Part shown: piece by piece, positions 1-64,000 of the stretch | How the letters are laid out: each line of letters begins with the position of its first letter | Position numbering within the stretch: the stretch's first letter is position 1 | Assembly (NCBI RefSeq): GCF_018618475.1 | Contig: NZ_JACSMD010000001.1 | Location: forward strand, 1,674,001-1,738,000 | Length of the DNA stretch: 64,000 nt | Direction: 5' to 3' | Source of the DNA: Exiguobacterium sp. s122 | GTDB lineage: Bacteria; Bacillota; Bacilli; Exiguobacteriales; Exiguobacteriaceae | Notes under the pieces: model-generated | Database searches by the model: none | Seen by the model: only the letters and a program-made list of their open reading frames with translations | Told to the model about the DNA's origin: nothing | Position numbers and translations under genes: made by a program

Positions 1-141
1 ATCGAGCGCCTCTCCTCCAGCAAAGTACGGACCGATGATATTAAAGAGTGATTCTTTCACTTTATCTGTCGTCGGACGTGTCGCCGACCCTGGGACAGCC
101 TTCAACCGTGTCCCTTTACGTTCTCCTGAAATAACGCGCAT
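1..141 (-). CDS. rsmD: 16S rRNA (guanine-966-N2)-methyltransferase RsmD, partial
   Basis: Only the first 47 codons are inside the window; the gene runs off the left edge. The translation begins [18 protein letters not shown] and continues with [15 protein letters not shown], the typical N-terminus of RsmD, which methylates G966 of 16S rRNA in the 30S subunit. A purine-rich ribosome-binding site (GGGGGAGAGAAC) precedes the ATG. In B. subtilis the homologue ylbH follows ylbF and ylbG, as here. A hairpin at 162-189 separates it from ylbG. Identity is strong from the N-terminus and the context, but the SAM-binding catalytic motifs lie outside the window. Confidence 0.9.
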
Positions 142-161
142 TGTTCTCTCCCCCACCAGAA

Positions 162-189
162 AAGATGAAGGTGTCGCCACCTTCATCTT
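162..189 (-). terminator. Hairpin after ylbG
   Basis: A 12-bp perfect stem (162-173 with 178-189) with a 4-nt loop is followed on the minus strand by TTTTCT. It lies between the ylbG stop and the rsmD start, so it probably ends or attenuates the ylbFG transcript. Confidence 0.7.
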
Positions 190-197
190 GTTTCGTT

Positions 198-461
198 TTA
201 CTTCTGTTTCGGTTCATACGTCTCGGCGATGAACGGTCGTTCGCTACGGATGACATTCTCGACGAACGGTAGTGCCTGCATTTGTTCAATGACCGTTTCG
301 TGCCCTTCTAAATCTGTATACAAAAAGGCGTACTTCTCCCGCTTCGACACATAATACAAGTTCGCATATCGTCTGAGCACTTTCACTTGTTTTAGCGACT
401 GGACGTAGACGACAAGGCCGATTCGTCCGTTCCGCTCAAACGAGTTAGACAGCACATCCAC
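198..461 (-). CDS. ylbG: YlbG family (DUF2129) small protein
   Basis: About 87 residues, matching the YlbG/UPF0298 family: [20 protein letters not shown], then [15 protein letters not shown] and a C-terminal [13 protein letters not shown] stretch. Function is unknown. The reading frame is open back to 515, but that region lies inside ylbF. I chose the GTG at 461 because GGAGGAGG sits 8 nt upstream; GTG 455 is an equally legal alternative. The start overlaps the last codons of ylbF (stop at 445), so the two are probably translationally coupled. The order ylbF-ylbG-rsmD is as in B. subtilis. Confidence 0.85.
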
Positions 462-897
462 AGCTTCCGCCTCCTCCGCCACAACTTCCTCCGCCGGAGC
501 AGCCGCCTTCATCAAAGAACGGGTTGCCCGTCGGGACTTTGATTTTCGGGGATACAGAGTGAGCCAACAAGCCGCTCACTTCCCCAAGCAATTTGTCCAG
601 ATTCCGCTCCGCTTTTTTAAACGCAGCCACTTCCGGTTGGACATCGAGTCGACGCTTAACAAGATGCATCTCTTTTTTGATGCGATCATGATCCGGGTGA
701 TGTTTACCGAATCGTTGCACGTACTCGTAATCTTCTTTCATGCGTAAAAATTCACGCTCGACGTCACGCGCCTCGACTGACGCCATGCGTGCCCGCTTTG
801 TCGTGATATATGTTTGGAACGATTCGCTCGACTCAATCAGTTCGGCCAACGTTTCGGCCCGATCGAGAAGATCAATCGTCTGTTCAGTGATAATCAT
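445..897 (-). CDS. ylbF: YlbF (RicF), subunit of the RNase Y regulatory complex
   Basis: A 150-residue YlbF/YmcA family protein, largely helical (MIITEQTIDLLDRAETLAEL at the N-terminus), the same length as B. subtilis YlbF (149 aa). In Bacillus, YlbF with YmcA and YaaT forms a [4Fe-4S]-containing complex that acts with RNase Y in mRNA maturation and influences Spo0A phosphorelay and biofilm genes. The C-terminus is a Gly/Ser tail carrying four cysteines (residues 133, 139, 146 and 148), consistent with cluster binding. The ATG at 897 has an AAAGGGTG ribosome-binding site; longer in-frame starts lack one. It overlaps ylbG by 17 nt. Confidence 0.9.
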   Translation of the reverse strand: MIITEQTIDLLDRAETLAELIESSESFQTYITTKRARMASVEARDVEREFLRMKEDYEYVQRFGKHHPDHDRIKKEMHLVKRRLDVQPEVAAFKKAERNLDKLLGEVSGLLAHSVSPKIKVPTGNPFFDEGGCSGGGSCGGGGGSCGCAV

Positions 898-958
898 GGC
901 TTTCACCCTTTCTGACATGATTTTACCACAATTGATTCCCTCTGTGAGCAATCGGCTT

Positions 959-964
959 TATAAT
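959..964 (+). promoter_or_regulatory. Candidate -10 element for the ATP-grasp gene
   Basis: Perfect TATAAT 45 bp upstream of the GTG start at 1009, in the divergent ylbF/ATP-grasp gap. The -35 is weak at 17-bp spacing (TTCCCT at 936-941). Confidence 0.4.
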
Positions 965-1008
965 TGAACGTGACTCATGCGTTCTCAATAGAAAGGAAGT
1001 GAATCACC

Positions 1009-1782
1009 GTGCCTGCACGGTGTCCGATGAAAAAAGTCTCTTTCAATATGATTCGCTCGGCTGGCATAAAAACCGACTACGCGAAACCTGAATACTATTT
1101 TGACCAACTCGATAAAGTGCGAGCCGCCGATCTCGTCTTATTTCCGGAATATTGGATGGTAAATTCCATTATATACGGCTTGAATAAATCCATCTATCCC
1201 TCACCGGCGACCTATCATCTCGGCCACGATAAAATCGAGATGACACGAGCGTTTAAAGCGACGTTCCCGGACCGCATTCCGAAAACGCTCATTTACGGAA
1301 AAAACGCCTATACGATCGAGCGGGTGCTCGAGGAATTCACTTATCCGTTCGTCGCCAAAACAGCGAAGTCGTCGATGGGTCAAGGCGTCTGGCTCATCAA
1401 ACACGAACAAGACTGGCTCGAGTACGTGGAGAAACACGACACGTTTTACGTACAAGAGTATATCCCGAACGACCGCGATCTTCGCATCATCATCATTGGC
1501 GAAGAAGTCGCCGGCGCTTACTGGCGGGTGAGTGAGGCGTTTCTAAATAACGTCGCCCAAGGTGCCACCTTCTCGTACGAGGAGATCCCACAAGACGTCG
1601 TCGAGGAAGTACTTGAAATCGCGAAGACGCTTCACATCAATCATGCGGCGTTCGACGTAATCGTCACACAAGAAGGGTTTTACATCCTTGAGTTCAACGT
1701 CTTCTTCGGTTCAGAAGGCCTCATGCCACTCGGTGTCCGCTTGCCTGAGAAGATTGAGTCCTACCTCGAGACGCTTCGCTGA
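1009..1782 (+). CDS. ATP-grasp domain protein (RimK/YheC-like ligase), unknown substrate
   Basis: A 257-residue ATP-grasp enzyme. Residues 1-80 are a short N-terminal domain (DLVLFPEYWMVNSIIYGL). The ATP-grasp fold follows: FVAKTAKSSMGQGVWLIK is the nucleotide-binding strand and glycine loop, FYVQEYIP the linker strand, and LEFNVFFGSEG supplies the Mg-binding Glu/Asn near the C-terminus. Members of this superfamily ligate carboxylates to amines through an acyl-phosphate. The substrate cannot be deduced, and no carrier peptide or partner enzyme is adjacent. The GTG start has AAGGAAGTGA 6 nt upstream; an ATG at 1027 is too far from it. The gene is divergent from ylbF and stands alone. Confidence 0.75.
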   Translation: MPARCPMKKVSFNMIRSAGIKTDYAKPEYYFDQLDKVRAADLVLFPEYWMVNSIIYGLNKSIYPSPATYHLGHDKIEMTRAFKATFPDRIPKTLIYGKNAYTIERVLEEFTYPFVAKTAKSSMGQGVWLIKHEQDWLEYVEKHDTFYVQEYIPNDRDLRIIIIGEEVAGAYWRVSEAFLNNVAQGATFSYEEIPQDVVEEVLEIAKTLHINHAAFDVIVTQEGFYILEFNVFFGSEGLMPLGVRLPEKIESYLETLR

Positions 1783-1883
1783 CCGTTCATCTTTTTTTCA
1801 CAATTTGAACACACGTTATTCCAACAACGTTTTTGAATATGATATGATGACATATGAGGTTTATTGAAAAAAGGGGGATTATG

Positions 1884-2243
1884 ATGAAATTTGAGCAGTT
1901 CCACATCGAGGGAAAAGAAATCCGCTTCGGTTTGCTCGAGACGATCATGGATCATCATCATTTCATCCGTGAAGGCGCTTGGGACTACGAGCGTGCGACG
2001 TATGATATGAAATACGAGAAGCAATCGACGGGCGAGACGTTTTACCTTCGCTTACCGGTCTACGCAATTGAGGGCCAAATCGAGGACCGTCACGCTGTCG
2101 TGAAAATGTTGACACCGATTCTCGGGAAACACTATTATCCACATGGCGTCGAGTATGACGAAGAGTTCCCAGAAGAAATCGTCCGCGACTGTGAGCGTCG
2201 CTTAACTGCTCTCGCTGAGACATTAGAAGTCAAACCCCTTTAA
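1884..2243 (+). CDS. YugN-like family protein
   Basis: About 119 residues with the YugN-like pattern: an N-terminal FEQFHIEGKEIRFGLLE, then GAWDYERATYDMKYE and a C-terminal amphipathic helix (DCERRLTALAETL). Family function is unknown; members are small cytoplasmic proteins of Bacilli. GGGGG lies 6 nt before the ATG at 1884; the preceding ATG at 1881 is also possible. It is a single gene, ended by the hairpin at 2232-2257, which overlaps its stop codon. Confidence 0.7.
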   Translation: MKFEQFHIEGKEIRFGLLETIMDHHHFIREGAWDYERATYDMKYEKQSTGETFYLRLPVYAIEGQIEDRHAVVKMLTPILGKHYYPHGVEYDEEFPEEIVRDCERRLTALAETLEVKPL

Positions 2244-2257
2244 TCGTAAAGGGGTTT
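2232..2257 (+). terminator. Rho-independent terminator of the YugN-like gene
   Basis: Stem AAACCCCTTTA/TAAAGGGGTTT with a 4-nt loop followed by a T run. It overlaps the last codons and stop of the gene. Confidence 0.85.
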
Positions 2258-2349
2258 TTCATTTGAAACCCTATGACTGTTCACCCATTCTTTGTTAACA
2301 AAAAAAGGACCCCTATAGAGTCCGGATCTCATCATGTTCAACCTCCAAG

Positions 2350-2841
2350 TCAAGCAGGTAAGTCCTCCACTCGAATAATCTTGCAGCCTTTCCCCTCGTA
2401 ATATTGAATCATCTCAGCAATCTTCTTTTGATCATAACTTGTTATACAATCGGACAGGACTTGAACATCATAGTTTGCTTTTCGCATGTTGTAACACGTC
2501 GACTTCACGCAGGCGATGGCATCCGCACCGGTGATGTAGAACGTCTCGACTTCATACTGCTCGATGAAGGCCGAGAACGCTTCGCTCGTTAACGCGTTTC
2601 CTTTATATTTCGTGAAGACGTGGTCAGACGCCACCTTCAAGTCCGGGACGAGTTCTGCCCCGCGCGTACCCGTTTTAAACGTCCTTGTTCCTGCTGAGAG
2701 ATTTTCATGACGGATGTAGACGACCGGCACGTCATGCTCGACGGCCCAATCAATCGAGTGATTGACGTTTTCAATCACGGTTTTGTAGTTTTTCGTAATA
2801 TCATTTTGAAGATCAATGACGACTAACGCTTCTTTTCCCAT
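2350..2841 (-). CDS. Isochorismatase-family cysteine hydrolase
   Basis: 163 residues with the fold and catalytic triad of the isochorismatase/nicotinamidase superfamily: Asp10 in ALVVIDLQND, Lys78 in VFTKYKGNAL and Cys111 in ADAIACVKSTCYN, preceded by the usual cis-peptide region. Such enzymes hydrolyse amide or vinyl-ether bonds in small molecules (nicotinamide, isochorismate, carbamoyl compounds), but sequence alone does not identify the substrate. GAGGAAAGAGG lies just upstream of the ATG. It is monocistronic, with no metabolic partner next to it. Confidence 0.85.
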   Translation of the reverse strand: MGKEALVVIDLQNDITKNYKTVIENVNHSIDWAVEHDVPVVYIRHENLSAGTRTFKTGTRGAELVPDLKVASDHVFTKYKGNALTSEAFSAFIEQYEVETFYITGADAIACVKSTCYNMRKANYDVQVLSDCITSYDQKKIAEMIQYYEGKGCKIIRVEDLPA

Positions 2842-2929
2842 CCTCTTTCCTCCTCATATCGAACAAATGGCTCGGTAGTCTTTTCTTTTCCTAATCATAA
2901 CAGAGTTCACTTATGGAAAATATAGGAAC

Positions 2930-3215
2930 AAATAAAAACGGACTGCGCTGCTACACTCGAACTGTAGATGAAACGAATCGTGCCATGCGATTTGGTTCGC
3001 CTTCTTTTCGGTTTAATAGTCCCGAGGCGCAATGCCCGACATAAAAGTGGAAGAAACGCAAAGACGAGTGGCCGCACAAGGGCGGCCTCTCGCGGCGCTC
3101 ATCCGACGGCGTCGTAGACTCCTATGGGAATAGCGAGCGAAGGGAGACGTAGTAGCGTTTAACGATACGGCTCCCTGTTCGCCCTAAGAGCGGAGACGCC
3201 AAGAGGATGAGTGAA
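2930..3215. other. Structured non-coding block, possible dispersed repeat or ncRNA
   Basis: There is no credible ORF between 2842 and 3267. The sequence is rich in nested inverted repeats. CTCATCC (3098-3104) pairs with GGATGAG (3205-3211); inside it GGCGTC (3108-3113) pairs with GACGCC (3195-3200). A long inner hairpin follows: GCGAAGGGAG (3137-3146) with CTCCC/TTCGC (3171-3182), then CGTA (3148-3151) with TACG (3166-3169), then a CGTT/AACG tip. A separate hairpin GGCCGC/GCGGCC lies at about 3070-3087 and another AATCG/CGATT near 2976-2993. From memory, the core resembles dispersed intergenic repeats common in Bacillaceae genomes. No second copy was seen in this window. Confidence 0.5.
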
Positions 3216-3234
3216 AACATTCTGTTCGTCAACA

Positions 3235-3263
3235 AACGGAGGACCGCAACGCGGCCCTCCGTT
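3235..3263 (-). terminator. Terminator of the Sco-downstream gene
   Basis: Stem AACGGAGG-A-CCGC / GCGG-C-CCTCCGTT with a 3-nt loop. It lies immediately downstream of the stop at 3268 and is followed on the minus strand by TGTTG. Confidence 0.65.
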
Positions 3264-3267
3264 GTCG

Positions 3268-3540
3268 TTACGTCGCGATGACGTTCAACGTCACATCGAC
3301 TTGCCCGAGCAACAAATCGAATTGATCTCGGATGTAACGGTACAACCGTTCCGCCTCAACGAGCGAGAGCGGTGCGATCACTTGATAATCGTAATGATTC
3401 TTTGATAAAGAAACGACTTTCACTTCCGGCAAGCCGAACTCGATTGCACTACACGCAATCAAATCCTCAATCGCCCGCTCCGCAATCGTGACATCTCCGT
3501 ATGAATAATCATTTCCAATCACAGCCATCGTATCGTTCAT
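3268..3540 (-). CDS. Small protein at the end of the ctaG cluster (YlbA position), unknown
   Basis: About 90 residues, soluble, no signal peptide. The pattern (GDVTIAERAIEDLIACSAIE, VKVVSLSKNHYDYQVIAPL, GQVDVTLNVIAT) vaguely recalls the Asp23/alkaline-shock fold, but I cannot assign it. The ATG at 3540 has GGAG 8 nt upstream, which lies in the 3' end of the Sco gene (stop at 3546). It is therefore almost certainly co-transcribed with ctaG, the DUF420 gene and Sco. That suggests, but does not prove, a link to oxidase biogenesis. Confidence 0.55.
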   Translation of the reverse strand: MNDTMAVIGNDYSYGDVTIAERAIEDLIACSAIEFGLPEVKVVSLSKNHYDYQVIAPLSLVEAERLYRYIRDQFDLLLGQVDVTLNVIAT

Positions 3541-3545
3541 CGTCT

Positions 3546-4160
3546 TCACTCCTTTTCAGCAACGAGCACGTTCACGTCCTCCATGATAGATTCGATATCG
3601 ACCGGTTGATCTCCTGTCGTCGCCATCTGCGCGACTGCCCGTACATCATGATGCCGATCGACGATGTACATCGTCGTCGCATGCGTGACGAGCCCACTGT
3701 TCGCTTTTGAATAATAGAACTGAAGCTGACGCGTGATGCGGTCGATATCCGCTTTTTCTCCCGTCAACACTTTCCAACCCGTCGGTTCGGCTTGAAAAGC
3801 AGCACCGTAATTTTCAAGCACCGGTACCGTATCGGTTTCCGGATCGACGGTAATGGCAACGAGTTCGACGTCGGTGCCATATAGTCCTTCGGTCTTCAAC
3901 TCTCGTTCGAGTTTCATGAAGTCTCGCAACGTGAGCGGACAGATATCAGGGCAGTTCGTGTAAAAGAACGTGACGACTTTGACTTTTCCGTTATCGGAAT
4001 TGTACGTCTCTCCATCTAATGCGTTCGTGAGTGTGAACGGTGTCGGCTCTTGAATGACCGGCAAGTCGTCCTGTTTAAAGAATATGAAATACGAGGCGAC
4101 GCCGATCGCGATCAGGACGGCAACCGTCAAACCGACCGTCGTGTAACTGTTCCGTTTCAT
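3546..4160 (-). CDS. SCO1/SenC family copper chaperone for cytochrome oxidase
   Basis: A 204-residue thioredoxin-fold protein anchored by one N-terminal membrane segment (residues about 8-28, LTVAVLIAIGVASYFIFF) with the domain outside the cell. The copper-binding motif CPDIC (Cys70, Cys74) lies in VVTFFYTNCPDICPLTL, and the third ligand His160 in SGLVTHATTMYIVDR. Sco proteins deliver copper to the CuA centre of oxidase subunit II, consistent with ctaC nearby. The ATG at 4160 has GGGGG 6 nt upstream; an in-frame GTG at 4184 overlaps the upstream stop. Co-transcribed with ctaG and the DUF420 gene. Confidence 0.9.
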   Translation of the reverse strand: MKRNSYTTVGLTVAVLIAIGVASYFIFFKQDDLPVIQEPTPFTLTNALDGETYNSDNGKVKVVTFFYTNCPDICPLTLRDFMKLERELKTEGLYGTDVELVAITVDPETDTVPVLENYGAAFQAEPTGWKVLTGEKADIDRITRQLQFYYSKANSGLVTHATTMYIVDRHHDVRAVAQMATTGDQPVDIESIMEDVNVLVAEKE

Positions 4161-4180
4161 CCTCATCCCCCTCTCTTGGG

Positions 4181-4642
4181 TCACCCTCCGATAATGGCGC
4201 GGAAGACGTTTGTCGTCTCACCAGGTTCAAACGCGACATAGAGGAGAACATACACGGTGACACCCGTGATGGCAGTGAAAAACCAGACGACCGATGCTTT
4301 CGGACCGATTTTGCGATGCTTCTCAATCTTATTTTTATAACCGAGGTAAAGCGTGATCAAGCCGAGCACGCCGCCCGTCGTGGCGAGTAAAATATGGAAA
4401 ATCATAAACGCCAAATAATATGGTTTCACGCTGTCTGGCCCACCGAACGCGGTGTTCCCGACGAAAATGGTACGGGATACATATAGAATAAAGAATGTCG
4501 TAGCGGCGACAGCTGCAGCCGTCATGACTTTCTTATGTTTCTCGATATCACGGCGGTCCCGTGCGATGATGACCCAGCCGATGGCGACTAAAATCGCACT
4601 GAGCACAATGAATGAAACACTAATCAATGCAAGATAATTCAT
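4181..4642 (-). CDS. DUF420 membrane protein (YozB/CtaM-like oxidase maturation factor)
   Basis: 153 residues with four predicted membrane helices (about 4-25, 40-60, 77-100 and 118-140) and the DUF420 signature, including HKKVMTAA, KPYYLAFMIFHILLA and EKHRKIGP. Conserved histidines near the helix ends are typical of the family. Homologues (YozB/CtaM) have been linked to maturation of haem-copper oxidases; I take that from memory. Its place between ctaG and the Sco chaperone gene supports an assembly role. Its stop overlaps the possible upstream start of the Sco gene. Confidence 0.85.
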   Translation of the reverse strand: MNYLALISVSFIVLSAILVAIGWVIIARDRRDIEKHKKVMTAAAVAATTFFILYVSRTIFVGNTAFGGPDSVKPYYLAFMIFHILLATTGGVLGLITLYLGYKNKIEKHRKIGPKASVVWFFTAITGVTVYVLLYVAFEPGETTNVFRAIIGG

Positions 4643-4665
4643 CGTTGTTTCCCCTTTGACTTAAC

Positions 4666-5589
4666 TCATTTTTTCTCTTGTTGCTCTTGCGGTGAGAACG
4701 ACATGCCTTCCTCAAGCGCGAGCGATTTCGTCCGACGCACCCAGCCGAAGAACGTCCAGCCGAAGAAGAAGCCGTACACGAGTTCTTGACCAAGCTTCAT
4801 CAATACCCCGCCGAAGCGTTGATCTTCAAGCGCGCTATTCGTCGCACCCATGAGCGCATTCAAATCGAGACCCGATACATCTCCGTTCGGCATACAGTAG
4901 CCGAGCACCGTCGCGAACGTCTCGACGTCCGTGTATGCATCATAAAGGATGTTATGGCTAAAGATAATCAACGCACAAGCCGGCGTTAACAGGACGCCGT
5001 TCGCAATGATATAAACCATTCGTTTCAAGTCAGACATGCCTTCCTCGTCTTCCGAGATGAATGGCGCGATGACCGGATACCACATCGTCAAGCTGAAGAC
5101 GACGAGCGCGCCGTGGAAGATGCGGTGGACACCATAGTTCGTCAACACGTAATCAAAGATGAATGGCATATGATACAACGTGAACAACGCATTGAACAAG
5201 ATGAGCGCGATGAGTGGCTTCGTCATGAACCGTAACGTCGGCCCGATTACTTTATAGCTAAATAATTTTTCAAATACCCAATACGGCAACCCATAAACGA
5301 CGAGTGCCGGTGCGAGCACGTAGACGAGTACCATCTGGAACATGTGTACCGAGAAGATAATGTGTGCAAATACGTCCACCGGGCTTCCAAATCCGATGTA
5401 ATACAAAACGATGGCAAACAACATGCTGAACTTTTGCAGCAACGTCGTCGACTCATATCCCCGCTTCGCCATTTTCTCTGTAACGACAGCGTAGAGGACG
5501 TACAGCCCTACCATGAGCAATCCGAAGAATGGACTCCAAAGCGTCATCCAATCGAACTGCCTGAGTAGCTCTGATGTATTCCAGAGCAT
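4666..5589 (-). CDS. ctaG: Cytochrome c oxidase assembly factor CtaG (caa3 type)
   Basis: 307 residues with seven or so membrane helices, typical of caa3_CtaG: LWSPFFGLLMVGLYVLYAVV, a conserved PVDVFAHIIFSVHMFQMVL, then a C-terminal WTFFGWVRR. In B. subtilis CtaG is needed for active caa3 oxidase and is thought to help build the CuB centre. The ATG at 5589 follows GGGGTGAAGGG; an in-frame start at 5637 has no ribosome-binding site and lies outside the conserved domain. It heads a four-gene group (ctaG, DUF420, sco, small protein) separated from ctaF by a hairpin at 5674-5719. Confidence 0.93.
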   Translation of the reverse strand: MLWNTSELLRQFDWMTLWSPFFGLLMVGLYVLYAVVTEKMAKRGYESTTLLQKFSMLFAIVLYYIGFGSPVDVFAHIIFSVHMFQMVLVYVLAPALVVYGLPYWVFEKLFSYKVIGPTLRFMTKPLIALILFNALFTLYHMPFIFDYVLTNYGVHRIFHGALVVFSLTMWYPVIAPFISEDEEGMSDLKRMVYIIANGVLLTPACALIIFSHNILYDAYTDVETFATVLGYCMPNGDVSGLDLNALMGATNSALEDQRFGGVLMKLGQELVYGFFFGWTFFGWVRRTKSLALEEGMSFSPQEQQEKK

Positions 5590-5673
5590 CCCTTCACCCC
5601 TTTTCTCTCTCTCCCAAAAACCAATGAAACCGTTCACTTCAAGATTACTATTCCTTTATTTTTGAAGTAAAGC

Positions 5674-5719
5674 AAAAAGGACCGAATCATCTGTGTTTCC
5701 ACAGATGTTCAATCCTTTG
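5674..5719 (-). terminator. Hairpin between ctaF and ctaG
   Basis: CATCTGTG/CACAGATG core, extended by AAAGGA/TCCTTT, then TTTTTGC on the minus strand. It probably reduces read-through from the ctaCDEF structural genes into the assembly-factor genes. Confidence 0.75.
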
Positions 5720-5725
5720 TCACAT

Positions 5726-6055
5726 TTACCAAATGAGCAGACGAAGTGCCGCTACCGTGATGATGGCGACAAAGATGCCAAGCCACATCATCCCGACGAT
5801 CCATGTGTTGCCACGGTTGTTCATATGCATGAAGATGTATAGCTGCAAGAACACTTGAATGATGGCGAGAATGATTAAGAAACCACCCGCTGCCCACACT
5901 GGCATGAGTTCAGCATATACCGCGCCGAACGCTACGAATGTGAGCAAAATCATCATTGCGAAACTGATCAACTGAAGTTGATATTCACGTCTCGACTCTG
6001 CTTTGACTTCAAGCTCCAACTGCTTGTGCGATTCGTTCATTGTACGTTTTTCCAT
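5726..6055 (-). CDS. ctaF: Cytochrome c oxidase subunit IVB (CtaF)
   Basis: 109 residues with a charged N-terminal tail and three membrane helices (about 28-50, 53-75 and 85-107), including IQVFLQLYIFMHMNNRG, the signature of the COX4_pro subunit of Gram-positive aa3/caa3 oxidases. It is a small structural subunit of complex IV. The ATG at 6055 is 1 nt downstream of the ctaE stop; an internal ATG at 6040 is also possible. It is the last gene of the ctaC-D-E-F run. Confidence 0.92.
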   Translation of the reverse strand: MEKRTMNESHKQLELEVKAESRREYQLQLISFAMMILLTFVAFGAVYAELMPVWAAGGFLIILAIIQVFLQLYIFMHMNNRGNTWIVGMMWLGIFVAIITVAALRLLIW

Positions 6056-6056
6056 A

Positions 6057-6683
6057 TTAGCTCACCATCCCTAGGAGATAGACGATCGAGAAGATGAAAA
6101 CCCAGACGACATCGATGAAGTGCCAGTAAAGGCTCGACACATAAAACTTTGGAGCGTTATGCACATCGATCGGACGATTCCAGTTACGAATGAGAAGCGT
6201 CGTAATCCAAAGGAGACCGAACGTCACGTGCGCGCCGTGGAATCCGACGAGCGTGTAGAACGCTGAACCGAATGCACTTGACGTGAACGTGTGACCGATA
6301 TGGTAGTAGTGGATGAACTCATAAATCTCAGCTGCAAGGAATCCTGCCCCGAGGACGAGCGTCACGATCAACCAGAACTTCATACGAGCTGGGTTGTTCG
6401 CTTTCATGTTCATCATCGCGAGTACACTCGTAAGTGAACTCGTGAGGAGGAGCATCGTCATCAAGAAGACGAGCCCCATCTCAAAAATATTGTACGACCG
6501 AAGTTCCTCTGGCGCACCAGAGTTCAAAAGACCGACATACGTTCCGAATAGCGAGGCGAAGAGAACCGTCTCTCCACCAAGGAAGAACCAGAAGGCCACA
6601 TATTTATTTTTCCCTTCCAGTGTGGCTTTCTCTGGATTGACCGGAATCCCGGTTACTGGGTGTTTTTCAACTGCATGTGCCAT
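6057..6683 (-). CDS. ctaE: Cytochrome c oxidase subunit III (CtaE)
   Basis: 208 residues with five membrane helices of the COX3 family: KYVAFWFFLGGETVLFASLF near the N-terminus, GFHGAHVTFGLLWI in the centre and YWHFIDVVWVFIFSIVYL at the C-terminus. Subunit III stabilises the proton-pumping core. The start codon directly abuts the ctaD stop (TAA-ATG), and the stop is 1 nt before the ctaF start, so all three are tightly coupled. Confidence 0.95.
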   Translation of the reverse strand: MAHAVEKHPVTGIPVNPEKATLEGKNKYVAFWFFLGGETVLFASLFGTYVGLLNSGAPEELRSYNIFEMGLVFLMTMLLLTSSLTSVLAMMNMKANNPARMKFWLIVTLVLGAGFLAAEIYEFIHYYHIGHTFTSSAFGSAFYTLVGFHGAHVTFGLLWITTLLIRNWNRPIDVHNAPKFYVSSLYWHFIDVVWVFIFSIVYLLGMVS

Positions 6684-8570
6684 TTATTGTTCTCCTTTCT
6701 CACGAATCGCTTTCAAATCCGCTTCGACTTGTGATTTTGGAATGTAGTATCCGTGATCGTCGATCCATGAACGGAGGAACATCGATACGAATGTCATGAG
6801 TAAACCAAATGCGATGAGCGACCAGCCGATGACCATGTTGTCTTTTTGGAAGATTGCGCCAAGGCCAGCGATGAATAATCCGAGCGACATGAAGAACGGA
6901 ATCAACGAGTTGTTCGGCATATGGATGTCTGAGACCGGTTCAGCGACAGATACCCGTTTATTGCCCGCCATCTTCTCGAGCCAGAACGTATCGAGTCCTT
7001 TAACGAGCGGCGTTTGCGCGAAGTTATACTCAGGAGTCGGCACTGGAAGTGTCCACTCAAGCGTACGTCCGTCGCCCCAATGGTCTGGTTTGACAACGTG
7101 TTTCGACATGAATGCTTTCACGACTGCGACGAGCAAGATGATCGTCGATACACCCATGAAGAAGGCACCGATTGTCGAAAGTAAGTTCATCGTCTCAAAC
7201 CCTTGGTTCGGAAGATACGTGAAGACGCGGCGTGGCATCCCGAACAATCCGAGGAAGTGTTGCGGGAAGAACGTCAAGTGGAAGCCAATAAAGAACAACC
7301 AGAACTGCCAATAGCCGAGCTTCTCAGAGAGTGCCTTCCCGAACATGAGCGGGAACCAGTAGTAAAGTCCAGCAAAGAGTCCGTATACAACCCCACCTAC
7401 GATAACGTAGTGGAAGTGAGCGACAACGAAGTAGCTATCATGGTATTGATAATCCGCCGGTGCGACTGAAAGCATGACCCCTGTCATCCCTCCGACGAGG
7501 AACGATGGAATGAACGCTACCGAGTACAGCATTGCGACGTTGAATTTGATTTGACCGCCCCATAACGTGAACAGCCAGTTGAAAATCTTCACTCCGGTCG
7601 GGACAGCGATCGCCATCGTCGCTACCGCGAAGATTGAGTTGGCTACCGGTCCGAGACCGACTGTGAACATGTGGTGAACCCAAACCATGAATCCTAAGAA
7701 CCCGATAAGCATCGTCGCGAATACCATCGTCGTGTAACCGAAGAGACGTTTACGCGCGAACGTCGGGATGATTTCCGAGAAGATACCGAAAGCCGGTAAA
7801 ATCAAGATATATACTTCCGGGTGACCGAAGATCCAGAAGAGGTGTTCCCAAATGATGACGTTTCCGCCCATTGCTGGATCGAAGTACACGGCTCCAAAGA
7901 GTCGTTCAAACATCAACATGAACAATCCGACCGTAAGTGGTGGGAACGCGAAGACGATCAAAGCCGAAGCGACGAACGTCGTCCACGTGAAGAGCGGCAT
8001 CCGCATGAGTTTCATGCCTGGTGCGCGCATGTTCAAAATCGTGACGAGAAAGTTAATCCCGGCCATAAGTGAACCGAAACCTGAGATTTGAAGACCGAGC
8101 GCATAGAAGTCAACGCCGGTCGCTTCCGGTTGCGTCGAGAGCGGCGCATACGCCGTCCAACCTGCGTTCGGTGCAGCGCCGAAGAACCAGCTCAAGTTGA
8201 GCATGACGCCACCGAAGAAGAACAACCAGAAACCAAGTGAGTTAATGAACGGGAACGCAACGTCGCGTGCCCCGATTTGAAGCGGTACGACCGCGTTCAT
8301 GAAGCCGAAAAGCATCGGCATCGCCGCTAGGAAGATCATCGTCGTCCCGTGCATCGTAATCAACTGGTTAAATGTTTCCCCGCTGACGAAGTCGTTCATC
8401 GGACGAACGAGTTGCCACCGAATAAGTAACGCTTCAATTCCACCGAGAAGGAGGAAGAAAATCCCTGAGAACAAATACAAAATACCGATCTTTTTGTGGT
8501 CAACCGTCGTAATCCAGTCCATAAGGCCATTGTATTTACGCGATTGCTGCAGTGCAGTGGTCTGTGCCAC
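6684..8570 (-). CDS. ctaD: Cytochrome c oxidase subunit I (CtaD)
   Basis: 628 residues, close to B. subtilis CtaD (622). It is the haem-copper catalytic subunit with about 14 membrane helices. Recognisable elements are TMHGTTMIFLAAMP (low-spin haem His), HLFWIFGHPEVYILILP (CuB His, cross-linked Tyr and the D-channel Glu), WVHHMF (CuB histidines) and HFHYV (haem a3 ligand region). The E of GHPEVY marks it as an A-type proton-pumping oxidase. It lies in the order C-D-E-F, starting 20 nt after ctaC. Confidence 0.97.
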   Translation of the reverse strand: MAQTTALQQSRKYNGLMDWITTVDHKKIGILYLFSGIFFLLLGGIEALLIRWQLVRPMNDFVSGETFNQLITMHGTTMIFLAAMPMLFGFMNAVVPLQIGARDVAFPFINSLGFWLFFFGGVMLNLSWFFGAAPNAGWTAYAPLSTQPEATGVDFYALGLQISGFGSLMAGINFLVTILNMRAPGMKLMRMPLFTWTTFVASALIVFAFPPLTVGLFMLMFERLFGAVYFDPAMGGNVIIWEHLFWIFGHPEVYILILPAFGIFSEIIPTFARKRLFGYTTMVFATMLIGFLGFMVWVHHMFTVGLGPVANSIFAVATMAIAVPTGVKIFNWLFTLWGGQIKFNVAMLYSVAFIPSFLVGGMTGVMLSVAPADYQYHDSYFVVAHFHYVIVGGVVYGLFAGLYYWFPLMFGKALSEKLGYWQFWLFFIGFHLTFFPQHFLGLFGMPRRVFTYLPNQGFETMNLLSTIGAFFMGVSTIILLVAVVKAFMSKHVVKPDHWGDGRTLEWTLPVPTPEYNFAQTPLVKGLDTFWLEKMAGNKRVSVAEPVSDIHMPNNSLIPFFMSLGLFIAGLGAIFQKDNMVIGWSLIAFGLLMTFVSMFLRSWIDDHGYYIPKSQVEADLKAIREKGEQ

Positions 8571-8590
8571 GTGAAATCCCCCTTTTCCCG

Positions 8591-9607
8591 TTAGTCAATC
8601 TTCTGATCGTACAAGAAGTCAACGAGTGCGTCTAACTCTTCATCACTGATTTGGCCTTCCGAGAAGCCAGGCATGAGCGCGCCTTGTTTCTTTTCTTGTG
8701 GGTCACGAATCCATTCCTTCAACTCTTCCTCGTTATTTTCGAGGTATCCAGCCAACCATTCGCGATCCCCAAAGTTTGTTAAGCTCGGTGCGACTTTCCC
8801 GCCACCGTGACAGCTCAAGCAGCTCTCCACGTATACGGCTTCGCCGACTGTGAGATTTTGGTTATCCGCAGTGAGTGTTTCTGCATTCTCGTCTTGCTTC
8901 GCTTTCATGTCTTCGAGCCACTGATCGTAATCCTCTTGGTCGAGGGCGATGACTTTAAAGTCCATGAGTGCGTGTGACGGACCGCAAAGCTCGGCACACT
9001 TCCCGTAAAACGTACCTGGTTCGTTTGCATGGAGCCACATTTCGTTGTCGAGTCCAGGGTTCGTATCCGTTTTACCAGACAATGCCGGAACCCAGAACGA
9101 GTGAATGACATCTTTTGACGTCAAGTTGATGCCGACACGCTTGCCTGTCGGGATGACGAGTTCTTGACCAGTGACGACGCCCGCGTTCGGGTACTCGAAT
9201 TCCCACCAGTAAAGGTTCGCCGTGACGTTGATTTCTTCTTCTTTTTTCGCTTCTTTCGCTTTCGCGAGTTCGACGGTCGTCGTGATCGTCGGGACAGCGA
9301 GAATGATAAGCAAGATGATTGGAACGACTGTCCAAATCAATTCGAGTGTACTGCTTCCTTCTACCTGTTTCGGAATCGAATCATCTTTCCGACGGAATTT
9401 CATAAGGACGTACACGTAAATAACCGTAACGATGACGAGTACGAAGAGCATGATTGCCAAACTGATGAGAATGATTCGAAGCTGAATCTCAGCCCCTTCT
9501 CCCATCGGCCGCAATGCAGACAATCCCTCAACGCCACACCCTGATAACAGGAGTGCAAACATCATCATCGGGACGATGCCAAACAGAAGCTTCTTAAATG
9601 ATTTCAC
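8591..9607 (-). CDS. ctaC: Cytochrome c oxidase subunit II with fused cytochrome c (CtaC)
   Basis: About 338 residues. A lipoprotein signal (ALLLSGC, lipidated Cys24) is followed by two membrane helices, the cupredoxin CuA domain (IHSFWVPALSG, then CAELCGPSH with the bridging cysteines) and a C-terminal cytochrome c domain with CLSCHGG and a downstream Met (ALMPGF). This domain order defines caa3 oxidase, in which electrons enter through the tethered cytochrome. I chose GTG 9607 because GGGG lies 6 nt upstream; GTG 9619 is the alternative. It starts the ctaCDEF structural block, 70 nt after ctaB. Confidence 0.96.
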   Translation of the reverse strand: MKSFKKLLFGIVPMMMFALLLSGCGVEGLSALRPMGEGAEIQLRIILISLAIMLFVLVIVTVIYVYVLMKFRRKDDSIPKQVEGSSTLELIWTVVPIILLIILAVPTITTTVELAKAKEAKKEEEINVTANLYWWEFEYPNAGVVTGQELVIPTGKRVGINLTSKDVIHSFWVPALSGKTDTNPGLDNEMWLHANEPGTFYGKCAELCGPSHALMDFKVIALDQEDYDQWLEDMKAKQDENAETLTADNQNLTVGEAVYVESCLSCHGGGKVAPSLTNFGDREWLAGYLENNEEELKEWIRDPQEKKQGALMPGFSEGQISDEELDALVDFLYDQKID

Positions 9608-9677
9608 AACAATCCCCACTTTCTCCCAAAATGATGTGCAAAAGTATCTATATAGTGAGTGCGATTAAAACTTACCG

Positions 9678-10607
9678 TCACGATGAAGGCAATGCCGTCA
9701 ACATGAGGGCGACAATCCACACGACTAAATAAATTAATGAATAAAAGAACATTTTATTGGCCCACTTGATTTCGTCATCGGCTTTAAACCCTTTCAAACC
9801 GAGATACAACCAGTACCCCCCGAGTACGGCCGCGATAATCACGTAGACTGTACCGTAGTGCATGAAGAGAAGCGATGCCGGAATGAGCGTTGCGATCCAC
9901 CAAATGATTTGGCGTTTCGTAATGGCGAATCCGTTCACGACAGGTAGCATCGGGATGCCAGCTGCGCGATATTCCTCGACGCGACGCATCGCGAGCGCGA
10001 GGAAGTGCGGCGGTTGCCACAAGAACATGACGAGGAACATAAGCCACGCATCGATATGAAGCGCCGGGTCGATTGCTGCCCATCCGATAAGCGGTGGGAC
10101 CGCTCCCGAAATGCTACCAACGACCGTGTTCAACGTGTGCGTCCGTTTCAGCCACATCGTATAGATGACGACATAAAAAAATGCCCCGATTAAACCGAAT
10201 ACTGCTGCCACATACGACACAATCAAAAGCATGAATGTCCCGACCGCAAGTTGCGTCAATCCGAGGAGTAAAATGCGTTCTCCTGAAATTTTTCCGGTGA
10301 CACTCGGTCGATTGTCTGTACGTCCCATCAAGTAATCGATATCTCGGTCCACGAAGTTGTTTAGGTAACAACTCCCGGAGATGACGAGTGCGCTGCCTAA
10401 CATGGTTAATAAGAGCTGTGGCCATACTTCAAATAAATAAAGCACAGGCGTGTCGCTCTGATATGTTGCTGCTACAAAGAAACCGGCAAACACTAACAAT
10501 AAGTTAGCGCGGACGATTCCCATTTTTGCGAGAGCAACATAGTCACGGAATGAGGCGGATTCTGTATATTCTACTTCTGCCATCATTCCTGGGTTGACTT
10601 TTGTCAT
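9678..10607 (-). CDS. ctaB: Protohaem IX farnesyltransferase, haem O synthase (CtaB)
   Basis: 309 residues of the UbiA prenyltransferase family with nine membrane helices. The first Asp-rich motif is NNFVDRDIDYLMGRT and the second loop is YTMWLKRTHTLNTVVGSISGA, both typical of haem O synthase, which adds a farnesyl group to haem B on the way to haem A. The ATG has GGGGGGG upstream. It leads the ctaB-C-D-E-F run and is divergent from ctaA, the next enzyme in the pathway. Confidence 0.95.
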   Translation of the reverse strand: MTKVNPGMMAEVEYTESASFRDYVALAKMGIVRANLLLVFAGFFVAATYQSDTPVLYLFEVWPQLLLTMLGSALVISGSCYLNNFVDRDIDYLMGRTDNRPSVTGKISGERILLLGLTQLAVGTFMLLIVSYVAAVFGLIGAFFYVVIYTMWLKRTHTLNTVVGSISGAVPPLIGWAAIDPALHIDAWLMFLVMFLWQPPHFLALAMRRVEEYRAAGIPMLPVVNGFAITKRQIIWWIATLIPASLLFMHYGTVYVIIAAVLGGYWLYLGLKGFKADDEIKWANKMFFYSLIYLVVWIVALMLTALPSS

Positions 10608-10939
10608 ACTGACCCCCCCACATAATCACGAAATCCTCGTATTCTTTTCACAAAAAAAACACAATATAAGCAAAGTACACCTAACTCATAACAAAGATAC
10701 CATATTTTTAAAAAGAATACGTCGTTTATGCTTGTAAAATAGCGAGTTTTTTGTGACGAACGTGTGATAATTGTCACACCAAAAACGCATTACTAATACT
10801 AGAATAGCGATTTTGATAGCGATTGCAAGCTTTTCCGTTTCGTTTTTTGGATCGAAACCCGTATAATAAGTATGGCGAAAAAAATAACAACTTACAAGGC
10901 GCAATTGTCGTGATTTTTCTCAAAAGCAGGTGGTAACGA
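10608..10939. promoter_or_regulatory. Divergent ctaB/ctaA control region
   Basis: This 332-bp gap contains no ORF. For ctaA there is a perfect TATAAT at 10862-10867, 73 bp before the start codon, with no strong -35. The palindrome at 10762-10779 (separate entry) lies between the two promoters. No clear -35/-10 pair was found for ctaB in the AT-rich stretch 10650-10720. Confidence 0.6.
10762..10779. promoter_or_regulatory. Rex/Fnr-type palindrome
   Basis: GTGTGA-TAATTG-TCACAC is a perfect 6-bp inverted repeat with a 6-bp centre. The TGTGA-N6-TCACA core fits both the Fnr/Crp-type box and the Rex operator core, so oxygen- or NADH/NAD-dependent control of ctaA and/or ctaB is plausible. The sequence cannot say which regulator. 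Confidence 0.6.
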
Positions 10940-11839
10940 ATGCATAAAAAACTCGCACTCTTCTCTGGGTTTGTCACCCTCGGGATGATGCTCGTCCTCA
11001 TCATGGGTGGAACCGTGACGAAGACAGACTCGGGTGACGGCTGCGGCACAGACTGGCCGCTCTGTCACGGAAAACTGATTCCGACGAACCCGAGCATCGA
11101 GACGATGATTGAATACAGTCACCGGGTCGTCTCCGGGATTGAAGGGCTTCTCATCATCGCCTTGACGATTTGGACGTTCGCGGTCGTGAAAAACCGCTTC
11201 GACGTCAAAGTATTCGCGTTCCTCGCGTTCATCTTCATGTTGATTCAGTCGATCATCGGAGCCGGTGCCGTCATCTGGCAACAGTCGGATGCAATTCTCG
11301 CCCTCCATTTCGGCATCTCGCTCGTCTCGTTCGCATCCTTACTCATCTTGACGATTCTTTTATTTGAGGGTGAGCGGGTTCATAAGACCGTGTCCGAAAA
11401 ATTAAAGATCCATCTGTACGGCTTGACGATTTACACGATGGTCGTCGTCTACACCGGCGCTTACGTCCGTCACCTCGGCGCCACGTACTCATGCGTCGGC
11501 TGGCCGATTTGCGCACAAGAAGTGTGGACGTTCGAATCCTGGGTCCAAATGGGCCACCGTGCCATGGCCGCGTTGCTCGTTTTCTATACGCTATACGTCC
11601 TGTACTTGGCACGCCGGGAGACGAACCGTCTCGTTGAACGTGGCATGTGGGCCTCGCTCTTCTTCATCATGCTGCAAGTCGGCACTGGCGCTTGGATCGT
11701 CCTCGGGGGGCACGCGACATACGTTCCACTCCTTCACGCTTTCTTGATCACGTGCTATTTCGGGATTATCTCGTACTTGGCGTATCATGCGTACCGAGCC
11801 CAAGCACGTAACGACGCCTCGAAACAACAGATCAGTTAA
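10940..11839 (+). CDS. ctaA: Haem A synthase (CtaA)
   Basis: 299 residues, eight membrane helices in two similar halves. It shows the conserved haem-ligand histidines (EYSHRVVSG, ALHFGISL, MGHRAMAALLV, LLHAFLI), the GCGTDWPLCHGKLIP loop with a Cys pair in the first half and YSCVGWPICAQ in the second. CtaA hydroxylates the C8 methyl of haem O to make haem A for the caa3 oxidase. AGGTGG precedes the ATG. Transcribed divergently from ctaB; the shared gap carries the Rex/Fnr-like palindrome. Terminated by hairpins at 11847-11905. Confidence 0.95.
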   Translation: MHKKLALFSGFVTLGMMLVLIMGGTVTKTDSGDGCGTDWPLCHGKLIPTNPSIETMIEYSHRVVSGIEGLLIIALTIWTFAVVKNRFDVKVFAFLAFIFMLIQSIIGAGAVIWQQSDAILALHFGISLVSFASLLILTILLFEGERVHKTVSEKLKIHLYGLTIYTMVVVYTGAYVRHLGATYSCVGWPICAQEVWTFESWVQMGHRAMAALLVFYTLYVLYLARRETNRLVERGMWASLFFIMLQVGTGAWIVLGGHATYVPLLHAFLITCYFGIISYLAYHAYRAQARNDASKQQIS

Positions 11840-11846
11840 TACGAAA

Positions 11847-11905
11847 ACGAACCAAGCCGCTTTCGCGACCTGGTTCGTATCTCGCCTTCCGACACGTCGG
11901 AAGGC
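11847..11905 (+). terminator. Two consecutive hairpins between ctaA and the photolyase gene
   Basis: First stem ACGAACCA (11847-11854) with TGGTTCGT (11871-11878). The second is GCCTTCCGA/TCGGAAGGC (11884-11905) followed by TGTTTTATT. They lie between the converging genes; the second has the better T tract for ctaA. Confidence 0.7.
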
Positions 11906-11910
11906 CTGTT

Positions 11911-13266
11911 TTATTGGGCGTCTTTAAAACGTTCGAGCGCTCGAGCTCGTGCTTCTTTATGGTCGACAATCGGGTCGACGTATCCGTCCCGGTCGTCTGC
12001 CTCCGGGAAATGAATCGTCTTCGCGTCGAGATGGTCCAACTCGGGCACAAATTTTCGGATGAACGTGCCGTCTTTGTCGAACTTCTCTGACTGTGTCGTC
12101 GGATTAAAGATGCGGAAGTATGGAACCGCATCCGTTCCGACCGACGCGGCCCATTGCCAGCCCCCGATATTTGAGGCGGCCTCATAATCAATCAACTTCC
12201 GTTCGAAATACCGCTCCCCTTTGCGCCAATCGATGAGCAGATGTTTCGATAAGAACGAGGCGACAATCATCCGTAATCGATTGTGCATCCATCCCGTCTC
12301 GTTCATTTGGCGCATGGCGGCATCGACAATCGGATAACCTGTTTCACCGCGGCACCATCTGTCGAAATGTTCATCATTGTTTTCCCAATCGAGATGCTTA
12401 TATTTGTCGTTGAACGGCCGATCTTTCAAGCCCGGAAATTGCACCATGATCATATAGTAAAACTCCCGCCATAACAACTCGTCATAGTACGTGTCTCGTC
12501 CTTTCGATTTCGGGGCGGCCAACACGGCTTCCGCAACGGTTCGAATCGACAACACACCCGTCCTAAGATAAGGGGATAATCGGCTCGTCCCGGCGATGGC
12601 CGGAAGGTCACGGTCCTCGTCATACAGTTTGATTCGGTCGTTCACGAAATCGGTCAATCGGCGTTTTGCAGCCTTCTCCCCGAGCGCCTTCCACTCCCGA
12701 ACACATCGGTCAAACTGCTTCTTTAGTTCGGACGGAACTTCATTCTTCGTCGTGACACGTCGCTTCAACTCATCGACGCGGACATCGAACGGTTTCGGAG
12801 GCTGTTCTTCATACGCCGCCTTTTTGAACGGGGTATACACTTTATACGGCTCCCCGTCTTTTTTCGTGAAGGCGTTCGGTGCGAATAAATGCCGATCGAG
12901 CAGGCGAACGACGAGTACGCCGTCCCCGAGCAACTTGATGACGTTGTCGTCTCGCTGTTTGAACGGCTCGACATATTCTGCATTAAAATAAAGTGCCCCC
13001 ATTTCTCCGAGCTGGTCAACAAACTCTTCTTCCGTCTCAGCCACGATTACGTGAAGGCCGAGGCCGTGTTCGTCGAGGTCATCCATGAAATGGCGCATCG
13101 TTGAGAAGTAATAATCGTGTCGCGTGTCGAACGGGTCGCAATATTTCGGGTTCAGCCAAAACACAAACGCTACCTCGTCCCCTTCTTCCGCGTCTTTCAA
13201 AGCGCGATGCAGCATATGGTTGTCATGCAATCGAAAATCGGACCGGAACCAACAAACTCGTCTCAT
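11911..13266 (-). CDS. phrB: Deoxyribodipyrimidine photolyase (cryptochrome/photolyase family)
   Basis: 451 residues. The N-terminal Rossmann domain begins CWFRSDFRLHDNHML; the C-terminal FAD-binding domain contains SRLSPYLRTGVLS, LLWREFYYMI, GYPIVDAAMRQMNETGWMHN and WQWAASVGTDAVPYFRIFNP. These are class I CPD photolyase signatures: light-driven repair of cyclobutane pyrimidine dimers using FADH- and an antenna chromophore. The ATG at 13266 follows GGGAGAGGGAAAG. It is a single gene, separated from pycA by the terminator at 13288-13314. Confidence 0.95.
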   Translation of the reverse strand: MRRVCWFRSDFRLHDNHMLHRALKDAEEGDEVAFVFWLNPKYCDPFDTRHDYYFSTMRHFMDDLDEHGLGLHVIVAETEEEFVDQLGEMGALYFNAEYVEPFKQRDDNVIKLLGDGVLVVRLLDRHLFAPNAFTKKDGEPYKVYTPFKKAAYEEQPPKPFDVRVDELKRRVTTKNEVPSELKKQFDRCVREWKALGEKAAKRRLTDFVNDRIKLYDEDRDLPAIAGTSRLSPYLRTGVLSIRTVAEAVLAAPKSKGRDTYYDELLWREFYYMIMVQFPGLKDRPFNDKYKHLDWENNDEHFDRWCRGETGYPIVDAAMRQMNETGWMHNRLRMIVASFLSKHLLIDWRKGERYFERKLIDYEAASNIGGWQWAASVGTDAVPYFRIFNPTTQSEKFDKDGTFIRKFVPELDHLDAKTIHFPEADDRDGYVDPIVDHKEARARALERFKDAQ

Positions 13267-13287
13267 CTTTCCCTCTCCCATCTAAAA

Positions 13288-13314
13288 AAGAAGCATAGCT
13301 ATGCTATGCTTCTT
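13288..13314 (-). terminator. Terminator of the pyruvate carboxylase gene
   Basis: A 12-bp stem AAGAAGCATAGC/GCTATGCTTCTT with a 3-nt loop, followed on the minus strand by TTTTT, 5 bp after the pycA stop. Confidence 0.85.
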
Positions 13315-13318
13315 CCCA

Positions 13319-16300
13319 TTATACGAACTCGATTAACAAGTCGTCACTTTGTATTGTGTCGCCTTCCTTGATGTGGATGGCTTTAATCTCTCCGTCCTGA
13401 GCAGCTTGGACGGTCGTTTCCATCTTCATCGCTTCCGTGACGAGCAGCTGCTCGCCCCGGTGGACGCGACTTCCTGGCTCGACGAGCACTTTCAACACCG
13501 AGCCTGGCATCGAGGCCCCGACTTGTTTCGGGTTCGAGCGGTCGACTTTCGGCCGGCTCGTCGTCGCCGTCTTCACGTTTACGTCTTTAATCTCGATCTC
13601 ACGCGGCACGCCGTTCATCTCATACGAGACAAGACGAATTCCATCCTCATTCGGCGCGCTCACTTGAACCAGCTTGATGATGAGTGTTTTCCCTGTCTCA
13701 ATCTCGACTTGAATCGTCTCCCCGACGTTCAATCCGTAGAAGAACGTCAACGTGTCGAGAACTGAGACGTCACCGTACGTGTTCGTATGTTTGACATAGT
13801 CATCATAAACTTTCGGATAGAGCGCATGGGCGAGTAGTTCGAAATCGGTTACCGGACGTTCGAACTTCTCGAACAACTCCGTGCGCGCCTTCTCAAAATC
13901 ATACGGTTCAATCAACTTCCCAGGACGCACCTCAAGCGGTTGCTCCCCTTTTAAGATGGCTGCTTGAACATCCGTCGGGAAGCCACCTGGTGGCGTGCCG
14001 AGCTCCCCGCGCATCATCTCGACGACTGAATCCGGGAAATCAAGCTGATGGCCACGCGTCAAGACGTCTTCTTCACTCAAGTCGTGTTGCACCATGAAGA
14101 GCGCCATGTCCCCGACGACTTTCGAAGACGGTGTCACTTTCACGATATCCCCGAACAACATGTTCACCCGGGCGTACATCGCCTTCACTTCACCCCAACG
14201 GTCTCCGAGACCGACGGCTTTCGCTTGCTGTTGCAAGTTCGAATACTGACCGCCTGGCATTTCATGCTCATACACCGATGGATGCGGTGCACGCATATCG
14301 CTCTCGAACGGCTCATAGTTATGACGGACGTCTTGCCAGTAGTCGCTGATGATCTCGTAATGTTTCACATCAACTTTCGGCTGGCGTTCGTGATGGTCGA
14401 GCGCATAAATCAAACTTCCACCCGAAGGTTGTGACGTCATGCCCGATAACGAACTTGCGGCGACGTCGACGATATCCACGCCTGCGTCCGTCGCTCGCGC
14501 ATACGTGAAGATTCCGTTCCCAGAAGCGTCATGCGTGTGCAAGTGAATCGGTAAATCGACGGCGTCTTTCAATGCCGAGACGAGCGCGTAAGCCGACTCC
14601 GGCTTCAACAAGCCAGCCATGTCTTTAATCGCTAAAATATGGGCGCCGCTCGCCTCAAGTTGCTTCGCGAGCTCGACGTAATACGGCAAGTGATATTTCG
14701 GACGGTTGCCGTCATATAATTCACCTGTATAACAGATTGCCGCCTCGGCGACTTTCCCTGTCGGAAGCGTAGCATCGATTGCCAATTGAATCGATTCGAC
14801 GTTGTTCAAACTATCAAAGATTCGGAAGACGTCGACACCGGCATACGCCGCCTCGTGGACGAACTTCTCGATGACGTTATCGGCATAGTTTTTGTATCCG
14901 ACGGCGTTCGCACCGCGGAGGAGCATTTGGATCAAGACGTTTGGCATCCGTTCGCGTAGACGCATGAGTCGGACCCAAGGGTCTTCTGACAAGAAGCGAT
15001 ACGCCACGTCAAACGTCGCACCACCCCATGCCTCGACCGAGAACAACTCTGGCATGAGCTTGCTTGTCGGTTCGGCGATATTTAAGATGTCTTGCGTGCG
15101 CATCCGCGTCGCGAGAAGCGACTGATGGGCGTCGCGCATCGTCGTATCGGTCAATAACAGTTCCGGCTGACGTTTGACCCAATCGGCCAGACCGGTCGGC
15201 CCTAGCTCCGTCAAGATTTGTTTCGAGCCCGGTTTCGCTTCGGCCGGGAGGTCGTGTGGAATCCGGACCGAGCGGCTAATCGGCTTGTCTTTCAACCCGA
15301 CGCCCGGGAACCCGTTCACGGTGACGTCGCCGATGTAGTTGAGTAACTTCGTCCCGCGGTCTTTCCGTTTCGGGAAGACGAACAGCTCCGGCGTCTCGTC
15401 GATAAACGACGTGTTATAGTCGCCGCTAATGAAGTTTTGATGCTTCATCACGTTAATCAAGAACGGAATGTTCGTCTTGATTCCGCGAATCCGGAACTCG
15501 TTCAAGTTACGGACCATCTTCGAGGCGGCCTGCTTGAACGTCATCCCGTGCGTCGAAAGTTTAACGAGGAGCGAATCATAGTATGGCGAAATTTCAGCAC
15601 CGACATAGGCGTTCCCACCGTCAAGACGAACCCCGAAGCCGCCCGGCGAACGGTACGCCATAATCTTTCCAGTGTCCGGCATGAAGTTATTGCCCGGGTC
15701 TTCAGAGGTGACGCGCGATTGAATCGCGAAACCGAGCAGTTTGATGTCTTCTTGTTTCGGCATATGGATGACGTCACCGTGGAGCGACTCGCCTTGTGCA
15801 ATCATGAGCTGCGTTTGCACGATGTCGAACCCTGTGACCATCTCGGTGATCGTATGTTCGACTTGGATGCGCGGGTTGACCTCGATGAAGTAAAACGACT
15901 CGTCTTCCGTGACGAGGAACTCGACCGTACCGGCGTTCACGTACCCGACGTGGCGCATCAGTTTGACGGCCGCGTCACAAATCGCTTGGCGCGACTCGTC
16001 CGAGAGCGTCACACACGGTGCGACTTCAACGACTTTTTGGTGACGACGCTGGACCGAGCAGTCACGCTCGAACAAGTGGATGATGTTGCCATGGTCATCA
16101 CCGAGGATTTGCACCTCGATATGTTTTGGTCGTTCGACTAATTTTTCTATGTACACTTCGTCCGAACCGAACGCTTGCTTCGCTTCTGACTTGGCACGTT
16201 CAATCAAATCTTTCATCTCGGCTTCTGAACGGATGACGCGCATGCCGCGTCCGCCGCCGCCCATCGCGGCTTTGACCATGAGCGGGAATCCGTGCTCGTT

Positions 16301-16768
16301 TGAGAACGCCAATGCGTCTTCATACGATGTGAGCGGACCGTCTGAACCCGGGATGACCGGTAGGCCGGCCGCAATCGCGTTTTGACGGGCCCGAACCTTG
16401 TCCCCGAACGCATGCAAGTGGGATTCGTTCGGCCCGACAAAGATGATGCCTTCTTCGCGGCAACGACGTGCTAGTTCGATGTTCTCTGACAAGAAACCGT
16501 AGCCCGGGTGAATCGCGTCAGCTCCCGATTGCTTCGCGATTCGAATGACGTCCTCGATATCGAGATACGCATCGATTGGCTTTTTATCCAAGCCGACTAA
16601 ATACGCTTCGTCGGCTTTGAAGCGGTGTAACGATCCGCTATCTTCTTGTGAATAGATGGCGACGGTGCGCATGCCGAGCTCTGTGGCGGCACGAAATACA
16701 CGAATGGCAATCTCACCACGGTTGGCTACTAGTAATTTGCTAATTGGTTTCAAATGAATTCCCCCCAT
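13319..16768 (-). CDS. pycA: Pyruvate carboxylase
   Basis: 1149 residues, full length for the single-chain enzyme. Domains in order: biotin carboxylase (about 1-460; KLLVANRGEIAIRVFR, GGGGRGMR, FIEVNPRIQVEHT), carboxyltransferase (about 530-800; LLTDTTMRDAHQSLLATR, with metal-site HLHTHDASG), conserved carboxylase/tetramerisation region (about 830-1050) and biotinyl carrier (VTEAMKMETTVQ). It converts pyruvate, bicarbonate and ATP to oxaloacetate, replenishing the TCA cycle. Start is ambiguous: ATG 16768 has AAAGGA 8 nt upstream, and TTG 16753 has GGGGGG at a good distance and fits the family N-terminus. It lies directly downstream of ftsW, as in B. subtilis. Confidence 0.97.
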   Translation of the reverse strand: MGGIHLKPISKLLVANRGEIAIRVFRAATELGMRTVAIYSQEDSGSLHRFKADEAYLVGLDKKPIDAYLDIEDVIRIAKQSGADAIHPGYGFLSENIELARRCREEGIIFVGPNESHLHAFGDKVRARQNAIAAGLPVIPGSDGPLTSYEDALAFSNEHGFPLMVKAAMGGGGRGMRVIRSEAEMKDLIERAKSEAKQAFGSDEVYIEKLVERPKHIEVQILGDDHGNIIHLFERDCSVQRRHQKVVEVAPCVTLSDESRQAICDAAVKLMRHVGYVNAGTVEFLVTEDESFYFIEVNPRIQVEHTITEMVTGFDIVQTQLMIAQGESLHGDVIHMPKQEDIKLLGFAIQSRVTSEDPGNNFMPDTGKIMAYRSPGGFGVRLDGGNAYVGAEISPYYDSLLVKLSTHGMTFKQAASKMVRNLNEFRIRGIKTNIPFLINVMKHQNFISGDYNTSFIDETPELFVFPKRKDRGTKLLNYIGDVTVNGFPGVGLKDKPISRSVRIPHDLPAEAKPGSKQILTELGPTGLADWVKRQPELLLTDTTMRDAHQSLLATRMRTQDILNIAEPTSKLMPELFSVEAWGGATFDVAYRFLSEDPWVRLMRLRERMPNVLIQMLLRGANAVGYKNYADNVIEKFVHEAAYAGVDVFRIFDSLNNVESIQLAIDATLPTGKVAEAAICYTGELYDGNRPKYHLPYYVELAKQLEASGAHILAIKDMAGLLKPESAYALVSALKDAVDLPIHLHTHDASGNGIFTYARATDAGVDIVDVAASSLSGMTSQPSGGSLIYALDHHERQPKVDVKHYEIISDYWQDVRHNYEPFESDMRAPHPSVYEHEMPGGQYSNLQQQAKAVGLGDRWGEVKAMYARVNMLFGDIVKVTPSSKVVGDMALFMVQHDLSEEDVLTRGHQLDFPDSVVEMMRGELGTPPGGFPTDVQAAILKGEQPLEVRPGKLIEPYDFEKARTELFEKFERPVTDFELLAHALYPKVYDDYVKHTNTYGDVSVLDTLTFFYGLNVGETIQVEIETGKTLIIKLVQVSAPNEDGIRLVSYEMNGVPREIEIKDVNVKTATTSRPKVDRSNPKQVGASMPGSVLKVLVEPGSRVHRGEQLLVTEAMKMETTVQAAQDGEIKAIHIKEGDTIQSDDLLIEFV

Positions 16769-16787
16769 AAAAGTAGTCCTTTCAGTC

Positions 16788-18023
16788 TTACCTTACTACA
16801 TGCAATGACGAGCTTTGAACGTTTTCTGCTGACTTTTCTCGAATTTCAGCCCGTCTTGTCGCTTCCCGATGTCGATTCCGCATCGAGATGCTACTCAGTA
16901 CACCGAGAATACCCATCGTCATGATGAGCGACGTCCCCCCGTAACTGACGAGCGGAAGCGTGACGCCGGTACCCGGGAACCAACCCGACATCGCCCCGAT
17001 GTTGATGGCCGTTTGGACCATCAACTGCGCCGCGATCCCGAAGGAGACGAACATGGCGAAGTGGTTGTCCGTATGATTGGCGATGTTGATGGCGCGGAAC
17101 GCGATGAAAAACAGTAACGTCAAGACGGTCACGACGCCGATGAAGCCGAGCTCTTCCGCGATGATGGACATGATATAGTCCGTCTCCGGCTCCGGCAAGT
17201 ATCCATACTTTTGATAACTGTTCCCGAGTCCGACGCCCGTCAGTCCGCCATGGACGATGGAGATAATCGACATGAGCAACTGGTGCCCGTAACCTTCCGG
17301 GTCCATAAACGGATTGAACACGACGTCGACACGACTCACCTGATTATCGGTGAAGACGAACGTATACATCGCATAGACGAAGCCGACCCCTGCCAAAATT
17401 GCCGGGATGATGATGCGAAGTGGTGACCCGACCGCGAGCCACATCATGAACATGATGGCGCCAAGGACGAACAGTCCCCCGTGGTCCGGTTGCCCGTTGA
17501 TGGCGATGGCATACGGGAGGAAATAATAAATGATTGGAATCAGGAAGAACGCCCCGATTTGAGCGCGCCATCCTTTCTTGACGATGGCGGCCCGTCCGAT
17601 TCGGCCCGGTAGCCCTTTTAGCTCATGGTTCCAGAGCCGGTGATAGTAGTTCGCGAGCAATAAGATCAGCGCGAACTTCGCGATCTCAACCGGTTGCATC
17701 GTGAAACCACCGACGACGAGCCATGCCCGGGCACCGTTCAACGGTGGCATCGCCCATGTGACGAACAACAGGATGACCGTCAACGCATAAAGACCATACA
17801 AGATGTGTGTCTTCCGAAAGTTCTCATAACGGAAGAGCGTCGCCACTAAATAAACGAATACGCCGATTCCGGCATAGATGAGCTGCCGATAAAATAGGCC
17901 ACTATTCGCATAATCCCCTCGGTTCCACACACTCGCACTGTAAATCATGACCGAGCTGATGCCGACGAGCATGAGCACGGCGATAAACAACGTAAAATCA
18001 AAATACTGAAATCTCGTTTTCAT
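16788..18023 (-). CDS. ftsW: FtsW, SEDS peptidoglycan glycosyltransferase for division
   Basis: 411 residues with ten membrane helices. SEDS hallmarks include PPLNGARAWLVVGGFTMQPVE, GYGHQLLMSIISIVHGGLTG, PEPETDYIMSIIAEELGFIG and TGVTLPLVSYGGTSL. SEDS proteins polymerise lipid II with a class B penicillin-binding protein. Assignment to FtsW rather than RodA rests on the ftsW-pycA order shared with B. subtilis and on a separate, RodA-like copy at 62001-63167. AAGGAAGTGA lies 4 nt upstream of the ATG. It sits between ylaN and pycA on the same strand. Confidence 0.93.
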   Translation of the reverse strand: MKTRFQYFDFTLFIAVLMLVGISSVMIYSASVWNRGDYANSGLFYRQLIYAGIGVFVYLVATLFRYENFRKTHILYGLYALTVILLFVTWAMPPLNGARAWLVVGGFTMQPVEIAKFALILLLANYYHRLWNHELKGLPGRIGRAAIVKKGWRAQIGAFFLIPIIYYFLPYAIAINGQPDHGGLFVLGAIMFMMWLAVGSPLRIIIPAILAGVGFVYAMYTFVFTDNQVSRVDVVFNPFMDPEGYGHQLLMSIISIVHGGLTGVGLGNSYQKYGYLPEPETDYIMSIIAEELGFIGVVTVLTLLFFIAFRAINIANHTDNHFAMFVSFGIAAQLMVQTAINIGAMSGWFPGTGVTLPLVSYGGTSLIMTMGILGVLSSISMRNRHREATRRAEIREKSAENVQSSSLHVVR

Positions 18024-18070
18024 CTGTTCACTTCCTTATGTACAGCAATCCGATTGACCATTATAAAAAA

Positions 18071-18105
18071 ATACTCAAACAGCGCCGCTTGCACAGTTTG
18101 AGTAT
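18071..18105 (-). terminator. Terminator of ylaN
   Basis: Stem ATACTCAAAC/GTTTGAGTAT followed on the minus strand by TTTTTTATAA. Confidence 0.85.
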
Positions 18106-18110
18106 AAGGT

Positions 18111-18389
18111 TCATAGTTCTGAAGCTTCCGCGAGCGCGGATAACTTTTGTTCCAATGAATCGAGCAGTCCTTTACCTTCAATGTCTGAAATGAGTCCAAG
18201 ACGGACCGCAAAATCAATTTGGCGTGATAGACCGAACATATGTGTATCAAGCACCTCTTCATAAAGCGGGCACTTCGGCATTTTTAGGTTTTCTAACTGT
18301 ACTTCAATCAAACAACGGATTTTCTCCGCATCGGCTTCAAGTAATTGAAGCGCTTGCTCCCGTTGGACTGCAGCCAAATTTGTCGCCAC
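18111..18389 (-). CDS. ylaN: YlaN family protein (Fe/Fur-linked)
   Basis: 92 residues (B. subtilis YlaN has 93): [60 protein letters not shown]. Small helical protein. Recent reports describe YlaN as an iron-binding partner that relieves Fur repression; this is from memory. The GTG at 18389 has GGAGGAGGGG upstream; the frame extends to 18428 without a ribosome-binding site. Its promoter appears to be embedded in the long inverted repeat at 18435-18471. Confidence 0.92.
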
Positions 18390-18434
18390 TACGACCCCTC
18401 CTCCGTACAATGACAGACTGTTTGTCATAACTCA

Positions 18435-18471
18435 ACTGTACATTATAATTCATCATAATTCAATGTACAGT
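18435..18471. promoter_or_regulatory. 10-bp inverted repeat over the ylaN promoter
   Basis: ACTGTACATT (18435-18444) and AATGTACAGT (18462-18471) are perfect inverted copies separated by 17 bp. On the minus strand TATAAT (18442-18447) overlaps one arm and a -35-like TGTACA (18464-18469) overlaps the other, at 16-bp spacing. A protein binding both arms would cover the ylaN promoter. I do not recognise the regulator. Confidence 0.55.
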
Positions 18472-18522
18472 CGCGATTCAAGGCGAGTTTCTGTCTTGTT
18501 CACAAATTGATGCCAAACCTTG

Positions 18523-18528
18523 TATAAT
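18523..18528 (+). promoter_or_regulatory. Candidate -10 element for the ylaL-position gene
   Basis: Perfect TATAAT 34 bp upstream of the ATG at 18562. No good -35 at 17 bp. Confidence 0.45.
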
Positions 18529-18561
18529 GAACAGTGTACCGTGAATAAAGGGGGACTACCA

Positions 18562-19029
18562 ATGATTTTTCCGTTAGACGGGGCTGTACGTCACGCGTTG
18601 ACGATCGACCCGACCGTATGGATTTTTGACGAGCGCAAGCGAAATGTCGAGGCACTTGATTCCGAACTCGAAAGCGATCAGGACGCTTATTATGCCAAAA
18701 TGGGGAAGGCATGGGATGAGGGGCTGACACAAGGCGCTCGAATCGACCATAACAAACCGATGTCACGTGCCGATAAAGATGCGGCACTCCGCGATTCGTT
18801 CGCCATGCCGTTCGCACCGTTTTTACAAAACGCCGAACCGCTCGCGACCGCGACTCACGTTAGCTTTTACGGGGAAACGACGTTGACGCTCTCGCTCGCT
18901 GAAGCGAGCAGTGTCTATCTTCAATTCTCAAAGGACGGCAAAGTGCTCACAGACGGGCCTGTATATGTGCTCTATGACAATCAGTGCATTCGCTCGGTCG
19001 ACCATATCGTCGTCCGCAGCAACGGATGA
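18562..19029 (+). CDS. Conserved protein at the ylaL position, unknown function
   Basis: 155 residues, soluble, no signal peptide. It begins MIFPLDGAVRHALTIDPTVW and contains WIFDERKRNVEAL and a C-terminal beta-rich segment (TLTLSLAEASSVYLQFSK, GPVYVLYDNQCIRSVDHIVV). By position between ylaN and the phoH-like ylaK homologue it would match B. subtilis ylaL. I infer that from gene order and cannot confirm it by sequence. AAAGGGGGA precedes the ATG; a longer frame to 18520 lacks a ribosome-binding site. A terminator overlaps the stop codon. Confidence 0.6.
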   Translation: MIFPLDGAVRHALTIDPTVWIFDERKRNVEALDSELESDQDAYYAKMGKAWDEGLTQGARIDHNKPMSRADKDAALRDSFAMPFAPFLQNAEPLATATHVSFYGETTLTLSLAEASSVYLQFSKDGKVLTDGPVYVLYDNQCIRSVDHIVVRSNG

Positions 19030-19047
19030 GGAGGCTTTTGCCTTCTC
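19028..19047 (+). terminator. Terminator of the ylaL-position gene
   Basis: GAGGAGGC/GCCTTCTC with a TTTT loop and a run of seven or more T; the stem begins in the stop codon. Confidence 0.85.
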
Positions 19048-19123
19048 TTTTTTTAGACTTTTTACTTCATAAAGTGTAAGATATATCCTATGTAGATTCA
19101 TTCGAAAGGAAGTGACGCTCACG

Positions 19124-20320
19124 GTGCCACTATGGAAAAAGAATTTAATCATCGTTTGGCTCGGAAGTTTCTTGACGGCCGCCTCGATGAGTCTCGTGTT
19201 GCCGTTCCTTCCGCTCTTTATTGAAGAGCTGGGTGTGCACGACCCGGACGATGTCGTCATATGGTCGGCCATCGCGTTCGGTGCCACGTTCCTCGTCGCC
19301 GCCTTCGTCTCCCCGCTATGGGGAAGGCTCGCGGACCAAAAAGGGCGTAAATTGATGCTTATCCGAGCGAGTCTTGGGATGGCGACGGTCATGACGCTCA
19401 TCAGTTTCGTCCAAGACATTTATCAACTCGTCGGGCTTCGGCTCTTAATGGGTGCCGTCTCCGGATTTATCTCGGCCGGCATCACGCTTGTCGCTTCACA
19501 AACACCAAAAGAGAAAAGTGGCTGGGCGCTCGGTACGTTGTCGACCGGTGGCATCACCGGTGGTCTCCTCGGTCCGTTAATTGGCGGACTGCTCGCTGAC
19601 TGGGTTGGGCTTCGATCCGTTTTTCTCTTTACAGGAAGTGCGCTCTTCTTGACGTTTCTCATCACACTCGTATTCGTCAAAGAAGACTTCGTACCCGTGG
19701 CGCGTGAAAAACTCGATTCGACGAAATCGATTATTCGCTCGCTTCGCCATCCGCAACTGATACTCAGCTTGTTTGTCACGACATTCTTAATCACGTTCTC
19801 GACGCAGTCGATCGGCCCGTTATTGACGCTTTACGTCCGGGAGTTAAATCCGTATACGACGTCGCTTGCGTTTCTCGCTGGAATCGTCGCTTCGGCCCCA
19901 GGGGTCGCCGCCTTGATTTCGGCCCCACGGCTCGGCCAATGGTCGGACCGGTTCGGCGCGGAGCGCATCTTGTTTTGGGCGCTCATCGTCTATAGCGCGC
20001 TCCTCATCCCGCAGGCGTTCGTCACGTCGACGACACAGCTCGTCTTATTGCGCTTTGGACTTGGTTTTGCGACCGCGGCGCTCCTGCCGTCCGTCCAGTC
20101 CCTGTTGCGGCAACATACGCCAAGTTCCGCCACAGGTCGAATCTTCTCGTACAATCAATCCGCTCAGTTCATGGGGAACTTACTCGGTCCGTTGTTCGGG
20201 TCTCAAATCGTCGTCCATTTCGGATTTTCGGCTTTGTTTGTCATCACCGGCCTCATCATGTTGACGAACGCATTTTTAGAGAAAGCCAACGTGCGTACGC
20301 TCGTTGCGAAACCAAAATAA
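19124..20320 (+). CDS. MFS drug/solute exporter
   Basis: 398 residues, 12 membrane helices in two halves. Motif A appears after helix 2 as GRLADQKGRKLML, and the antiporter motif C in helix 5 as GGITGGLLGPLIGGLLADW, indicating a drug:H+ antiporter of the DHA1 group, similar to YttB/MdtG-like proteins. The substrate cannot be predicted. AAGGAAGTGA lies 8 nt before GTG 19124; an in-frame GTG at 19112 is too close to it. This gene is not part of the ylaF-ylaN set in B. subtilis, so it looks like an insertion in that block. Confidence 0.85.
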   Translation: MPLWKKNLIIVWLGSFLTAASMSLVLPFLPLFIEELGVHDPDDVVIWSAIAFGATFLVAAFVSPLWGRLADQKGRKLMLIRASLGMATVMTLISFVQDIYQLVGLRLLMGAVSGFISAGITLVASQTPKEKSGWALGTLSTGGITGGLLGPLIGGLLADWVGLRSVFLFTGSALFLTFLITLVFVKEDFVPVAREKLDSTKSIIRSLRHPQLILSLFVTTFLITFSTQSIGPLLTLYVRELNPYTTSLAFLAGIVASAPGVAALISAPRLGQWSDRFGAERILFWALIVYSALLIPQAFVTSTTQLVLLRFGLGFATAALLPSVQSLLRQHTPSSATGRIFSYNQSAQFMGNLLGPLFGSQIVVHFGFSALFVITGLIMLTNAFLEKANVRTLVAKPK

Positions 20321-20342
20321 ACGCCGAGCGCGCGCTCGGCGT
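20321..20342. terminator. Bidirectional terminator between the MFS and PhoH-like genes
   Basis: A perfect palindrome ACGCCGAGCGC/GCGCTCGGCGT flanked by A and T runs, serving the two converging genes. Confidence 0.85.
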
Positions 20343-20347
20343 TTTTG

Positions 20348-21664
20348 TTATAGCAGGTCAGCGGCCAACCGGGCGAGCGATGAACGCTCCCCTTTCACGA
20401 GTTGGACGTGACCGAACACGTTTTGTCCTTTGAATCGTTCGACCGCATACGTCAACCCGTTCGAATACTCATCCAAGTACGGATGGTCAATTTGATACGG
20501 GTCACCAACGAGGACGATTTTCGAGTTTTCCCCGACACGAGTCAAAATCGTCTTAATCTCATGCTTCGTCAAGTTCTGCGCCTCATCGATGATGATGAAT
20601 TGGTCCGGCATGCTGCGTCCGCGAATATACGTGAGCGCCTCGAGTTGAATCGATTTGATGCCGGCTAAAATGTTACCGAGCTCGTCTTTTGAATTGGCGT
20701 TGAATAAAAATTCCAAGTTATCATAAATCGGTTGCATCCACGGACGGAGTTTCTCTTCCATCTCGCCCGGTAGATAGCCGATGTCATTCCCCATCGGGAC
20801 GACCGGCCGCGCGACGACGAGTTTATTGAAGCGATGTTCGTCTTCGACGAGCGAGAGGCCTGCGGCGAGCGCAAGCAACGTTTTCCCGGTACCCGCTTTA
20901 CCGAGTAGCGTGACGAACGGGATGTCATCACGGAGCAGTAAATCGAGCGCCATCCGTTGTTGGACGTTCCGAGGATGGATCCCCCAAATATGGTCGGCAT
21001 CGAGCGACAACGGTCGGATGATCGGCTGCAGCGCATCGACGACGGCGAGTGCACTCGCCTTTGAGACGTTACTCTTCAACACAACGAACGCGTTCGGGTA
21101 CAGCTGATTTTTTGAAATGGCTGACACAGGTAACTGGCGCACTTGATAAAATTCGTCGATCAGCGCTTGGTCCACCTCAATCTCCCGATATCCGGCATAT
21201 AAGTTCGTCGTATCGACGATATGGTCCGTTAAATAGTCCTCGGCTTCGATGCCGATGGCGTCTGCCTTGACGCGGACGAGTATATCTTTTGACACGACCA
21301 CGACTTTTCGATTCGGGTCATGTTCATGTTGTTTCATAAGTCCTAACGCGACGGTCAAGATGCGGTTGTCGTTCGTCATCACATCGAACGGAAAATCGAC
21401 GGAATGCTCGTGACCGATTTCGACGAATAACCGGCCCCCATTTTCAAGCGGCACCCCATCATGAAGTTTAGCGGTCGTTCGAAGTTGATCGAGAACGCGT
21501 GCCGTCTCTCTGGCGTTGCGACCGACCTCATCCATGTTTCGTTTTTTGCCGTCTAATTCTTCTAAGACGATCGCCGGGATGACGACATCGTGCTCATCAA
21601 ATTGAAATAAAGAGAGTGGATCGTGTAAGAGTACGTTCGTATCGAGCACATAGGTTTTTTTCAT
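20348..21664 (-). CDS. PIN-PhoH fusion ATPase (YlaK/PhoH2)
   Basis: 438 residues (YlaK is about 442). N-terminal PIN ribonuclease domain (about 1-135) with MKKTYVLDTNVLLHDP and acidic residues in VVIPAIVLEELDGKK. The C-terminal PhoH ATPase has Walker A GKAGTGKTLLALAAG, Walker B FIIIDEAQNLT and an arginine-rich sensor region. PhoH2 proteins are reported to act as sequence-specific RNA helicases/RNases. The ATG at 21664 is preceded by GAGGGGCGG. It follows the split-barrel gene on the same strand with a 32-bp gap. Confidence 0.93.
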   Translation of the reverse strand: MKKTYVLDTNVLLHDPLSLFQFDEHDVVIPAIVLEELDGKKRNMDEVGRNARETARVLDQLRTTAKLHDGVPLENGGRLFVEIGHEHSVDFPFDVMTNDNRILTVALGLMKQHEHDPNRKVVVVSKDILVRVKADAIGIEAEDYLTDHIVDTTNLYAGYREIEVDQALIDEFYQVRQLPVSAISKNQLYPNAFVVLKSNVSKASALAVVDALQPIIRPLSLDADHIWGIHPRNVQQRMALDLLLRDDIPFVTLLGKAGTGKTLLALAAGLSLVEDEHRFNKLVVARPVVPMGNDIGYLPGEMEEKLRPWMQPIYDNLEFLFNANSKDELGNILAGIKSIQLEALTYIRGRSMPDQFIIIDEAQNLTKHEIKTILTRVGENSKIVLVGDPYQIDHPYLDEYSNGLTYAVERFKGQNVFGHVQLVKGERSSLARLAADLL

Positions 21665-21696
21665 AGACTTTGCCGCCCCTCGCAAATTGTTGGTGA

Positions 21697-22146
21697 TCAA
21701 GAGTTCAAGCTTTCCTTGACTTCACGGTCCAACTTTTCTGCTGCTTCTGGATCGTACGTTTTGACGATTTCTGGTTGTCCAAACATCGCGCCATAAAACG
21801 AGATGTTCCGGACTTCCTCGACACGCCCTTCAAAAAAACGAAGGTGAAGCACCGGCACAACACCGGGTTCAAATTCCACGACTGGAGATAGCGTCGCATT
21901 GTATGCCGAGCCGTCTTCGATAAAAACAAGACTCGCTGTTCTCTCTTGCTGTAAAAGCGTGATTAAATGTGAATTTTTCGTCAGGGCGAACCGAATCGTT
22001 TGTCGCGTCGGGGCTTGCACCCAACTGATGGCATGTGTCGTCGGCCATCGTTTCGCTTCATCGAACGCGACTAAAATCGATAACGGCATATCGTTTAAGG
22101 CATCTTGTTGCGCGTCAGATAACTCAAACATCGCTTTACTTGCCAT
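21697..22146 (-). CDS. Pyridoxamine 5'-phosphate oxidase-like flavin-binding split-barrel protein
   Basis: 149 residues with the FMN-binding split-barrel pattern: ILVAFDEAKRWPTTHAISWV, TIRFALTKNSHLITLLQQE and TASLVFIEDGSAY, then VPVLHLRFFEGRVEEV. Members bind FMN, F420 or haem; many are uncharacterised general-stress-type proteins. GGAGGGGAG precedes the ATG. It probably forms an operon with the PhoH-like gene downstream. Confidence 0.7.
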   Translation of the reverse strand: MASKAMFELSDAQQDALNDMPLSILVAFDEAKRWPTTHAISWVQAPTRQTIRFALTKNSHLITLLQQERTASLVFIEDGSAYNATLSPVVEFEPGVVPVLHLRFFEGRVEEVRNISFYGAMFGQPEIVKTYDPEAAEKLDREVKESLNS

Positions 22147-22224
22147 ACACTCCCCTCCTCCACGGGTATATGAATTGCTTTCGCCCTTACCTCATTCATT
22201 CCCTGCTTTTCTATTGTGAAATCA

Positions 22225-22233
22225 TGCTATAAT
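22225..22233 (+). promoter_or_regulatory. Extended -10 promoter element for ylaI
   Basis: TGCTATAAT matches the extended -10 consensus, 23 bp upstream of the ylaI ATG. No good -35 is visible, as expected for extended -10 promoters. Confidence 0.6.
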
Positions 22234-22255
22234 CAAGAAAGAGGAAGGTGAGACC

Positions 22256-22456
22256 ATGCGCGTAAAGTGCTCTCTTTGTGATAAAGTCGAAACGATTGAT
22301 TCGTGGTCGTTCGAAGCGAAACGGCTTCGCAACAAACCCGCTAAAACGTATATGTGCCAAACGTGCCAAGAACGCATCTCTGAACGAACGGCAGAGCGGA
22401 ATGCGACCGGTCACTTCAACTTATATCCATCGTTCCGCCAAAAGCGGAGATGGTAA
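22256..22456 (+). CDS. ylaI: YlaI family zinc-ribbon protein
   Basis: 66 residues beginning MRVKCSLCDKVETID and containing TYMCQTCQERI. The two CxxC pairs form a probable zinc ribbon, as in the DUF2197/YlaI family. Function is unknown. GGAAGGTGAGA precedes the ATG. It lies between ylaH and the PhoH-like ylaK homologue, as in B. subtilis. Confidence 0.85.
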   Translation: MRVKCSLCDKVETIDSWSFEAKRLRNKPAKTYMCQTCQERISERTAERNATGHFNLYPSFRQKRRW

Positions 22457-22458
22457 TC

Positions 22459-22495
22459 AAAAATGACGCCCCGCATAACGCGAGACGTCATTTTT
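22459..22495. terminator. Terminator between ylaI and ylaH
   Basis: AAAAATGACG/CGTCATTTTT stem with a further GC-rich inner pairing. The T run overlaps the ylaH stop, and the symmetric A/T runs suit both directions. Confidence 0.8.
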
Positions 22496-22840
22496 TTAGT
22501 GGGATTCGATCCCTTGGCGGCGGTTCCACCAGAGGCGTCCTCGATAAATGGCCAAGACGATCGCCATGACGAGAAGGACTTCTGGAATCGGCCACGTGAA
22601 GAAGACGAGTGCCATCGTTCCCGCACCGAGTGACAATAGAATGTAGACGATGAGTGATTTCCACCACGTCAACTGTTTAGCAAAGCCTAATTTGAACACG
22701 AGAATCGTAAGTAAGATGACCGTGATAATCAACGCGTTGAATCCGACCGAGAAGTCGTTCGCGTCACTGCCGACCCCAAGAAGCGAGGCAATCCACGGTA
22801 CATCGATTTGTGTGATGTCAATCGTTTGAGAAGCTTTCAA
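22496..22840 (-). CDS. ylaH: YlaH-like membrane protein
   Basis: 114 residues with three predicted membrane helices (about 33-53, 61-80 and 82-102) and a basic tail. It matches the YlaH-like family by VGFNALIITVILLTILVFKLG and WWKSLIVYILLSLGAGTMAL. Function is unknown. It is just upstream of typA on the same strand, but a strong terminator lies in the gap after typA rather than between the two, so transcription from a ylaH promoter would move away from typA. Confidence 0.85.
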   Translation of the reverse strand: MKASQTIDITQIDVPWIASLLGVGSDANDFSVGFNALIITVILLTILVFKLGFAKQLTWWKSLIVYILLSLGAGTMALVFFTWPIPEVLLVMAIVLAIYRGRLWWNRRQGIESH

Positions 22841-22891
22841 GCTGAGAATCCCCCTTTATTTCATACACATCCATTCTACACTATCCAAAAG

Positions 22892-22920
22892 AAAAGGGAA
22901 CGCCGAGGCGCTCCCTTTTT
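22892..22920 (-). terminator. Terminator of typA
   Basis: AAAAGGGA-A-CGCC / GGCG-C-TCCCTTTT stem, 5 bp beyond the typA stop. Confidence 0.85.
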
Positions 22921-22925
22921 CGCAC

Positions 22926-24770
22926 TTATTCTTTACCAAGTTTACGACGCTTGTCAGCTTTCTCGCGTTCGTTCTTGTTCAAGACTTTCTTACGGAGACG
23001 AATTGACTCCGGCGTGATTTCGCAGTACTCGTCGTCATTCAAGAATGTGAGCGACTCTTCGAGTGAGAAGACGCGTGGACGTTTCAAGACTTGTGTCGAG
23101 TCTTTTGATGATGCACGCATGTTCGTCAACTGCTTTCCTTTCACGGCGTTGATCGCGAGATCGACGTCACGGTTACACTCACCGATGATCATCCCCTCGT
23201 ATACATCTGTACCCGGCTCGATGAAGATCGTTCCACGGTCTTCAAGCGCACCAATCGAGTAAGCCGTCGACTTACCAGGTTCGATACAAACCATAACACC
23301 GCTACGGCGGCCGCCGATATCAGCAGAGATGAACGGACGGTATTCTTCGAACGTGTGGTTCAAGATTCCGTATCCGCGTGTCGCTGACAAGAACTCGTTA
23401 CGGTAACCAATGAGCCCACGTGAAGGAACGATGAATTCCATACGCGTCTGACCGTTGTCGTTCGTGTTCATGTTCGCCAGTTCACCTTTACGGAGACCGA
23501 TCGACTCCATGACTGAACCTGTGTACTCTTCCGGCACGTCGATGATGACGCGCTCGAACGGCTCGATTTTCGTACCATCTTCGTCTTCACGAATGATAAC
23601 TTGTGGCTTCGAAACTTGAAGCTCATACCCTTCACGACGCATGTTCTCAATCAAGATTCCGAGGTGAAGTTCACCACGGCCTGAAACGATCCATTGGTCA
23701 GGTGAGTCTGTGTTTTCGACACGGAGCGAAACGTCCGTCTCGAGTTGTTTCATCAAACGCTCTTCGATTTTACGTGCTGTCACGAAATCGCCTTCGCGTC
23801 CTGCGAAAGGTGAGTTGTTTGTCATGAAACGCATTTGAAGCGTCGGCTCATCGATGCGGAGGAGCGGAAGTGGTTCTTCTTTTCCGACTGGCGTGACCGT
23901 CTCCCCGACGTTGATGTCTTCCATCCCCGCGATGGCAATCAAGTCACCGGCTTTCGCTTCGTCGATTTCAACGCGCTTGAGTCCAAAGTAACCAAACAAT
24001 TTCGTAACACGAAGTTGCTTGATTGAACCGTCTGTTTTGCAAAGTGACACGGACTCGCCAACTTTGATTTTCCCACGGAAGACGCGACCGACACCGATCC
24101 GGCCAAGGTAGTTATCGTAGTCGAGCATCGTGACTTGGAACTGGAGCGGCTCATCTGAGTTATCGATTGGCGCTGGCGTGTTCTCAAGGATTGTGTCGAG
24201 CACGTACGTGATTGTATCTTCTTGCTTCTCTGGATCAGGATCGAACGAACTTGAACCGCTGACTGCAGACGTATAGACGACAGGGAATTCAAGTTGATCT
24301 TCATCTGCTCCAAGGTCAATCAACAAGTCAACAACTTCGTCGACGACGTCGAGTGGGCGGACCATCGGCTTGTCGATTTTGTTGACGACAACGATTGGAC
24401 GGAGACCTTGGTCGAGTGCTTTCTTCAATACGAAACGTGTCTGTGGCATACAACCTTCACGCGCGTCGACGACGAGGATAACGCCGTCAACCATACGCAT
24501 GATTCGCTCAACTTCTCCACCGAAATCGGCGTGACCTGGCGTATCTACGATGTTGATGCGTGTGTCTTTATAATCGATTGCCGTGTTTTTCGCGAGAATC
24601 GTGATTCCGCGCTCACGTTCGATATCGTTCGAGTCCATGGCGCGCTCAGCGACCATTTCATTTGTCCGGAATGTCCCAGACTGTTTTAACAATTCATCGA
24701 CTAGCGTTGTTTTACCATGGTCAACGTGGGCGATGATGGCTACGTTCCGAAGGTTTGTTCTTACGTTCAT
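22926..24770 (-). CDS. typA: TypA/BipA ribosome-associated GTPase
   Basis: 614 residues, full length. G1 [11 protein letters not shown]3 [16 protein letters not shown] and G4 NKID ([10 protein letters not shown]) mark the GTPase. Domain II follows, then EF-G-like domains III and V ([20 protein letters not shown]) and the BipA-specific C-terminal domain with a basic tail. BipA is a translational GTPase that assists 50S assembly, important in the cold and under stress. AGAGAGGA precedes the ATG. Confidence 0.97.
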
Positions 24771-24932
24771 GTAGTTAGTCCTCTCTTATTTAAAAAAGTT
24801 TCATCTTTTATTCAACTTTAAGAGTATAGCACACGTTCTACCACCTTTGTCGAGTGTTATCGACTGTTACCGTTTCCATTTGGCTTCTTTTTTGCATACA
24901 ATAGAGGAGATTAGAGAAAAGGGGGAATCTCC

Positions 24933-25109
24933 ATGCAAAAGCTGTTCGTGCTCATCGCCATCGCCGTCGTAGCCGGTTTTGTCGGGATTGGGGTCGGCGT
25001 TGCCGAAGGAAGCGCCGCCATTATCATCGGTAGCCTTGCCTTAAGTGCGGTCGCCACATTCTTTGGAATCAACTTACGCCGTCGCGTCCTCTCGAACCGT
25101 CGACCATGA
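24933..25109 (+). CDS. ylaF: Small membrane protein at the ylaF position (DUF5325-like)
   Basis: 58 residues. It starts MQKLFVLIAIAVVAGFVGIG, continues with a second hydrophobic stretch (AAIIIGSLALSAVATFFGI) and ends in a basic tail NLRRRVLSNRRP. That gives two membrane helices with the tail inside. AAAGGGGGAATCTCC lies upstream of the ATG, and a strong terminator follows the stop directly, so the gene is real despite its size. It is divergent from typA, matching ylaF next to typA (ylaG) in B. subtilis. Function is unknown. Confidence 0.8.
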   Translation: MQKLFVLIAIAVVAGFVGIGVGVAEGSAAIIIGSLALSAVATFFGINLRRRVLSNRRP

Positions 25110-25111
25110 TG

Positions 25112-25143
25112 AAAGCCCGGGCCACTTTTATGCCCGGGCTTTT
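25112..25143. terminator. Terminator between ylaF-like gene and the IMPase-GNAT gene
   Basis: AAAGCCCGGGC/GCCCGGGCTTT perfect 11-bp stem with a 9-nt loop and a T run. It serves the two converging genes. Confidence 0.9.
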
Positions 25144-25148
25144 CTGCT

Positions 25149-26402
25149 TTATAAGTCACGCGTCAAACAGATTCGGTCGAGGAGCGGAAGACCATCTTCC
25201 TCGATTGCTGCGTACCCATGGTTCGGGAAGTAGTCGCGTTCGACCGACTCGAAACGAAACCCGGCTTGTTGATAAAAGCGAAGCTGGACGATACTCGAGT
25301 TACCCGTACAGACGAGCATTCGCTTTGCACCGTTCTCTTTCGCCCGACGAATCGCGTCTTGTAAGAGACGCTGTCCGATCGTCTGGTTTTGTCGTTCCGG
25401 TTTGACGGCGATGTTGACAAGTTCGATTAACTCCTCACTACGCCGAACGAGCATATAAGCCCCGACGAGCTCACCCCCGAGTATCGCGACGAACGTCTCC
25501 CCCGTTTTGAACTGCTCTTGAATCATCGCTTCCTGCGGGTTTGCCAAAAGAAGGAGCGCCTGAACGTCTGCATAGGACGGTTCGGACTTAATCTCTAAGT
25601 CAGGTCGCACTTCCGGCGTCGCGCCTTTGGCGATGACGTAATGCTTGACGACATCGTTGACGAACGTCTCGCTTCCGGCGAGGACCGACGTTTTGCCGTC
25701 ATACTGAATAGGCTCTCCATATAAGGAAGCGACGCGACCGCCTACTTCTTCGACGAGCAACTTCCCTGCTGCATAGTCCCAAGGCATATTACGCATCGTA
25801 ATGTAGCCATCCACACGACCGGCCGCGAGCCATGCGAGTTCAAGCGACGCGGCCCCGTGCGCACGTGTCCCGACGGAGTCTTTGACGATTGGCGCCAACA
25901 CTTCCGGTGCGATTTGTCGGTTCGGCGTCACCCATGTCGCGTTCATGCTGAGGAACGCGTCACGCACGTAATGTTCTGTGATGGACGGAAGAATCCTTCC
26001 GTTCAGCGTTGCGCCGTGGCCCCGCCGCGCGACGAACAGTTCGTCTGCCATGACGTCGTAGACGAACCCATACTCGACGACCTCGTCGACCATGATGGCG
26101 ACCGAGATGGCAAACATTCGTTTTTGATGGATAAAGTTTAGCGTGCCGTCGATCGGGTCGACGAACCAAACCGTCCCTTTCAAGTCGGCCGGTCCCGTTG
26201 AGATCCCTTCTTCGCCGACGATGTGATGGTCTGGATAGGCATCTTGGATTCGGTCGACAATCAGCTGTTCCACTGCCCGGTCGATTTCCGTCACCAAGTC
26301 CCCTTTCCCGGTCTTTCGCTCAATCTCATACTGTTCATCAATCTGTTGCCGAATATATTCTCCTGCTTGTTTAATTAAGTCAATTGCGAACCATTCTAAC
26401 AT
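25149..26402 (-). CDS. Inositol monophosphatase family protein fused to a GNAT acetyltransferase domain
   Basis: 417 residues. Residues 1-260 are a complete IMPase/SuhB-type phosphatase: GEE (63-65), DPIDGTLNF (82-90) and the late WDYAAG motif (208-213), all metal ligands. Residues about 275-417 are a GNAT domain: VAILGGELVGAYMLVRR, IELVNIAVKPERQNQTIG (acetyl-CoA loop, Q338xxT341xG343) and LRFYQQAGFRF. The B. subtilis homologue yktC encodes only the phosphatase. No frameshift is needed, so this is a genuine fusion in one frame. AGAGGTGA precedes the ATG at 26402. Substrates of either half are unknown. Confidence 0.88.
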   Translation of the reverse strand: MLEWFAIDLIKQAGEYIRQQIDEQYEIERKTGKGDLVTEIDRAVEQLIVDRIQDAYPDHHIVGEEGISTGPADLKGTVWFVDPIDGTLNFIHQKRMFAISVAIMVDEVVEYGFVYDVMADELFVARRGHGATLNGRILPSITEHYVRDAFLSMNATWVTPNRQIAPEVLAPIVKDSVGTRAHGAASLELAWLAAGRVDGYITMRNMPWDYAAGKLLVEEVGGRVASLYGEPIQYDGKTSVLAGSETFVNDVVKHYVIAKGATPEVRPDLEIKSEPSYADVQALLLLANPQEAMIQEQFKTGETFVAILGGELVGAYMLVRRSEELIELVNIAVKPERQNQTIGQRLLQDAIRRAKENGAKRMLVCTGNSSIVQLRFYQQAGFRFESVERDYFPNHGYAAIEEDGLPLLDRICLTRDL

Positions 26403-26437
26403 CGTAATCACCTCTAGTTGCATTGTACCAAACAAAA

Positions 26438-26463
26438 ACCAGTATTCGCATGGAATACTGGTT
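26438..26463 (-). terminator. Hairpin upstream of the IMPase-GNAT gene
   Basis: AACCAGTATTC/GAATACTGGTT followed on the minus strand by TTTTGTTTGG. It lies between the 62-residue gene and the IMPase-GNAT gene. Confidence 0.75.
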
Positions 26464-26480
26464 GAATGGATGGTTGTGGG

Positions 26481-26669
26481 TCAGGCTTCGAGACGCAAAA
26501 GTTCTTGGCGGTATTTCTCTAACCGATGCTTGCTAGCCTGGACAGTGGCATCATCTTGTGACGCCATTGCATCGAAGAGCGTTGCCAATTCATAATCAAT
26601 CTCTAAGCGCAGCACCGGAATCCGTTTTTCTGCGTCTTTTCTTTTGAATGCCTCGATCACTTGTTTCAT
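26481..26669 (-). CDS. Small helical protein, unknown
   Basis: 62 residues: MKQVIEAFKRKDAEKRIPVL, then LATLFDAMASQDDATVQASK and HRLEKYRQELLRLEA. It is predicted to be almost entirely helical with a possible C-terminal coiled coil. AAGGAGTG lies 9 nt before the ATG at 26669; an in-frame GTG at 26681 overlaps that site. By position near the yktA/yktC homologues it could correspond to B. subtilis ykzI, but I cannot confirm this. A terminator follows at 26438-26463. Confidence 0.65.
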   Translation of the reverse strand: MKQVIEAFKRKDAEKRIPVLRLEIDYELATLFDAMASQDDATVQASKHRLEKYRQELLRLEA

Positions 26670-26874
26670 GAGATGCCACACTCCTTTAGTTGGGCTACAA
26701 GTTACGGTTTAGTGAGTTGAATTGAGTATATCAGATGAAATTCAAAAAGGAAAGAGAATTGTCTGACTATTTTGAATTTTTTATCTTAGTGAGTATATTC
26801 CCACTTCAACCGGTCCTAAACCTGAATGAACTGTTAGTGATATGTACCCTATTTCTGCAGGAATTAACAAAAAA

Positions 26875-26906
26875 AGCATGAGAAAACGGTCGCGTCTTCT
26901 CATGCT
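26875..26906 (-). terminator. Terminator of the UPF0223 gene
   Basis: AGCATGAGAA/TTCTCATGCT with a 12-nt loop and a TTTTTTT tail on the minus strand. The rest of the 26670-26874 gap is AT-rich and holds nothing else I recognise. Confidence 0.85.
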
Positions 26907-26914
26907 CTGGCTAC

Positions 26915-27181
26915 TCACACTTTTAAAATCTTTGTATTTGATTTTAAGGCCGCTTGGACCGTACGATAGGTAGAGTATCCAGTCTGTTCGTCGTGCACGG
27001 CGCTCAATTGTTTTTCCTCGGACTTCGAGGTCACGATTTGCTTGAACGTGCGATATGCATCTAGAAACGCTTCACGTTCGACGCCGCCTTCGTTCGCGAG
27101 CGCGACTTGATTATAGAACTCGACGACGTCGATTAATTCTTCTGTCGTCCAGTCCGGGTTGATTGGATAGTTGATTTGCAT
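26915..27181 (-). CDS. yktA: UPF0223 family protein (YktA)
   Basis: 88 residues, the same length as B. subtilis YktA: MQINYPINPDWTTEELIDVV, YNQVALANEGGVEREAFLDA and TYRTVQAALKSN match the UPF0223 family. Small helical protein of unknown function. GAGGTGA precedes the ATG at 27181; the frame extends to 27202 without a ribosome-binding site. It is divergent from speA, and the yktA-speA neighbourhood is shared with B. subtilis. Confidence 0.88.
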   Translation of the reverse strand: MQINYPINPDWTTEELIDVVEFYNQVALANEGGVEREAFLDAYRTFKQIVTSKSEEKQLSAVHDEQTGYSTYRTVQAALKSNTKILKV

Positions 27182-27207
27182 ATTGTTCACCTCGACACTC
27201 ATTGTAT

Positions 27208-27261
27208 CAACAAAAAAAACTATTGCAAGTTGAGTAGGAAATCTCTATAGTTTTTTTGTTG
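27208..27261. repeat. Long inverted repeat in the yktA/speA gap
   Basis: CAACAAAAAAA(A)CTAT at 27208-27223 is the reverse complement of ATAGTTTTTTTGTTG at 27247-27261, with one extra A and a 23-nt loop. On the minus strand it ends in a T run 27 nt before the yktA start. It could be an attenuator hairpin or a binding site; the sequence does not decide. Confidence 0.5.
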
Positions 27262-27371
27262 CATCATTTTCTATTGCTAGTTCCTATAAAATAAAACCAA
27301 TTGGGGAAAGACATATAACTTACATTATTGACCGACCTCACCTACACACTGATTCCAAGGAGGGCTCACTA

Positions 27372-28853
27372 TTGAAATTGAAAGCTGCCACACAGCTCGA
27401 GACACCGCTTTTTGATACGTTACTCAAACACGTCGACACGAATCCAATCGCATTCCACATTCCTGGCCATAAAGGCGGAAAAGGGATGGATCCGGAGTTT
27501 CGTGACTTCATCGGCGAGAACGCACTCAAAATCGACTTAATCAACATCGCGCCACTCGATGACTTGCACCATCCGAAGGCAGCCATCGCTGAAGCGGAAC
27601 GTCTCGCAGCTGACGCGTTCCGTGCCGACGAGACGTTCTTCTCGGTTCAAGGGACGTCAAGTGCCATCATGGCGATGATCATGGGCGTCGTCGGGCCGAA
27701 CGAGAAAATCATCGTTCCCCGTAACGTCCATAAATCGGTCATGTCAGCGCTCGTTTTGACAGGAGCCCACCCGGTATTCATTCACCCGGAATTTGATGAG
27801 ACGTATGGCATCGCGCACGGGATCACGGCGAGCGCCGTCGAACGTGCCCTCGAGTTGCACCCGGACACGAAAGCCGTCCTCGTCATCAATCCGACGTACT
27901 TTGGCGTTGCCGGTGACCTTGAGCGCATCGTCGCTGTCGCACACGCTCAAGACGTGCCTGTCCTCGTCGATGAGGCGCACGGTGTCCACTTGCCGTTCCA
28001 TGACGAGTTGCCGCTGTCGGCTATGCAAGCCGGGGCGGACGTCGCCGCGACGAGCGTGCACAAACTAGGCGGCTCGATGACGGGGAGTTCGATTTTGAAC
28101 GTCCGCCGCGGTCTTGTATCGCCAGAACGCATCCACGCGATGCTCTCGATGATCACGACGACCTCGACGTCTTACTTGTTGCTCACCTCGCTCGACGCGG
28201 CCCGTCGTCAACTCGCGACAAAAGGGGAAGCAATGAACGATCGCGCCCTCTCCCTCGCGCGGACGGCGCGTGCGGCCATCAACAACATGCCGCACCTATC
28301 CGTATATGGCCACGCCGAACTTCATTCGGAGTCAACGTATGCCCTTGACGAGACGAAAGTGCTCGTCTCTGTTCGTGAACTTGGCATTACAGGCTTTGAA
28401 ATCGAGAAGTATTTGCGGGAGAACCACCAAATCGAAGTCGAGATGTCTGATTTATTGAACGTCCTCTTCATCGTGACGAGCGCGGACGACGAATCAACGA
28501 TCCAAGCTTTGATTGACGCGATGCGCGACGTCGTTTCCGTTTATAACACGTCCGGGAACGATTCGTTATCCATCATGCTCCCGGAGATTCCGCCGCTCGC
28601 ACTCAGCCCGCGTGATGCGTTCTACGAAGAGACGGAGACGATCCCACTCGAGAACGCGGTAGGTCGCATCTCGGCCGAATTCATCATGGTGTATCCGCCG
28701 GGAATTCCGATTATCATTCCAGGCGAACTCATCACAGCGTCGACGCTTGAATATATCATGGCGAATATCGAGGCAGGTCTGCCAGTCCAAGGACTTGAAG
28801 ATGAGTCGCTTCAAATGATTAAAGTGATTCAACAGACGAAAGCCATCCGTTAA
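27372..28853 (+). CDS. speA: Arginine decarboxylase, Orn/Lys/Arg decarboxylase family (SpeA)
   Basis: 493 residues, fold type I PLP enzyme of the major Orn/Lys/Arg family: FHIPGHKGGKGMDPEF at the N-terminus, SVQGTSSAIMAM, VLVDEAHGVHLPFH (PLP Asp/His) and TSVHKLGGSMTGSS with the Schiff-base Lys, then a C-terminal domain (GEL..ASTLEYI). Arginine specificity is inferred from length and from speA lying next to yktA in B. subtilis. The product agmatine feeds polyamine synthesis. The TTG start is supported by AAGGAGGG upstream. Ended by a strong hairpin. Confidence 0.88.
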   Translation: MKLKAATQLETPLFDTLLKHVDTNPIAFHIPGHKGGKGMDPEFRDFIGENALKIDLINIAPLDDLHHPKAAIAEAERLAADAFRADETFFSVQGTSSAIMAMIMGVVGPNEKIIVPRNVHKSVMSALVLTGAHPVFIHPEFDETYGIAHGITASAVERALELHPDTKAVLVINPTYFGVAGDLERIVAVAHAQDVPVLVDEAHGVHLPFHDELPLSAMQAGADVAATSVHKLGGSMTGSSILNVRRGLVSPERIHAMLSMITTTSTSYLLLTSLDAARRQLATKGEAMNDRALSLARTARAAINNMPHLSVYGHAELHSESTYALDETKVLVSVRELGITGFEIEKYLRENHQIEVEMSDLLNVLFIVTSADDESTIQALIDAMRDVVSVYNTSGNDSLSIMLPEIPPLALSPRDAFYEETETIPLENAVGRISAEFIMVYPPGIPIIIPGELITASTLEYIMANIEAGLPVQGLEDESLQMIKVIQQTKAIR

Positions 28854-28858
28854 CACGA

Positions 28859-28890
28859 AAGCGCACCGGTCGATTGACCGGTGCGCTTTG
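28859..28890 (+). terminator. Terminator of speA
   Basis: AAAGCGCACCGGTC/GACCGGTGCGCTTT 14-bp perfect stem with a 4-nt loop. Confidence 0.9.
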
Positions 28891-28960
28891 TTGTCATCAA
28901 AAGAAAAGGTGGCTTATGATGATCGAATTGCTTCCCCTATTTCTCATTATAAGAAAACGC

Positions 28961-29275
28961 TTACATTTTTTCAAGAGAAGATTCTTCGGTTTCCCGATCT
29001 TTTTCTTCCAAACAGATTCGTAAAAATTCGGCGACGTGCTCGGTATCGGTCAACGCGATCCCAAGCATCGGATACAGTTGTCTCGGTTCCTCTAACGCAT
29101 GCATATCGAGAAGAGCGGACTGGCCGGTCTGCATGCAGACAACGAGTACCTTTCCCATGAATTGATGCGTATAGACAAAACCGAAATCATAGCGGGCCCG
29201 TTCCGTCTCGATCCCTGTGAAACGGACACGACTCGTTTCAGAAACCGTATAGAGAAGTTCTTCATCGAACGCCAT
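28961..29275 (-). CDS. DUF3055 (SAV0927) family protein
   Basis: 104 residues: SETSRVRFTGIETERARYDF, VYTHQFMGKVLVVCMQTGQS and a helical acidic tail, all fitting DUF3055/SAV0927. Function is unknown. AAAGGAGG lies upstream of GTG-ATG; I took the ATG at 29275. The frame stays open to 29479, but that part is antisense to the acetyltransferase gene and has no ribosome-binding site, so I excluded it. Divergent from the acetyltransferase. Confidence 0.8.
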   Translation of the reverse strand: MAFDEELLYTVSETSRVRFTGIETERARYDFGFVYTHQFMGKVLVVCMQTGQSALLDMHALEEPRQLYPMLGIALTDTEHVAEFLRICLEEKDRETEESSLEKM

Positions 29276-29354
29276 CACGTAGTCCCTCCTTTCTAGCCTC
29301 TTTATGTTTTTTTCCTTTATACTTGATGTACGAAACCTAAAAGGAGGTCGCACG

Positions 29355-29801
29355 ATGCAAATCAAAAAGGCGACGTCACGTGACGTCCAACATTTGGTCC
29401 AGTTGATGCATCGGCTTTGGCCGGACGCGCCAATGACCGAGCTGTCCGCCGAAGTCCGACTCGGCCTTCGCTCTGACAAGATGCATTACTTCCTCGCGGT
29501 TGCCGATGAACCGATTGGCTTTTGCCAACTGAGCTTTCGGTATGACTACGTTCCCGGGGCCACAGGCGAGCCGACAGCGTTCATCGAAGGGATCTATGTC
29601 GTCGATTCCGAACGAGGAAACGCAGTGGCAACGAACCTTGTCGAGACGGCAACGAGGTTCGCACGCTCGAACGGGTGCACCGAGCTCGCGTCAGACACTG
29701 AGCTCGAGAACACGGGTAGCCAACAATTTCATGAGCGGATTGGTTTTAAAGAAGTCGAGCGCACAGTCCATTACATTAAAAAAATCTCTCGCTACGAATA
29801 G
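29355..29801 (+). CDS. GNAT acetyltransferase resembling aminoglycoside 6'-N-acetyltransferase AAC(6')-I
   Basis: 148 residues, GNAT fold. From memory the sequence parallels chromosomal AAC(6')-I enzymes: RLWPDAP near the N-terminus, SFRYDYVPG, TAFIEGIYVVDSERG, GCTELASDTELENTGSQQFH and RIGFKEVERTVHYIKK at the end. These enzymes acetylate the 6'-amine of aminoglycosides; the native role of chromosomal copies is often unclear. The acetyl-CoA loop reads RGNAVA (87-92), so the usual third-position Gly of RxxGxA is Ala. AAAGGAGG precedes the ATG. The stop codon lies in the loop of its terminator. Confidence 0.78.
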   Translation: MQIKKATSRDVQHLVQLMHRLWPDAPMTELSAEVRLGLRSDKMHYFLAVADEPIGFCQLSFRYDYVPGATGEPTAFIEGIYVVDSERGNAVATNLVETATRFARSNGCTELASDTELENTGSQQFHERIGFKEVERTVHYIKKISRYE

Positions 29802-29812
29802 CGAGAGATTTT
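29781..29812 (+). terminator. Terminator overlapping the end of the AAC(6')-like gene
   Basis: AAAATCTCTCGCTA/TAGCGAGAGATTTT with a 4-nt loop and T run. The TAG stop forms the start of the right arm. Also usable by pdhD on the other strand. Confidence 0.9.
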
Positions 29813-29818
29813 TTGTCG

Positions 29819-31231
29819 TTACTTGACGACGTGGATTGGCATACCGATTGCGATTTCTGCCGCTTCCATTGCCATCTCACCGAGTGAAGGGTGAGCGTGG
29901 ATTGTAAGGGCGATATCTTCAGCCGTCATTCCAGCTTCGATTGCGAGTCCGAGCTCGGCGATCATATCAGATGCGCCTGTACCCGCGATTTGAGCACCGA
30001 TCAAAAGACCGTCCTCTTTACGCGTGATGAGCTTCATGAAGCCATCTGGCTCGTCGAGTGCGAGGGCACGACCGTTCGCAGCGAATGGGAATTTCGAAAC
30101 GGTGATTTCGAGTCCTTCTTCTTTTGCGAGCGGCTCTGTGTAACCGACTGTCGCAAGCTCAGGGTCTGTGAAGACGACCGCTGGGATTGCTGAGTAGTCG
30201 AGGTACGCAGGCTTGCCTGCAGCTGCTTCTGCCGCGATTTTTGCTTCGTACGAAGCTTTGTGCGCGAGCGGTGGTCCAGGAACGATGTCACCGATTGCGT
30301 AGATGTTTTCGTTCGACGTCTTGCACTGGTCATCGATTTCGATGATGCCACGGTCGCTAACTTTTACTTCCGCGTTCTCAAGACCGATGTCGCCCGTGTT
30401 TGGACGGCGGCCGACTGTGACGAGGACATAGTCCGCTTCAACAGACTGCTCTTCGCCGTTGACTTCAAACTTAACCGTTACGCCGTCTTCTGTTTCTTCG
30501 ACGCCTTTCGCAAGCGCGTTCGTGTGAATCGTGACGTTGCCTTTTTGTTTGAGCTTCTTCTTGACGATTTGCGTCATTTGCGGCTCGAAACCAGACAAGA
30601 TGTCGCTTGCGCCTTCAACGACGACAACTTCAGTATCGAAGTTTGCATACGCTGTACCAAGCTCCATCCCGATGTAACCGCCGCCGATGACGACGAGTTT
30701 CTTCGGTACTTCAGGAAGCGCCAATGCGCCCGTTGAAGAAAGGACACGCTTCGACCATTTGAACGATGGAATCTCGATTGGTGTCGAACCAGTCGCGATG
30801 ATCGCTTTTTTGAACTTGTAAGGAGTTGAGCTATCTTCTGTGATGACACGGACAGTGTCTTCAGATGCGAAGAATGCTTCACCTTGAACGATTTCAATCT
30901 TGTTTCCTTTCAAAAGGCCTTTCACGCCGCCAGTCAATTTGTTGACGACCGACTGTTTCCAGTCTTGGACTTTTGTGAAGTCGACTGACACGTTGTCAGA
31001 CGTGATCCCCATTGATGAGTGACCTTTTGCGTGTTGGAAGTTGTGACCCGCCGTGATTAACGCTTTTGATGGGATACATCCGACGTTCAAGCAAACACCG
31101 CCGAAGTTCCCTTTCTCAACGATTGTCACTTTAAGGCCGAGTTGTGCGCCACGGATGGCTGCAACGTATCCACCAGGACCGGCGCCGATAACGATTAAAT
31201 CAGTTTCTTGTGCGAATTCTCCTACTACCAT
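29819..31231 (-). CDS. pdhD: Dihydrolipoamide dehydrogenase, E3 (PdhD)
   Basis: 470 residues. FAD-binding [17 protein letters not shown], redox disulphide [18 protein letters not shown]-binding [14 protein letters not shown] and the catalytic C-terminal [14 protein letters not shown]. It reoxidises dihydrolipoamide of E2, passing electrons to NAD+. Last gene of the pdhABCD operon, 4 bp after pdhC; GAGGGAT precedes the ATG. Confidence 0.97.
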
Positions 31232-31235
31232 GTTC

Positions 31236-32531
31236 TTATCCCTCCATCATTAGAAGTGCTGGATCTTGAAGCAAACGTTTCACCATGTTGAGTGCGTTTT
31301 GAGCAGTCGCACCATCGATGAGGCGGTGGTCAAAGCTGAACGAAAGCGCGAGCACTGGGGCTGCAACGATTTCGCCGTCTTTCACGACAGCTTTCTCAGC
31401 GATGCGGCCGATACCGAGAATCGCAACTTCTGGGTGGTTGATGACAGGTGTGAACCATTGTCCACCAGCAGAACCGATGTTCGTGATTGTGATCGATCCG
31501 CCTTTCATGTCGTCCCCAGCGAGTTTACCTTCACGTGCTTTACCGGCAAGCTCATTGATGTTTGTAGCGAGTGCATAGATTGATTTACGGTCTGCTTCTT
31601 TGACGACAGGAACGACGAGGCCGTTATCTGTGTCTGCAGCGATACCGATGTTGTAGTAGTTTTTGTACACGATTTCTTCGTTCACATCGTCGATTGACGC
31701 GTTGATTGCAGGGTAAGCTTTCGCTGCTGCAGTCAATGCTTTCACGACGAACGGCAAGTACGTGAGTTTCACGCCTTGGTCAGCGGCAACTTGTTTGAAC
31801 TCTTTACGGAGTGCGACAAGTTTCGTGACGTCGACTTCGTCCATGAGTGTAACGTGTGGCGCTGTGTGTTTCGAGTTAACCATTGCTTTCGAGATTGCTT
31901 TACGGATTCCACGGATTTTCTCGCGCGTTTCGAGTTCAGGTGTAGCTGACTCGTAAGGCTTGATTTCCGTTTTCGCTGCTGCTGCTGGCGCTACAGATTC
32001 TGTTTTCTCTGTTGTAGCTTCAGCTGCTGGCGCTTCACCGTTTGCAAATGCATCGATGTCTTCTTTCAAGACACGTCCGTTGTCACCAGAACCTTTGACT
32101 TCACGGATATCGACGCCTTTTTCCCGAGCGTATTTACGGATTGATGGCATCGCGATGACGCGTTCTGACTTGTGAAGTTGAACGTCGCGTGGCTTGTCTG
32201 CTTCAACCGCTTTCTCGATTGTGCCTTCTGGCTCTTCTTCAGCTTTTGGCTGTTCAGGAGTTGCTTCCTCTTCGCCTGCTGGCGCGTCACCTTCGATATC
32301 GAACGTGATGAGGACGTCACCGACGACGGCAACTGTTCCTTCAGAGACTTTCACTTCTTTAACTGTTCCATCGACTGGAGCTGGAATTTCAACGACAGCT
32401 TTGTCGTTTTGTACTTCAAGGAGGATGTCATCCTCTTTTACTGTATCCCCATCTTTTACGAACCACTTGACGATTTCACCTTCGTGAATTCCTTCACCGA
32501 TGTCTGGTAATTTAAATTCAAATACTGCCAC
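31236..32531 (-). CDS. pdhC: Dihydrolipoamide acetyltransferase, E2 (PdhC)
   Basis: 431 residues with one lipoyl domain (about 1-80, lipoylated Lys in [12 protein letters not shown]), an Ala/Glu-rich linker, the peripheral subunit-binding domain (about 125-165, [15 protein letters not shown] and [11 protein letters not shown]), a second linker and the catalytic domain ending in [15 protein letters not shown] (active-site His). It transfers acetyl groups to CoA and forms the core of the pyruvate dehydrogenase complex. A stem-loop at 32570-32589 lies in the 76-bp gap after pdhB. Confidence 0.97.
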
Positions 32532-32569
32532 TGGTTTTTCCTCCCATCAAATAATCATGTAAACACGAC

Positions 32570-32589
32570 GAGGGAGACAATTCTCCCTC
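32570..32589 (-). other. Intercistronic stem-loop between pdhB and pdhC
   Basis: GAGGGAGA/TCTCCCTC with a 4-nt loop and no following T run. More likely an mRNA-processing or stability element than a terminator. Confidence 0.5.
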
Positions 32590-32607
32590 ATCGCCAAATG
32601 AACACGA

Positions 32608-33585
32608 TCAGAAGTTGATAACTTCCTTAACTTTTGCAACGACATCTTTATGGTCAGGCAACCATGCGTCTTCACCTTGTGCGAAGGCGAAAACTGTGTC
32701 AGGTGCAGTCACACGAAGCACTGGTGCTTCGAGGTGAAGAATTGCGCGTTCTTGAATTTCAGTTACAACGTTTGCCGCGATTCCTGCTTGACGCTGTGCT
32801 TCTTGAACGACGATCGCACGGCCAGTCTTTTTAACAGACTCGACGATTGTATCGATATCAAGCGGGCTCACTGTCATGAGGTCGATGACTTCAACGTTGA
32901 TGTTTTCTTTTTCGAGTTCTTCCGCTGCTTTAAGTGACGTGTGGACCATCGCACCGTATGTGATGATTGAAACGTCAGTTCCTTCACGCTTCACGTCTGC
33001 TTTTCCAAGCTCGATCGTGTATTCGCCTTCAGGTACTTCGCCACGGAATGAACGGTAAAGTTTCATGTGCTCGAGGAAGACGACTGGGTCGTTGTCGCGG
33101 ATTGACGCGATCAAAAGTCCTTTTGCATCGTATGGCGTCGACGGGATGACGACTTTAAGACCAGGTGTCTGAGCCATCAAGCCTTCGAGGCTATCCGCAT
33201 GAAGTTCAGGTGTTTTTACGCCGCCACCGAATGGTGAACGGATTGTGATTGGCTGGCTGTAAGCGCCGCCTGAACGGTAACGCATACGTGCCATTTGAGC
33301 TGCGATTGAGTCAAATACTTCGAATACGAATCCGAAGAATTGAACTTCCATGATTGGACGGAAACCAGTAAGACCGAGACCGATGGCAAGACCACCGATA
33401 CCAGACTCAGCAAGCGGCGTGTCGAAGACGCGGTCTTCGCCGAGCTCGTCTTGGAGACCTTCTGTTGCACGGAATACCCCACCGTTTTTACCAACGTCTT
33501 CTCCGAAAAGAAGTACTTTCTCGTCGCGCTTCATTTCAACGCGCATCGCATCAGTAATCGCTTGGATCATTGTCATTTGAGCCAT
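32608..33585 (-). CDS. pdhB: Pyruvate dehydrogenase E1 beta subunit (PdhB)
   Basis: 325 residues, the beta chain of the alpha2beta2 E1 of branched-chain-type 2-oxoacid dehydrogenases: [40 protein letters not shown] and [20 protein letters not shown], then the C-terminal transketolase domain. Together with PdhA it decarboxylates pyruvate and acetylates E2. It starts 3 bp after the pdhA stop. Confidence 0.96.
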
Positions 33586-33588
33586 AAC

Positions 33589-34692
<1,104 letters not shown>

Positions 34693-34738
34693 TCAACTAT
34701 GAGACAATTGTCTTTTTTGTGATCAAACACTACCTCAA

Positions 34739-34767
34739 ATCTTAAGTGTATCTGTCCAAAAAAGCAA
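34739..34767 (-). promoter_or_regulatory. Candidate pdhA promoter
   Basis: Minus-strand TTGCTT (34762-34767), 17 bp, TAAGAT (34739-34744). Moderate match to the vegetative consensus, 65 bp before the pdhA start. A palindrome AGACAATTGTCT lies downstream at 34702-34713. Confidence 0.4.
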
Positions 34768-34768
34768 T

Positions 34769-34787
34769 CTGTATTAACGTGATACAG
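34769..34787. promoter_or_regulatory. Operator-like inverted repeat upstream of pdhA
   Basis: CTGTAT-N7-ATACAG, perfect 6-bp arms, immediately upstream of the candidate -35. Position suits an activator or repressor; the regulator is not identifiable. Confidence 0.45.
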
Positions 34788-34866
34788 GAAAGTAATTCTA
34801 CTCCTGCCGTTTCTTAGACAGTATAAAACGGGTTGTTATATTAACGCAAAAAATATGCTCACCCTA

Positions 34867-34880
34867 TAAAAACGCTTACA
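34867..34880 (-). promoter_or_regulatory. Candidate CcpA cre site between pdhA and def
   Basis: Minus-strand TGTAAGCGTTTTTA matches the cre consensus except near the end (TA for CA). It lies about 190 bp upstream of pdhA and 125 bp upstream of def. Confidence 0.4.
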
Positions 34881-34963
34881 TGAACACATCTTTTCAGTGA
34901 TTTCGTCTCTGTATCATTTTCATTTCACCTTCTGTACCATCTCATCGATTTCAACATTAAATA

Positions 34964-34972
34964 TGATATAAT
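34964..34972 (+). promoter_or_regulatory. Extended -10 promoter element for def
   Basis: TGATATAAT, a perfect extended -10, 32 bp before the def ATG. Confidence 0.6.
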
Positions 34973-35004
34973 GAGGCATAACGCATTTGGAAAGGAAGTT
35001 GTAC

Positions 35005-35544
35005 ATGTTAACGATGAAAGACGTGATTCGTGAAGGCGACGACCGGCTTCGCCTTCGCTCAACAGAAGTTTCAATCCCACCTACAGCTGAAGATTTGACA
35101 TTGCTTGACGAGATGGAGACGTTCCTCGTCAATAGCCAAGACCCAGAAATCAGTGAAAAATATGAACTTCGCGGCGGTGTCGGCATCGCCGCACCACAAC
35201 TTGGGGTCAACCGGCGTTTTTTCACCGTCCTCTTGCATGAAGAAGAAGAGACGTTTCAATTGTCCATCTTCAACCCTAAGATCACGAGCCACTCGGTCGA
35301 GCAGACGTTTTTAAACGGCGGTGAAGGATGTCTATCCGTCGACCGTGTCGTGAAAGGTAACGTGCCGCGTTATCGCCGCATCACCCTTGAAGGGTTCGAC
35401 CGCGACGGGAATCCAATTAAACTTCGTCTTCGCGGCATGCGAGCCATCGTCTGCCAACACGAACTCGATCATTTAGACGGTGTCATGTTCTATGACCGCA
35501 TCAATCCGACCAATCCGCTAGAGACTTATGGTGAGCCGATCTGA
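35005..35544 (+). CDS. def: Peptide deformylase (type 2)
   Basis: 179 residues with the three metalloprotease motifs: GVGIAAPQLG, EGCLS (Cys109 metal ligand) and QHELDHLDG (His152, Glu153, His156). The length and the insertions before motif 1 fit the Gram-positive type 2 enzyme (B. subtilis YkrB, 184 aa). It removes the formyl group from nascent chains. AAAGGAAG precedes the ATG at 35005. It probably shares a transcript with the downstream lipoprotein-hydrolase gene (10-bp gap). Confidence 0.95.
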   Translation: MLTMKDVIREGDDRLRLRSTEVSIPPTAEDLTLLDEMETFLVNSQDPEISEKYELRGGVGIAAPQLGVNRRFFTVLLHEEEETFQLSIFNPKITSHSVEQTFLNGGEGCLSVDRVVKGNVPRYRRITLEGFDRDGNPIKLRLRGMRAIVCQHELDHLDGVMFYDRINPTNPLETYGEPI

Positions 35545-35554
35545 GGTGACGAAC

Positions 35555-37171
35555 GTGAGAAAAAAGGCACTGTTGTTAGTATTCCCATTTTTATTTCTTT
35601 TAATCGGGGGATGTGTCCGGATCGAGTATGACGCTACTGTCCATTACGATCAATCGGTCACGCTCGAGACGACGTACGCATTTCGCGATCACCCCGTCAT
35701 GAGACTGCTCAATTTGCGCCTAGATTGGGATACGTGGAAACAACAGGCCCGTGACAACGGCTATGCGACACGTGACTACTCGAGTGAAGATGATTATGAA
35801 GGCATGGTGCTCAAGAAGACGTTTGATAACGTCGACGAGTTACAGAACATCAAAGAAGAATGGAAGACCGGACCAGCCGGCATCCTTGTCCCGCCGGATA
35901 TGGAGTTCGATGTGCAAAAGGAAGACGGCATCTGGTTCGACTCCTATGTACTCAATACGAACCTCGATTTACGGCTCGACCGAATCGAACTGCCGGGACT
36001 CAACTTGAGCGGCTCCCCGAAACAGCTTGCCGAACGCTATGTCCGTCAAGCCGATATCCGTTTCAACTTGACCGTGCCGACTGGTGTGTTCATCGAGGAC
36101 GGGACCGGCCTTGACCTTCGCTCGATGAAACACGTCGAATGGCAAGTGTACGGGGGCCGGCAAAACAATTTGACGCTCGTCGCGCACGTCCCGAACGTGA
36201 AGGCGTGGATTATCACGATCGTCGCTTTCGTCGTCGTCAGCCTCGCAAGTTTCTTCATTTGGCGAAAATACCGGAAGAACGCCGGCGACCCGAACAAGAC
36301 GTCCATCCGTTCGCGCCTACTCGGTGTGCTCATCGTCGTCTTGGCGCTCTCGATCATTATCGTGACCATTCGGGAAGAGTTGACGACGGAACGGAAGGCC
36401 GAGGCCGTGCGTCAAGCGGCCCAGACCGACGAGTTCATCCCCACGTTCGCCGTGCATGGCCTCCTCGGGACGGACCGGACGTTCTTGCGCTTCTCTCAGT
36501 TCATGGAGCAACGCGGACTCGCTAAAGACGGCGCCCTCTGCACCGTCTCGACAGAAAGCGAGGTCGACTGCGTCATCAACGACTATAGCTCGAACCGCCC
36601 CATCGTCCGAATCGAATACGAGGACGCTGAGGCGTCGCTGAACAATCAGACGAAATGGTTGAACGCGGCAATCGAGACGTATAAGGCAGAACGAAACAAG
36701 TCGTTCGACCGAATGTATTTGATTGGCCACAGCATGGGCGGCGTCGCCGCTGCGAACTATATTTTGAATCAAGACGACTACCTCATCGATAAGTTCGTCT
36801 CTTTCGACAGTCCGTTCGCCGGTACTCGTCTCGCCAACTTCGGTTTGTCGGCGAGTAATTTCGGAGTAAACACCGGAAGTGCCGCCATCCGCGACTTGTC
36901 CCCGACGTCAGACGGGCTACAGGCGTTCCAGGCAAAACTTGAGACGTGGCCACGTTCCGTTCAAGTGTTGTCGTTCGCCGGGCGCGGCGGGGAGTTCAAT
37001 TTGATTGAGCCCTCGAGCTCATTGCTCCTCGAAGACTATACGAATAACATTACGACGGAGACTGTCCCGTACGATCACTTCTCGCTCCATCGGAAGACGG
37101 ACGTGCTTCGTGACACAGGACGATTCCTGTACGAGTATACGAACGAGTTCAACCCAGTCGAAACGAACTGA
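35555..37171 (+). CDS. Lipoprotein with LppM/DUF3153-like N-domain, membrane segments and DUF915 alpha/beta-hydrolase
   Basis: 538 residues. A lipoprotein signal ends in LIGGC (Cys20). The N-terminal part (about 21-210, VRIEYDATVHYDQSVTLETT) resembles LppM/DUF3153-type surface domains. Two membrane segments follow (about 217-237, AWIITIVAFVVVSLASFF; and about 258-276). Residues from about 305 form a DUF915-type alpha/beta-hydrolase: FAVHGLLGTDRTFLRF, nucleophile Ser393 in YLIGHSMGGVAAANY, and a late YDHFSLH with the probable catalytic His. GAGGTGA lies 5 nt before the GTG. The two parts are normally separate proteins, and the substrate is unknown. Confidence 0.72.
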   Translation: MRKKALLLVFPFLFLLIGGCVRIEYDATVHYDQSVTLETTYAFRDHPVMRLLNLRLDWDTWKQQARDNGYATRDYSSEDDYEGMVLKKTFDNVDELQNIKEEWKTGPAGILVPPDMEFDVQKEDGIWFDSYVLNTNLDLRLDRIELPGLNLSGSPKQLAERYVRQADIRFNLTVPTGVFIEDGTGLDLRSMKHVEWQVYGGRQNNLTLVAHVPNVKAWIITIVAFVVVSLASFFIWRKYRKNAGDPNKTSIRSRLLGVLIVVLALSIIIVTIREELTTERKAEAVRQAAQTDEFIPTFAVHGLLGTDRTFLRFSQFMEQRGLAKDGALCTVSTESEVDCVINDYSSNRPIVRIEYEDAEASLNNQTKWLNAAIETYKAERNKSFDRMYLIGHSMGGVAAANYILNQDDYLIDKFVSFDSPFAGTRLANFGLSASNFGVNTGSAAIRDLSPTSDGLQAFQAKLETWPRSVQVLSFAGRGGEFNLIEPSSSLLLEDYTNNITTETVPYDHFSLHRKTDVLRDTGRFLYEYTNEFNPVETN

Positions 37172-37174
37172 CGA

Positions 37175-37203
37175 AAACCCGCCTTCGTGAAGAGGGCGGG
37201 TTT
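37175..37203. terminator. Terminator between the hydrolase and PLD genes
   Basis: AAACCCGCC/GGCGGGTTT with an inner CTTC/GAAG pairing; T runs on both strands serve the converging genes. Confidence 0.85.
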
Positions 37204-37208
37204 CTTTG

Positions 37209-38666
37209 TTAGTACGTCATCGTCCACGTCAGTTTTTGGAACCAATAAATCAAATATTTGCCGATCGGCAAATCGGTCTGAATCTCTTCGTACGCAAGAG
37301 TGTACGTCCCTTCTTCGTTGTTCCATAACCTTTTGAAATACCCGTCGACCTCGTTCATAAACTCTGTCTCGGTCGTCGCCACGACTTCGACATCGGCCTC
37401 TAGATTGTAGTCGTTCATATTGCGTGCCGTATAGTTCCCGGAGCCGATGACGACGACTTGACGCTCGCCTTCTACATACAAAAGTTTCGGATGGTACTGT
37501 TCGTCGCCGACTTCATACCAACGAATCTCGATTTGGTCCGGGTTGACCGTGTTCAGTTCGGCCGTCACCGGTAAGTTCGGTAAGCCCGACTTGTCCCGCC
37601 CAAACGCGTTCGTATTCGGATCGAGGATGAGTTTGACGAAGACACCCCGCTCTGCCGCCCGGTGAATGGCATGGATGATGTCTCGATCAGCCAAATAGAA
37701 CATGCCGATCCAAATCGTCTCCCCCGCTTTCGCTTGATCCATCCCGTCGATGACCGCATCTTCAATCTTCGACTCGGTCACGTATCGGATTTCCATCGGG
37801 CCGTCCGAGTCTTCTTCCCGCAGGTTCGCTAGCTTCTCTTCATCCGGGAATCTCGCCTCGTCGCCTTTCGAGAATCGGGCAATGGCCTCTTCCCCTTCTA
37901 AAATATCAGCGAGGATCGGACCGTCAAGGCGGACCCCGACGTTCGAATGATACCCGCTCGCGTCATGCGGATTCGCCGACAAGACAAACCCTTCGTTCTC
38001 GGTCACCATGACTTTCCGATGGTTCGCTTTCACGTTCAACAGTCGTAAATAGGACCGTATGGTGATGTCCGGTGCCGACTTTGCCATCGGGTTCGGGAGC
38101 CAGCCGTTCTGGCTATCCCCAAACCATTGGAAAGCCATCCGATACACAGTGGAATACAGGATATTTGGATCGCGAAGGGCATCTAAATTTGTATAGACGA
38201 TTTCAGCGCCCGCCTCCTCCAATAAGTCGAGATGATCGGCAGGATGCCCGTTATACGTCGTGTTGATTTCATCGGTGATGACGACGACGTTCAAATCCGG
38301 ATACGCCTCCATCTGCTCGAGGAGCGCCGCCGTCAAACGAGCCGTGATCGTCGGATATTGTCGATCTTCATTTGAATAAGGATTAAATAAGAAAAAGTCC
38401 ATGACGACATACTCGCGCGCCTCACGAATCGATCGTTCGACGTCTTGAAAAATCTCCATTTCGTTCACTTCCGTGTCCTCGCCTTGGTACGTCAAGTCAA
38501 TAAGGAAATCGATTTGGTCGTCTGAAATCGCGACCGGTTCTGACGCCCGTGATACGCCTTCTGGTAACGGCTTGACTTGGTGATAAATCATCGTAATAAG
38601 GAAGAGGACGAGTAGCACGGCAACGCCCCACTTCACCCATCCACGTCTCCTCTTTTTCTCTGCCAT
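37209..38666 (-). CDS. Phospholipase D/cardiolipin synthase-like protein with variant HKD motifs
   Basis: 485 residues. One N-terminal membrane segment (about 10-30, KWGVAVLLVLFLITMIY) then two PLD repeats: ANHRKVMVTENEGFVLSANP and YHPKLLYVEGERQVVVIGSG. His216/Lys218 and His392/Lys394 are present, but both motifs have Glu (223 and 399) where the family has Asp. The protein probably faces outward and may act on phospholipids by a phosphatidyl-enzyme mechanism. AAGGAGCGGG precedes the ATG at 38666; the frame upstream runs into rnjA and is not used. Confidence 0.8.
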   Translation of the reverse strand: MAEKKRRRGWVKWGVAVLLVLFLITMIYHQVKPLPEGVSRASEPVAISDDQIDFLIDLTYQGEDTEVNEMEIFQDVERSIREAREYVVMDFFLFNPYSNEDRQYPTITARLTAALLEQMEAYPDLNVVVITDEINTTYNGHPADHLDLLEEAGAEIVYTNLDALRDPNILYSTVYRMAFQWFGDSQNGWLPNPMAKSAPDITIRSYLRLLNVKANHRKVMVTENEGFVLSANPHDASGYHSNVGVRLDGPILADILEGEEAIARFSKGDEARFPDEEKLANLREEDSDGPMEIRYVTESKIEDAVIDGMDQAKAGETIWIGMFYLADRDIIHAIHRAAERGVFVKLILDPNTNAFGRDKSGLPNLPVTAELNTVNPDQIEIRWYEVGDEQYHPKLLYVEGERQVVVIGSGNYTARNMNDYNLEADVEVVATTETEFMNEVDGYFKRLWNNEEGTYTLAYEEIQTDLPIGKYLIYWFQKLTWTMTY

Positions 38667-38697
38667 CTGCACCCGCTCCTTATTGTTCGGTTCAAAA

Positions 38698-38725
38698 AAC
38701 GGGCCGTAGTCGCCTACAGCCCGTT
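38698..38725 (-). terminator. Terminator of rnjA
   Basis: AACGGGC-C-GTAG / CTAC-A-GCCCGTT stem with a TTTTTTG tail on the minus strand, between rnjA and the PLD-like gene. Confidence 0.8.
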
Positions 38726-38728
38726 CGA

Positions 38729-40396
38729 TCATACTTCCATAATAATCGGAAGAACCATTGGGTGTCTTCTCGTTTTTTGTGCCAAATATGGTGTAAGCGT
38801 ATCGGAAACGAGTTGTTTCAACTCTGACCATTTCATCTGCTTGTTCGAGAGGCCTTGTTCGACCGTCTTCTTCAATAGACGTTCGCCGTCACGAATTAAG
38901 CTACCAGATTCACGCATATAGACGAAACCGCGTGAGATGATGTCCGGCCCAGAGACGAGTTTACGCGTCTTGCCATCGATGCTGATGACGACGACGACGA
39001 GTCCGTCCTCTGAGAGGATGCGACGATCGCGCAAGACGATGTTCCCGATATCCCCGATTCCGTTCCCATCGATATAAACGGCGTTCGCGGAAATCTTGCC
39101 GGTTACGGCTGCCGAATCGGCGTCGACCGCGAGCACTTCCCCGTTATCCATGACGAAACTATTCTCTTTCGAAATCCCGACCGATTCAGCGAGTTCGGCA
39201 TGTTTTTTCAACATTCGATACTCGCCGTGAATCGGCATAAAGAATTTCGGGTTGAGCAATCGAATCATGAGCAGTTGTTCTTGTTGCGAACCGTGACCTG
39301 ACGTGTGGATGTTCGTCAACTTGCCATACACGACGTCCGCGCCGGCTTTATAGAGCTGGTCAATCGTCTTCCCGACCGAGATGGCGTTCCCCGGAATCGG
39401 TGAAGAAGAGAAGATGACCGTGTCACCCGGGATAATCGACACTTGGCGGTGTGTCCCGTTCGCGATTCGACTGAGTGCTGCCATCGGCTCCCCTTGTGAA
39501 CCGGTACAAAGAATCGCGATTTCATTCGGGTTGTAGTTACGCATTTGGTTCGTTTCGATGATCATGCCTTTCGGTACGTTAATGAAGCCGAGCTCTTGCC
39601 CGATCGTCATGACCTTCTCCATCGAGCGACCGAAGATGAGCAAGTGACGGCCCGTCTCGGCACACGCATCGATGACTTGTTGTAGACGATAAATGTTCGA
39701 AGCGAACGTCGCAAAAATGATCCGTCCTTCCGCTTTTCGGAACGTCTCGCTGATCGTGCCACCGACGACGCGTTCACTCATCGTGAATCCTTCGACTTCG
39801 GCGTTCGTCGAGTCGGACAAGAGACAGAGCACCCCTTCTTTCCCGATTTCAGCCATCTTGGCAAGGTCAGCCGGCTCGCCGACCGGTGTGAAGTCAAACT
39901 TGAAGTCGCCCGTGTGGACGATGTTCCCCTGTGGTGTCTTGACGACGACACCGAGTGAGTTCGGAATCGAGTGAGTCGTCCGGAAGAACGAAATACTCGT
40001 TTTTCTAAACTTGACGATTGCGTCCTCGTCAATCTCATGCAGTTCTGCTTCACGGAGCAAACCATGCTCTTCAAGCTTCACTTTGATGAGTCCGAGAGCA
40101 AGTTTCGTCGCATAAATTGGCAATTTCACTTGCTTCAAAAGGAACGGGATGCCCCCGATATGGTCTTCATGACCGTGGGTGATGAATACCCCTTTGACTT
40201 TCTCTTTATTTTTAATCAGATAAGTATAATCCGGAATAACGTAGTCGATTCCAAGCAAATCGTCCTCCGGGAACATGATACCGGCATCGATGACGATAAT
40301 CTCATCTTGGAATTGAACGACGTACGTGTTCTTCCCGATTTCACCGAGTCCGCCTAGTGCGAACACGGCCGTTTGGTGGTTCTTTACAAACTTCAT
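38729..40396 (-). CDS. rnjA: Ribonuclease J1
   Basis: 555 residues, beta-CASP metallo-beta-lactamase nuclease. [16 protein letters not shown] at the N-terminus, zinc motif [16 protein letters not shown], then [17 protein letters not shown] and LHTSGH-type beta-CASP signatures ([14 protein letters not shown]), and the C-terminal domain. RNase J1 is the 5'-3' exo- and endonuclease central to mRNA decay in Bacilli. In B. subtilis the small RNA polymerase subunit gene rpoY (ykzG) precedes it; no ORF for it exists in the 40397-40607 gap here. Confidence 0.96.
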
Positions 40397-40607
40397 TTAA
40401 TCGCTCCTTACTAAAAATAGTTGATTTCATCTATGTGAAACATAAGTGATTCTCGCAGTATGGTTACGTTCCGTAAGATTCTTTCTTCATTATAGCTCAT
40501 ATTGTGTCAATATTTCACTATTGACGTCAGATTGCGGGGTGTTTCACGATTTCATGTTATGCTTTTAAGTATAGAAAGACCATTATCAGACAGAGAAAGC
40601 ATGGTGA

Positions 40608-41390
40608 ATGAATTTGGAAGATCAAAAAGTTGTATTTTTCGATATTGACGGGACCCTTCTCCACGACGGGACGTACATCCCGCCTTCGACCATCCAAGCG
40701 ATTAAACAGTTGCACGCAAACGGAGTTGAGACGTTTATCGCGACAGGACGCGGTCCGGCGATGTTATCAAACATCCCGGAACAAGTCGGAATCAATAGCT
40801 TCGTCTGCTACAACGGACAAATCGTCGTGCATGTGGGAGAAGTCGTCTATCGTAACACGTTGCCGACAGAAGCGTTGACGCGCCTGACGCGTCACGCAGA
40901 GACGAACGATCATACACTCGTCTACCTCGGTCAGCATCGAGGCGGGGCGACACGACGAGATGACGCCCTCGTCGAGCAATCACTCGGCGAGCTCGACATG
41001 CCGATTCCGACGTTCGAGCCGGATTTCCATCTCGCACAAGACGTCTATCAGACGCTCCTATACTGCACTCCGGAAGAAGAGCACCATTACTTGAGCGCCT
41101 ATAACGAGTTCGACTTCATCCGCTGGCATCCGCACGCGATGGACGTGATCAATCGCGGGGCGAGCAAGGCCGATGGCATTCGCCACTTTATCGAGGCGAA
41201 CGGCTATCGTTTGGAGAACACGTATGCGTTCGGCGATGCGTTGAACGATTTGGCGATGCTCCAATACGTCGGAACGGGCATTGCGATGGGCAACGGCCGT
41301 GTCGAGGCGAAGGAAGCCGCCGACTATGTGACGAAATCCATCCTCGACGACGGGATCGAATATGGCTTAAAGAAAATGAATTTGATTTAA
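40608..41390 (+). CDS. Cof-type HAD phosphatase (YkrA-like)
   Basis: 260 residues. HAD motifs: I FFDIDGTLLHDG (nucleophile Asp), II ETFIATGRGPAML, III (Lys, GASKADGIRHFI) and IV YAFGDALNDLAML, with a type IIB cap between. Cof-type enzymes dephosphorylate sugar phosphates or cofactors such as FMN or PLP. Start is uncertain: ATG 40608 lacks a good ribosome-binding site, whereas TTG 40614 has GGTGA 6 nt upstream. Position next to rnjA and ktrC fits B. subtilis ykrA. Confidence 0.88.
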   Translation: MNLEDQKVVFFDIDGTLLHDGTYIPPSTIQAIKQLHANGVETFIATGRGPAMLSNIPEQVGINSFVCYNGQIVVHVGEVVYRNTLPTEALTRLTRHAETNDHTLVYLGQHRGGATRRDDALVEQSLGELDMPIPTFEPDFHLAQDVYQTLLYCTPEEEHHYLSAYNEFDFIRWHPHAMDVINRGASKADGIRHFIEANGYRLENTYAFGDALNDLAMLQYVGTGIAMGNGRVEAKEAADYVTKSILDDGIEYGLKKMNLI

Positions 41391-41392
41391 CA

Positions 41393-41420
41393 AAAACGAG
41401 AGGCGGGCGCCTCTCGTTTT
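41393..41420. terminator. Bidirectional terminator between HAD and ktrC-like genes
   Basis: AAAACGAGAGGCG/CGCCTCTCGTTTT with a 2-nt loop; touches the ktrC-like stop codon. Confidence 0.88.
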
Positions 41421-42082
41421 TATCTCGACCGAAGCGTACGTTCGAGTCGGTCGAGGTCGGTATCTTTTCCGATGATGATGAGAATGTCCTCCGGCAAAAT
41501 CATCTCGTCCGCTTGCGGCGAAATGAGGATGTCATCCACACGGCGAATCGCCACGATATTGACGCCGTATTTAGCACGAAGGTCCAAGTCGATGAGCGAT
41601 TTATTCGATAGCTTATCGCCCGCCTTGATTTCCACAATGGAATGTTCATTCGAGAGTTCTAAATAATCCAAAATGCTTTGACTCATCAAACCGTTCGCAA
41701 TCCGGACGCCCATGTCTCGCTCTGGGTGGACGATGTTATCGGCCCCGATGCGACGTAATACTTTCTCATGGTAATCGTTCGTCGCTTTGACCGTGATGAT
41801 TTGAACACCGAGCTCTTTTAAGATGAGCGTCGTCAAAATCGAGGCTTGGATGTTTTCTCCAATCGCGACGATCACGTGCTCGAAGTTCCGAATGCCGAGG
41901 CTTTTCAACACGTTCTCATCTGTCGTATCGGCGATGACCGCGTGTGTCGCGAGGCCCATAAATTCGTTGACGCGTTCTTCATCCACGTCGATGGCGAGGA
42001 CGTCGTATCCGTTCGCTGACAATTCCCGTACAATCGAACCACCGAAACGTCCCAATCCAATGACTGCAAATTCCCCTGTCAT
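41420..42082 (-). CDS. ktrC: KtrA/KtrC-type RCK potassium-channel regulatory subunit
   Basis: 220 residues. The RCK_N Rossmann domain begins FAVIGLGRFGGSIVRELSAN and continues with VLAIDVDEERVNEF and VIVAIGENIQASILTTL; the RCK_C domain is at about 135-220. Such subunits bind NAD(H)/ATP on RCK_N and c-di-AMP on RCK_C and gate the membrane partner KtrB/KtrD, which is not in this window. Assignment to ktrC rather than ktrA rests on linkage with rnjA. The upstream gap (42083-42168) shows no riboswitch-like structure that I can recognise. Confidence 0.9.
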   Translation of the reverse strand: MTGEFAVIGLGRFGGSIVRELSANGYDVLAIDVDEERVNEFMGLATHAVIADTTDENVLKSLGIRNFEHVIVAIGENIQASILTTLILKELGVQIITVKATNDYHEKVLRRIGADNIVHPERDMGVRIANGLMSQSILDYLELSNEHSIVEIKAGDKLSNKSLIDLDLRAKYGVNIVAIRRVDDILISPQADEMILPEDILIIIGKDTDLDRLERTLRSR

Positions 42083-42168
42083 AATTTCTACATCCCTTTC
42101 CGACTACGCATTCTGTTCTCAATTCTTCGTTCAGTGTAACCGATTCCCTTGAAAAAAACTATAGAAAA

Positions 42169-42190
42169 AAGACCGGGAAGACCCGGTCTT
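42169..42190 (-). terminator. Terminator of cydAB
   Basis: AAGACCGGG/CCCGGTCTT with a 4-nt loop followed on the minus strand by TTTTTTC; the stem touches the cydB stop. Confidence 0.85.
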
Positions 42191-43220
42191 ACGCTTTACC
42201 GCTCGAACGCTTGCCGCGCACGTAATCATTGTCGAACAAGAACAGTCGAAGTAACAAATAAAGTGCTGGAACGAGAAGCAAGAGCCCTAGAATGAAGACG
42301 ACGACGAGTGCGACCGCCATCGACTCGTTGACGACGCTTCCGTTGATGTCGATATACGGATACAAGATATACGGCAAGTGCGTATAGCCGTAGCCGAACC
42401 AAGCCATGAAAAATTGACCCATGACCATCAGGAACGCGATGCCGTAGTTCCGTTTCAAATAGACGAGCGCGACCGCTGCGACGAAGAAGATGAAACTAGC
42501 CGCGAACCACCACCAGTTGCCGGCCAAAATCCGCTCATAGTGCCATGCCGCTTGAGACTTCAAGCCAAAGAAGACGAGGCCAGACGCGATGATGGTCGGA
42601 ACGCTCCAAAAGAGCGCCCACTTCCGAACGAGTCCCATCGCCGTCTTGTCCCCGGCTTTATCCGCATAGAACAAGAGGAACATCGCACTAATATAGAGCA
42701 CTGAGACGATGGCGAGTGTGACGACGGTCCATGAGTAGAAGTTCGTGAACAACTTCATGCCGTCAAAGAATACACTTGACTCAGTCTCGTTAATGAAGCC
42801 ACCTTGACTGACTGTCAAGACTGTCGACATCGAGGCGGGAATGAGAAGACCCGTCGCTCCGTATAAGAACATATAGAGCGTGCTCTCTTTTGAACCATAG
42901 TTCGCAAACGCATAGAAGCTCCCGCGAATCGCAAGAAGGATTAACACGACCGAGGCCGGGATCAAGAGCGCTGTCCCGTAATAATAAGCCGTATCCGGGA
43001 AAAATCCGACAATCCCGACGAAGAAGAAGACGAAGAAGACGTTCGTCACTTCCCACGTCGGCGATAAATACCGTGCAATCAGACGGTTGACCATATGGTC
43101 TCGCTTCGTGTACTTACTATAGAAAGCGAAGAAACCAGCACCGAAATCAATCGATGCGACGATGAGATAGCCGTATAAGAACGTCCATAAGACGGCAATC
43201 CCTAATTCTTGAATCTGCAT
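42189..43220 (-). CDS. cydB: Cytochrome bd-type quinol oxidase subunit II (CydB)
   Basis: 343 residues, about nine membrane helices: MQIQELGIAVLWTFLYGYLI, SIDFGAGFFAFYSKY, LSPTWEVTNVFFVFFFVGIVG and AFLMVMGQFFMAWFGYGYTH. It binds no haem itself but stabilises subunit I. CGGAGGG precedes the ATG at 43220, inside the end of cydA (stop 43235-43237 just upstream). Confidence 0.93.
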   Translation of the reverse strand: MQIQELGIAVLWTFLYGYLIVASIDFGAGFFAFYSKYTKRDHMVNRLIARYLSPTWEVTNVFFVFFFVGIVGFFPDTAYYYGTALLIPASVVLILLAIRGSFYAFANYGSKESTLYMFLYGATGLLIPASMSTVLTVSQGGFINETESSVFFDGMKLFTNFYSWTVVTLAIVSVLYISAMFLLFYADKAGDKTAMGLVRKWALFWSVPTIIASGLVFFGLKSQAAWHYERILAGNWWWFAASFIFFVAAVALVYLKRNYGIAFLMVMGQFFMAWFGYGYTHLPYILYPYIDINGSVVNESMAVALVVVFILGLLLLVPALYLLLRLFLFDNDYVRGKRSSGKA

Positions 43221-43234
43221 GCCATACCCTCCGA

Positions 43235-44623
43235 TCACACTTCATCGGCAAACATCGCTTCACCGCGATGTTCCGATTGTTTTAGTTCTTTCCCGACTGG
43301 GTTGTCCTTGAACAGACGTGTCAAGACGAGCACTGTGACCACGCCGAGAACCGCATAGAGGATCGCGAAAGCGACAAGCATCCAACCAACGTTTGCCGAC
43401 GTCGTCGCCGCCTCACTCGTGCGCATGAGTTCATAGAGCGCCCAAGGCTGACGGCCAAACTCGGCGAAGAACCAGCCAAACTCGATGGCCATCATCGAGA
43501 GCGGGCCACCGGCCGCGATGGCAATGAGCATCGGCTTACTAAATTGGTTCAACCGTTTGATATAGCGTCCGAGCACGAATAAGAACGAGATAAGCGCGAG
43601 GAGCATCCCAATCCCGACCATCGCATCGAACAGATAGTGGACAAAGAGCGGCGGTTGGTCTTCTTTCGCAAACTCGTTCAATCCCGTCACTTCATAGTTC
43701 GGGACACCACCTGCTAAAATCGAGAGCGCGTACGGAATCTTGACGGCCCCACGTACTTCATAACCACCTTGTCCGTCATCTTCAAGCCAGCCACCTAAAA
43801 TGAGCTCGGCTTCGGACGAGGTTTCAAAGTGCCATTCTGCAGCCGCCAACTTGTCCGGCTGATACTTCGCCAAATATTTACCTGAAAAGTCACCGACGAG
43901 CGCTGTCGCGATGGCAAAAATCAACGCGACCGTCATCGTCAAACGAAGCCCACGCTTGTGGTAAGCGATCGTCGCTTGATCGAGCTTGTTACGATGGCTA
44001 CGGAGAAGTTGCACCGCAGCGATTGCCGCTAAGATGAACGCTGACGTCAAAATGGCCGACGTGAGCACGTGCGACATCTTCGTCGGCATAGCTGGACTGA
44101 ACATCGCCTCAAGCGGACTCACGTTCGCGAGTCGTCCGTCGACGATATCAAATCCGACCGGTTGGTTCATGAAACTGTTCACCGTCGTAATGAAGAAACC
44201 AGAGAACAATGCCCCGACGGCGACCGGAATCCCGACGAGCATGTGATGCCATGGATTTTTAAATCGGTCCCATGTATACAAATAAATCCCGAGGAAAATG
44301 GCTTCGAAGAAGAACGCGAACGTCTCCATGAAGAGCGGGAGCGCAATCGTCTGACCGGCGACACGCATCAAGTTCGGCCAGAGCAGGGATAATTGCAGCC
44401 CGATGGCCGTCCCTGTGACAACACCGACCGCAACGGTCACAACATATCCACGTGACCATCGACGGGCCATGAGTGTGTATTTTGGATCTTTCTTTCGAAT
44501 CCCTAAAAATTCTGCCAATAAAATTAAAAGTGGAACCCCGACGCCGAGTGTGGCAAAAATCACGTGGAAGCCCAGCGTGAGTGCCGTTAACGCCCGACTC
44601 ATCAGGACAGGATCTTGAAACAT
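43235..44623 (-). CDS. cydA: Cytochrome bd-type quinol oxidase subunit I (CydA)
   Basis: 462 residues. Haem ligand His in LTLGFHVIFATLGVGVPLLI, the Q-loop Lys/Glu pair in DKLAAAEWHFET, and the haem d region IEFGWFFAEFGRQPWALYEL. The short Q-loop suggests the cyanide-insensitive/YthA-like group rather than E. coli bd-I; that is inference. It oxidises menaquinol and reduces oxygen with high affinity, without proton pumping. Upstream at 44745-44777 is a nested inverted repeat next to a possible -35. Confidence 0.93.
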   Translation of the reverse strand: MFQDPVLMSRALTALTLGFHVIFATLGVGVPLLILLAEFLGIRKKDPKYTLMARRWSRGYVVTVAVGVVTGTAIGLQLSLLWPNLMRVAGQTIALPLFMETFAFFFEAIFLGIYLYTWDRFKNPWHHMLVGIPVAVGALFSGFFITTVNSFMNQPVGFDIVDGRLANVSPLEAMFSPAMPTKMSHVLTSAILTSAFILAAIAAVQLLRSHRNKLDQATIAYHKRGLRLTMTVALIFAIATALVGDFSGKYLAKYQPDKLAAAEWHFETSSEAELILGGWLEDDGQGGYEVRGAVKIPYALSILAGGVPNYEVTGLNEFAKEDQPPLFVHYLFDAMVGIGMLLALISFLFVLGRYIKRLNQFSKPMLIAIAAGGPLSMMAIEFGWFFAEFGRQPWALYELMRTSEAATTSANVGWMLVAFAILYAVLGVVTVLVLTRLFKDNPVGKELKQSEHRGEAMFADEV

Positions 44624-44738
44624 CTATTGATACCCTCCTATCTCTCTCTATCGCTTCAAACCGTTGCCTGAAACGCCAAATCAATGATGATTTCCATTGG
44701 ATAACCTTATCATAAAGATTTTATATGGCGCTGTAATG

Positions 44739-44777
44739 TCTCAATGCTCAAGTTCGCAAAATGTTCACATTTGAGCA
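44739..44777. promoter_or_regulatory. Candidate cydA promoter and nested palindrome
   Basis: TGCTCAA (44745-44751) and TTGAGCA (44771-44777) flank a second palindrome AAATGT-TC-ACATTT (44759-44772). Minus-strand TTGAGA (44739-44744), a possible -35 for cydA, follows at once. Candidate redox-regulator site; protein unknown. The rest of the 44624-44867 gap holds a further palindrome TGAAAGCACGTTTTCA (44832-44847). Confidence 0.45.
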
Positions 44778-44867
44778 ATCTTAACAGAATCGTCGCTTTA
44801 CAATCATAAGCAATTCCCGAATTCCACACATTGAAAGCACGTTTTCACACATTTCGAACAAAAAAAA

Positions 44868-44898
44868 CGAACCAATTCGATGTAGCGAATTGATTCGT
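44868..44898 (-). terminator. Terminator of the deacetylase gene
   Basis: ACGAACCAATTCG/CGAATTGATTCGT stem with one mismatch pair, followed on the minus strand by TTTTTTTT. Confidence 0.85.
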
Positions 44899-44932
44899 CT
44901 ATAGATTTTAGAACAAGGGTTGTCCCTCGTCG

Positions 44933-46054
44933 TTACATAATAGTAACCGTCCGGAAGAAGTGATCGAACAAGTCAACGGCGACATCGATGGCGCGTTCAT
45001 CCGGATTGAGTGTCGCTTGATGCAACCCTGACCCCATGTCGTTGACGCCGAGCCATACCATGAATCCTGGAACTTGCTTGAGCATATACCCAAAATCTTC
45101 CCCCGTCATGGCTGGGACACACGTCTTATAGGAATAGCCGATCTCCTCGACCGCTTCTTCGAATTGGAACAAGTAGCGCTCATCGTTGACGACCTCGTGA
45201 TAACGGTTGCCGAACTCAAGATCGATCTGAACGTTGTACGTCATCTCGACGCCGGCGATGATTTGACGGATTCGTCGTTCGAGGACGACCATCTCTTTAT
45301 CCGACAGTGCCCGAATCGTCCCATCGAGTTTCGCCGTGTCGGCAATGATGTTCTCTTTCGTACCGGCTACAACTTTGCCGATACTGACGACGGCACTGCC
45401 CATCGGATCGATGTTTCGTGAGACGACCGTCTGCAACTGCATGATGAGGGCCGCCTGAACAATCACTGCATCAATACCAGCATGCGGGAACGCTCCGTGG
45501 CCGCCTTTCCCATGAATCGTCAAATGAAGCTCACGCGCGCTCGCAAATAAGACACCTGGACGCGACGCGACCATCCCGACCGGATATTCCGGTGCCACGT
45601 GAAGTCCAAACATCGCGTCGGGCCGGAAATGATAAAACATCTCAGACATCGCCATCGGCTCCGCTCCGCCCGGTCCTTCTTCAGCCGGTTGGAAGAAGAT
45701 GACGAGATGATGGTCGAGCGGTTCCTCAACCGCCCGTCTAATGAGTCCTAGGGCGATTGCCATGTGAACGTCATGCCCACACGCGTGCATCATGCCTTCA
45801 TGAATCGACGCGAACTCAAGACCTGTCTCTTCCGTAATCGGTAAACCGTCCATATCCGCTCGATAGCCGATCGTCTTTTCACCTACGAGACCGTCGATCC
45901 GAACGAACAACCCGGTGCGCCAATGTGAGATGTGCACCCGCGGAGATTCGAGCGAGCGAATCAACTGCTCGAGCGTCGCTTGCGTCTTGAACTCCTCATA
46001 CCCACGTTCTGGAATCAAATGTAACTGCCTTCTTGCTTCAATCGCCCAACTCAT
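44933..46054 (-). CDS. dapL: N-acetyl-diaminopimelate deacetylase (M20D family)
   Basis: 373 residues (B. subtilis YkuR about 374). M20 metallopeptidase with IGYRADMDGLPI, metal motif HACGHDVHMAIALG, FFQPAEEGPGGAEPM and a lid domain (GKGGHGAFPHAG). It releases acetate and meso/LL-diaminopimelate in the acetylated branch of lysine/cell-wall synthesis. Related M20D enzymes act on other N-acyl amino acids, so the assignment is probable rather than certain; dapH is not adjacent. It overlaps the ccpC stop (ATGA), with AAGGAG upstream. Confidence 0.82.
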   Translation of the reverse strand: MSWAIEARRQLHLIPERGYEEFKTQATLEQLIRSLESPRVHISHWRTGLFVRIDGLVGEKTIGYRADMDGLPITEETGLEFASIHEGMMHACGHDVHMAIALGLIRRAVEEPLDHHLVIFFQPAEEGPGGAEPMAMSEMFYHFRPDAMFGLHVAPEYPVGMVASRPGVLFASARELHLTIHGKGGHGAFPHAGIDAVIVQAALIMQLQTVVSRNIDPMGSAVVSIGKVVAGTKENIIADTAKLDGTIRALSDKEMVVLERRIRQIIAGVEMTYNVQIDLEFGNRYHEVVNDERYLFQFEEAVEEIGYSYKTCVPAMTGEDFGYMLKQVPGFMVWLGVNDMGSGLHQATLNPDERAIDVAVDLFDHFFRTVTIM

Positions 46055-46929
46055 TCCACACTCTCCTTCGTTACTTCTTCAACGACTTCCCAAAACGCCC
46101 GCACTTGCGCCAATTCGAGCATCGACTCGGTCGACAGCATCCACGTGTCCCGCACGAGCGGCGTCCCGTTTGACGACGTGAGCGGGATTTTATGGATCGA
46201 CTCGACATCCCGAATCGTCGACTCAGGAAGGATGGCAAAGCCAATCCCGTGGAGCGCCATCTGTTTACACGTCTCGATCTGGTCGACGACGAGCGTCGTC
46301 ATCGGTGGACTCGAGAAGCGCTCTTGCCACCATTCTAAAATCTCTTGATAATACGTCGAGTCGCTCTTGAACTGGATAAACGAACGCTCATTGTTCTTTA
46401 ACTGTTTCAAATCCGTCATCTTCAAATCAACAAGATGGAGCGAATCAGAGAATAAGCGCATCTTTTCGCCACGCCAATCCGGATTACCTCGGATGATTCC
46501 GATATGGAAATTCTCTTCTAACATGTAGCGCATCATCTCACTCGACCAACCGGTCACCAATTTGACGCGAACGGACGGATACCGTTCAACGAAACGTTTT
46601 AAGACGCGTGGTAACCAATATTGGCCCATGATCGAGGCGACGGCAATCTTTAACGTACCATACACCTCTCCTGGCTTTGCCGTCAACTCTCCTCGAAGTT
46701 CTTGCTCTTCACTGTACATCTTCTTGGCAAAGTCGATAATCTTCTCGCCATCCGGGGTGAGGGCGAGACCACGTGTCGAACGAACAAAGATTTTTTTGCC
46801 CCACTGATGCTCAATCGTGACGAGCCGTTGACTAAGCGCCGGCTGGGACACGAAAAGTCGCTCCGCGGCTTTACGCATATTCAATTCCTCCGCGAGGACG
46901 ATTAACACTTCCACTTCTGAAACTTGCAT
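46051..46929 (-). CDS. ccpC: LysR-family regulator, CcpC-like
   Basis: 292 residues, the same length as B. subtilis CcpC (293). N-terminal winged helix (VLIVLAEELNMRKAAERLFV, SQPALSQRLVTIEHQWGKK, F-RSTRGLALTPDG) and a C-terminal sensor domain. CcpC represses citB and citZ in response to citrate; a role here in central carbon control or of the coupled deacetylase gene is inference. The 4-nt overlap with the downstream deacetylase suggests one transcript. Confidence 0.8.
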   Translation of the reverse strand: MQVSEVEVLIVLAEELNMRKAAERLFVSQPALSQRLVTIEHQWGKKIFVRSTRGLALTPDGEKIIDFAKKMYSEEQELRGELTAKPGEVYGTLKIAVASIMGQYWLPRVLKRFVERYPSVRVKLVTGWSSEMMRYMLEENFHIGIIRGNPDWRGEKMRLFSDSLHLVDLKMTDLKQLKNNERSFIQFKSDSTYYQEILEWWQERFSSPPMTTLVVDQIETCKQMALHGIGFAILPESTIRDVESIHKIPLTSSNGTPLVRDTWMLSTESMLELAQVRAFWEVVEEVTKESVE

Positions 46930-47038
46930 AACGTCACCTATTTCTCTATCGTTTCGAAACCTGTATACTGGATACGGTATTGCTTCACTGTATCATATCA
47001 TGTTTAATCACTTTTTTGAGTCGTCAGGAGGAACAATG

Positions 47039-47425
47039 ATGCAACGTCACCATTTTGCCTTTATCGTCGCCACGGTCGCGACGCTCGGTAGCCTTTATTT
47101 TTCAGAAATCATGCTTTACTTGCCATGCAAATTATGTTGGTTCCAACGCATATTTATGTATCCGCTCGCGATTTATTATCTCACGGTCATGTTCACGAAC
47201 CGTTCCGTCAATCGCTTGTTCGTCGGCCTCATGGCGGGGACTGGATGGGCCATCGCCCTCTATCACGTCATCCTTGAGCGTATCCCGAACGGAGATGCGT
47301 TTTGTAGCAACGACTGTTTGATCCGCTGGGTCAACTATTTCGGATTCGTCACGATTCCACTGATGAGCCTCATCGCCTTCACATTCATCTTGCTCATTCA
47401 GTTCGTCCCATCTCGCAAACGGTAA
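47039..47425 (+). CDS. bdbC: DsbB-family thiol-disulphide oxidoreductase (BdbC)
   Basis: 128 residues, four membrane helices. CxxC in YLPCKLCWFQRIF after helix 1 and a second Cys pair in AFCSNDCLIRW form the two disulphides that pass electrons from an extracellular thiol oxidase to quinone. AGGAGG lies 7 nt before ATG 47039 (ATG 47036 is close behind). The partner BdbD/DsbA is not in the window. Confidence 0.9.
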   Translation: MQRHHFAFIVATVATLGSLYFSEIMLYLPCKLCWFQRIFMYPLAIYYLTVMFTNRSVNRLFVGLMAGTGWAIALYHVILERIPNGDAFCSNDCLIRWVNYFGFVTIPLMSLIAFTFILLIQFVPSRKR

Positions 47426-47460
47426 AAGGAGAATCGGTCCCATGGACTGACTCTCCTTTT
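47424..47460. terminator. Terminator between bdbC and nadE
   Basis: AAAAGGAGA/TCTCCTTTT with a long loop; overlaps the bdbC stop and can serve both converging genes. Confidence 0.75.
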
Positions 47461-47462
47461 GT

Positions 47463-48278
47463 TTATTGCCACCACTCGTCGTAAAGTGAGGCCGGCATAT
47501 GGTGTTTATGAAGCGAACGTTTGTAAATCGTCTCGATACGCGACTGAACGGTCGGATCGACTTCTTTTCCTTCGAGGTAATCGTCAAGCTGGTCGTATGT
47601 CATGCCAAGAGCCACTTCATCAGGGAGACCCGGCTTGTCGTCTTCAAGGTCGGCCGTCGGCACTTTATAGATCAAACTTTCGTCTGCGCCTAATTCATGC
47701 AGCAACGCCTTCCCTTGACGCTTGTTCAATCCGGTGAGCGGCGTCAAATCACAAGCGCCATCCCCATGTTTCGTGTAAAAGCCTGTCACATACTCGGCCG
47801 CATGGTCGGTCCCAACGACAAGCGCCCCATACGTTGCCGCGATATCGTATTGAACTTTCATCCGCTCGCGCGCTTTCGTGTTCCCTTTATGGAAGTCACC
47901 GAGTTCAAATCCGGTCGCCTGTTTGAACGCATCCGTCGAAGCGTCGACAGCCGGTTTAATATTGACCGTGAACACGGTATCCGGACGAATGAAATCAATT
48001 GCTCGTTGCGCATCATCTTCATCATGTTGTTCGCCGTACGGGAGTCGGACGGCATAGAACGTGTACGCGCCACCGTCTTCTTCTCGCAACTCTTCCATTG
48101 CAAGTTGGCAAAGTTTTCCGGCAAGCGACGAATCTTGCCCGCCTGAAATACCGAGTACGAGTCCTTTCGCCCCAGCTCGCTTCACGTAAGCTTTCAAAAA
48201 GTCGATTCGGCGGCGCACTTCATGTGCCGGGTCGATGTTCGGTAACACGTGTGTCACTTCGATAATCTGTTGTTGCAT
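47463..48278 (-). CDS. nadE: NAD+ synthetase, ammonia-dependent (NadE)
   Basis: 271 residues. PP-loop [46 protein letters not shown] and a C-terminal [12 protein letters not shown], all typical of the NH3-dependent enzyme. It amidates deamido-NAD with ATP. There is no glutaminase domain. GGAGGAATTCA precedes GTG-ATG; ATG 48278 taken. Confidence 0.96.
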
Positions 48279-48367
48279 CACTGAATTCCTCCCTCATCAT
48301 CGGTTCTTGTGTCCCATTGTCTGACAATCATACGTTGTCGTCAACTTCTTTCATTCCCTTAACAAAA

Positions 48368-48391
48368 AGACGGAAACCTCGGTTCCCGTCT
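48368..48391 (-). terminator. Terminator of the BsuPI lipoprotein gene
   Basis: AGACGG-A-AACC/GGTT-C-CCGTCT stem followed on the minus strand by TTTTGTT. Confidence 0.8.
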
Positions 48392-48400
48392 CGTGAATCG

Positions 48401-49216
48401 TTATTGGATGCGGAACGCCGTCACGTCTCCGCCAATCGGAAGCAATTCAAGGAAGAGCGATTGTCCTTCGGTCGGCTCTTCGTCTAAAAGTGCGCCAAAG
48501 ACGAAATCTCCGGTCGAGGCTTGCGCCGCCCCTTCCGCGTACACCATGTGACCGTCTGAAACGCTCCACTCGAACTCTTCGACATCCGTAAACCCAGACA
48601 CCTCGATTAACGTGCCGTTACGTTTGATCGTCACGTCGCGGAAATCGCCATCCGTTTGCGGACCTTCCGTCGGCTCAGTGCTTGGTTGTTCCGCCGTCTC
48701 ATCGGTCGTTTCTTCACTCGGTGCCTCAGCAGGCTCCTCAGCGGCCTCAACCGTGAACGTCGCTTGATCGGTCACCGCCATTTCCGGTGCACCTTCCACT
48801 TGGCCGAGCCCAACGAAATCAGCTGTATAGTCCCCTGCCGCTAAATCGAGCGGGAACGTCTCGTCAAATACTTTCGTTTCACCCGGTTCCCACGTTTCTT
48901 CGACGATAGATTCGGTGAACATGTATTCGCTACCGTAATCGAACACCGTCGTCTCTCCGTTCATAACTGTCAACTGGAAACGCTGCGACGAGTTGAACGT
49001 CACCTTCACCGGCTCGTCGTTCGGATTTGTCATCGACACGCTGACAGCCAACTGTTTTGCATCCGCATCATACTCAGCACTTGTTTCGAGCGTCAACAAG
49101 GCGGGTGGTGTCGACGTATTCCCGTCCACATCACTCGCGTTCTCTTCTTCTTTCCCACACGCTACCACGACGATGAGCAATGCCGCGACCGCGACGAGCA
49201 ACCAAGTTTTCTTCAC
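48401..49216 (-). CDS. Lipoprotein with BsuPI-type domain
   Basis: 271 residues. Lipoprotein signal with VVVACG near residue 20. Residues about 40-155 form a BsuPI (intracellular proteinase inhibitor) beta-domain: VSMTNPNDEPVKVTFNSSQR, EETWEPGETKVFDETFP. A Glu/Pro/Thr-rich linker (about 160-195) leads to a second beta-domain (DVTIKRNGTLIEVSGFTDVE) that may resemble Gmad2 sheets. It is exported and membrane-anchored. Whether it inhibits proteases is unknown. GTG 49216 with GGAGAG upstream was chosen over GTG 49225. Confidence 0.78.
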   Translation of the reverse strand: MKKTWLLVAVAALLIVVVACGKEEENASDVDGNTSTPPALLTLETSAEYDADAKQLAVSVSMTNPNDEPVKVTFNSSQRFQLTVMNGETTVFDYGSEYMFTESIVEETWEPGETKVFDETFPLDLAAGDYTADFVGLGQVEGAPEMAVTDQATFTVEAAEEPAEAPSEETTDETAEQPSTEPTEGPQTDGDFRDVTIKRNGTLIEVSGFTDVEEFEWSVSDGHMVYAEGAAQASTGDFVFGALLDEEPTEGQSLFLELLPIGGDVTAFRIQ

Positions 49217-49316
49217 GTATCCCACTCTCCTCTGAAAAATAAAAAAACGTCTATAGCACTAGTGTATACGTTCGTGCCGACGTTTGTAATCTATTTCCTA
49301 ATATTATTTACCTTTT

Positions 49317-49511
49317 TTATGAAACTTGGAGTGTTTTGGCGTATTGTTGTAAACCAGTCATGAACAACGAGTCCGCGACGTCGATGTCTGAACGAACCTG
49401 TGCAGAGATCGAGAACGTCTCACTATGGATTGACTCAAAGATGACGGTGATGATGCCATCGACCACTTCCTTATAGGCTACGAGTTCGGGTGTTTCTGCA
49501 AAAAGCATCAT
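49317..49511 (-). CDS. Small protein, unknown
   Basis: 64 residues: MMLFAETPELVAYKEVVDGI, then TVIFESIHSETFSISAQVRS and a helical tail LFMTGLQQYAKTLQVS. Soluble, no motifs I recognise. AAAGGAGCC lies 8 nt before the ATG at 49511. The frame stays open further upstream, but there it overlaps the next gene and lacks initiation signals. The 241-bp gap upstream to 49752 holds the terminator at 49674-49709 and otherwise nothing I recognise. Confidence 0.6.
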   Translation of the reverse strand: MMLFAETPELVAYKEVVDGIITVIFESIHSETFSISAQVRSDIDVADSLFMTGLQQYAKTLQVS

Positions 49512-49673
49512 GAGTATGGCTCCTTTTTCGATATGAGATATACTTAGTTTAGCAACGTTTTCAAAAAAATAACGTCTTATCGTTCGACAGGTCGAATGAC
49601 CTAGTCGCAGACGTGTCGAATTCATGGAATGAATTGCTAGCTGTTTGCATATCGAGACTTCTTTCCTATATAA

Positions 49674-49709
49674 AAAGAGAGGGAGAACGCAATTCGTCCC
49701 CCTCTCTTT
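49674..49709 (-). terminator. Terminator of the cvfC-like gene
   Basis: AAAGAGAGGG/CCCTCTCTTT followed on the minus strand by TTTATATAG. Confidence 0.85.
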
Positions 49710-49752
49710 GCCTATTATTGTAAAAAACGACGAAACTCCGTTGTCGAATAAA

Positions 49753-50844
49753 TTATTTCGTTCGATTCGAAATCTGTTGCCATACCGTTCCAAGGGCCGT
49801 CTCACCGCTCGTGATGCGTTCTTTCGCGAGCCGCGCTTGAAGTGAGACTTCAAACTCGGCATCGTCTTCAGCAATCTTTAATGCTGGGACGGCTTGTTCA
49901 TCGCCACAGTCAAACAAGAAGCGGGCCGCCCGCCAACGAACGAGCTTACTTTTGTCTTTTAACGCTTCAATCATTGAAGGTTGGGATTGCGGGAGCGCCC
50001 AGTCCGACACGGTGTCCCCTGCTGTACGGCGTACGATCGGCGAAGAGTCGACGAGTGCTTGTTCGATATACGTCACGTACTCTTCCCGGTTTGTCTCGAA
50101 CATCCCGATCATGACGACGGCTTGCCGTCGGATAGCCATCACCTTATCCTCTAACGCCCGTCGGAAATAGACCATATTTTCCGGTACGATTTCGAGTTCA
50201 TCGAGAAACGCCAACCGCTCTTTCCAACTGTCAGATTGCAATTGATTCGCATTCGCCTCGTAGTCGGCCTCACGCCCGAACGCACGGGCGACGATTCGCG
50301 TGACACGATCTTCCGGATATGCCGCTTCGAGCTCCTCTAAGACGACTTCCGCCACATCATTTAAATCGCCATAACGCGGTGCCTGCTCGACCCAGCGCCG
50401 ATCTTGGATGACGTTTTTCACTTGTGCTTGCACATCGATCGCGGCGTCAACAAACCGTTTCGATAAGCCGACTCGCTTCTCCTCATCCCCTTTGACGAGC
50501 TTGATTTGCATCGGCACATCTAAAATGAACTGAATCGAGACATGGACCGGCTCATAGTCTGCCGTCATCTGAGCGGCGGACACTTCCGGCACGTCTTCAC
50601 CGAACGCACGCCGAATCTCGTTCATGACGTCGTGCCAGTCATGTTTCGGATGACGCTCGACTGCCAAAAAGTCTGAGACGGCATAGACGGACTTCACGCC
50701 GCGCAGGGCGACGATGTCTGAAATGACATCGGGGACGTCCGTGCTCGCCTTGTCATACGTGACGCCTCTTCCTGTAAAAGCCGGCTCGATGATAATCTTC
50801 AAGTTGTTCGGGCTCGGCGTCGGTTCGATTGCTACTAGTTTCAT
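49753..50844 (-). CDS. cvfC: CvfC/YpgR-like protein: NifU/Nfu N-domain plus HEAT repeats
   Basis: 363 residues. An N-terminal Nfu-type domain (about 1-80, MKLVAIEPTPSPNNLKIIIE, GVKSVYAVSDFLAVERHP) is followed by a middle region and alpha-helical HEAT-type repeats (about 210-345: DKVMAIRRQAVVMIG, DSSPIVRRTAGDTV, DKSKLVRWRAARFL). Architecture matches 'conserved virulence factor C' of S. aureus and B. subtilis YpgR. The molecular function is unclear; no CxxC for cluster binding is visible. GAGGTGA precedes the ATG at 50844. Confidence 0.85.
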   Translation of the reverse strand: MKLVAIEPTPSPNNLKIIIEPAFTGRGVTYDKASTDVPDVISDIVALRGVKSVYAVSDFLAVERHPKHDWHDVMNEIRRAFGEDVPEVSAAQMTADYEPVHVSIQFILDVPMQIKLVKGDEEKRVGLSKRFVDAAIDVQAQVKNVIQDRRWVEQAPRYGDLNDVAEVVLEELEAAYPEDRVTRIVARAFGREADYEANANQLQSDSWKERLAFLDELEIVPENMVYFRRALEDKVMAIRRQAVVMIGMFETNREEYVTYIEQALVDSSPIVRRTAGDTVSDWALPQSQPSMIEALKDKSKLVRWRAARFLFDCGDEQAVPALKIAEDDAEFEVSLQARLAKERITSGETALGTVWQQISNRTK

Positions 50845-50886
50845 TGTCATCACCTCATCTTCAATCGTGACGAAAACGACAAAAAA

Positions 50887-50907
50887 ACGCAAGCGAGTCG
50901 CTTGCGT
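50887..50907 (-). terminator. Terminator of the 79-residue gene
   Basis: ACGCAAGC/GCTTGCGT stem with a 5-nt loop and a TTTTTTT tail on the minus strand. Confidence 0.85.
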
Positions 50908-50916
50908 CCGTGAACG

Positions 50917-51156
50917 TTAAAATAGGGCGATGAACTGTTGAAGCGAATACGTCTCGCCTTCGGCAGTGAACGTATTGTCTTCGGCGATCGGCTCGAGGAA
51001 AAACGTCTTCCCTCCGTCGACTTTCACATAACCAAAGATGTGACCCGTCTGATAGAACAGTTCCACAATCGTCACTCGCCCGAACGTCATCCCGTCATTG
51101 ATGACTGCCCGGTCCTCTAACTCGCCGCCGTTGTACAGTTCAATATACGTATCCAT
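50917..51156 (-). CDS. Small protein, unknown
   Basis: 79 residues, predicted mainly beta: MDTYIELYNGGELEDRAVIN, MTFGRVTIVELFYQTGHIFG, YVKVDGGKTFFLEPI. No recognised family. AGGGAGCGA lies about 10 nt before the ATG, a slightly long spacing. The strong terminator right after its stop supports a real gene. The frame extends to 51204 without a ribosome-binding site. Confidence 0.6.
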   Translation of the reverse strand: MDTYIELYNGGELEDRAVINDGMTFGRVTIVELFYQTGHIFGYVKVDGGKTFFLEPIAEDNTFTAEGETYSLQQFIALF

Positions 51157-51224
51157 TTTGTTGTCGCTCCCTTTGTGTTTGTTTTCACAATTCCTTTTTA
51201 TCAAACAACTTCAGGGAGTTCAAG

Positions 51225-51785
51225 TTAAGATTTTGCGTGACGCTTCCAAAAATCAATCCAATTGTGATACTCGGATAATACTTTTTGAATTTGAGCAATC
51301 GATTTTTCATCATGTAACCCATCTGCATCAATCTTTTCTTTACAATGCGTGATAAAAATTTCATTTCCCGGTAAAACGTTTGCCTTATTTGTGGCAAATA
51401 CTTGACGAAGATGAATTTGGCATCGGGCTGTCCCGAGGATGCCAGGCGACGCCCCGGCGATCATGACCGGTTTACCGCCGAGCGGAGAACCTGGTTCAAG
51501 CGACAACCAGTCGATCGCATTCTTCAGCACACCTGGGATACTATGATTATACTCAGGTGTGACGACGAGAAAGCCGTCCGCTTCCCGTACCGCTCGCTTG
51601 AACGCCGCGACGGCTTCTGGTTCGTCCGGGTCAATCAAGTCGTCGTTATATAACGGTAATTCGATTGAATGGATGGTGATGTCGAATCGATCGCGCGCGA
51701 GCTCGATAATCGAGTGTAAAAGTGCCGTATTATACGACGCTTTTCGTAGGCTGCCCGACACCGCGACAAGTTTAAACGGTTCCAT
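51225..51785 (-). CDS. NADPH-dependent FMN reductase family protein
   Basis: 186 residues, flavodoxin-like fold. FMN phosphate loop LVAVSGSLRKASYNTALL and the second signature VVTPEYNHSIPGVLKNAIDW define the NAD(P)H:FMN/quinone reductase family (azoreductase or chromate reductase-like). The start overlaps the hydrolase stop by 14 nt, with AAGGAGGAG upstream, so the two are coupled. Substrate unknown. Confidence 0.88.
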   Translation of the reverse strand: MEPFKLVAVSGSLRKASYNTALLHSIIELARDRFDITIHSIELPLYNDDLIDPDEPEAVAAFKRAVREADGFLVVTPEYNHSIPGVLKNAIDWLSLEPGSPLGGKPVMIAGASPGILGTARCQIHLRQVFATNKANVLPGNEIFITHCKEKIDADGLHDEKSIAQIQKVLSEYHNWIDFWKRHAKS

Positions 51786-52488
51786 GGAACTCCTCCTTAA
51801 GCCATATGTTGATCAATCGTGCCTCTTCTTCCGGTGCTTCCATCATCCCCATATGACTGACGGGAAGCTTTCGTCGTGTATGATGCTCGGCACCGAGGAA
51901 AGCCCGCGTCTCATTCATGTTCGGGTCTTTCTCTCCATATAAGAAAAGTCCCGGTAACCCGGTATGGCGCACCGTATCGGTCTCATCGACCCGGTCTCGA
52001 ATCGCACGTTGCGCCGAGACGATCCCTTCTTTCGACATCGTGTAGCCGATTTGTTTCGCCCGTTCGACGAGAGATGCTTTTGAATCTTGAGCAAACACGC
52101 CCGGAATCATCGTGTCGATGAACGGGTGCACCCCTTCTTCGATGACCCGTTCAATCGCTTGATTGCGTTTTTCTTTTGCCTCGGCCGTGTCAGAGGCAGC
52201 GGTCGAATGAATCAAGCCGAACCCTGATAACTCATCCGGGTAGCGGCGCACCAAATTGGTCGTGATATACCCGCCAAATGAGTGGCCGAGCACAAGCGGT
52301 CGTTTGATGTCACGCAATCGAATTTGTTCAATCACCCAATCCGCGAACGCGTCCATCGTCTCAGGTCCGGCCTCTTGTCCATTATGGCCCGGTAACGTCA
52401 ACGCATAAGTCTCTGCCTCGATCAGCGGCTCGAGCGCATCGAAGTAATCAGGCGAACCACATAGGCCATGCAACAATACAACAGTCAT
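51772..52488 (-). CDS. Alpha/beta-hydrolase
   Basis: 238 residues. Oxyanion-hole strand TVVLLHGLCGSPDYFDALE, nucleophile in LVLGHSFGGYITTNL (Ser), acid in FLYGEKDPNM and catalytic His in LPVSHMGMMEAPEE. Esterase/lipase-type; substrate unknown. Starts in the stop codon of the acetyltransferase (ATGA) with GGAGG upstream; middle gene of three overlapping genes. Confidence 0.88.
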   Translation of the reverse strand: MTVVLLHGLCGSPDYFDALEPLIEAETYALTLPGHNGQEAGPETMDAFADWVIEQIRLRDIKRPLVLGHSFGGYITTNLVRRYPDELSGFGLIHSTAASDTAEAKEKRNQAIERVIEEGVHPFIDTMIPGVFAQDSKASLVERAKQIGYTMSKEGIVSAQRAIRDRVDETDTVRHTGLPGLFLYGEKDPNMNETRAFLGAEHHTRRKLPVSHMGMMEAPEEEARLINIWLKEEFHGTV

Positions 52489-53057
52489 CCTCGTTCCTCC
52501 CTCATCATCCATTCGTCTCGTAACAGTCGGTACATCGTCAAATCCATGAAGCGTCCGTGACTATACGCATAGTCTTGGAGTAATCCTTCCTCAGTAAAAC
52601 CAAGCTTTTGGACCAATCGATTCGACCCTTCGTTCTCCGGTGCGACGAGTGCGGAGATCCGATGGAACTTAAACTCGTTGAACCCGTGCGTGATGACGGC
52701 CGTGGCCGCCTCGTGCGCGACGCCTTGACGCCAATAGTGCTTCGCGACTTCAAATCCAATCTCAGCCCGGAAATATTGCGGTGTCCAATTATGGAAACCG
52801 ATTGTTCCAATAAGTTCGTCAGTCATGCGGTCACAAATGGCCCACCGTATGGCTTTCCCTTGTTGAAATTGGTCTTTGAAATAGGCGATGACGTTCTTTG
52901 CCTCATAGACCGCAAGGAGCGGATCAGATCCGTAATACCGCATGACGTCATCCGTCGACAAGATGGTGTAGAGCGCCCGGGCGTCACGTGGCTCAAGCTC
53001 TCTCAACGTGAAGCGATTCGTAGCGAGCTCCGGAAAACTTTTCTTTAACCCCCACAT
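52485..53057 (-). CDS. GNAT acetyltransferase, RimJ/RimL-like
   Basis: 190 residues. TNRFTLRELEPRDARALYTI at the N-terminus, then GTIGFHNWTPQYFRAEIGFE, acetyl-CoA motif YWRQGVAHEAATAVI and NRLVQKLGFTEEGLLQDYAY. RimJ/L-type enzymes acetylate protein N-termini or small substrates. First gene of the overlapping trio GNAT-hydrolase-oxidoreductase; AAAGGCGGG precedes the ATG. Confidence 0.85.
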   Translation of the reverse strand: MWGLKKSFPELATNRFTLRELEPRDARALYTILSTDDVMRYYGSDPLLAVYEAKNVIAYFKDQFQQGKAIRWAICDRMTDELIGTIGFHNWTPQYFRAEIGFEVAKHYWRQGVAHEAATAVITHGFNEFKFHRISALVAPENEGSNRLVQKLGFTEEGLLQDYAYSHGRFMDLTMYRLLRDEWMMREERG

Positions 53058-53198
53058 ACTGAACCCGCCTTTCTGTATCCTTTTCTCAATTATAGCTTGT
53101 TTTCCTTCAAAATCGTCAGTTCAACCCTCTCGAACATGGCGTACGTGAAATGGATTTGCTAAAATTAAAGAAAGCGACTTCGAACTGAGGGGATAAAC

Positions 53199-53930
53199 AT
53201 GTCAAAACAGTTGTTTTACATTAAACAAGACCGAGAATTACAACGTTTTACGTTACATGGGGTCACATTGAGCGATGTCACCGAGGCGCTCTCGCTCGCC
53301 CGCCCAATGATTATCTGCCGGACGGACGTCAAAGGCATGCGCCAATCAACGCGTACGCACTTCCGTTACATCGAGGCGCACGAACTCGCGACGTTCTCAA
53401 CGAAATACTTGAACAATCAAACGACGTTTACCGCCATCGACTTTCCGGACTATCACGTCCTTGAATCGTTGTCGGATCACGAAATTGCCGAAATTCTGTT
53501 TTTAAGTCATATGGAACGCGGATTGAAAGGTCCGTTTCTCCATTCGATTCAAAATGAAATCGCCTTCTTCAATGAAGCAAACGATCGACACAGTAGCCTA
53601 TACATAAGAGATTGGGCCTCGATCAATCGTTTCTTACAAAGCGTGTTGCAGAGCAAGCTCGACCGTGACATTCGAAACATCAGTTTTGTCCCGATTCCGC
53701 TCCCTGTTATCGAAGAGTTACTGACGTTAGCCCCACAAGGGTTGATTATCGACTTCGACCATACGAAACGGAGCTTGTTTAATCGCTACATTACCATCTC
53801 GTTTTACGTGGCAGGTCGTTACGAGGACATGTCGGTGTTAGAGGAAGACTTCGATGCGAAAAAAGAATCGATCGCGTTGAAAGGCCAATTGACGTATCGA
53901 CGCCGCACGTGGGAAATCGAGCGGTTTTAA
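53199..53930 (+). CDS. Unrecognised soluble protein
   Basis: 243 residues, no signal peptide or membrane segment. It begins MSKQLFYIKQDRELQRFTLH and shows SDHEIAEILFLSHMERGLKG, RDIRNISFVPIPLPVIEELL and an acidic C-terminal stretch before TYRRRTWEIERF. I recognise no family motif. GAGGGGA precedes the ATG and the terminator at 53952-53980 follows, so it is a complete single gene. A possible -10 (TAAAAT) lies near 53160. Confidence 0.55.
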   Translation: MSKQLFYIKQDRELQRFTLHGVTLSDVTEALSLARPMIICRTDVKGMRQSTRTHFRYIEAHELATFSTKYLNNQTTFTAIDFPDYHVLESLSDHEIAEILFLSHMERGLKGPFLHSIQNEIAFFNEANDRHSSLYIRDWASINRFLQSVLQSKLDRDIRNISFVPIPLPVIEELLTLAPQGLIIDFDHTKRSLFNRYITISFYVAGRYEDMSVLEEDFDAKKESIALKGQLTYRRRTWEIERF

Positions 53931-53951
53931 GGTCATTCATGTACTAAAGCG

Positions 53952-53980
53952 AAAAGAACCTGACTCCATTTGGTTCTTTT
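53952..53980 (+). terminator. Terminator of the 243-residue gene
   Basis: AAAAGAACC/GGTTCTTTT with an 11-nt loop and T run. Confidence 0.85.
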
Positions 53981-54193
53981 TTGTTATGTTGCGCATTTAT
54001 TTTTCTTAATAAAGCGCTCTAGGACAGGCTCAAAATACTATTTTTAAATTTCGATAACAAATTGTCTAAATTTTTCGTTAAATTGACTCTTTTCTTTTTG
54101 GGATAGGGCGTTATACTAGGAATAACCTTCTCGAGGAATCGAAGGCAATATAGAGAAAGCGAGGTGAAATCTATTCATCACGCAGATGGATAG

Positions 54194-54490
54194 ATGCACG
54201 ATATGGAACAACTGAAAGTACAGGGAATTTCTTCGTTCACCAAGTTTGCGACGAATGGAAAAATGCTGAAATTAAAAGATGCCATTGCCGGCGAGCAACG
54301 GATTTCGCTTCAGGAAGCGACCGACATTCAAGTCTCGATGCTCGACGAGGACCATTCGCGCTTCACTATATTTGGTCAGTCAAACCCGCTCGTGGAACTG
54401 ACCCTTCCTCATCATTCGTGTGACGTGCTTCACGCTTGGCTGTTACACAAACTAAAACGACAAAAAATCAAATTGGCCTCGAACGCCTAA
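54194..54490 (+). CDS. Unrecognised small protein
   Basis: 98 residues: MHDMEQLKVQGISSFTKFAT, then MLKLKDAIAGEQRISLQEAT and a basic C-terminus WLLHKLKRQKIKLASNA. No family recognised. The ATG has only a poor ribosome-binding site. The strong one, GAGGTGA at 54161-54167, faces an in-frame ATT codon followed by five sense codons and TAG directly before this ATG. The next ATG is 54203. Ended by a strong hairpin at 54493. Confidence 0.5.
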   Translation: MHDMEQLKVQGISSFTKFATNGKMLKLKDAIAGEQRISLQEATDIQVSMLDEDHSRFTIFGQSNPLVELTLPHHSCDVLHAWLLHKLKRQKIKLASNA

Positions 54491-54492
54491 CG

Positions 54493-54524
54493 AAAAGCCG
54501 TCCCACTTGAAAGGGACGGCTTTT
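54493..54524. terminator. Terminator between the 98-residue gene and the PTS operon
   Basis: AAAAGCCGTCCC/GGGACGGCTTTT 12-bp perfect stem with an 8-nt loop; symmetric, serves both sides. Confidence 0.9.
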
Positions 54525-54534
54525 CTCATACGAA

Positions 54535-55797
54535 TTAGGTGAAGAGCGAGACGAACCAGCTGATTAGGATCCCGACGAGCGCGAAGTCGGAGTCGCCGAA
54601 CGTCGTACTTTCGAACCCGAGATTTCCGAGGAGCGGCAACAAAAGTGCTGGCAAAAAGGAAATCAATAACCCGTTTGCAAATGCGCCGAGCAAAGCACCA
54701 CGTCTTCCACCGGTCGCGTTCCCGAACACGCCGGCTGTTGCCCCAGTGAAGAAGTGTGGCACAAGACCCGGGACGATGACCGCTAGCCCGAATAGAGGCA
54801 AGAAGAACATCGCAATCAATCCGGCCGTAAAACTCGCCAAGAAACCGATGATGACGGCGTTAGGTGCGAACGGGAAGACCGTCGGACAGTCAAGCGCCGG
54901 TTTGGCGTTTGGCACCATCTTGTCGGCAATCCCTTTGAACGCAGGCACGATTTCCGCGATCAACATGCGGACACCTGCGAGTACGATATAAACACCCGCC
55001 GCAAACGTAATCGCTTGGATTACCGAGAAGACGATGTAGTTCGATCCGTCCGAAAGTTCACTTTCAATGAATGTCGGACCAGCGAACAAGGCAACGACGA
55101 TGAATAAGAGTGTCATCGTCAATGAGACAGCGACCGAAGTATCACGAAGAAAGCCGAGCTGTTTTGGGACTTTAATCTGTTCCGTTGAATGTTCTTTGTT
55201 CCCAGCGTACTTCCCGATTGTCCCAGAAACGAAATACCCGAGCGACCCGAAGTGTCCGACCGCGAAGTCGTCCGACCCCGTGATTTGACGGACGAATGGT
55301 TGTAGAAGTGCTGGGAAGAGCACCATACATAAACCAAGCAATACTGAACCGACTGCAACGAGCATGACACCTTCAAGTCCTGAAACCGAGAGAATTGCAG
55401 CAAGCAAACTCGCCATGAAGAGCGTGTGATGACCCGTTAAGAAAATATACTTGAACGGAGTGAAACGAGCCAAGATGATGTTCATAATCATCCCGAAAAC
55501 CATGATCATCGCCGTCTCGACACCAAACGCGTCTTGCGCGACAGCGACGATGGCCTCGTTGTTCGGGATAACCCCGCGAATGCTGAATGCTTCATCGAAC
55601 ATCCGGCCAAAGATGTCAAGCGCGGCGATGATGACACCGGCACCGGCACCAATGATGACGAATCCCATGATTGTCTTCAACGTTCCTGAAACGACGGAAG
55701 CGACATCTTTCTTTTGAAGCATGAGACCGATTAGCGCAAACAGCCCGACTAAAATCGCTGGTGTTCCCAATATATCTCGCATTATCAAATCAAGCAT
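54535..55797 (-). CDS. PTS ascorbate-type EIIC (UlaA/SgaT family)
   Basis: 420 residues with ten or more membrane helices: MRDILGTPAILVGLFALIGL, FTPFKYIFLTGHHTLFMASL and VPHFFTGATAGVFGNATGGR match the SgaT/UlaA permease family. EIIC proteins translocate and present the sugar for phosphorylation by EIIB. The family is named for ascorbate, but no ascorbate-degradation genes follow, so the substrate is open. Last gene of a three-gene operon (regulator-EIIA, EIIB, EIIC). Confidence 0.88.
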   Translation of the reverse strand: MLDLIMRDILGTPAILVGLFALIGLMLQKKDVASVVSGTLKTIMGFVIIGAGAGVIIAALDIFGRMFDEAFSIRGVIPNNEAIVAVAQDAFGVETAMIMVFGMIMNIILARFTPFKYIFLTGHHTLFMASLLAAILSVSGLEGVMLVAVGSVLLGLCMVLFPALLQPFVRQITGSDDFAVGHFGSLGYFVSGTIGKYAGNKEHSTEQIKVPKQLGFLRDTSVAVSLTMTLLFIVVALFAGPTFIESELSDGSNYIVFSVIQAITFAAGVYIVLAGVRMLIAEIVPAFKGIADKMVPNAKPALDCPTVFPFAPNAVIIGFLASFTAGLIAMFFLPLFGLAVIVPGLVPHFFTGATAGVFGNATGGRRGALLGAFANGLLISFLPALLLPLLGNLGFESTTFGDSDFALVGILISWFVSLFT

Positions 55798-55831
55798 ACG
55801 TTGTTCCCCCTTACCGTCCCGAAATGATTAC

Positions 55832-56098
55832 TTACAGCTTATCGCTCAAGTGGGCTTTGATTTGTTCGATATCCATCACGTTCTCGAGCGCGACGATTGT
55901 CCGTGTCCCGTCATCTAACGTCGTAATGATGTCTTTTGCGCCGAGATAAATGTCAGCTGGCTCTGTGCGCGCCGTCGCGATGTCCGTATGTGAGACCTCT
56001 GCCTCTTTCCCCATCTGTTCAAGCGCTTTCTTAACGTTCAATTCCATGATGAAACTTGACCCTAATCCGTTTCCACATACTACTAAAATCTTTTTCAT
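55832..56098 (-). CDS. PTS EIIB, lactose/ascorbate type (UlaB-like)
   Basis: 88 residues. The phosphocysteine loop is at the N-terminus (Cys8 in MKKILVVCGNGLGSSFIMEL), followed by the IIB fold (DIYLGAKDIITTLDD). It takes phosphate from EIIA and passes it to the sugar entering through EIIC. 3 bp after the regulator stop. Confidence 0.92.
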   Translation of the reverse strand: MKKILVVCGNGLGSSFIMELNVKKALEQMGKEAEVSHTDIATARTEPADIYLGAKDIITTLDDGTRTIVALENVMDIEQIKAHLSDKL

Positions 56099-56101
56099 GA
56101 T

Positions 56102-58120
56102 TTATTCCTCCTCAGAATAGGTTGTAACGACTCGTAAAATGTCTTCAATTGTTTTAGAAGCCAACACGTGATTCAAATCCGCTTCGTTCCCGAGTAGCTC
56201 AGTCAGCTGAGCTAACGCCTTCAAATGCGTCGTTTGGTCGATTGCCGCGAGGACGAAGAACAGCCGCACAGGCTTGTCGGTCGGAAAAACGACCGGTTCT
56301 GTGAGTTTCAAGACGCTCATCCCGAGCGAGCGGACCCCATCCTCGGGGCGAGCGTGTGGAATGGCCACGTCCGGCATCAACACGACATATGGGCCATGCT
56401 GTTCCACGTTGGCAATCATCGTCTCAATATAACGCGTCTCAATCGAGGCGTTCTCTTCAAGTGGCCGGGCCGCAAGGCGAATCGCCTCTTTCCAATCACT
56501 CACACGTTCCATCAACTGTACATTGTCTTGCGTAATCAATTCATTTAACACTGGTTGTTCCCCCTCTGATCTCATCGGGTTTTGATTCGGATTAAGCAAC
56601 GCACGCAGCTCTCGTCTCAATTGCCGTTCATTTGTAACCGTCGCGTACTTCTCGATGACGTGCATCACCTCATCGAGTTGAAGCGGAACTTCTGGTACGC
56701 TGTGCAAAAAGCGCTTCCCGATTTCTCGCTTTAATGCGACTTGCTCGAGGCGTGTCGGCAACGTCGGGACGAGCATAACGTGTGCAATTCGTTGCACGTC
56801 CCGTGGGAGTGGCACCGTCGTGAAGACAAGATCGACAAGTGGTGCGAACCGCTCCACGTCGCGCTGTGAAATCGGCGGCAAGAAGACGAACTCCGGAAAC
56901 TGGTTTTTCAGAATATGATCGAGCATATGCGAGACGCTCACCCCACTTGGACAGACAACGATGGCCTTCATCTTTTCATCTAAGTGCTGACCTTGACGAT
57001 GGAGGTGTGCCGCGAAATGAAGTGTATAGTACATTACTTCGTGTTTTGGAATCACCTTGTCGATTCGCTTTCGAAAGGGCTCGAGCGACTTGTCAACGAG
57101 TACGTTCAAGACTTGATGTTCTTTCATCACATAGCGCTCGAGTTCCCGAGGCGCCTCGAGCCCAGTGTATACACGCTGGAGCGTTGCCTTTGAATGAAGG
57201 ACGAGCTTCTCACATAACGCCTCGCGTTCGATGATGAACGTACAACTCAACGTCTCGAATCGTTCGATGACTTCCATCATGACGAGTGACAGATTTTGCT
57301 GGACGTTCGCATCCATCTCTTCTTCCATTTTTGGCCCGCTCTTGACGAGCATGTCGAGCGTGACCCATAGATGAGAAAGTTGATTAAAATGTTCTCGTAG
57401 TGATTCATCCGTGTTCTCGAACAGAATCACATCTTCCTCATCGTGCGCTTCCGTACGGGCAAGTCGGCTGCCTAGCAACAAAAAGTAAGTCAGCTTCTCG
57501 CGATGACTTTCGACGAAACGGAATTGATGCAGCCGTTCATACGACTCAATCTGTTCGATTAGACGGTCGTGCTCGGTTTGCCAAGTGTCGATAATCGCAC
57601 TGATCAATCGCTCTTTCGTCGACAGTTCGACCAAACGTTCGACTGCTCGATACAAGTAAAGGGCGATCGTCTGCGGATGTCCGTTGACATGATAACCGGT
57701 GCGGCGGGTGTAGGCAAAGTCGAGACCGAACTGAGCGGCATTCGCCTTGACGGCGTTCAAACTCTCTTGCACCGTGAACTTTGAAACATCGAGTAGTTGT
57801 TGATAATGGACGCTCGACAAAAACTCGTCTGTCGTCAACGTGTAAAAGATGATTAACAACTCGCGCTCATCTTCAGAAAAGAGTAGCTCGGCCCGTTCAA
57901 CCCCCTCGTAAATGCGCGGATCGTTGAGAAGTCGAATCGATGTCCCTTCCATCTCTAACTGAGGCAAGTTGCAATCGCTCAGCCACTGCTGAATACGTTC
58001 CAATTCATATTCAATTGTTCGTTTTGAGTACGGCAACATCAAAGTGAGTAATTGTAACGTCACATTGTTTTCATGCATGAGAACTTGGATAATCCGTTTG
58101 CTTTTTTCATTTAATAACAT
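56102..58120 (-). CDS. PRD-containing transcriptional regulator with EIIB-like and EIIA domains (BglG/MtlR type)
   Basis: 672 residues. N-terminal helix-turn-helix region (about 1-110), PRD1 (about 185-295) and PRD2 (about 305-375, HEVMYYTLHFAAHLHR), an EIIB-like domain (Cys390 in AIVVCPSGVSVSHML) and a C-terminal EIIA-2 domain (about 525-672, His589 in LMPDVAIPHARPEDGV). Phosphorylation of the PRDs and EIIB controls activity. The operon has no separate EIIA gene, so the EIIA domain here may also serve transport. A near-perfect cre site lies upstream at 58169-58182. Confidence 0.92.
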   Translation of the reverse strand: MLLNEKSKRIIQVLMHENNVTLQLLTLMLPYSKRTIEYELERIQQWLSDCNLPQLEMEGTSIRLLNDPRIYEGVERAELLFSEDERELLIIFYTLTTDEFLSSVHYQQLLDVSKFTVQESLNAVKANAAQFGLDFAYTRRTGYHVNGHPQTIALYLYRAVERLVELSTKERLISAIIDTWQTEHDRLIEQIESYERLHQFRFVESHREKLTYFLLLGSRLARTEAHDEEDVILFENTDESLREHFNQLSHLWVTLDMLVKSGPKMEEEMDANVQQNLSLVMMEVIERFETLSCTFIIEREALCEKLVLHSKATLQRVYTGLEAPRELERYVMKEHQVLNVLVDKSLEPFRKRIDKVIPKHEVMYYTLHFAAHLHRQGQHLDEKMKAIVVCPSGVSVSHMLDHILKNQFPEFVFLPPISQRDVERFAPLVDLVFTTVPLPRDVQRIAHVMLVPTLPTRLEQVALKREIGKRFLHSVPEVPLQLDEVMHVIEKYATVTNERQLRRELRALLNPNQNPMRSEGEQPVLNELITQDNVQLMERVSDWKEAIRLAARPLEENASIETRYIETMIANVEQHGPYVVLMPDVAIPHARPEDGVRSLGMSVLKLTEPVVFPTDKPVRLFFVLAAIDQTTHLKALAQLTELLGNEADLNHVLASKTIEDILRVVTTYSEEE

Positions 58121-58168
58121 AGTAGAGGCCTCCTACACGTTTAGTATACGAGAGAAATTACTTCTTTA

Positions 58169-58182
58169 TGTAAGCGTTTACG
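58169..58182. promoter_or_regulatory. CcpA cre site upstream of the PTS operon
   Basis: TGTAAGCGTTTACG matches TGWAARCGNTWWCA at all but one position, 49 bp before the regulator start codon. Implies glucose repression of the PTS unit. Confidence 0.75.
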
Positions 58183-58239
58183 ACATAGTTTTCGGGCCGA
58201 CGAGCCAAAAATTCTGTCTGACCGCTATGGACAGAAAAA

Positions 58240-58260
58240 AGCGAGGGCTCTCCCCTCGCT
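58240..58260 (-). terminator. Terminator of the pgpA operon
   Basis: AGCGAGGG/CCCTCGCT with a TTTTTTC tail on the minus strand, 8 bp after the last stop. Confidence 0.88.
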
Positions 58261-58267
58261 CCCATCA

Positions 58268-58462
58268 TCATTCTGTCGTTTGTGCTTGTTCGTTTCGTCG
58301 ATAAATCGTCACGCCGCCATGTTTCGCTTCCCCAACGACTTGGAACAACCATCCTTTTTCCACTAATAAAGAACGGACTGTTAAAAAGTCGTCTTTCGGG
58401 ACCGTCACCTCCTCGACGTCACCGTCAAGCAGACGTTGAATGTGCGCTTCCCACTCATTCAT
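58268..58462 (-). CDS. Small protein, last gene of the pgpA operon, unknown
   Basis: 64 residues: MNEWEAHIQRLLDGDVEEVT, then VRSLLVEKGWLFQVVGEAKH and GGVTIYRRNEQ. Soluble alpha/beta pattern, no recognised family. The ATG is 1 nt after the upstream stop, with AGGGGAGG upstream. A terminator follows directly. Confidence 0.65.
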   Translation of the reverse strand: MNEWEAHIQRLLDGDVEEVTVPKDDFLTVRSLLVEKGWLFQVVGEAKHGGVTIYRRNEQAQTTE

Positions 58463-58463
58463 C

Positions 58464-58988
58464 TCATCCTCCCCTTTCCATCTGTTTATTGGCCCAGGTA
58501 AATAAGCGCTGCCCGGTCATGACGGCGTCCCCGGGGACATACACGTCGTCCGGCACTCGAGAGACGTCGGCCAAGTCGAAGCCGCTCGCCAAGACGATGT
58601 CTTCGTCGAGCATCTCTTCTATGTACTGAAGCGCAAACGAAAGAACGTCTTCGTCCGTCGTCTTCCCGCTCATCGCGAGTGCCTCTTCATAAACCGTGTC
58701 TTTCTGATTCGCCTTCAATACCACACGCCCCCCTTGAAGTAAGGCATAAGGCGGCAATGCGTCGACATGGAATACCTCATACGCCTTATACGCAGCCTCG
58801 TCGCATGACAGTAGCGGAATGAACGCTTTGGCCGCTGTCCATTTCTTCAACTGGAACAACGTCCGCATCGGTGTGAACGAACGTGCCCCGGACTGATCTT
58901 TCTCCACTAAAATCGTTGGCACGGCTGCCTGATCGGCTGTCAGTTGGTCCATGAACAACCACTGCTCGACTTCGGTCACCAGTATCAT
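58464..58988 (-). CDS. Unknown protein coupled to the PAP2 phosphatase
   Basis: 174 residues, soluble and acidic, no motif recognised: MILVTEVEQWLFMDQLTADQ, FTPMRTLFQLKKWTAAKAFI, LPPYALLQGGRVVLKANQ and an acidic middle. The ATG lies in the PAP2 stop codon (ATGA overlap) with AAGGAGG upstream, so translation is coupled. The frame reads further to 59048 but overlaps PAP2. Confidence 0.65.
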   Translation of the reverse strand: MILVTEVEQWLFMDQLTADQAAVPTILVEKDQSGARSFTPMRTLFQLKKWTAAKAFIPLLSCDEAAYKAYEVFHVDALPPYALLQGGRVVLKANQKDTVYEEALAMSGKTTDEDVLSFALQYIEEMLDEDIVLASGFDLADVSRVPDDVYVPGDAVMTGQRLFTWANKQMERGG

Positions 58989-59572
58989 GTTTCTTTCCTC
59001 CTTATCCACCACTCGGAGATAACGATGACGACAAGTGCGACGAGCCATCCTCCGAGGACATCACTAAAGTAGTGCACATTTAAAATGACTCGACTGAACG
59101 AGACGATGACAACAAATAACATCATCAAGGAGACAAGGATGAGCGAACGTTGTGAGCGATACAAACTAAACGCGATTAAGCCGTATAGGGCAAGCGACCC
59201 CGAGGCGTGCCCACTCGGAAAACTATAGGTCGTCGCGTCTAGGGCGGCGTCAATGAGCGGTCGCTCAATCCCATAGACAAGCTTTAAAAGTTGCGTCAAC
59301 ACGAGCGTACCGATGACGACAATCGGTAATCGGAACGCTTCGGCACGCTGCCCACGCCACAACCAGAACAACATCCCAACGAACGAGAGGCCGATTAACA
59401 CGCGCACGCTCCCGAGCTCTGTGATATAGGCGAACGTCGACCCGGCGAGCGGGGCCACGAGCTCGTAGACGAACGAATCCATCGGTGCGGCGGCCCCTAA
59501 AACGACAATCACCGAGACGAGGGCATAGGCCAACGTCCCGGCGATGAGGAGCAATCTTGCTTGACGATCCAT
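58985..59572 (-). CDS. PAP2 superfamily membrane phosphatase
   Basis: 195 residues, six membrane helices. The three catalytic motifs are intact: KLVYGIERP (KxxxxxxRP), SFPSGHASG (PSGH) and SRVILNVHYFSD (SRxxxxxHxxxD). Such enzymes hydrolyse phosphatidate, phosphatidylglycerophosphate or undecaprenyl pyrophosphate on the outer face. The start overlaps the pgpA stop (TGATG), so PAP2 and PgpA are made together. Confidence 0.92.
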   Translation of the reverse strand: MDRQARLLLIAGTLAYALVSVIVVLGAAAPMDSFVYELVAPLAGSTFAYITELGSVRVLIGLSFVGMLFWLWRGQRAEAFRLPIVVIGTLVLTQLLKLVYGIERPLIDAALDATTYSFPSGHASGSLALYGLIAFSLYRSQRSLILVSLMMLFVVIVSFSRVILNVHYFSDVLGGWLVALVVIVISEWWIRRKET

Positions 59573-60147
59573 CAATACAATCCTTTTCGTTCGCGCATTT
59601 CTTCTTCACCAAAATCGGTCATGTCACGCAAACGGTGCGCAAGGCGACCTGAAGCGTTCGCGGCGATAGCACCGACGAGGTCGTCCATGAACGTGTGGAC
59701 TTGCCCGTCATCCATCTTCGTATCCAATTGCTTGATGATCCCGATCTTCGCTTTATCTAAGTAACCGAACGTCGTGACGGCAATCGAACCGTACGTGTTC
59801 ACAGCCCCGATGGCAATCGTCTCGTCGACTCCGAACAACCCTTCGTCCGATGCGACGATGGACAAAAGTGGTTCCGACAATTGACCGCGCTCGGCCAAGA
59901 TGTCGAGTTCAGACCCGACGAGGATGGCGTGCTGCAGTTCACGTTTCTCGAGCACGGCCTCGACCGAATCCATGCAATCCTTTAACGTTAAGTGCGGCGA
60001 ATAAGGCGCCTGCATTTGATAGACGATTTCCCCGATCGATTCGATCGATACGCCTCGTTCAATTAAACGGGCCCGTGCGGCCTCGCGGACATCTCGTGAG
60101 TGCGGTACATTTTTCATAATTAGGCGGGCGCTCGTCCCGCTCCACAT
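59572..60147 (-). CDS. pgpA: Phosphatidylglycerophosphatase A-related protein (YutG)
   Basis: 191 residues. The core matches B. subtilis YutG: ARARLIERGVSIESIGEIVY, HLTLKDCMDSVEAVLEKREL, AILVGSELDILAERGQLSEP and HTFMDDLVGAIAANASGRLA. It dephosphorylates phosphatidylglycerophosphate to phosphatidylglycerol. The first 20 residues are extra; ATG 60147 has AGAGGA close by, whereas the internal ATG 60117 fits the family N-terminus but lacks a ribosome-binding site. First gene of the four-gene operon. Confidence 0.85.
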   Translation of the reverse strand: MWSGTSARLIMKNVPHSRDVREAARARLIERGVSIESIGEIVYQMQAPYSPHLTLKDCMDSVEAVLEKRELQHAILVGSELDILAERGQLSEPLLSIVASDEGLFGVDETIAIGAVNTYGSIAVTTFGYLDKAKIGIIKQLDTKMDDGQVHTFMDDLVGAIAANASGRLAHRLRDMTDFGEEEMRERKGLY

Positions 60148-60293
60148 CCTTTCCTCTCGAGGACATCATGTATCCTCATCGTACTTCCATTCCATTATAC
60201 TGAAAAATCGAAAAAAAGACTAAGCCCGCTTTGACTTCCCTCCGTAAATCGTTCATCATAAATGAGAAGACCACTATTAAAGGGGGAACTGGA

Positions 60294-60803
60294 ATGAAGA
60301 TTGGGGTAGTCTTATTTCCATCAAAACAAGTACAAGACTTCGCCAACTCGTATCGAAAGCGTTACGATACGAAATACGCGTTAATCTCGCCACATGTGAC
60401 GATTAAAGAGCGTACCGAAGTGGCCGAGTCCGACTTGCCAAAAGTGCTCGAATACTTGCAACAAATCGCCGACGAAACGAAACCGATTCAATTGAAAATT
60501 GACGGGGTCCGCTCGTTCGCACCGACGAATAACGTCCTTTACTTAAAAGTGTTACCGACGCGCGAACTGTCGACGTTGCAACAAAAATTACATGAGGGCA
60601 TCTTCAGTCAGCCTCCAAAATATGAATTCCTTCCGCACATCACGATCGGTCAAGACTTAGCCGATGCCGAATTGTTCGACGTGCTCGAACGCATGCGGAT
60701 GGAACAAGTGCATTTTGAAGAGACGATCACACGGATGGCCGTCATGTATGAGCTTGAAAACGAAACGTGGAACGTCTATGAGACGTTCCGGTTCCGCGGT
60801 TAA
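60294..60803 (+). CDS. yjcG: YjcG family 2H phosphodiesterase/RNA ligase-like protein
   Basis: 169 residues. The two catalytic HxT motifs are SPHVTIKER and LPHITIGQD, as in the 2'-5' RNA ligase/2H phosphoesterase superfamily. YjcG-type proteins are widespread in Bacilli; their substrate is unknown. AAAGGGGGA precedes the ATG at 60294. Single gene ended by the hairpin at 60812-60837, which falls in the 3' end of the converging small gene. Confidence 0.9.
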   Translation: MKIGVVLFPSKQVQDFANSYRKRYDTKYALISPHVTIKERTEVAESDLPKVLEYLQQIADETKPIQLKIDGVRSFAPTNNVLYLKVLPTRELSTLQQKLHEGIFSQPPKYEFLPHITIGQDLADAELFDVLERMRMEQVHFEETITRMAVMYELENETWNVYETFRFRG

Positions 60804-60805
60804 TA

Positions 60806-60994
60806 TTAGACGCTCCGGTCAATCAGACGACCGGGGCTTTTTTGTTGTTCGGCTTCTAACCATTCTTCTTGCCGCGGCCGAATCCGTTGGACCCGCTTGA
60901 TGCGAGTCACCGGTTCGATGTTTGCCCGTTCAGTTGGTTGGACTTGGCGATTACCATATTGGACGACTGTGAAATCAATCTGATAAGGACCCAT
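60806..60994 (-). CDS. Small basic protein, unknown
   Basis: 62 residues: MGPYQIDFTVVQYGNRQVQP then a basic stretch VTRIKRVQRIRPRQEEW. GGAGGGG lies upstream of the ATG at 60994. No recognised family. Its last codons overlap the yjcG terminator on the other strand. Confidence 0.55.
   Translation of the reverse strand: MGPYQIDFTVVQYGNRQVQPTERANIEPVTRIKRVQRIRPRQEEWLEAEQQKSPGRLIDRSV
60812..60837 (+). terminator. Terminator of yjcG
   Basis: GCTCCGGTC/GACCGGGGC stem followed by TTTTTTG. Confidence 0.85.
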
Positions 60995-61047
60995 GACTTC
61001 CCCTCCCTCACAAGTCCTTACCCGAAACCGTTTCACAATAATACAAA

Positions 61048-61071
61048 AAAGGACGCATAATCGCGCCCTTT
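61048..61071 (-). terminator. Terminator of fabI
   Basis: AAAGG-A-CGC/GCG-C-CCTTT with a 6-nt loop and a TTTTTTG tail on the minus strand. Confidence 0.85.
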
Positions 61072-61078
61072 CCCAAAC

Positions 61079-61852
61079 TTATAAAATATGGTAGCCGCTG
61101 TCGACGTGAATGACTTCTCCTGTGACGCCACTTCCCATGCTAGACAAGAGGAACAACGCAGTCGATGCTACTTCTTCTGCCGAGACGTTACGACGAAGTG
61201 GTGCTTTTTGCTCGAGTTCAGACAAGATGCTGTTAAAGTCGCCTACGCCTTTTGCCGAGAGTGTACGAATCGGACCAGCTGAAATCGCATTGACGCGAAC
61301 ACCTTGTGGACCGTATTCGTTCGCCAAGTATGTGACGCTCGAGTCGAGGGCTGCTTTTGCGACACCCATCAAGTTGTAGTTCGGTACGACGCGTTCGCCA
61401 CCGAGGTACGTGAGCGTGATGACCGATGCGTCTGCTGCGAAATAAGGTTTCGCTGCTTTGACGACCGCCGTCAAGCTGTAGGCCGAAATGTCGAGCGCTT
61501 GCGCGAACTGACCACGCGTCATTTCAGAAAATTCGCCACGAAGTGCCTCTTTGTCGGCGAAAGCGATCGAGTGTGCGATTCCTTGAATCTCGCCCGCTTG
61601 TTCGTGGATCGTTCGGAACGTCGTGTCAATCGCTTCATCATTCGTCACATCACACTCAAGAAGAAGCGCGTCTCCTTTAAGTTCTGATGCGAGCGACTCG
61701 AGTCCTGACTTGAACCGTTCCGCCGCATATGTGAGCACGAGCTTCGCTCCAGCTTCGTCTAGCGTTTTGGCAATCGCCCAGGCGATTGAACGTTTGTTGG
61801 CGATCCCCATGACGACGTAGGTCTTGTTCGTTAACGTTGGATAGATTGACAT
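61079..61852 (-). CDS. fabI: Enoyl-ACP reductase, NADH (FabI)
   Basis: 257 residues, classic FabI length. NAD loop VVMGIANKRSIAWAIAKTL, the catalytic pair Tyr159-x6-Lys166 in PNYNLMGVAKAALDSS, and ISAGPIRTLSAKG. It performs the last reduction in each round of fatty-acid elongation and is the triclosan target. A FapR box and a TTGACA promoter lie upstream. Confidence 0.96.
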   Translation of the reverse strand: MSIYPTLTNKTYVVMGIANKRSIAWAIAKTLDEAGAKLVLTYAAERFKSGLESLASELKGDALLLECDVTNDEAIDTTFRTIHEQAGEIQGIAHSIAFADKEALRGEFSEMTRGQFAQALDISAYSLTAVVKAAKPYFAADASVITLTYLGGERVVPNYNLMGVAKAALDSSVTYLANEYGPQGVRVNAISAGPIRTLSAKGVGDFNSILSELEQKAPLRRNVSAEEVASTALFLLSSMGSGVTGEVIHVDSGYHIL

Positions 61853-61867
61853 TGTAAACTCCCCTTT

Positions 61868-61884
61868 TTAGTACCTGGTGATAA
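61868..61884. promoter_or_regulatory. FapR operator
   Basis: TTAGTACCTGGTGATAA matches the FapR consensus TTAGTACCTGRTACTAA at 15 of 17 positions, 16 bp before the fabI start. Implies malonyl-CoA-responsive repression. Confidence 0.85.
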
Positions 61885-61895
61885 TATCTGTTATT

Positions 61896-61924
61896 AGATT
61901 ACAGAACGGTGTCTGTTTTGTCAA
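61896..61924 (-). promoter_or_regulatory. fabI promoter
   Basis: Minus-strand TTGACA (61919-61924), 17 bp, TAATCT (61896-61901): perfect -35, modest -10. The FapR box lies just downstream, over the likely transcription start. Confidence 0.6.
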
Positions 61925-62000
61925 CCGACTCAGAACGTATTGCGCTTTTTTTTAGTTAATGTAAGATAAAATACGTATAGAAAGGGTGACAGGACTCCTT

Positions 62001-63167
62001 ATGAACCGTATTCAATCTTATTTAAAAAGTTTAGACACGACGCTGTTGACCATCGTCTTCTTATTGATGGTGATTAGCCTCGGAGCCATCTACACGGCTC
62101 AACCGATGTTGCCAACACGACTTCAACATATCAACTTTGCGTTAGAGCAAGGTATTCGCTACGTGATCGGATTTGTCGCCATGTTCGCCATCATGACCAT
62201 TGAATATGAACAACTTCGCAAAATCCACTGGTATCTCTATTCCTTTGGTCTCTTACTTCTTGCCGGACTCATTCCGTTACGTGACACGACGCTCGTTCCA
62301 AACATCAACGGCGCATACGGTTGGTATAACGTTCCCGGATTTAGTTTTCAGCCGGCTGAGTTTATGAAGCTGTTTCTTCTCATCTCGATGGCGACACTCG
62401 TTTATGACCACAACAAACGCTATGGTTCGTCACAACAAGACACGTGGTTGCTCATAAAGCTCGTTCTCGTTGCCTTACCGCCACTTGGACTTATCGTGAC
62501 GCAACCAGACTTAGGGACGGGTCTTGTTTTGATTACGATGCTCGGTGCGATCATCATCGTCTCCGGAATCGGTTGGAAATGGCTACTCGGCCTATTTAGT
62601 GCAGCGGCCGCAACCATCGGTGGTTTTATGTATCTATTCTTCTTCCATTTCGAAGTGTTGCAAAAAATCTTCCCTGGACACGCGCTCAACCGTTTCCAGG
62701 CATGGATTTATCCGTACGAGTATTCGGACGATTTGGCGTTCCAGCTCATCAAATCTCTTCAAGCGATCGGTTCTGGACAAATGTTTGGCGCCGGATACGG
62801 TCAAGGACTCGTGTTCTTGCCGGAATCACAGACCGACTTTATCTTCGCCGTCATCGCTGAGCATTACGGTTTTATCGGGGCCGCTATCGTGATTATCGTC
62901 TTCTTCTTGTTCTTGTATCGCATGATCCATATCGCCCTTGAGGCGAGTAGCCCATTTGGCAGTTACATCGTCACCGCCGTCATCGCCATGTTCACCTTCC
63001 AAATCTTCCAAAACATCGGAATGACAATCGGGGTGTTACCGATCACCGGACTCACGTTGCCGTTCATTAGTTACGGTGGAACCGGAATCATCATGAACAT
63101 GGTCGCAATCGGTCTTGTCATGAACGTTGCTTCGAAATCCAAAACGTATATGTTTGATGATGATTGA
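62001..63167 (+). CDS. rodA: RodA, SEDS peptidoglycan glycosyltransferase for elongation
   Basis: 388 residues, ten membrane helices: NGAYGWYNVPGFSFQPAEFM, TQPDLGTGLVLITML, GSGQMFGAGYGQGLVFLPE, SQTDFIFAVIAEHYGFIG and TGLTLPFISYGGTGI. The FLPESQTDFIFAVIAEHYGF form is the RodA type. It makes lateral-wall glycan with a class B PBP. AGGA lies 7 nt before the ATG at 62001; a GTG at 61986 is possible but less likely. Confidence 0.92.
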   Translation: MNRIQSYLKSLDTTLLTIVFLLMVISLGAIYTAQPMLPTRLQHINFALEQGIRYVIGFVAMFAIMTIEYEQLRKIHWYLYSFGLLLLAGLIPLRDTTLVPNINGAYGWYNVPGFSFQPAEFMKLFLLISMATLVYDHNKRYGSSQQDTWLLIKLVLVALPPLGLIVTQPDLGTGLVLITMLGAIIIVSGIGWKWLLGLFSAAAATIGGFMYLFFFHFEVLQKIFPGHALNRFQAWIYPYEYSDDLAFQLIKSLQAIGSGQMFGAGYGQGLVFLPESQTDFIFAVIAEHYGFIGAAIVIIVFFLFLYRMIHIALEASSPFGSYIVTAVIAMFTFQIFQNIGMTIGVLPITGLTLPFISYGGTGIIMNMVAIGLVMNVASKSKTYMFDDD

Positions 63168-63168
63168 C

Positions 63169-63204
63169 AAACAGCCCCGGACGCTCGATGCGCCGGGGCT
63201 GTTT
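63169..63204. terminator. Terminator between rodA and the pseudouridine synthase gene
   Basis: AAACAGCCCCGG/CCGGGGCTGTTT 12-bp perfect stem; starts just after the rodA stop and can serve both converging genes. Confidence 0.9.
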
Positions 63205-64000
63205 TTACGTAAGGAACTGGTGGAAGTCCTCCGGTATCGGAGCCGTAATCGAGAGCTGTTCGTCCGTCAGCGGATGACGGAACGTGGCATCGAGACTGTG
63301 CAGCGCGTGCCGTGGGAGTCGCGTGTCGCCCCCATACATCGTGTCCCCGATGAGTGGGTGACCGAGATGACGCAAGTGGACACGGATTTGATGCGTGCGT
63401 CCCGTCTCGAGCTGAATCGTCAAGGCGGACACATCCCCATACGAGGCGGCCTGCCGGACGTGCGTCACCGCCCGCTGTCCGTCTGGTGTGATGATTCGTT
63501 CCATAATGGAATGTTCCGCCCTTCCGATTGGCGCGTCAATCGTCTGCGGTTCCACATGGCCTTCGACGAGCGCCATATAAGTCCGAGTCAGTCCCCCTTG
63601 TTTCTGCAACTCGCTAAAACGATGGTGGACGTAAGCATACTTCGCAAACAAGACGACCCCACTCGTGTCCCGGTCTAGCCGATTGATGACGTGAATCGCC
63701 GAATCGAGCTGAATCGCCTGATAATAACCGAGGACGGCGTTCGCGAGCGTATCGGTCGGATGAAGCCGTGATGGAATCGTCGCAATTCCAGCCGGCTTAT
63801 CGACGGCGAGCACCCACTCATCCTCATACAAGACGGTCAGCGGACGGTTTGAGCGAACCATCGTCTCGGCCGGGAGCTCGGCTGGGAAATGAATCGTCAC
63901 TTCGTCGCCGACCGAAACGTCGTGGCGGACGGTTTTGGGCTCGCCGTTCACGAGGATGCGTCCCGCTTGCTTCACGTGTGCCAGCATCTTCCGTGAGATG
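63205..64000 (-). CDS. RluD/RluA-family pseudouridine synthase, partial
   Basis: At least 265 residues; the N-terminus runs off the right edge, because the frame continues upstream of the first ATG with ISRKMLAHVKQAGRILVNGE, a family N-terminal region. Catalytic motif INRLDRDTSGVVLFAK (Asp), then GRTHQIRVHLRHLGHPLIGD. It isomerises uridines in rRNA or tRNA; the exact site cannot be told from this. Stop at 63205, just after the shared terminator. Confidence 0.9.
   Translation of the reverse strand, partial: ISRKMLAHVKQAGRILVNGEPKTVRHDVSVGDEVTIHFPAELPAETMVRSNRPLTVLYEDEWVLAVDKPAGIATIPSRLHPTDTLANAVLGYYQAIQLDSAIHVINRLDRDTSGVVLFAKYAYVHHRFSELQKQGGLTRTYMALVEGHVEPQTIDAPIGRAEHSIMERIITPDGQRAVTHVRQAASYGDVSALTIQLETGRTHQIRVHLRHLGHPLIGDTMYGGDTRLPRHALHSLDATFRHPLTDEQLSITAPIPEDFHQFLT

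Follow-up and report, generated by a model that had tools for sequence, protein, structure and literature searches.

What is the block of 286 nt that lies between an isochorismatase-like gene and the ctaG cluster in Exiguobacterium sp. s122, and why is it so strongly structured? It was first described from the letters of the DNA alone, and this original prediction took it to be either a member of a dispersed repeat class or an expressed structured RNA. Here, we describe its origin and that of the hairpin that it carries; all positions refer to the window, the 64,000-nt stretch of genomic DNA that was analysed. The two outer helices are exact, 3098-3104 (CTCATCC) pairing with 3205-3211 (GGATGAG) and 3108-3113 (GGCGTC) with 3195-3200 (GACGCC), and the inner arm of the nested hairpin spans 3137-3182. 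The fold of the block beats 200 of 200 dinucleotide shuffles on either strand (z = -3.60 on the plus and -3.25 on the minus strand), and none of the overlapping ORFs of at least 40 aa, which are 42-64 aa long and lie on both strands, is credible. The block is thus structured and non-coding, as had been proposed.

With near certainty, the block is a MITE. It derives from an IS1182-family element, sits at the transcription terminator of a 93-aa ORF, and is slightly offset from 2930-3215, with a terminal repeat that extends to 3236. The features of the locus are as follows, where R1 is our own label for a hairpin module of ~130 nt.

2350..2841, minus strand: ORF that we take to be isochorismatase-like, after the original prediction; the downstream neighbour at eight empty sites
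2929..2956, minus strand: possible target duplication, in the form of a further terminator hairpin that has decayed; assessed with the G004 ortholog and shuffles
2957..3236, minus strand: ~280-bp, MITE-like remnant of an IS1182-family element; this is also the strand on which the parent would encode its transposase
2957..2970, minus strand: probable right terminal repeat CATCTACAGTTCGA (IS: GTCAACAGCCTGA), decayed; a weak call by position and by eye
2970..3001, minus strand: remnant of the IS 3' hairpin (GGCGAACC..), the counterpart of AAGACGAACC...GGTTCGTC at the IS 3' end; weak fold here, -6.6
3059..3093, minus strand: terminator-like hairpin GCGAGAGGCCGCCC..GCGGCCACTCGTCTTTG; fold of -20.3 kcal/mol for 3052-3096
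3092..3217, minus strand: R1 hairpin module, that is, the nested inverted repeats; 114.6 bits over all 133 model positions, by construction, as a seed member of alignment A1
3222..3236, minus strand: left end resembling a terminal inverted repeat, TTTGTTGACGAACAG (IS: TCAGATTGTTGACTAACAG), from the alignment of copies
3238..3260, minus strand: intrinsic terminator hairpin of the 93-aa ORF and target of the insertion, GGAGGGCCGCGTTGCGGTCCTCC, -22.9 kcal/mol
3268..3549, minus strand: 93-aa ORF on the ctaG side, whose terminator was hit by the insertion; present in 19/19 genus genomes

By DNA search, the host genome has one further clear copy, and 8 of 19 Exiguobacterium genomes, host included, carry copies; in one of them (G005), 11 near-identical copies share up to 1764 bp. 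Window positions 3235-3060 align with nt 6-188 of this IS at 83% identity and positions 3055-2987 with nt 1667-1735 at 75% identity; the first ~185 bp and a stretch near the 3' end of the 1764-bp IS are retained and, as these are the only parts that match, ~1.5 kb is missing. The same layout is found in an intact MITE of G004 (L059), which has a copy of the terminator hairpin on either side, as a perfect target duplication, and is 78% identical to the window element over 265 columns. This shared layout, together with the IS homology and the loss of ~1.5 kb, identifies the block as a MITE-like, non-autonomous derivative. Bacterial MITEs and small mobile repeats are short, non-coding and dispersed, and keep the ends of an IS; the block is likewise short and non-coding and keeps both IS end regions, with its right terminal repeat decayed.

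The strand of the IS that bears the transposase corresponds to the minus strand of the window, and in the full IS the terminator-like hairpin sits between R1 and the transposase start (in copy L046, the same hairpin is followed by TCTTTTT). The transposase halves of the G005 IS match NF033551 (IS1182) at 5e-71 and 7.2e-53, and its transposase pieces match Pfam DUF772 / DDE_Tnp_1_6. NF033551 is the best family for two pieces and five N-termini, which, as partial proteins, fall below its whole-protein cut-off; the whole transposase genes of R1-linked elements pass it. No transposase gene is present among the window ORFs of the element and no IS1182 transposase anywhere in the host genome, so no helper for the element is demonstrated there. 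The window copy is probably inert in its host, save for separating two gene units beside a terminator that was kept. Since the block is an IS1182-derived transposon remnant in a terminator, the original prediction, which missed this origin, went too far in calling its function undescribed in either case. As a side observation, 11/11 G005 copies, L046 among them, have a group-a IS1182 transposase that is split at A AAA AAG, and a gene of G009 (L092), 84% identical, is split at the same place; the split is probably a programmed -1 frameshift, which to our knowledge is unusual in the IS1182 family.

The element is present at this site in 2 of the 19 genus genomes (G000 and G004). Eight others (G018, G005, G007, G010, G017, G008, G012 and G009) have an empty site with both neighbours, in which the stop codon of the 93-aa ORF is followed by the terminator hairpin and T run and then by the start of the isochorismatase-like gene; the hairpin of G018 is nearly identical to window 3238-3260 and is followed by TTTTT. 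The remaining 9/19 genomes have a terminator-like hairpin with another downstream arrangement. When compared to the terminator hairpin, window 2929-2956 is matched or exceeded by 375/2000 shuffles and is not significant by itself; the G004 ortholog scores 19, a score reached by 10/2000 shuffles. Judged from this ortholog rather than from the window alone, a second, decayed hairpin copy at 2929-2956 is plausible, and these positions are probably decayed flank rather than element.

Hairpin duplication is plain in relatives. Of 10 G005 copies read at the right end (the shorter L045 was left out there), nine have the full hairpin on both sides and one (L050) has it in part. Eight of nine further ISs printed, from seven genomes, also have the full hairpin at both ends (three in G607 and one each in G261, G007, G291, G223 and G009), and in the ninth, L368 of G005, the inner part of the hairpin alone is duplicated. 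By a crude ORF pick, all 12 insertions in G005 and G004 lie 18-39 bp from an ORF end on at least one side, and 10/12 lie between facing ORFs. Targeting of palindromes or terminators, a trait of IS1182, is thus seen both in the relatives and at the window site. A biased orientation of insertion relative to the host gene was considered and rejected, as most sites are between facing ORFs.

As a decayed MITE in a terminator, the block is nothing out of the ordinary, and the interesting part is the R1 module. A first covariance model, built from 16 sequences of the genus Exiguobacterium only, has matches in 18/19 genus genomes and in 66/299 Bacilli genomes (E <= 1e-3; 11 candidates scored per genome), and its matches at this threshold include 42 Bacilli genomes from families other than that of the host. 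A second model (87 sequences) matches 3/299 phylum-wide genomes, all three Bacilli. Alignment A1 (the 16 sequences, not structure-fitted) has 96.8% of cells paired, against 41-53% with partners slid by 1-3 columns, and both partners vary in 13 pairs, compared to 1.9 +/- 1.2 pairs in shuffles. In alignment A4, which was fitted to the R1 model and is hence biased towards it, both partners vary in 31/40 pairs, and the score is 0.505, compared to at most 0.093 for slid partners. The internal loops and one U.G mismatch of R1 are conserved across Bacilli families, the U.G pair being found in 56.9 of 58 weighted clusters. As evidence of structure beyond chance, these comparisons far outweigh the fold. 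The original prediction mentioned Bacillaceae repeats with a 'TTCCC' core, and these are matched by the same genus-only model (ATCCCGCAGGAGTC and similar) with compensatory changes; its assignment of the block to a dispersed structured repeat class therefore stands, and instead of a single copy without covariation there are dispersed copies that covary strongly.

No relevant Rfam 15 family was detected for the whole window, the block (E <= 10) or 14 related loci. The sole strong match in those loci is an FMN riboswitch (L123, 2447-2588), which adjoins an R1-carrying IS in G007 and is an unrelated neighbour. Six core 13-mers of the repeat have no match in the main text of the open-licence PMC papers searched, and no description of an R1-like module was found in that collection. 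R1 is a conserved hairpin of IS1182-family ends that apparently has no name so far. Many R1 repeats stand alone, with TGTTGATT..AATCAACA ends; G264 has 14 scored matches, its R1-only repeats are 86-95% identical among themselves, and relatives lack the insert of a stand-alone repeat in this genome, with an exact boundary that is hidden by divergence. Several stand-alone copies (in G602 and G607) share flanks beyond R1. R1-bearing IS1182 elements are probably the origin of the widespread Bacillaceae intergenic repeat. In some copies the R1 hairpin is interrupted by another repeat, CGAAGAACGGCTTTTGCGACC.. or its complement, as in L361 (967-1205), L369 (3316-3491) and L351.

R1 keeps a conserved position beside IS1182 transposase genes. 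Among the Exiguobacterium matches listed, R1 lies on the same strand and within 600 nt upstream of 41/44 short-type transposase genes, compared to 0/10 of the long type. The three short-type exceptions are L375, L379 and a fragment in G016. In L375 (G011:C3:44525), an IS1182 of the L221/L222 type, R1 is missing between GACCGGGC and ATCAATCCC, the rest is kept and the transposase frame is still open, and from its sequence it looks like a natural R1 deletion control. Among 135 distinct R1 places, for many of which the flank was limited to 500 bases, an IS1182-like coding match follows on the same strand in 25, 40-146 nt away; five have one downstream on the opposite strand, all of them facing-pair composites, and one has an upstream match on the opposite strand. 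R1 also precedes the transposase gene in G202, G223, G291, G110, G261, G279 and G121 (L217). Four elements, L359, L360, L361 and L369 (three in G607 and one in G291), carry inward-facing R1 at both ends; the two copies within an element are 81-88% identical, and the far copies score 59.3, 57.7, 57.0 and 37.3 bits against 54.1, 53.4, 33.1 and 46.7 bits for the near ones.

The position of R1 relative to the IS terminator varies between groups. R1 is found at only 4/30 IS1182 loci fetched from other genera and is absent from the long-type genes listed, and thus is not universal in IS1182; beyond the family, 25/42 genomes with R1 lack an IS1182 match, so the repeats can persist or spread in its absence. 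That R1 is an IS1182 end module is well supported, and we hold with high confidence the joint claim that the window block is an IS1182-derived MITE and R1 a module of the IS end. Composites of ~0.5 kb with two facing R1 whose starts are ~380-400 bp apart recur (L228, L116, L091 and L094, in G016, G002 and G013), and are apparently hybrids of the left ends of two IS1182 groups. Separately, upstream of the transposase in L149, L155 and L134, the IS left end itself folds into a hairpin (AGACTGTAGACAAACTC..GAGTTTGTCTACAGTCTTTTTT) that has a T run and is followed by a TATAAT-like motif; many IS1182 elements have such a terminator, reading inward, at their border.

R1 may work as DNA or as RNA, and covariation was compared to that of a SAM riboswitch control from related genomes (69 sequences, with row L256 left out and L301 oriented by a fallback). 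In the strand-neutral helices of R1, GU:AC counts at three cut-offs are 41:33, 9:13 and 9:13, against 72:29, 43:21 and 10:2 for SAM; these counts are small and the related sequences are not independent. The excess of G.U over A.C that is expected of RNA is present in the SAM control and absent from R1 covariation. The transposase-sense strand folds better in 30/127 R1 sequences (from 146, after removal of one weak antisense row and duplicates), compared to 51/69 SAM sequences. For the transposase-sense strand, the strand tests thus show no hint of selection on RNA, and the expressed RNA that had been offered as the main alternative is not supported. Along with these two results, R1 at the far end of four elements cannot be a leader in that position; all three point to DNA, and none is decisive. 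Covariation that is strand-symmetric, unlike that of the SAM control, would follow from selection on DNA and so favours a DNA-level role over an RNA leader. Judging from such sequence comparisons, we give R1 about an even chance of acting at the DNA level. A fuller version is tentative and falls somewhat short of that: a large Bacilli lineage of IS1182 would carry at one or both ends a DNA hairpin organ, read as a structure by a hairpin-seeking DDE transposase, and would shed it as MITEs that are the source of the Bacillaceae repeats.

The conserved U.G pair is unexplained by selection on DNA, and R1 lies on the 5' side in every element with both a transposase gene and R1, as an RNA leader would also predict. 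As such a leader, R1 would fold within the 5' UTR of the transposase transcript and act together with the terminator-like hairpin that follows to limit expression, as an attenuator or translation block, the window copy being a relic. Consistent with this are the 25 of 135 places where R1 shortly precedes a same-strand coding match, the hairpin with TCTTTTT between R1 and the start codon in G005, and promoter-like motifs seen by eye ahead of R1 in L133, L149 and L155. In the L221/L222 type, a TATAAT-like motif seen by eye comes after R1, which would therefore fall outside that transcript; with the strand-symmetric covariation, the better fold of the opposite strand and the inward-facing far-end copies also against it, the leader is a possible but doubtful explanation. 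R1 might instead be a hairpin repeat in its own right, mobile or self-copying, that inserts by chance in or near IS1182, which would suit the many stand-alone copies (as in G264), the R1-positive genomes without an IS1182 match, the variable placement relative to the IS terminator, and L375, which resembles the same IS without R1. Its fixed orientation (25 same-strand downstream matches against five opposite downstream and one opposite upstream), a short-type occupancy among the genes listed that is too regular for chance insertion, and the flanks shared beyond R1 by stand-alone copies in G602 and G607 make this unlikely. It is most improbable that R1 is functionless, with template-switch correction in replication keeping its long inverted repeats self-complementary: this would account for Watson-Crick covariation in which G.U or A.C intermediates are few, but it would erase the internal loops and the U.G mismatch that are conserved across Bacilli families.

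In the favoured explanation, the block is a fossil MITE, an IS1182-family element that lost most of its transposase gene and that, long ago, entered the terminator hairpin following the 93-aa ORF. The responsible transposase targets terminator hairpins, which those of its relatives duplicate, and the window insertion may have made the same duplication, since decayed. R1 is carried just inside the IS end beside the transposase gene, and in some elements inside both ends. Under the DNA-level reading, it could extrude as a cruciform or fold as a single strand near the IS end and act in cis in transposition by the hairpin-seeking transposase. A DDE transposase that uses hairpin DNA both as a target and near its own ends would, if R1 acts as DNA, be open to test, and in such families DNA and RNA structure can be told apart simply by the strand asymmetry of covariation. 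A widespread structured Bacillaceae intergenic repeat gains a likely origin in IS1182-family elements; consequently, there is no need to annotate such blocks as candidate regulatory RNAs.

Unlike MITEs in general, the window element holds a long, conserved internal hairpin that it has in common with its parent IS. Among described repeats, Bhal-1 of Bacillus halodurans (74 bp, 36 copies), from a survey of stem-loop repeats, is like R1 repeats intergenic, stem-loop-forming and from Bacillaceae; going by its description in the available text, it could be of the same repeat class (PMC2267715). The elements described here share the transposase family and the targeting of stem-loops or terminators with IS1272 and TnSha1, staphylococcal elements of the IS1182 family whose stem-loop targets are often transcription terminators and have no primary sequence preference; the available text of the two reports on these elements mentions no R1-like module (PMC5678879, PMC4923244). 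IS1272 and TnSha1 are described there as deleting or replacing the target hairpin, with no target duplication (PMC5678879, PMC4923244). Unlike them, the IS1182 relatives studied here can keep the terminator that they enter and duplicate the whole hairpin. Hairpin targeting is therefore known, and whole-hairpin duplication is a variant outcome, one that an earlier model depicts as a possible route, its pathway b (PMC5678879).
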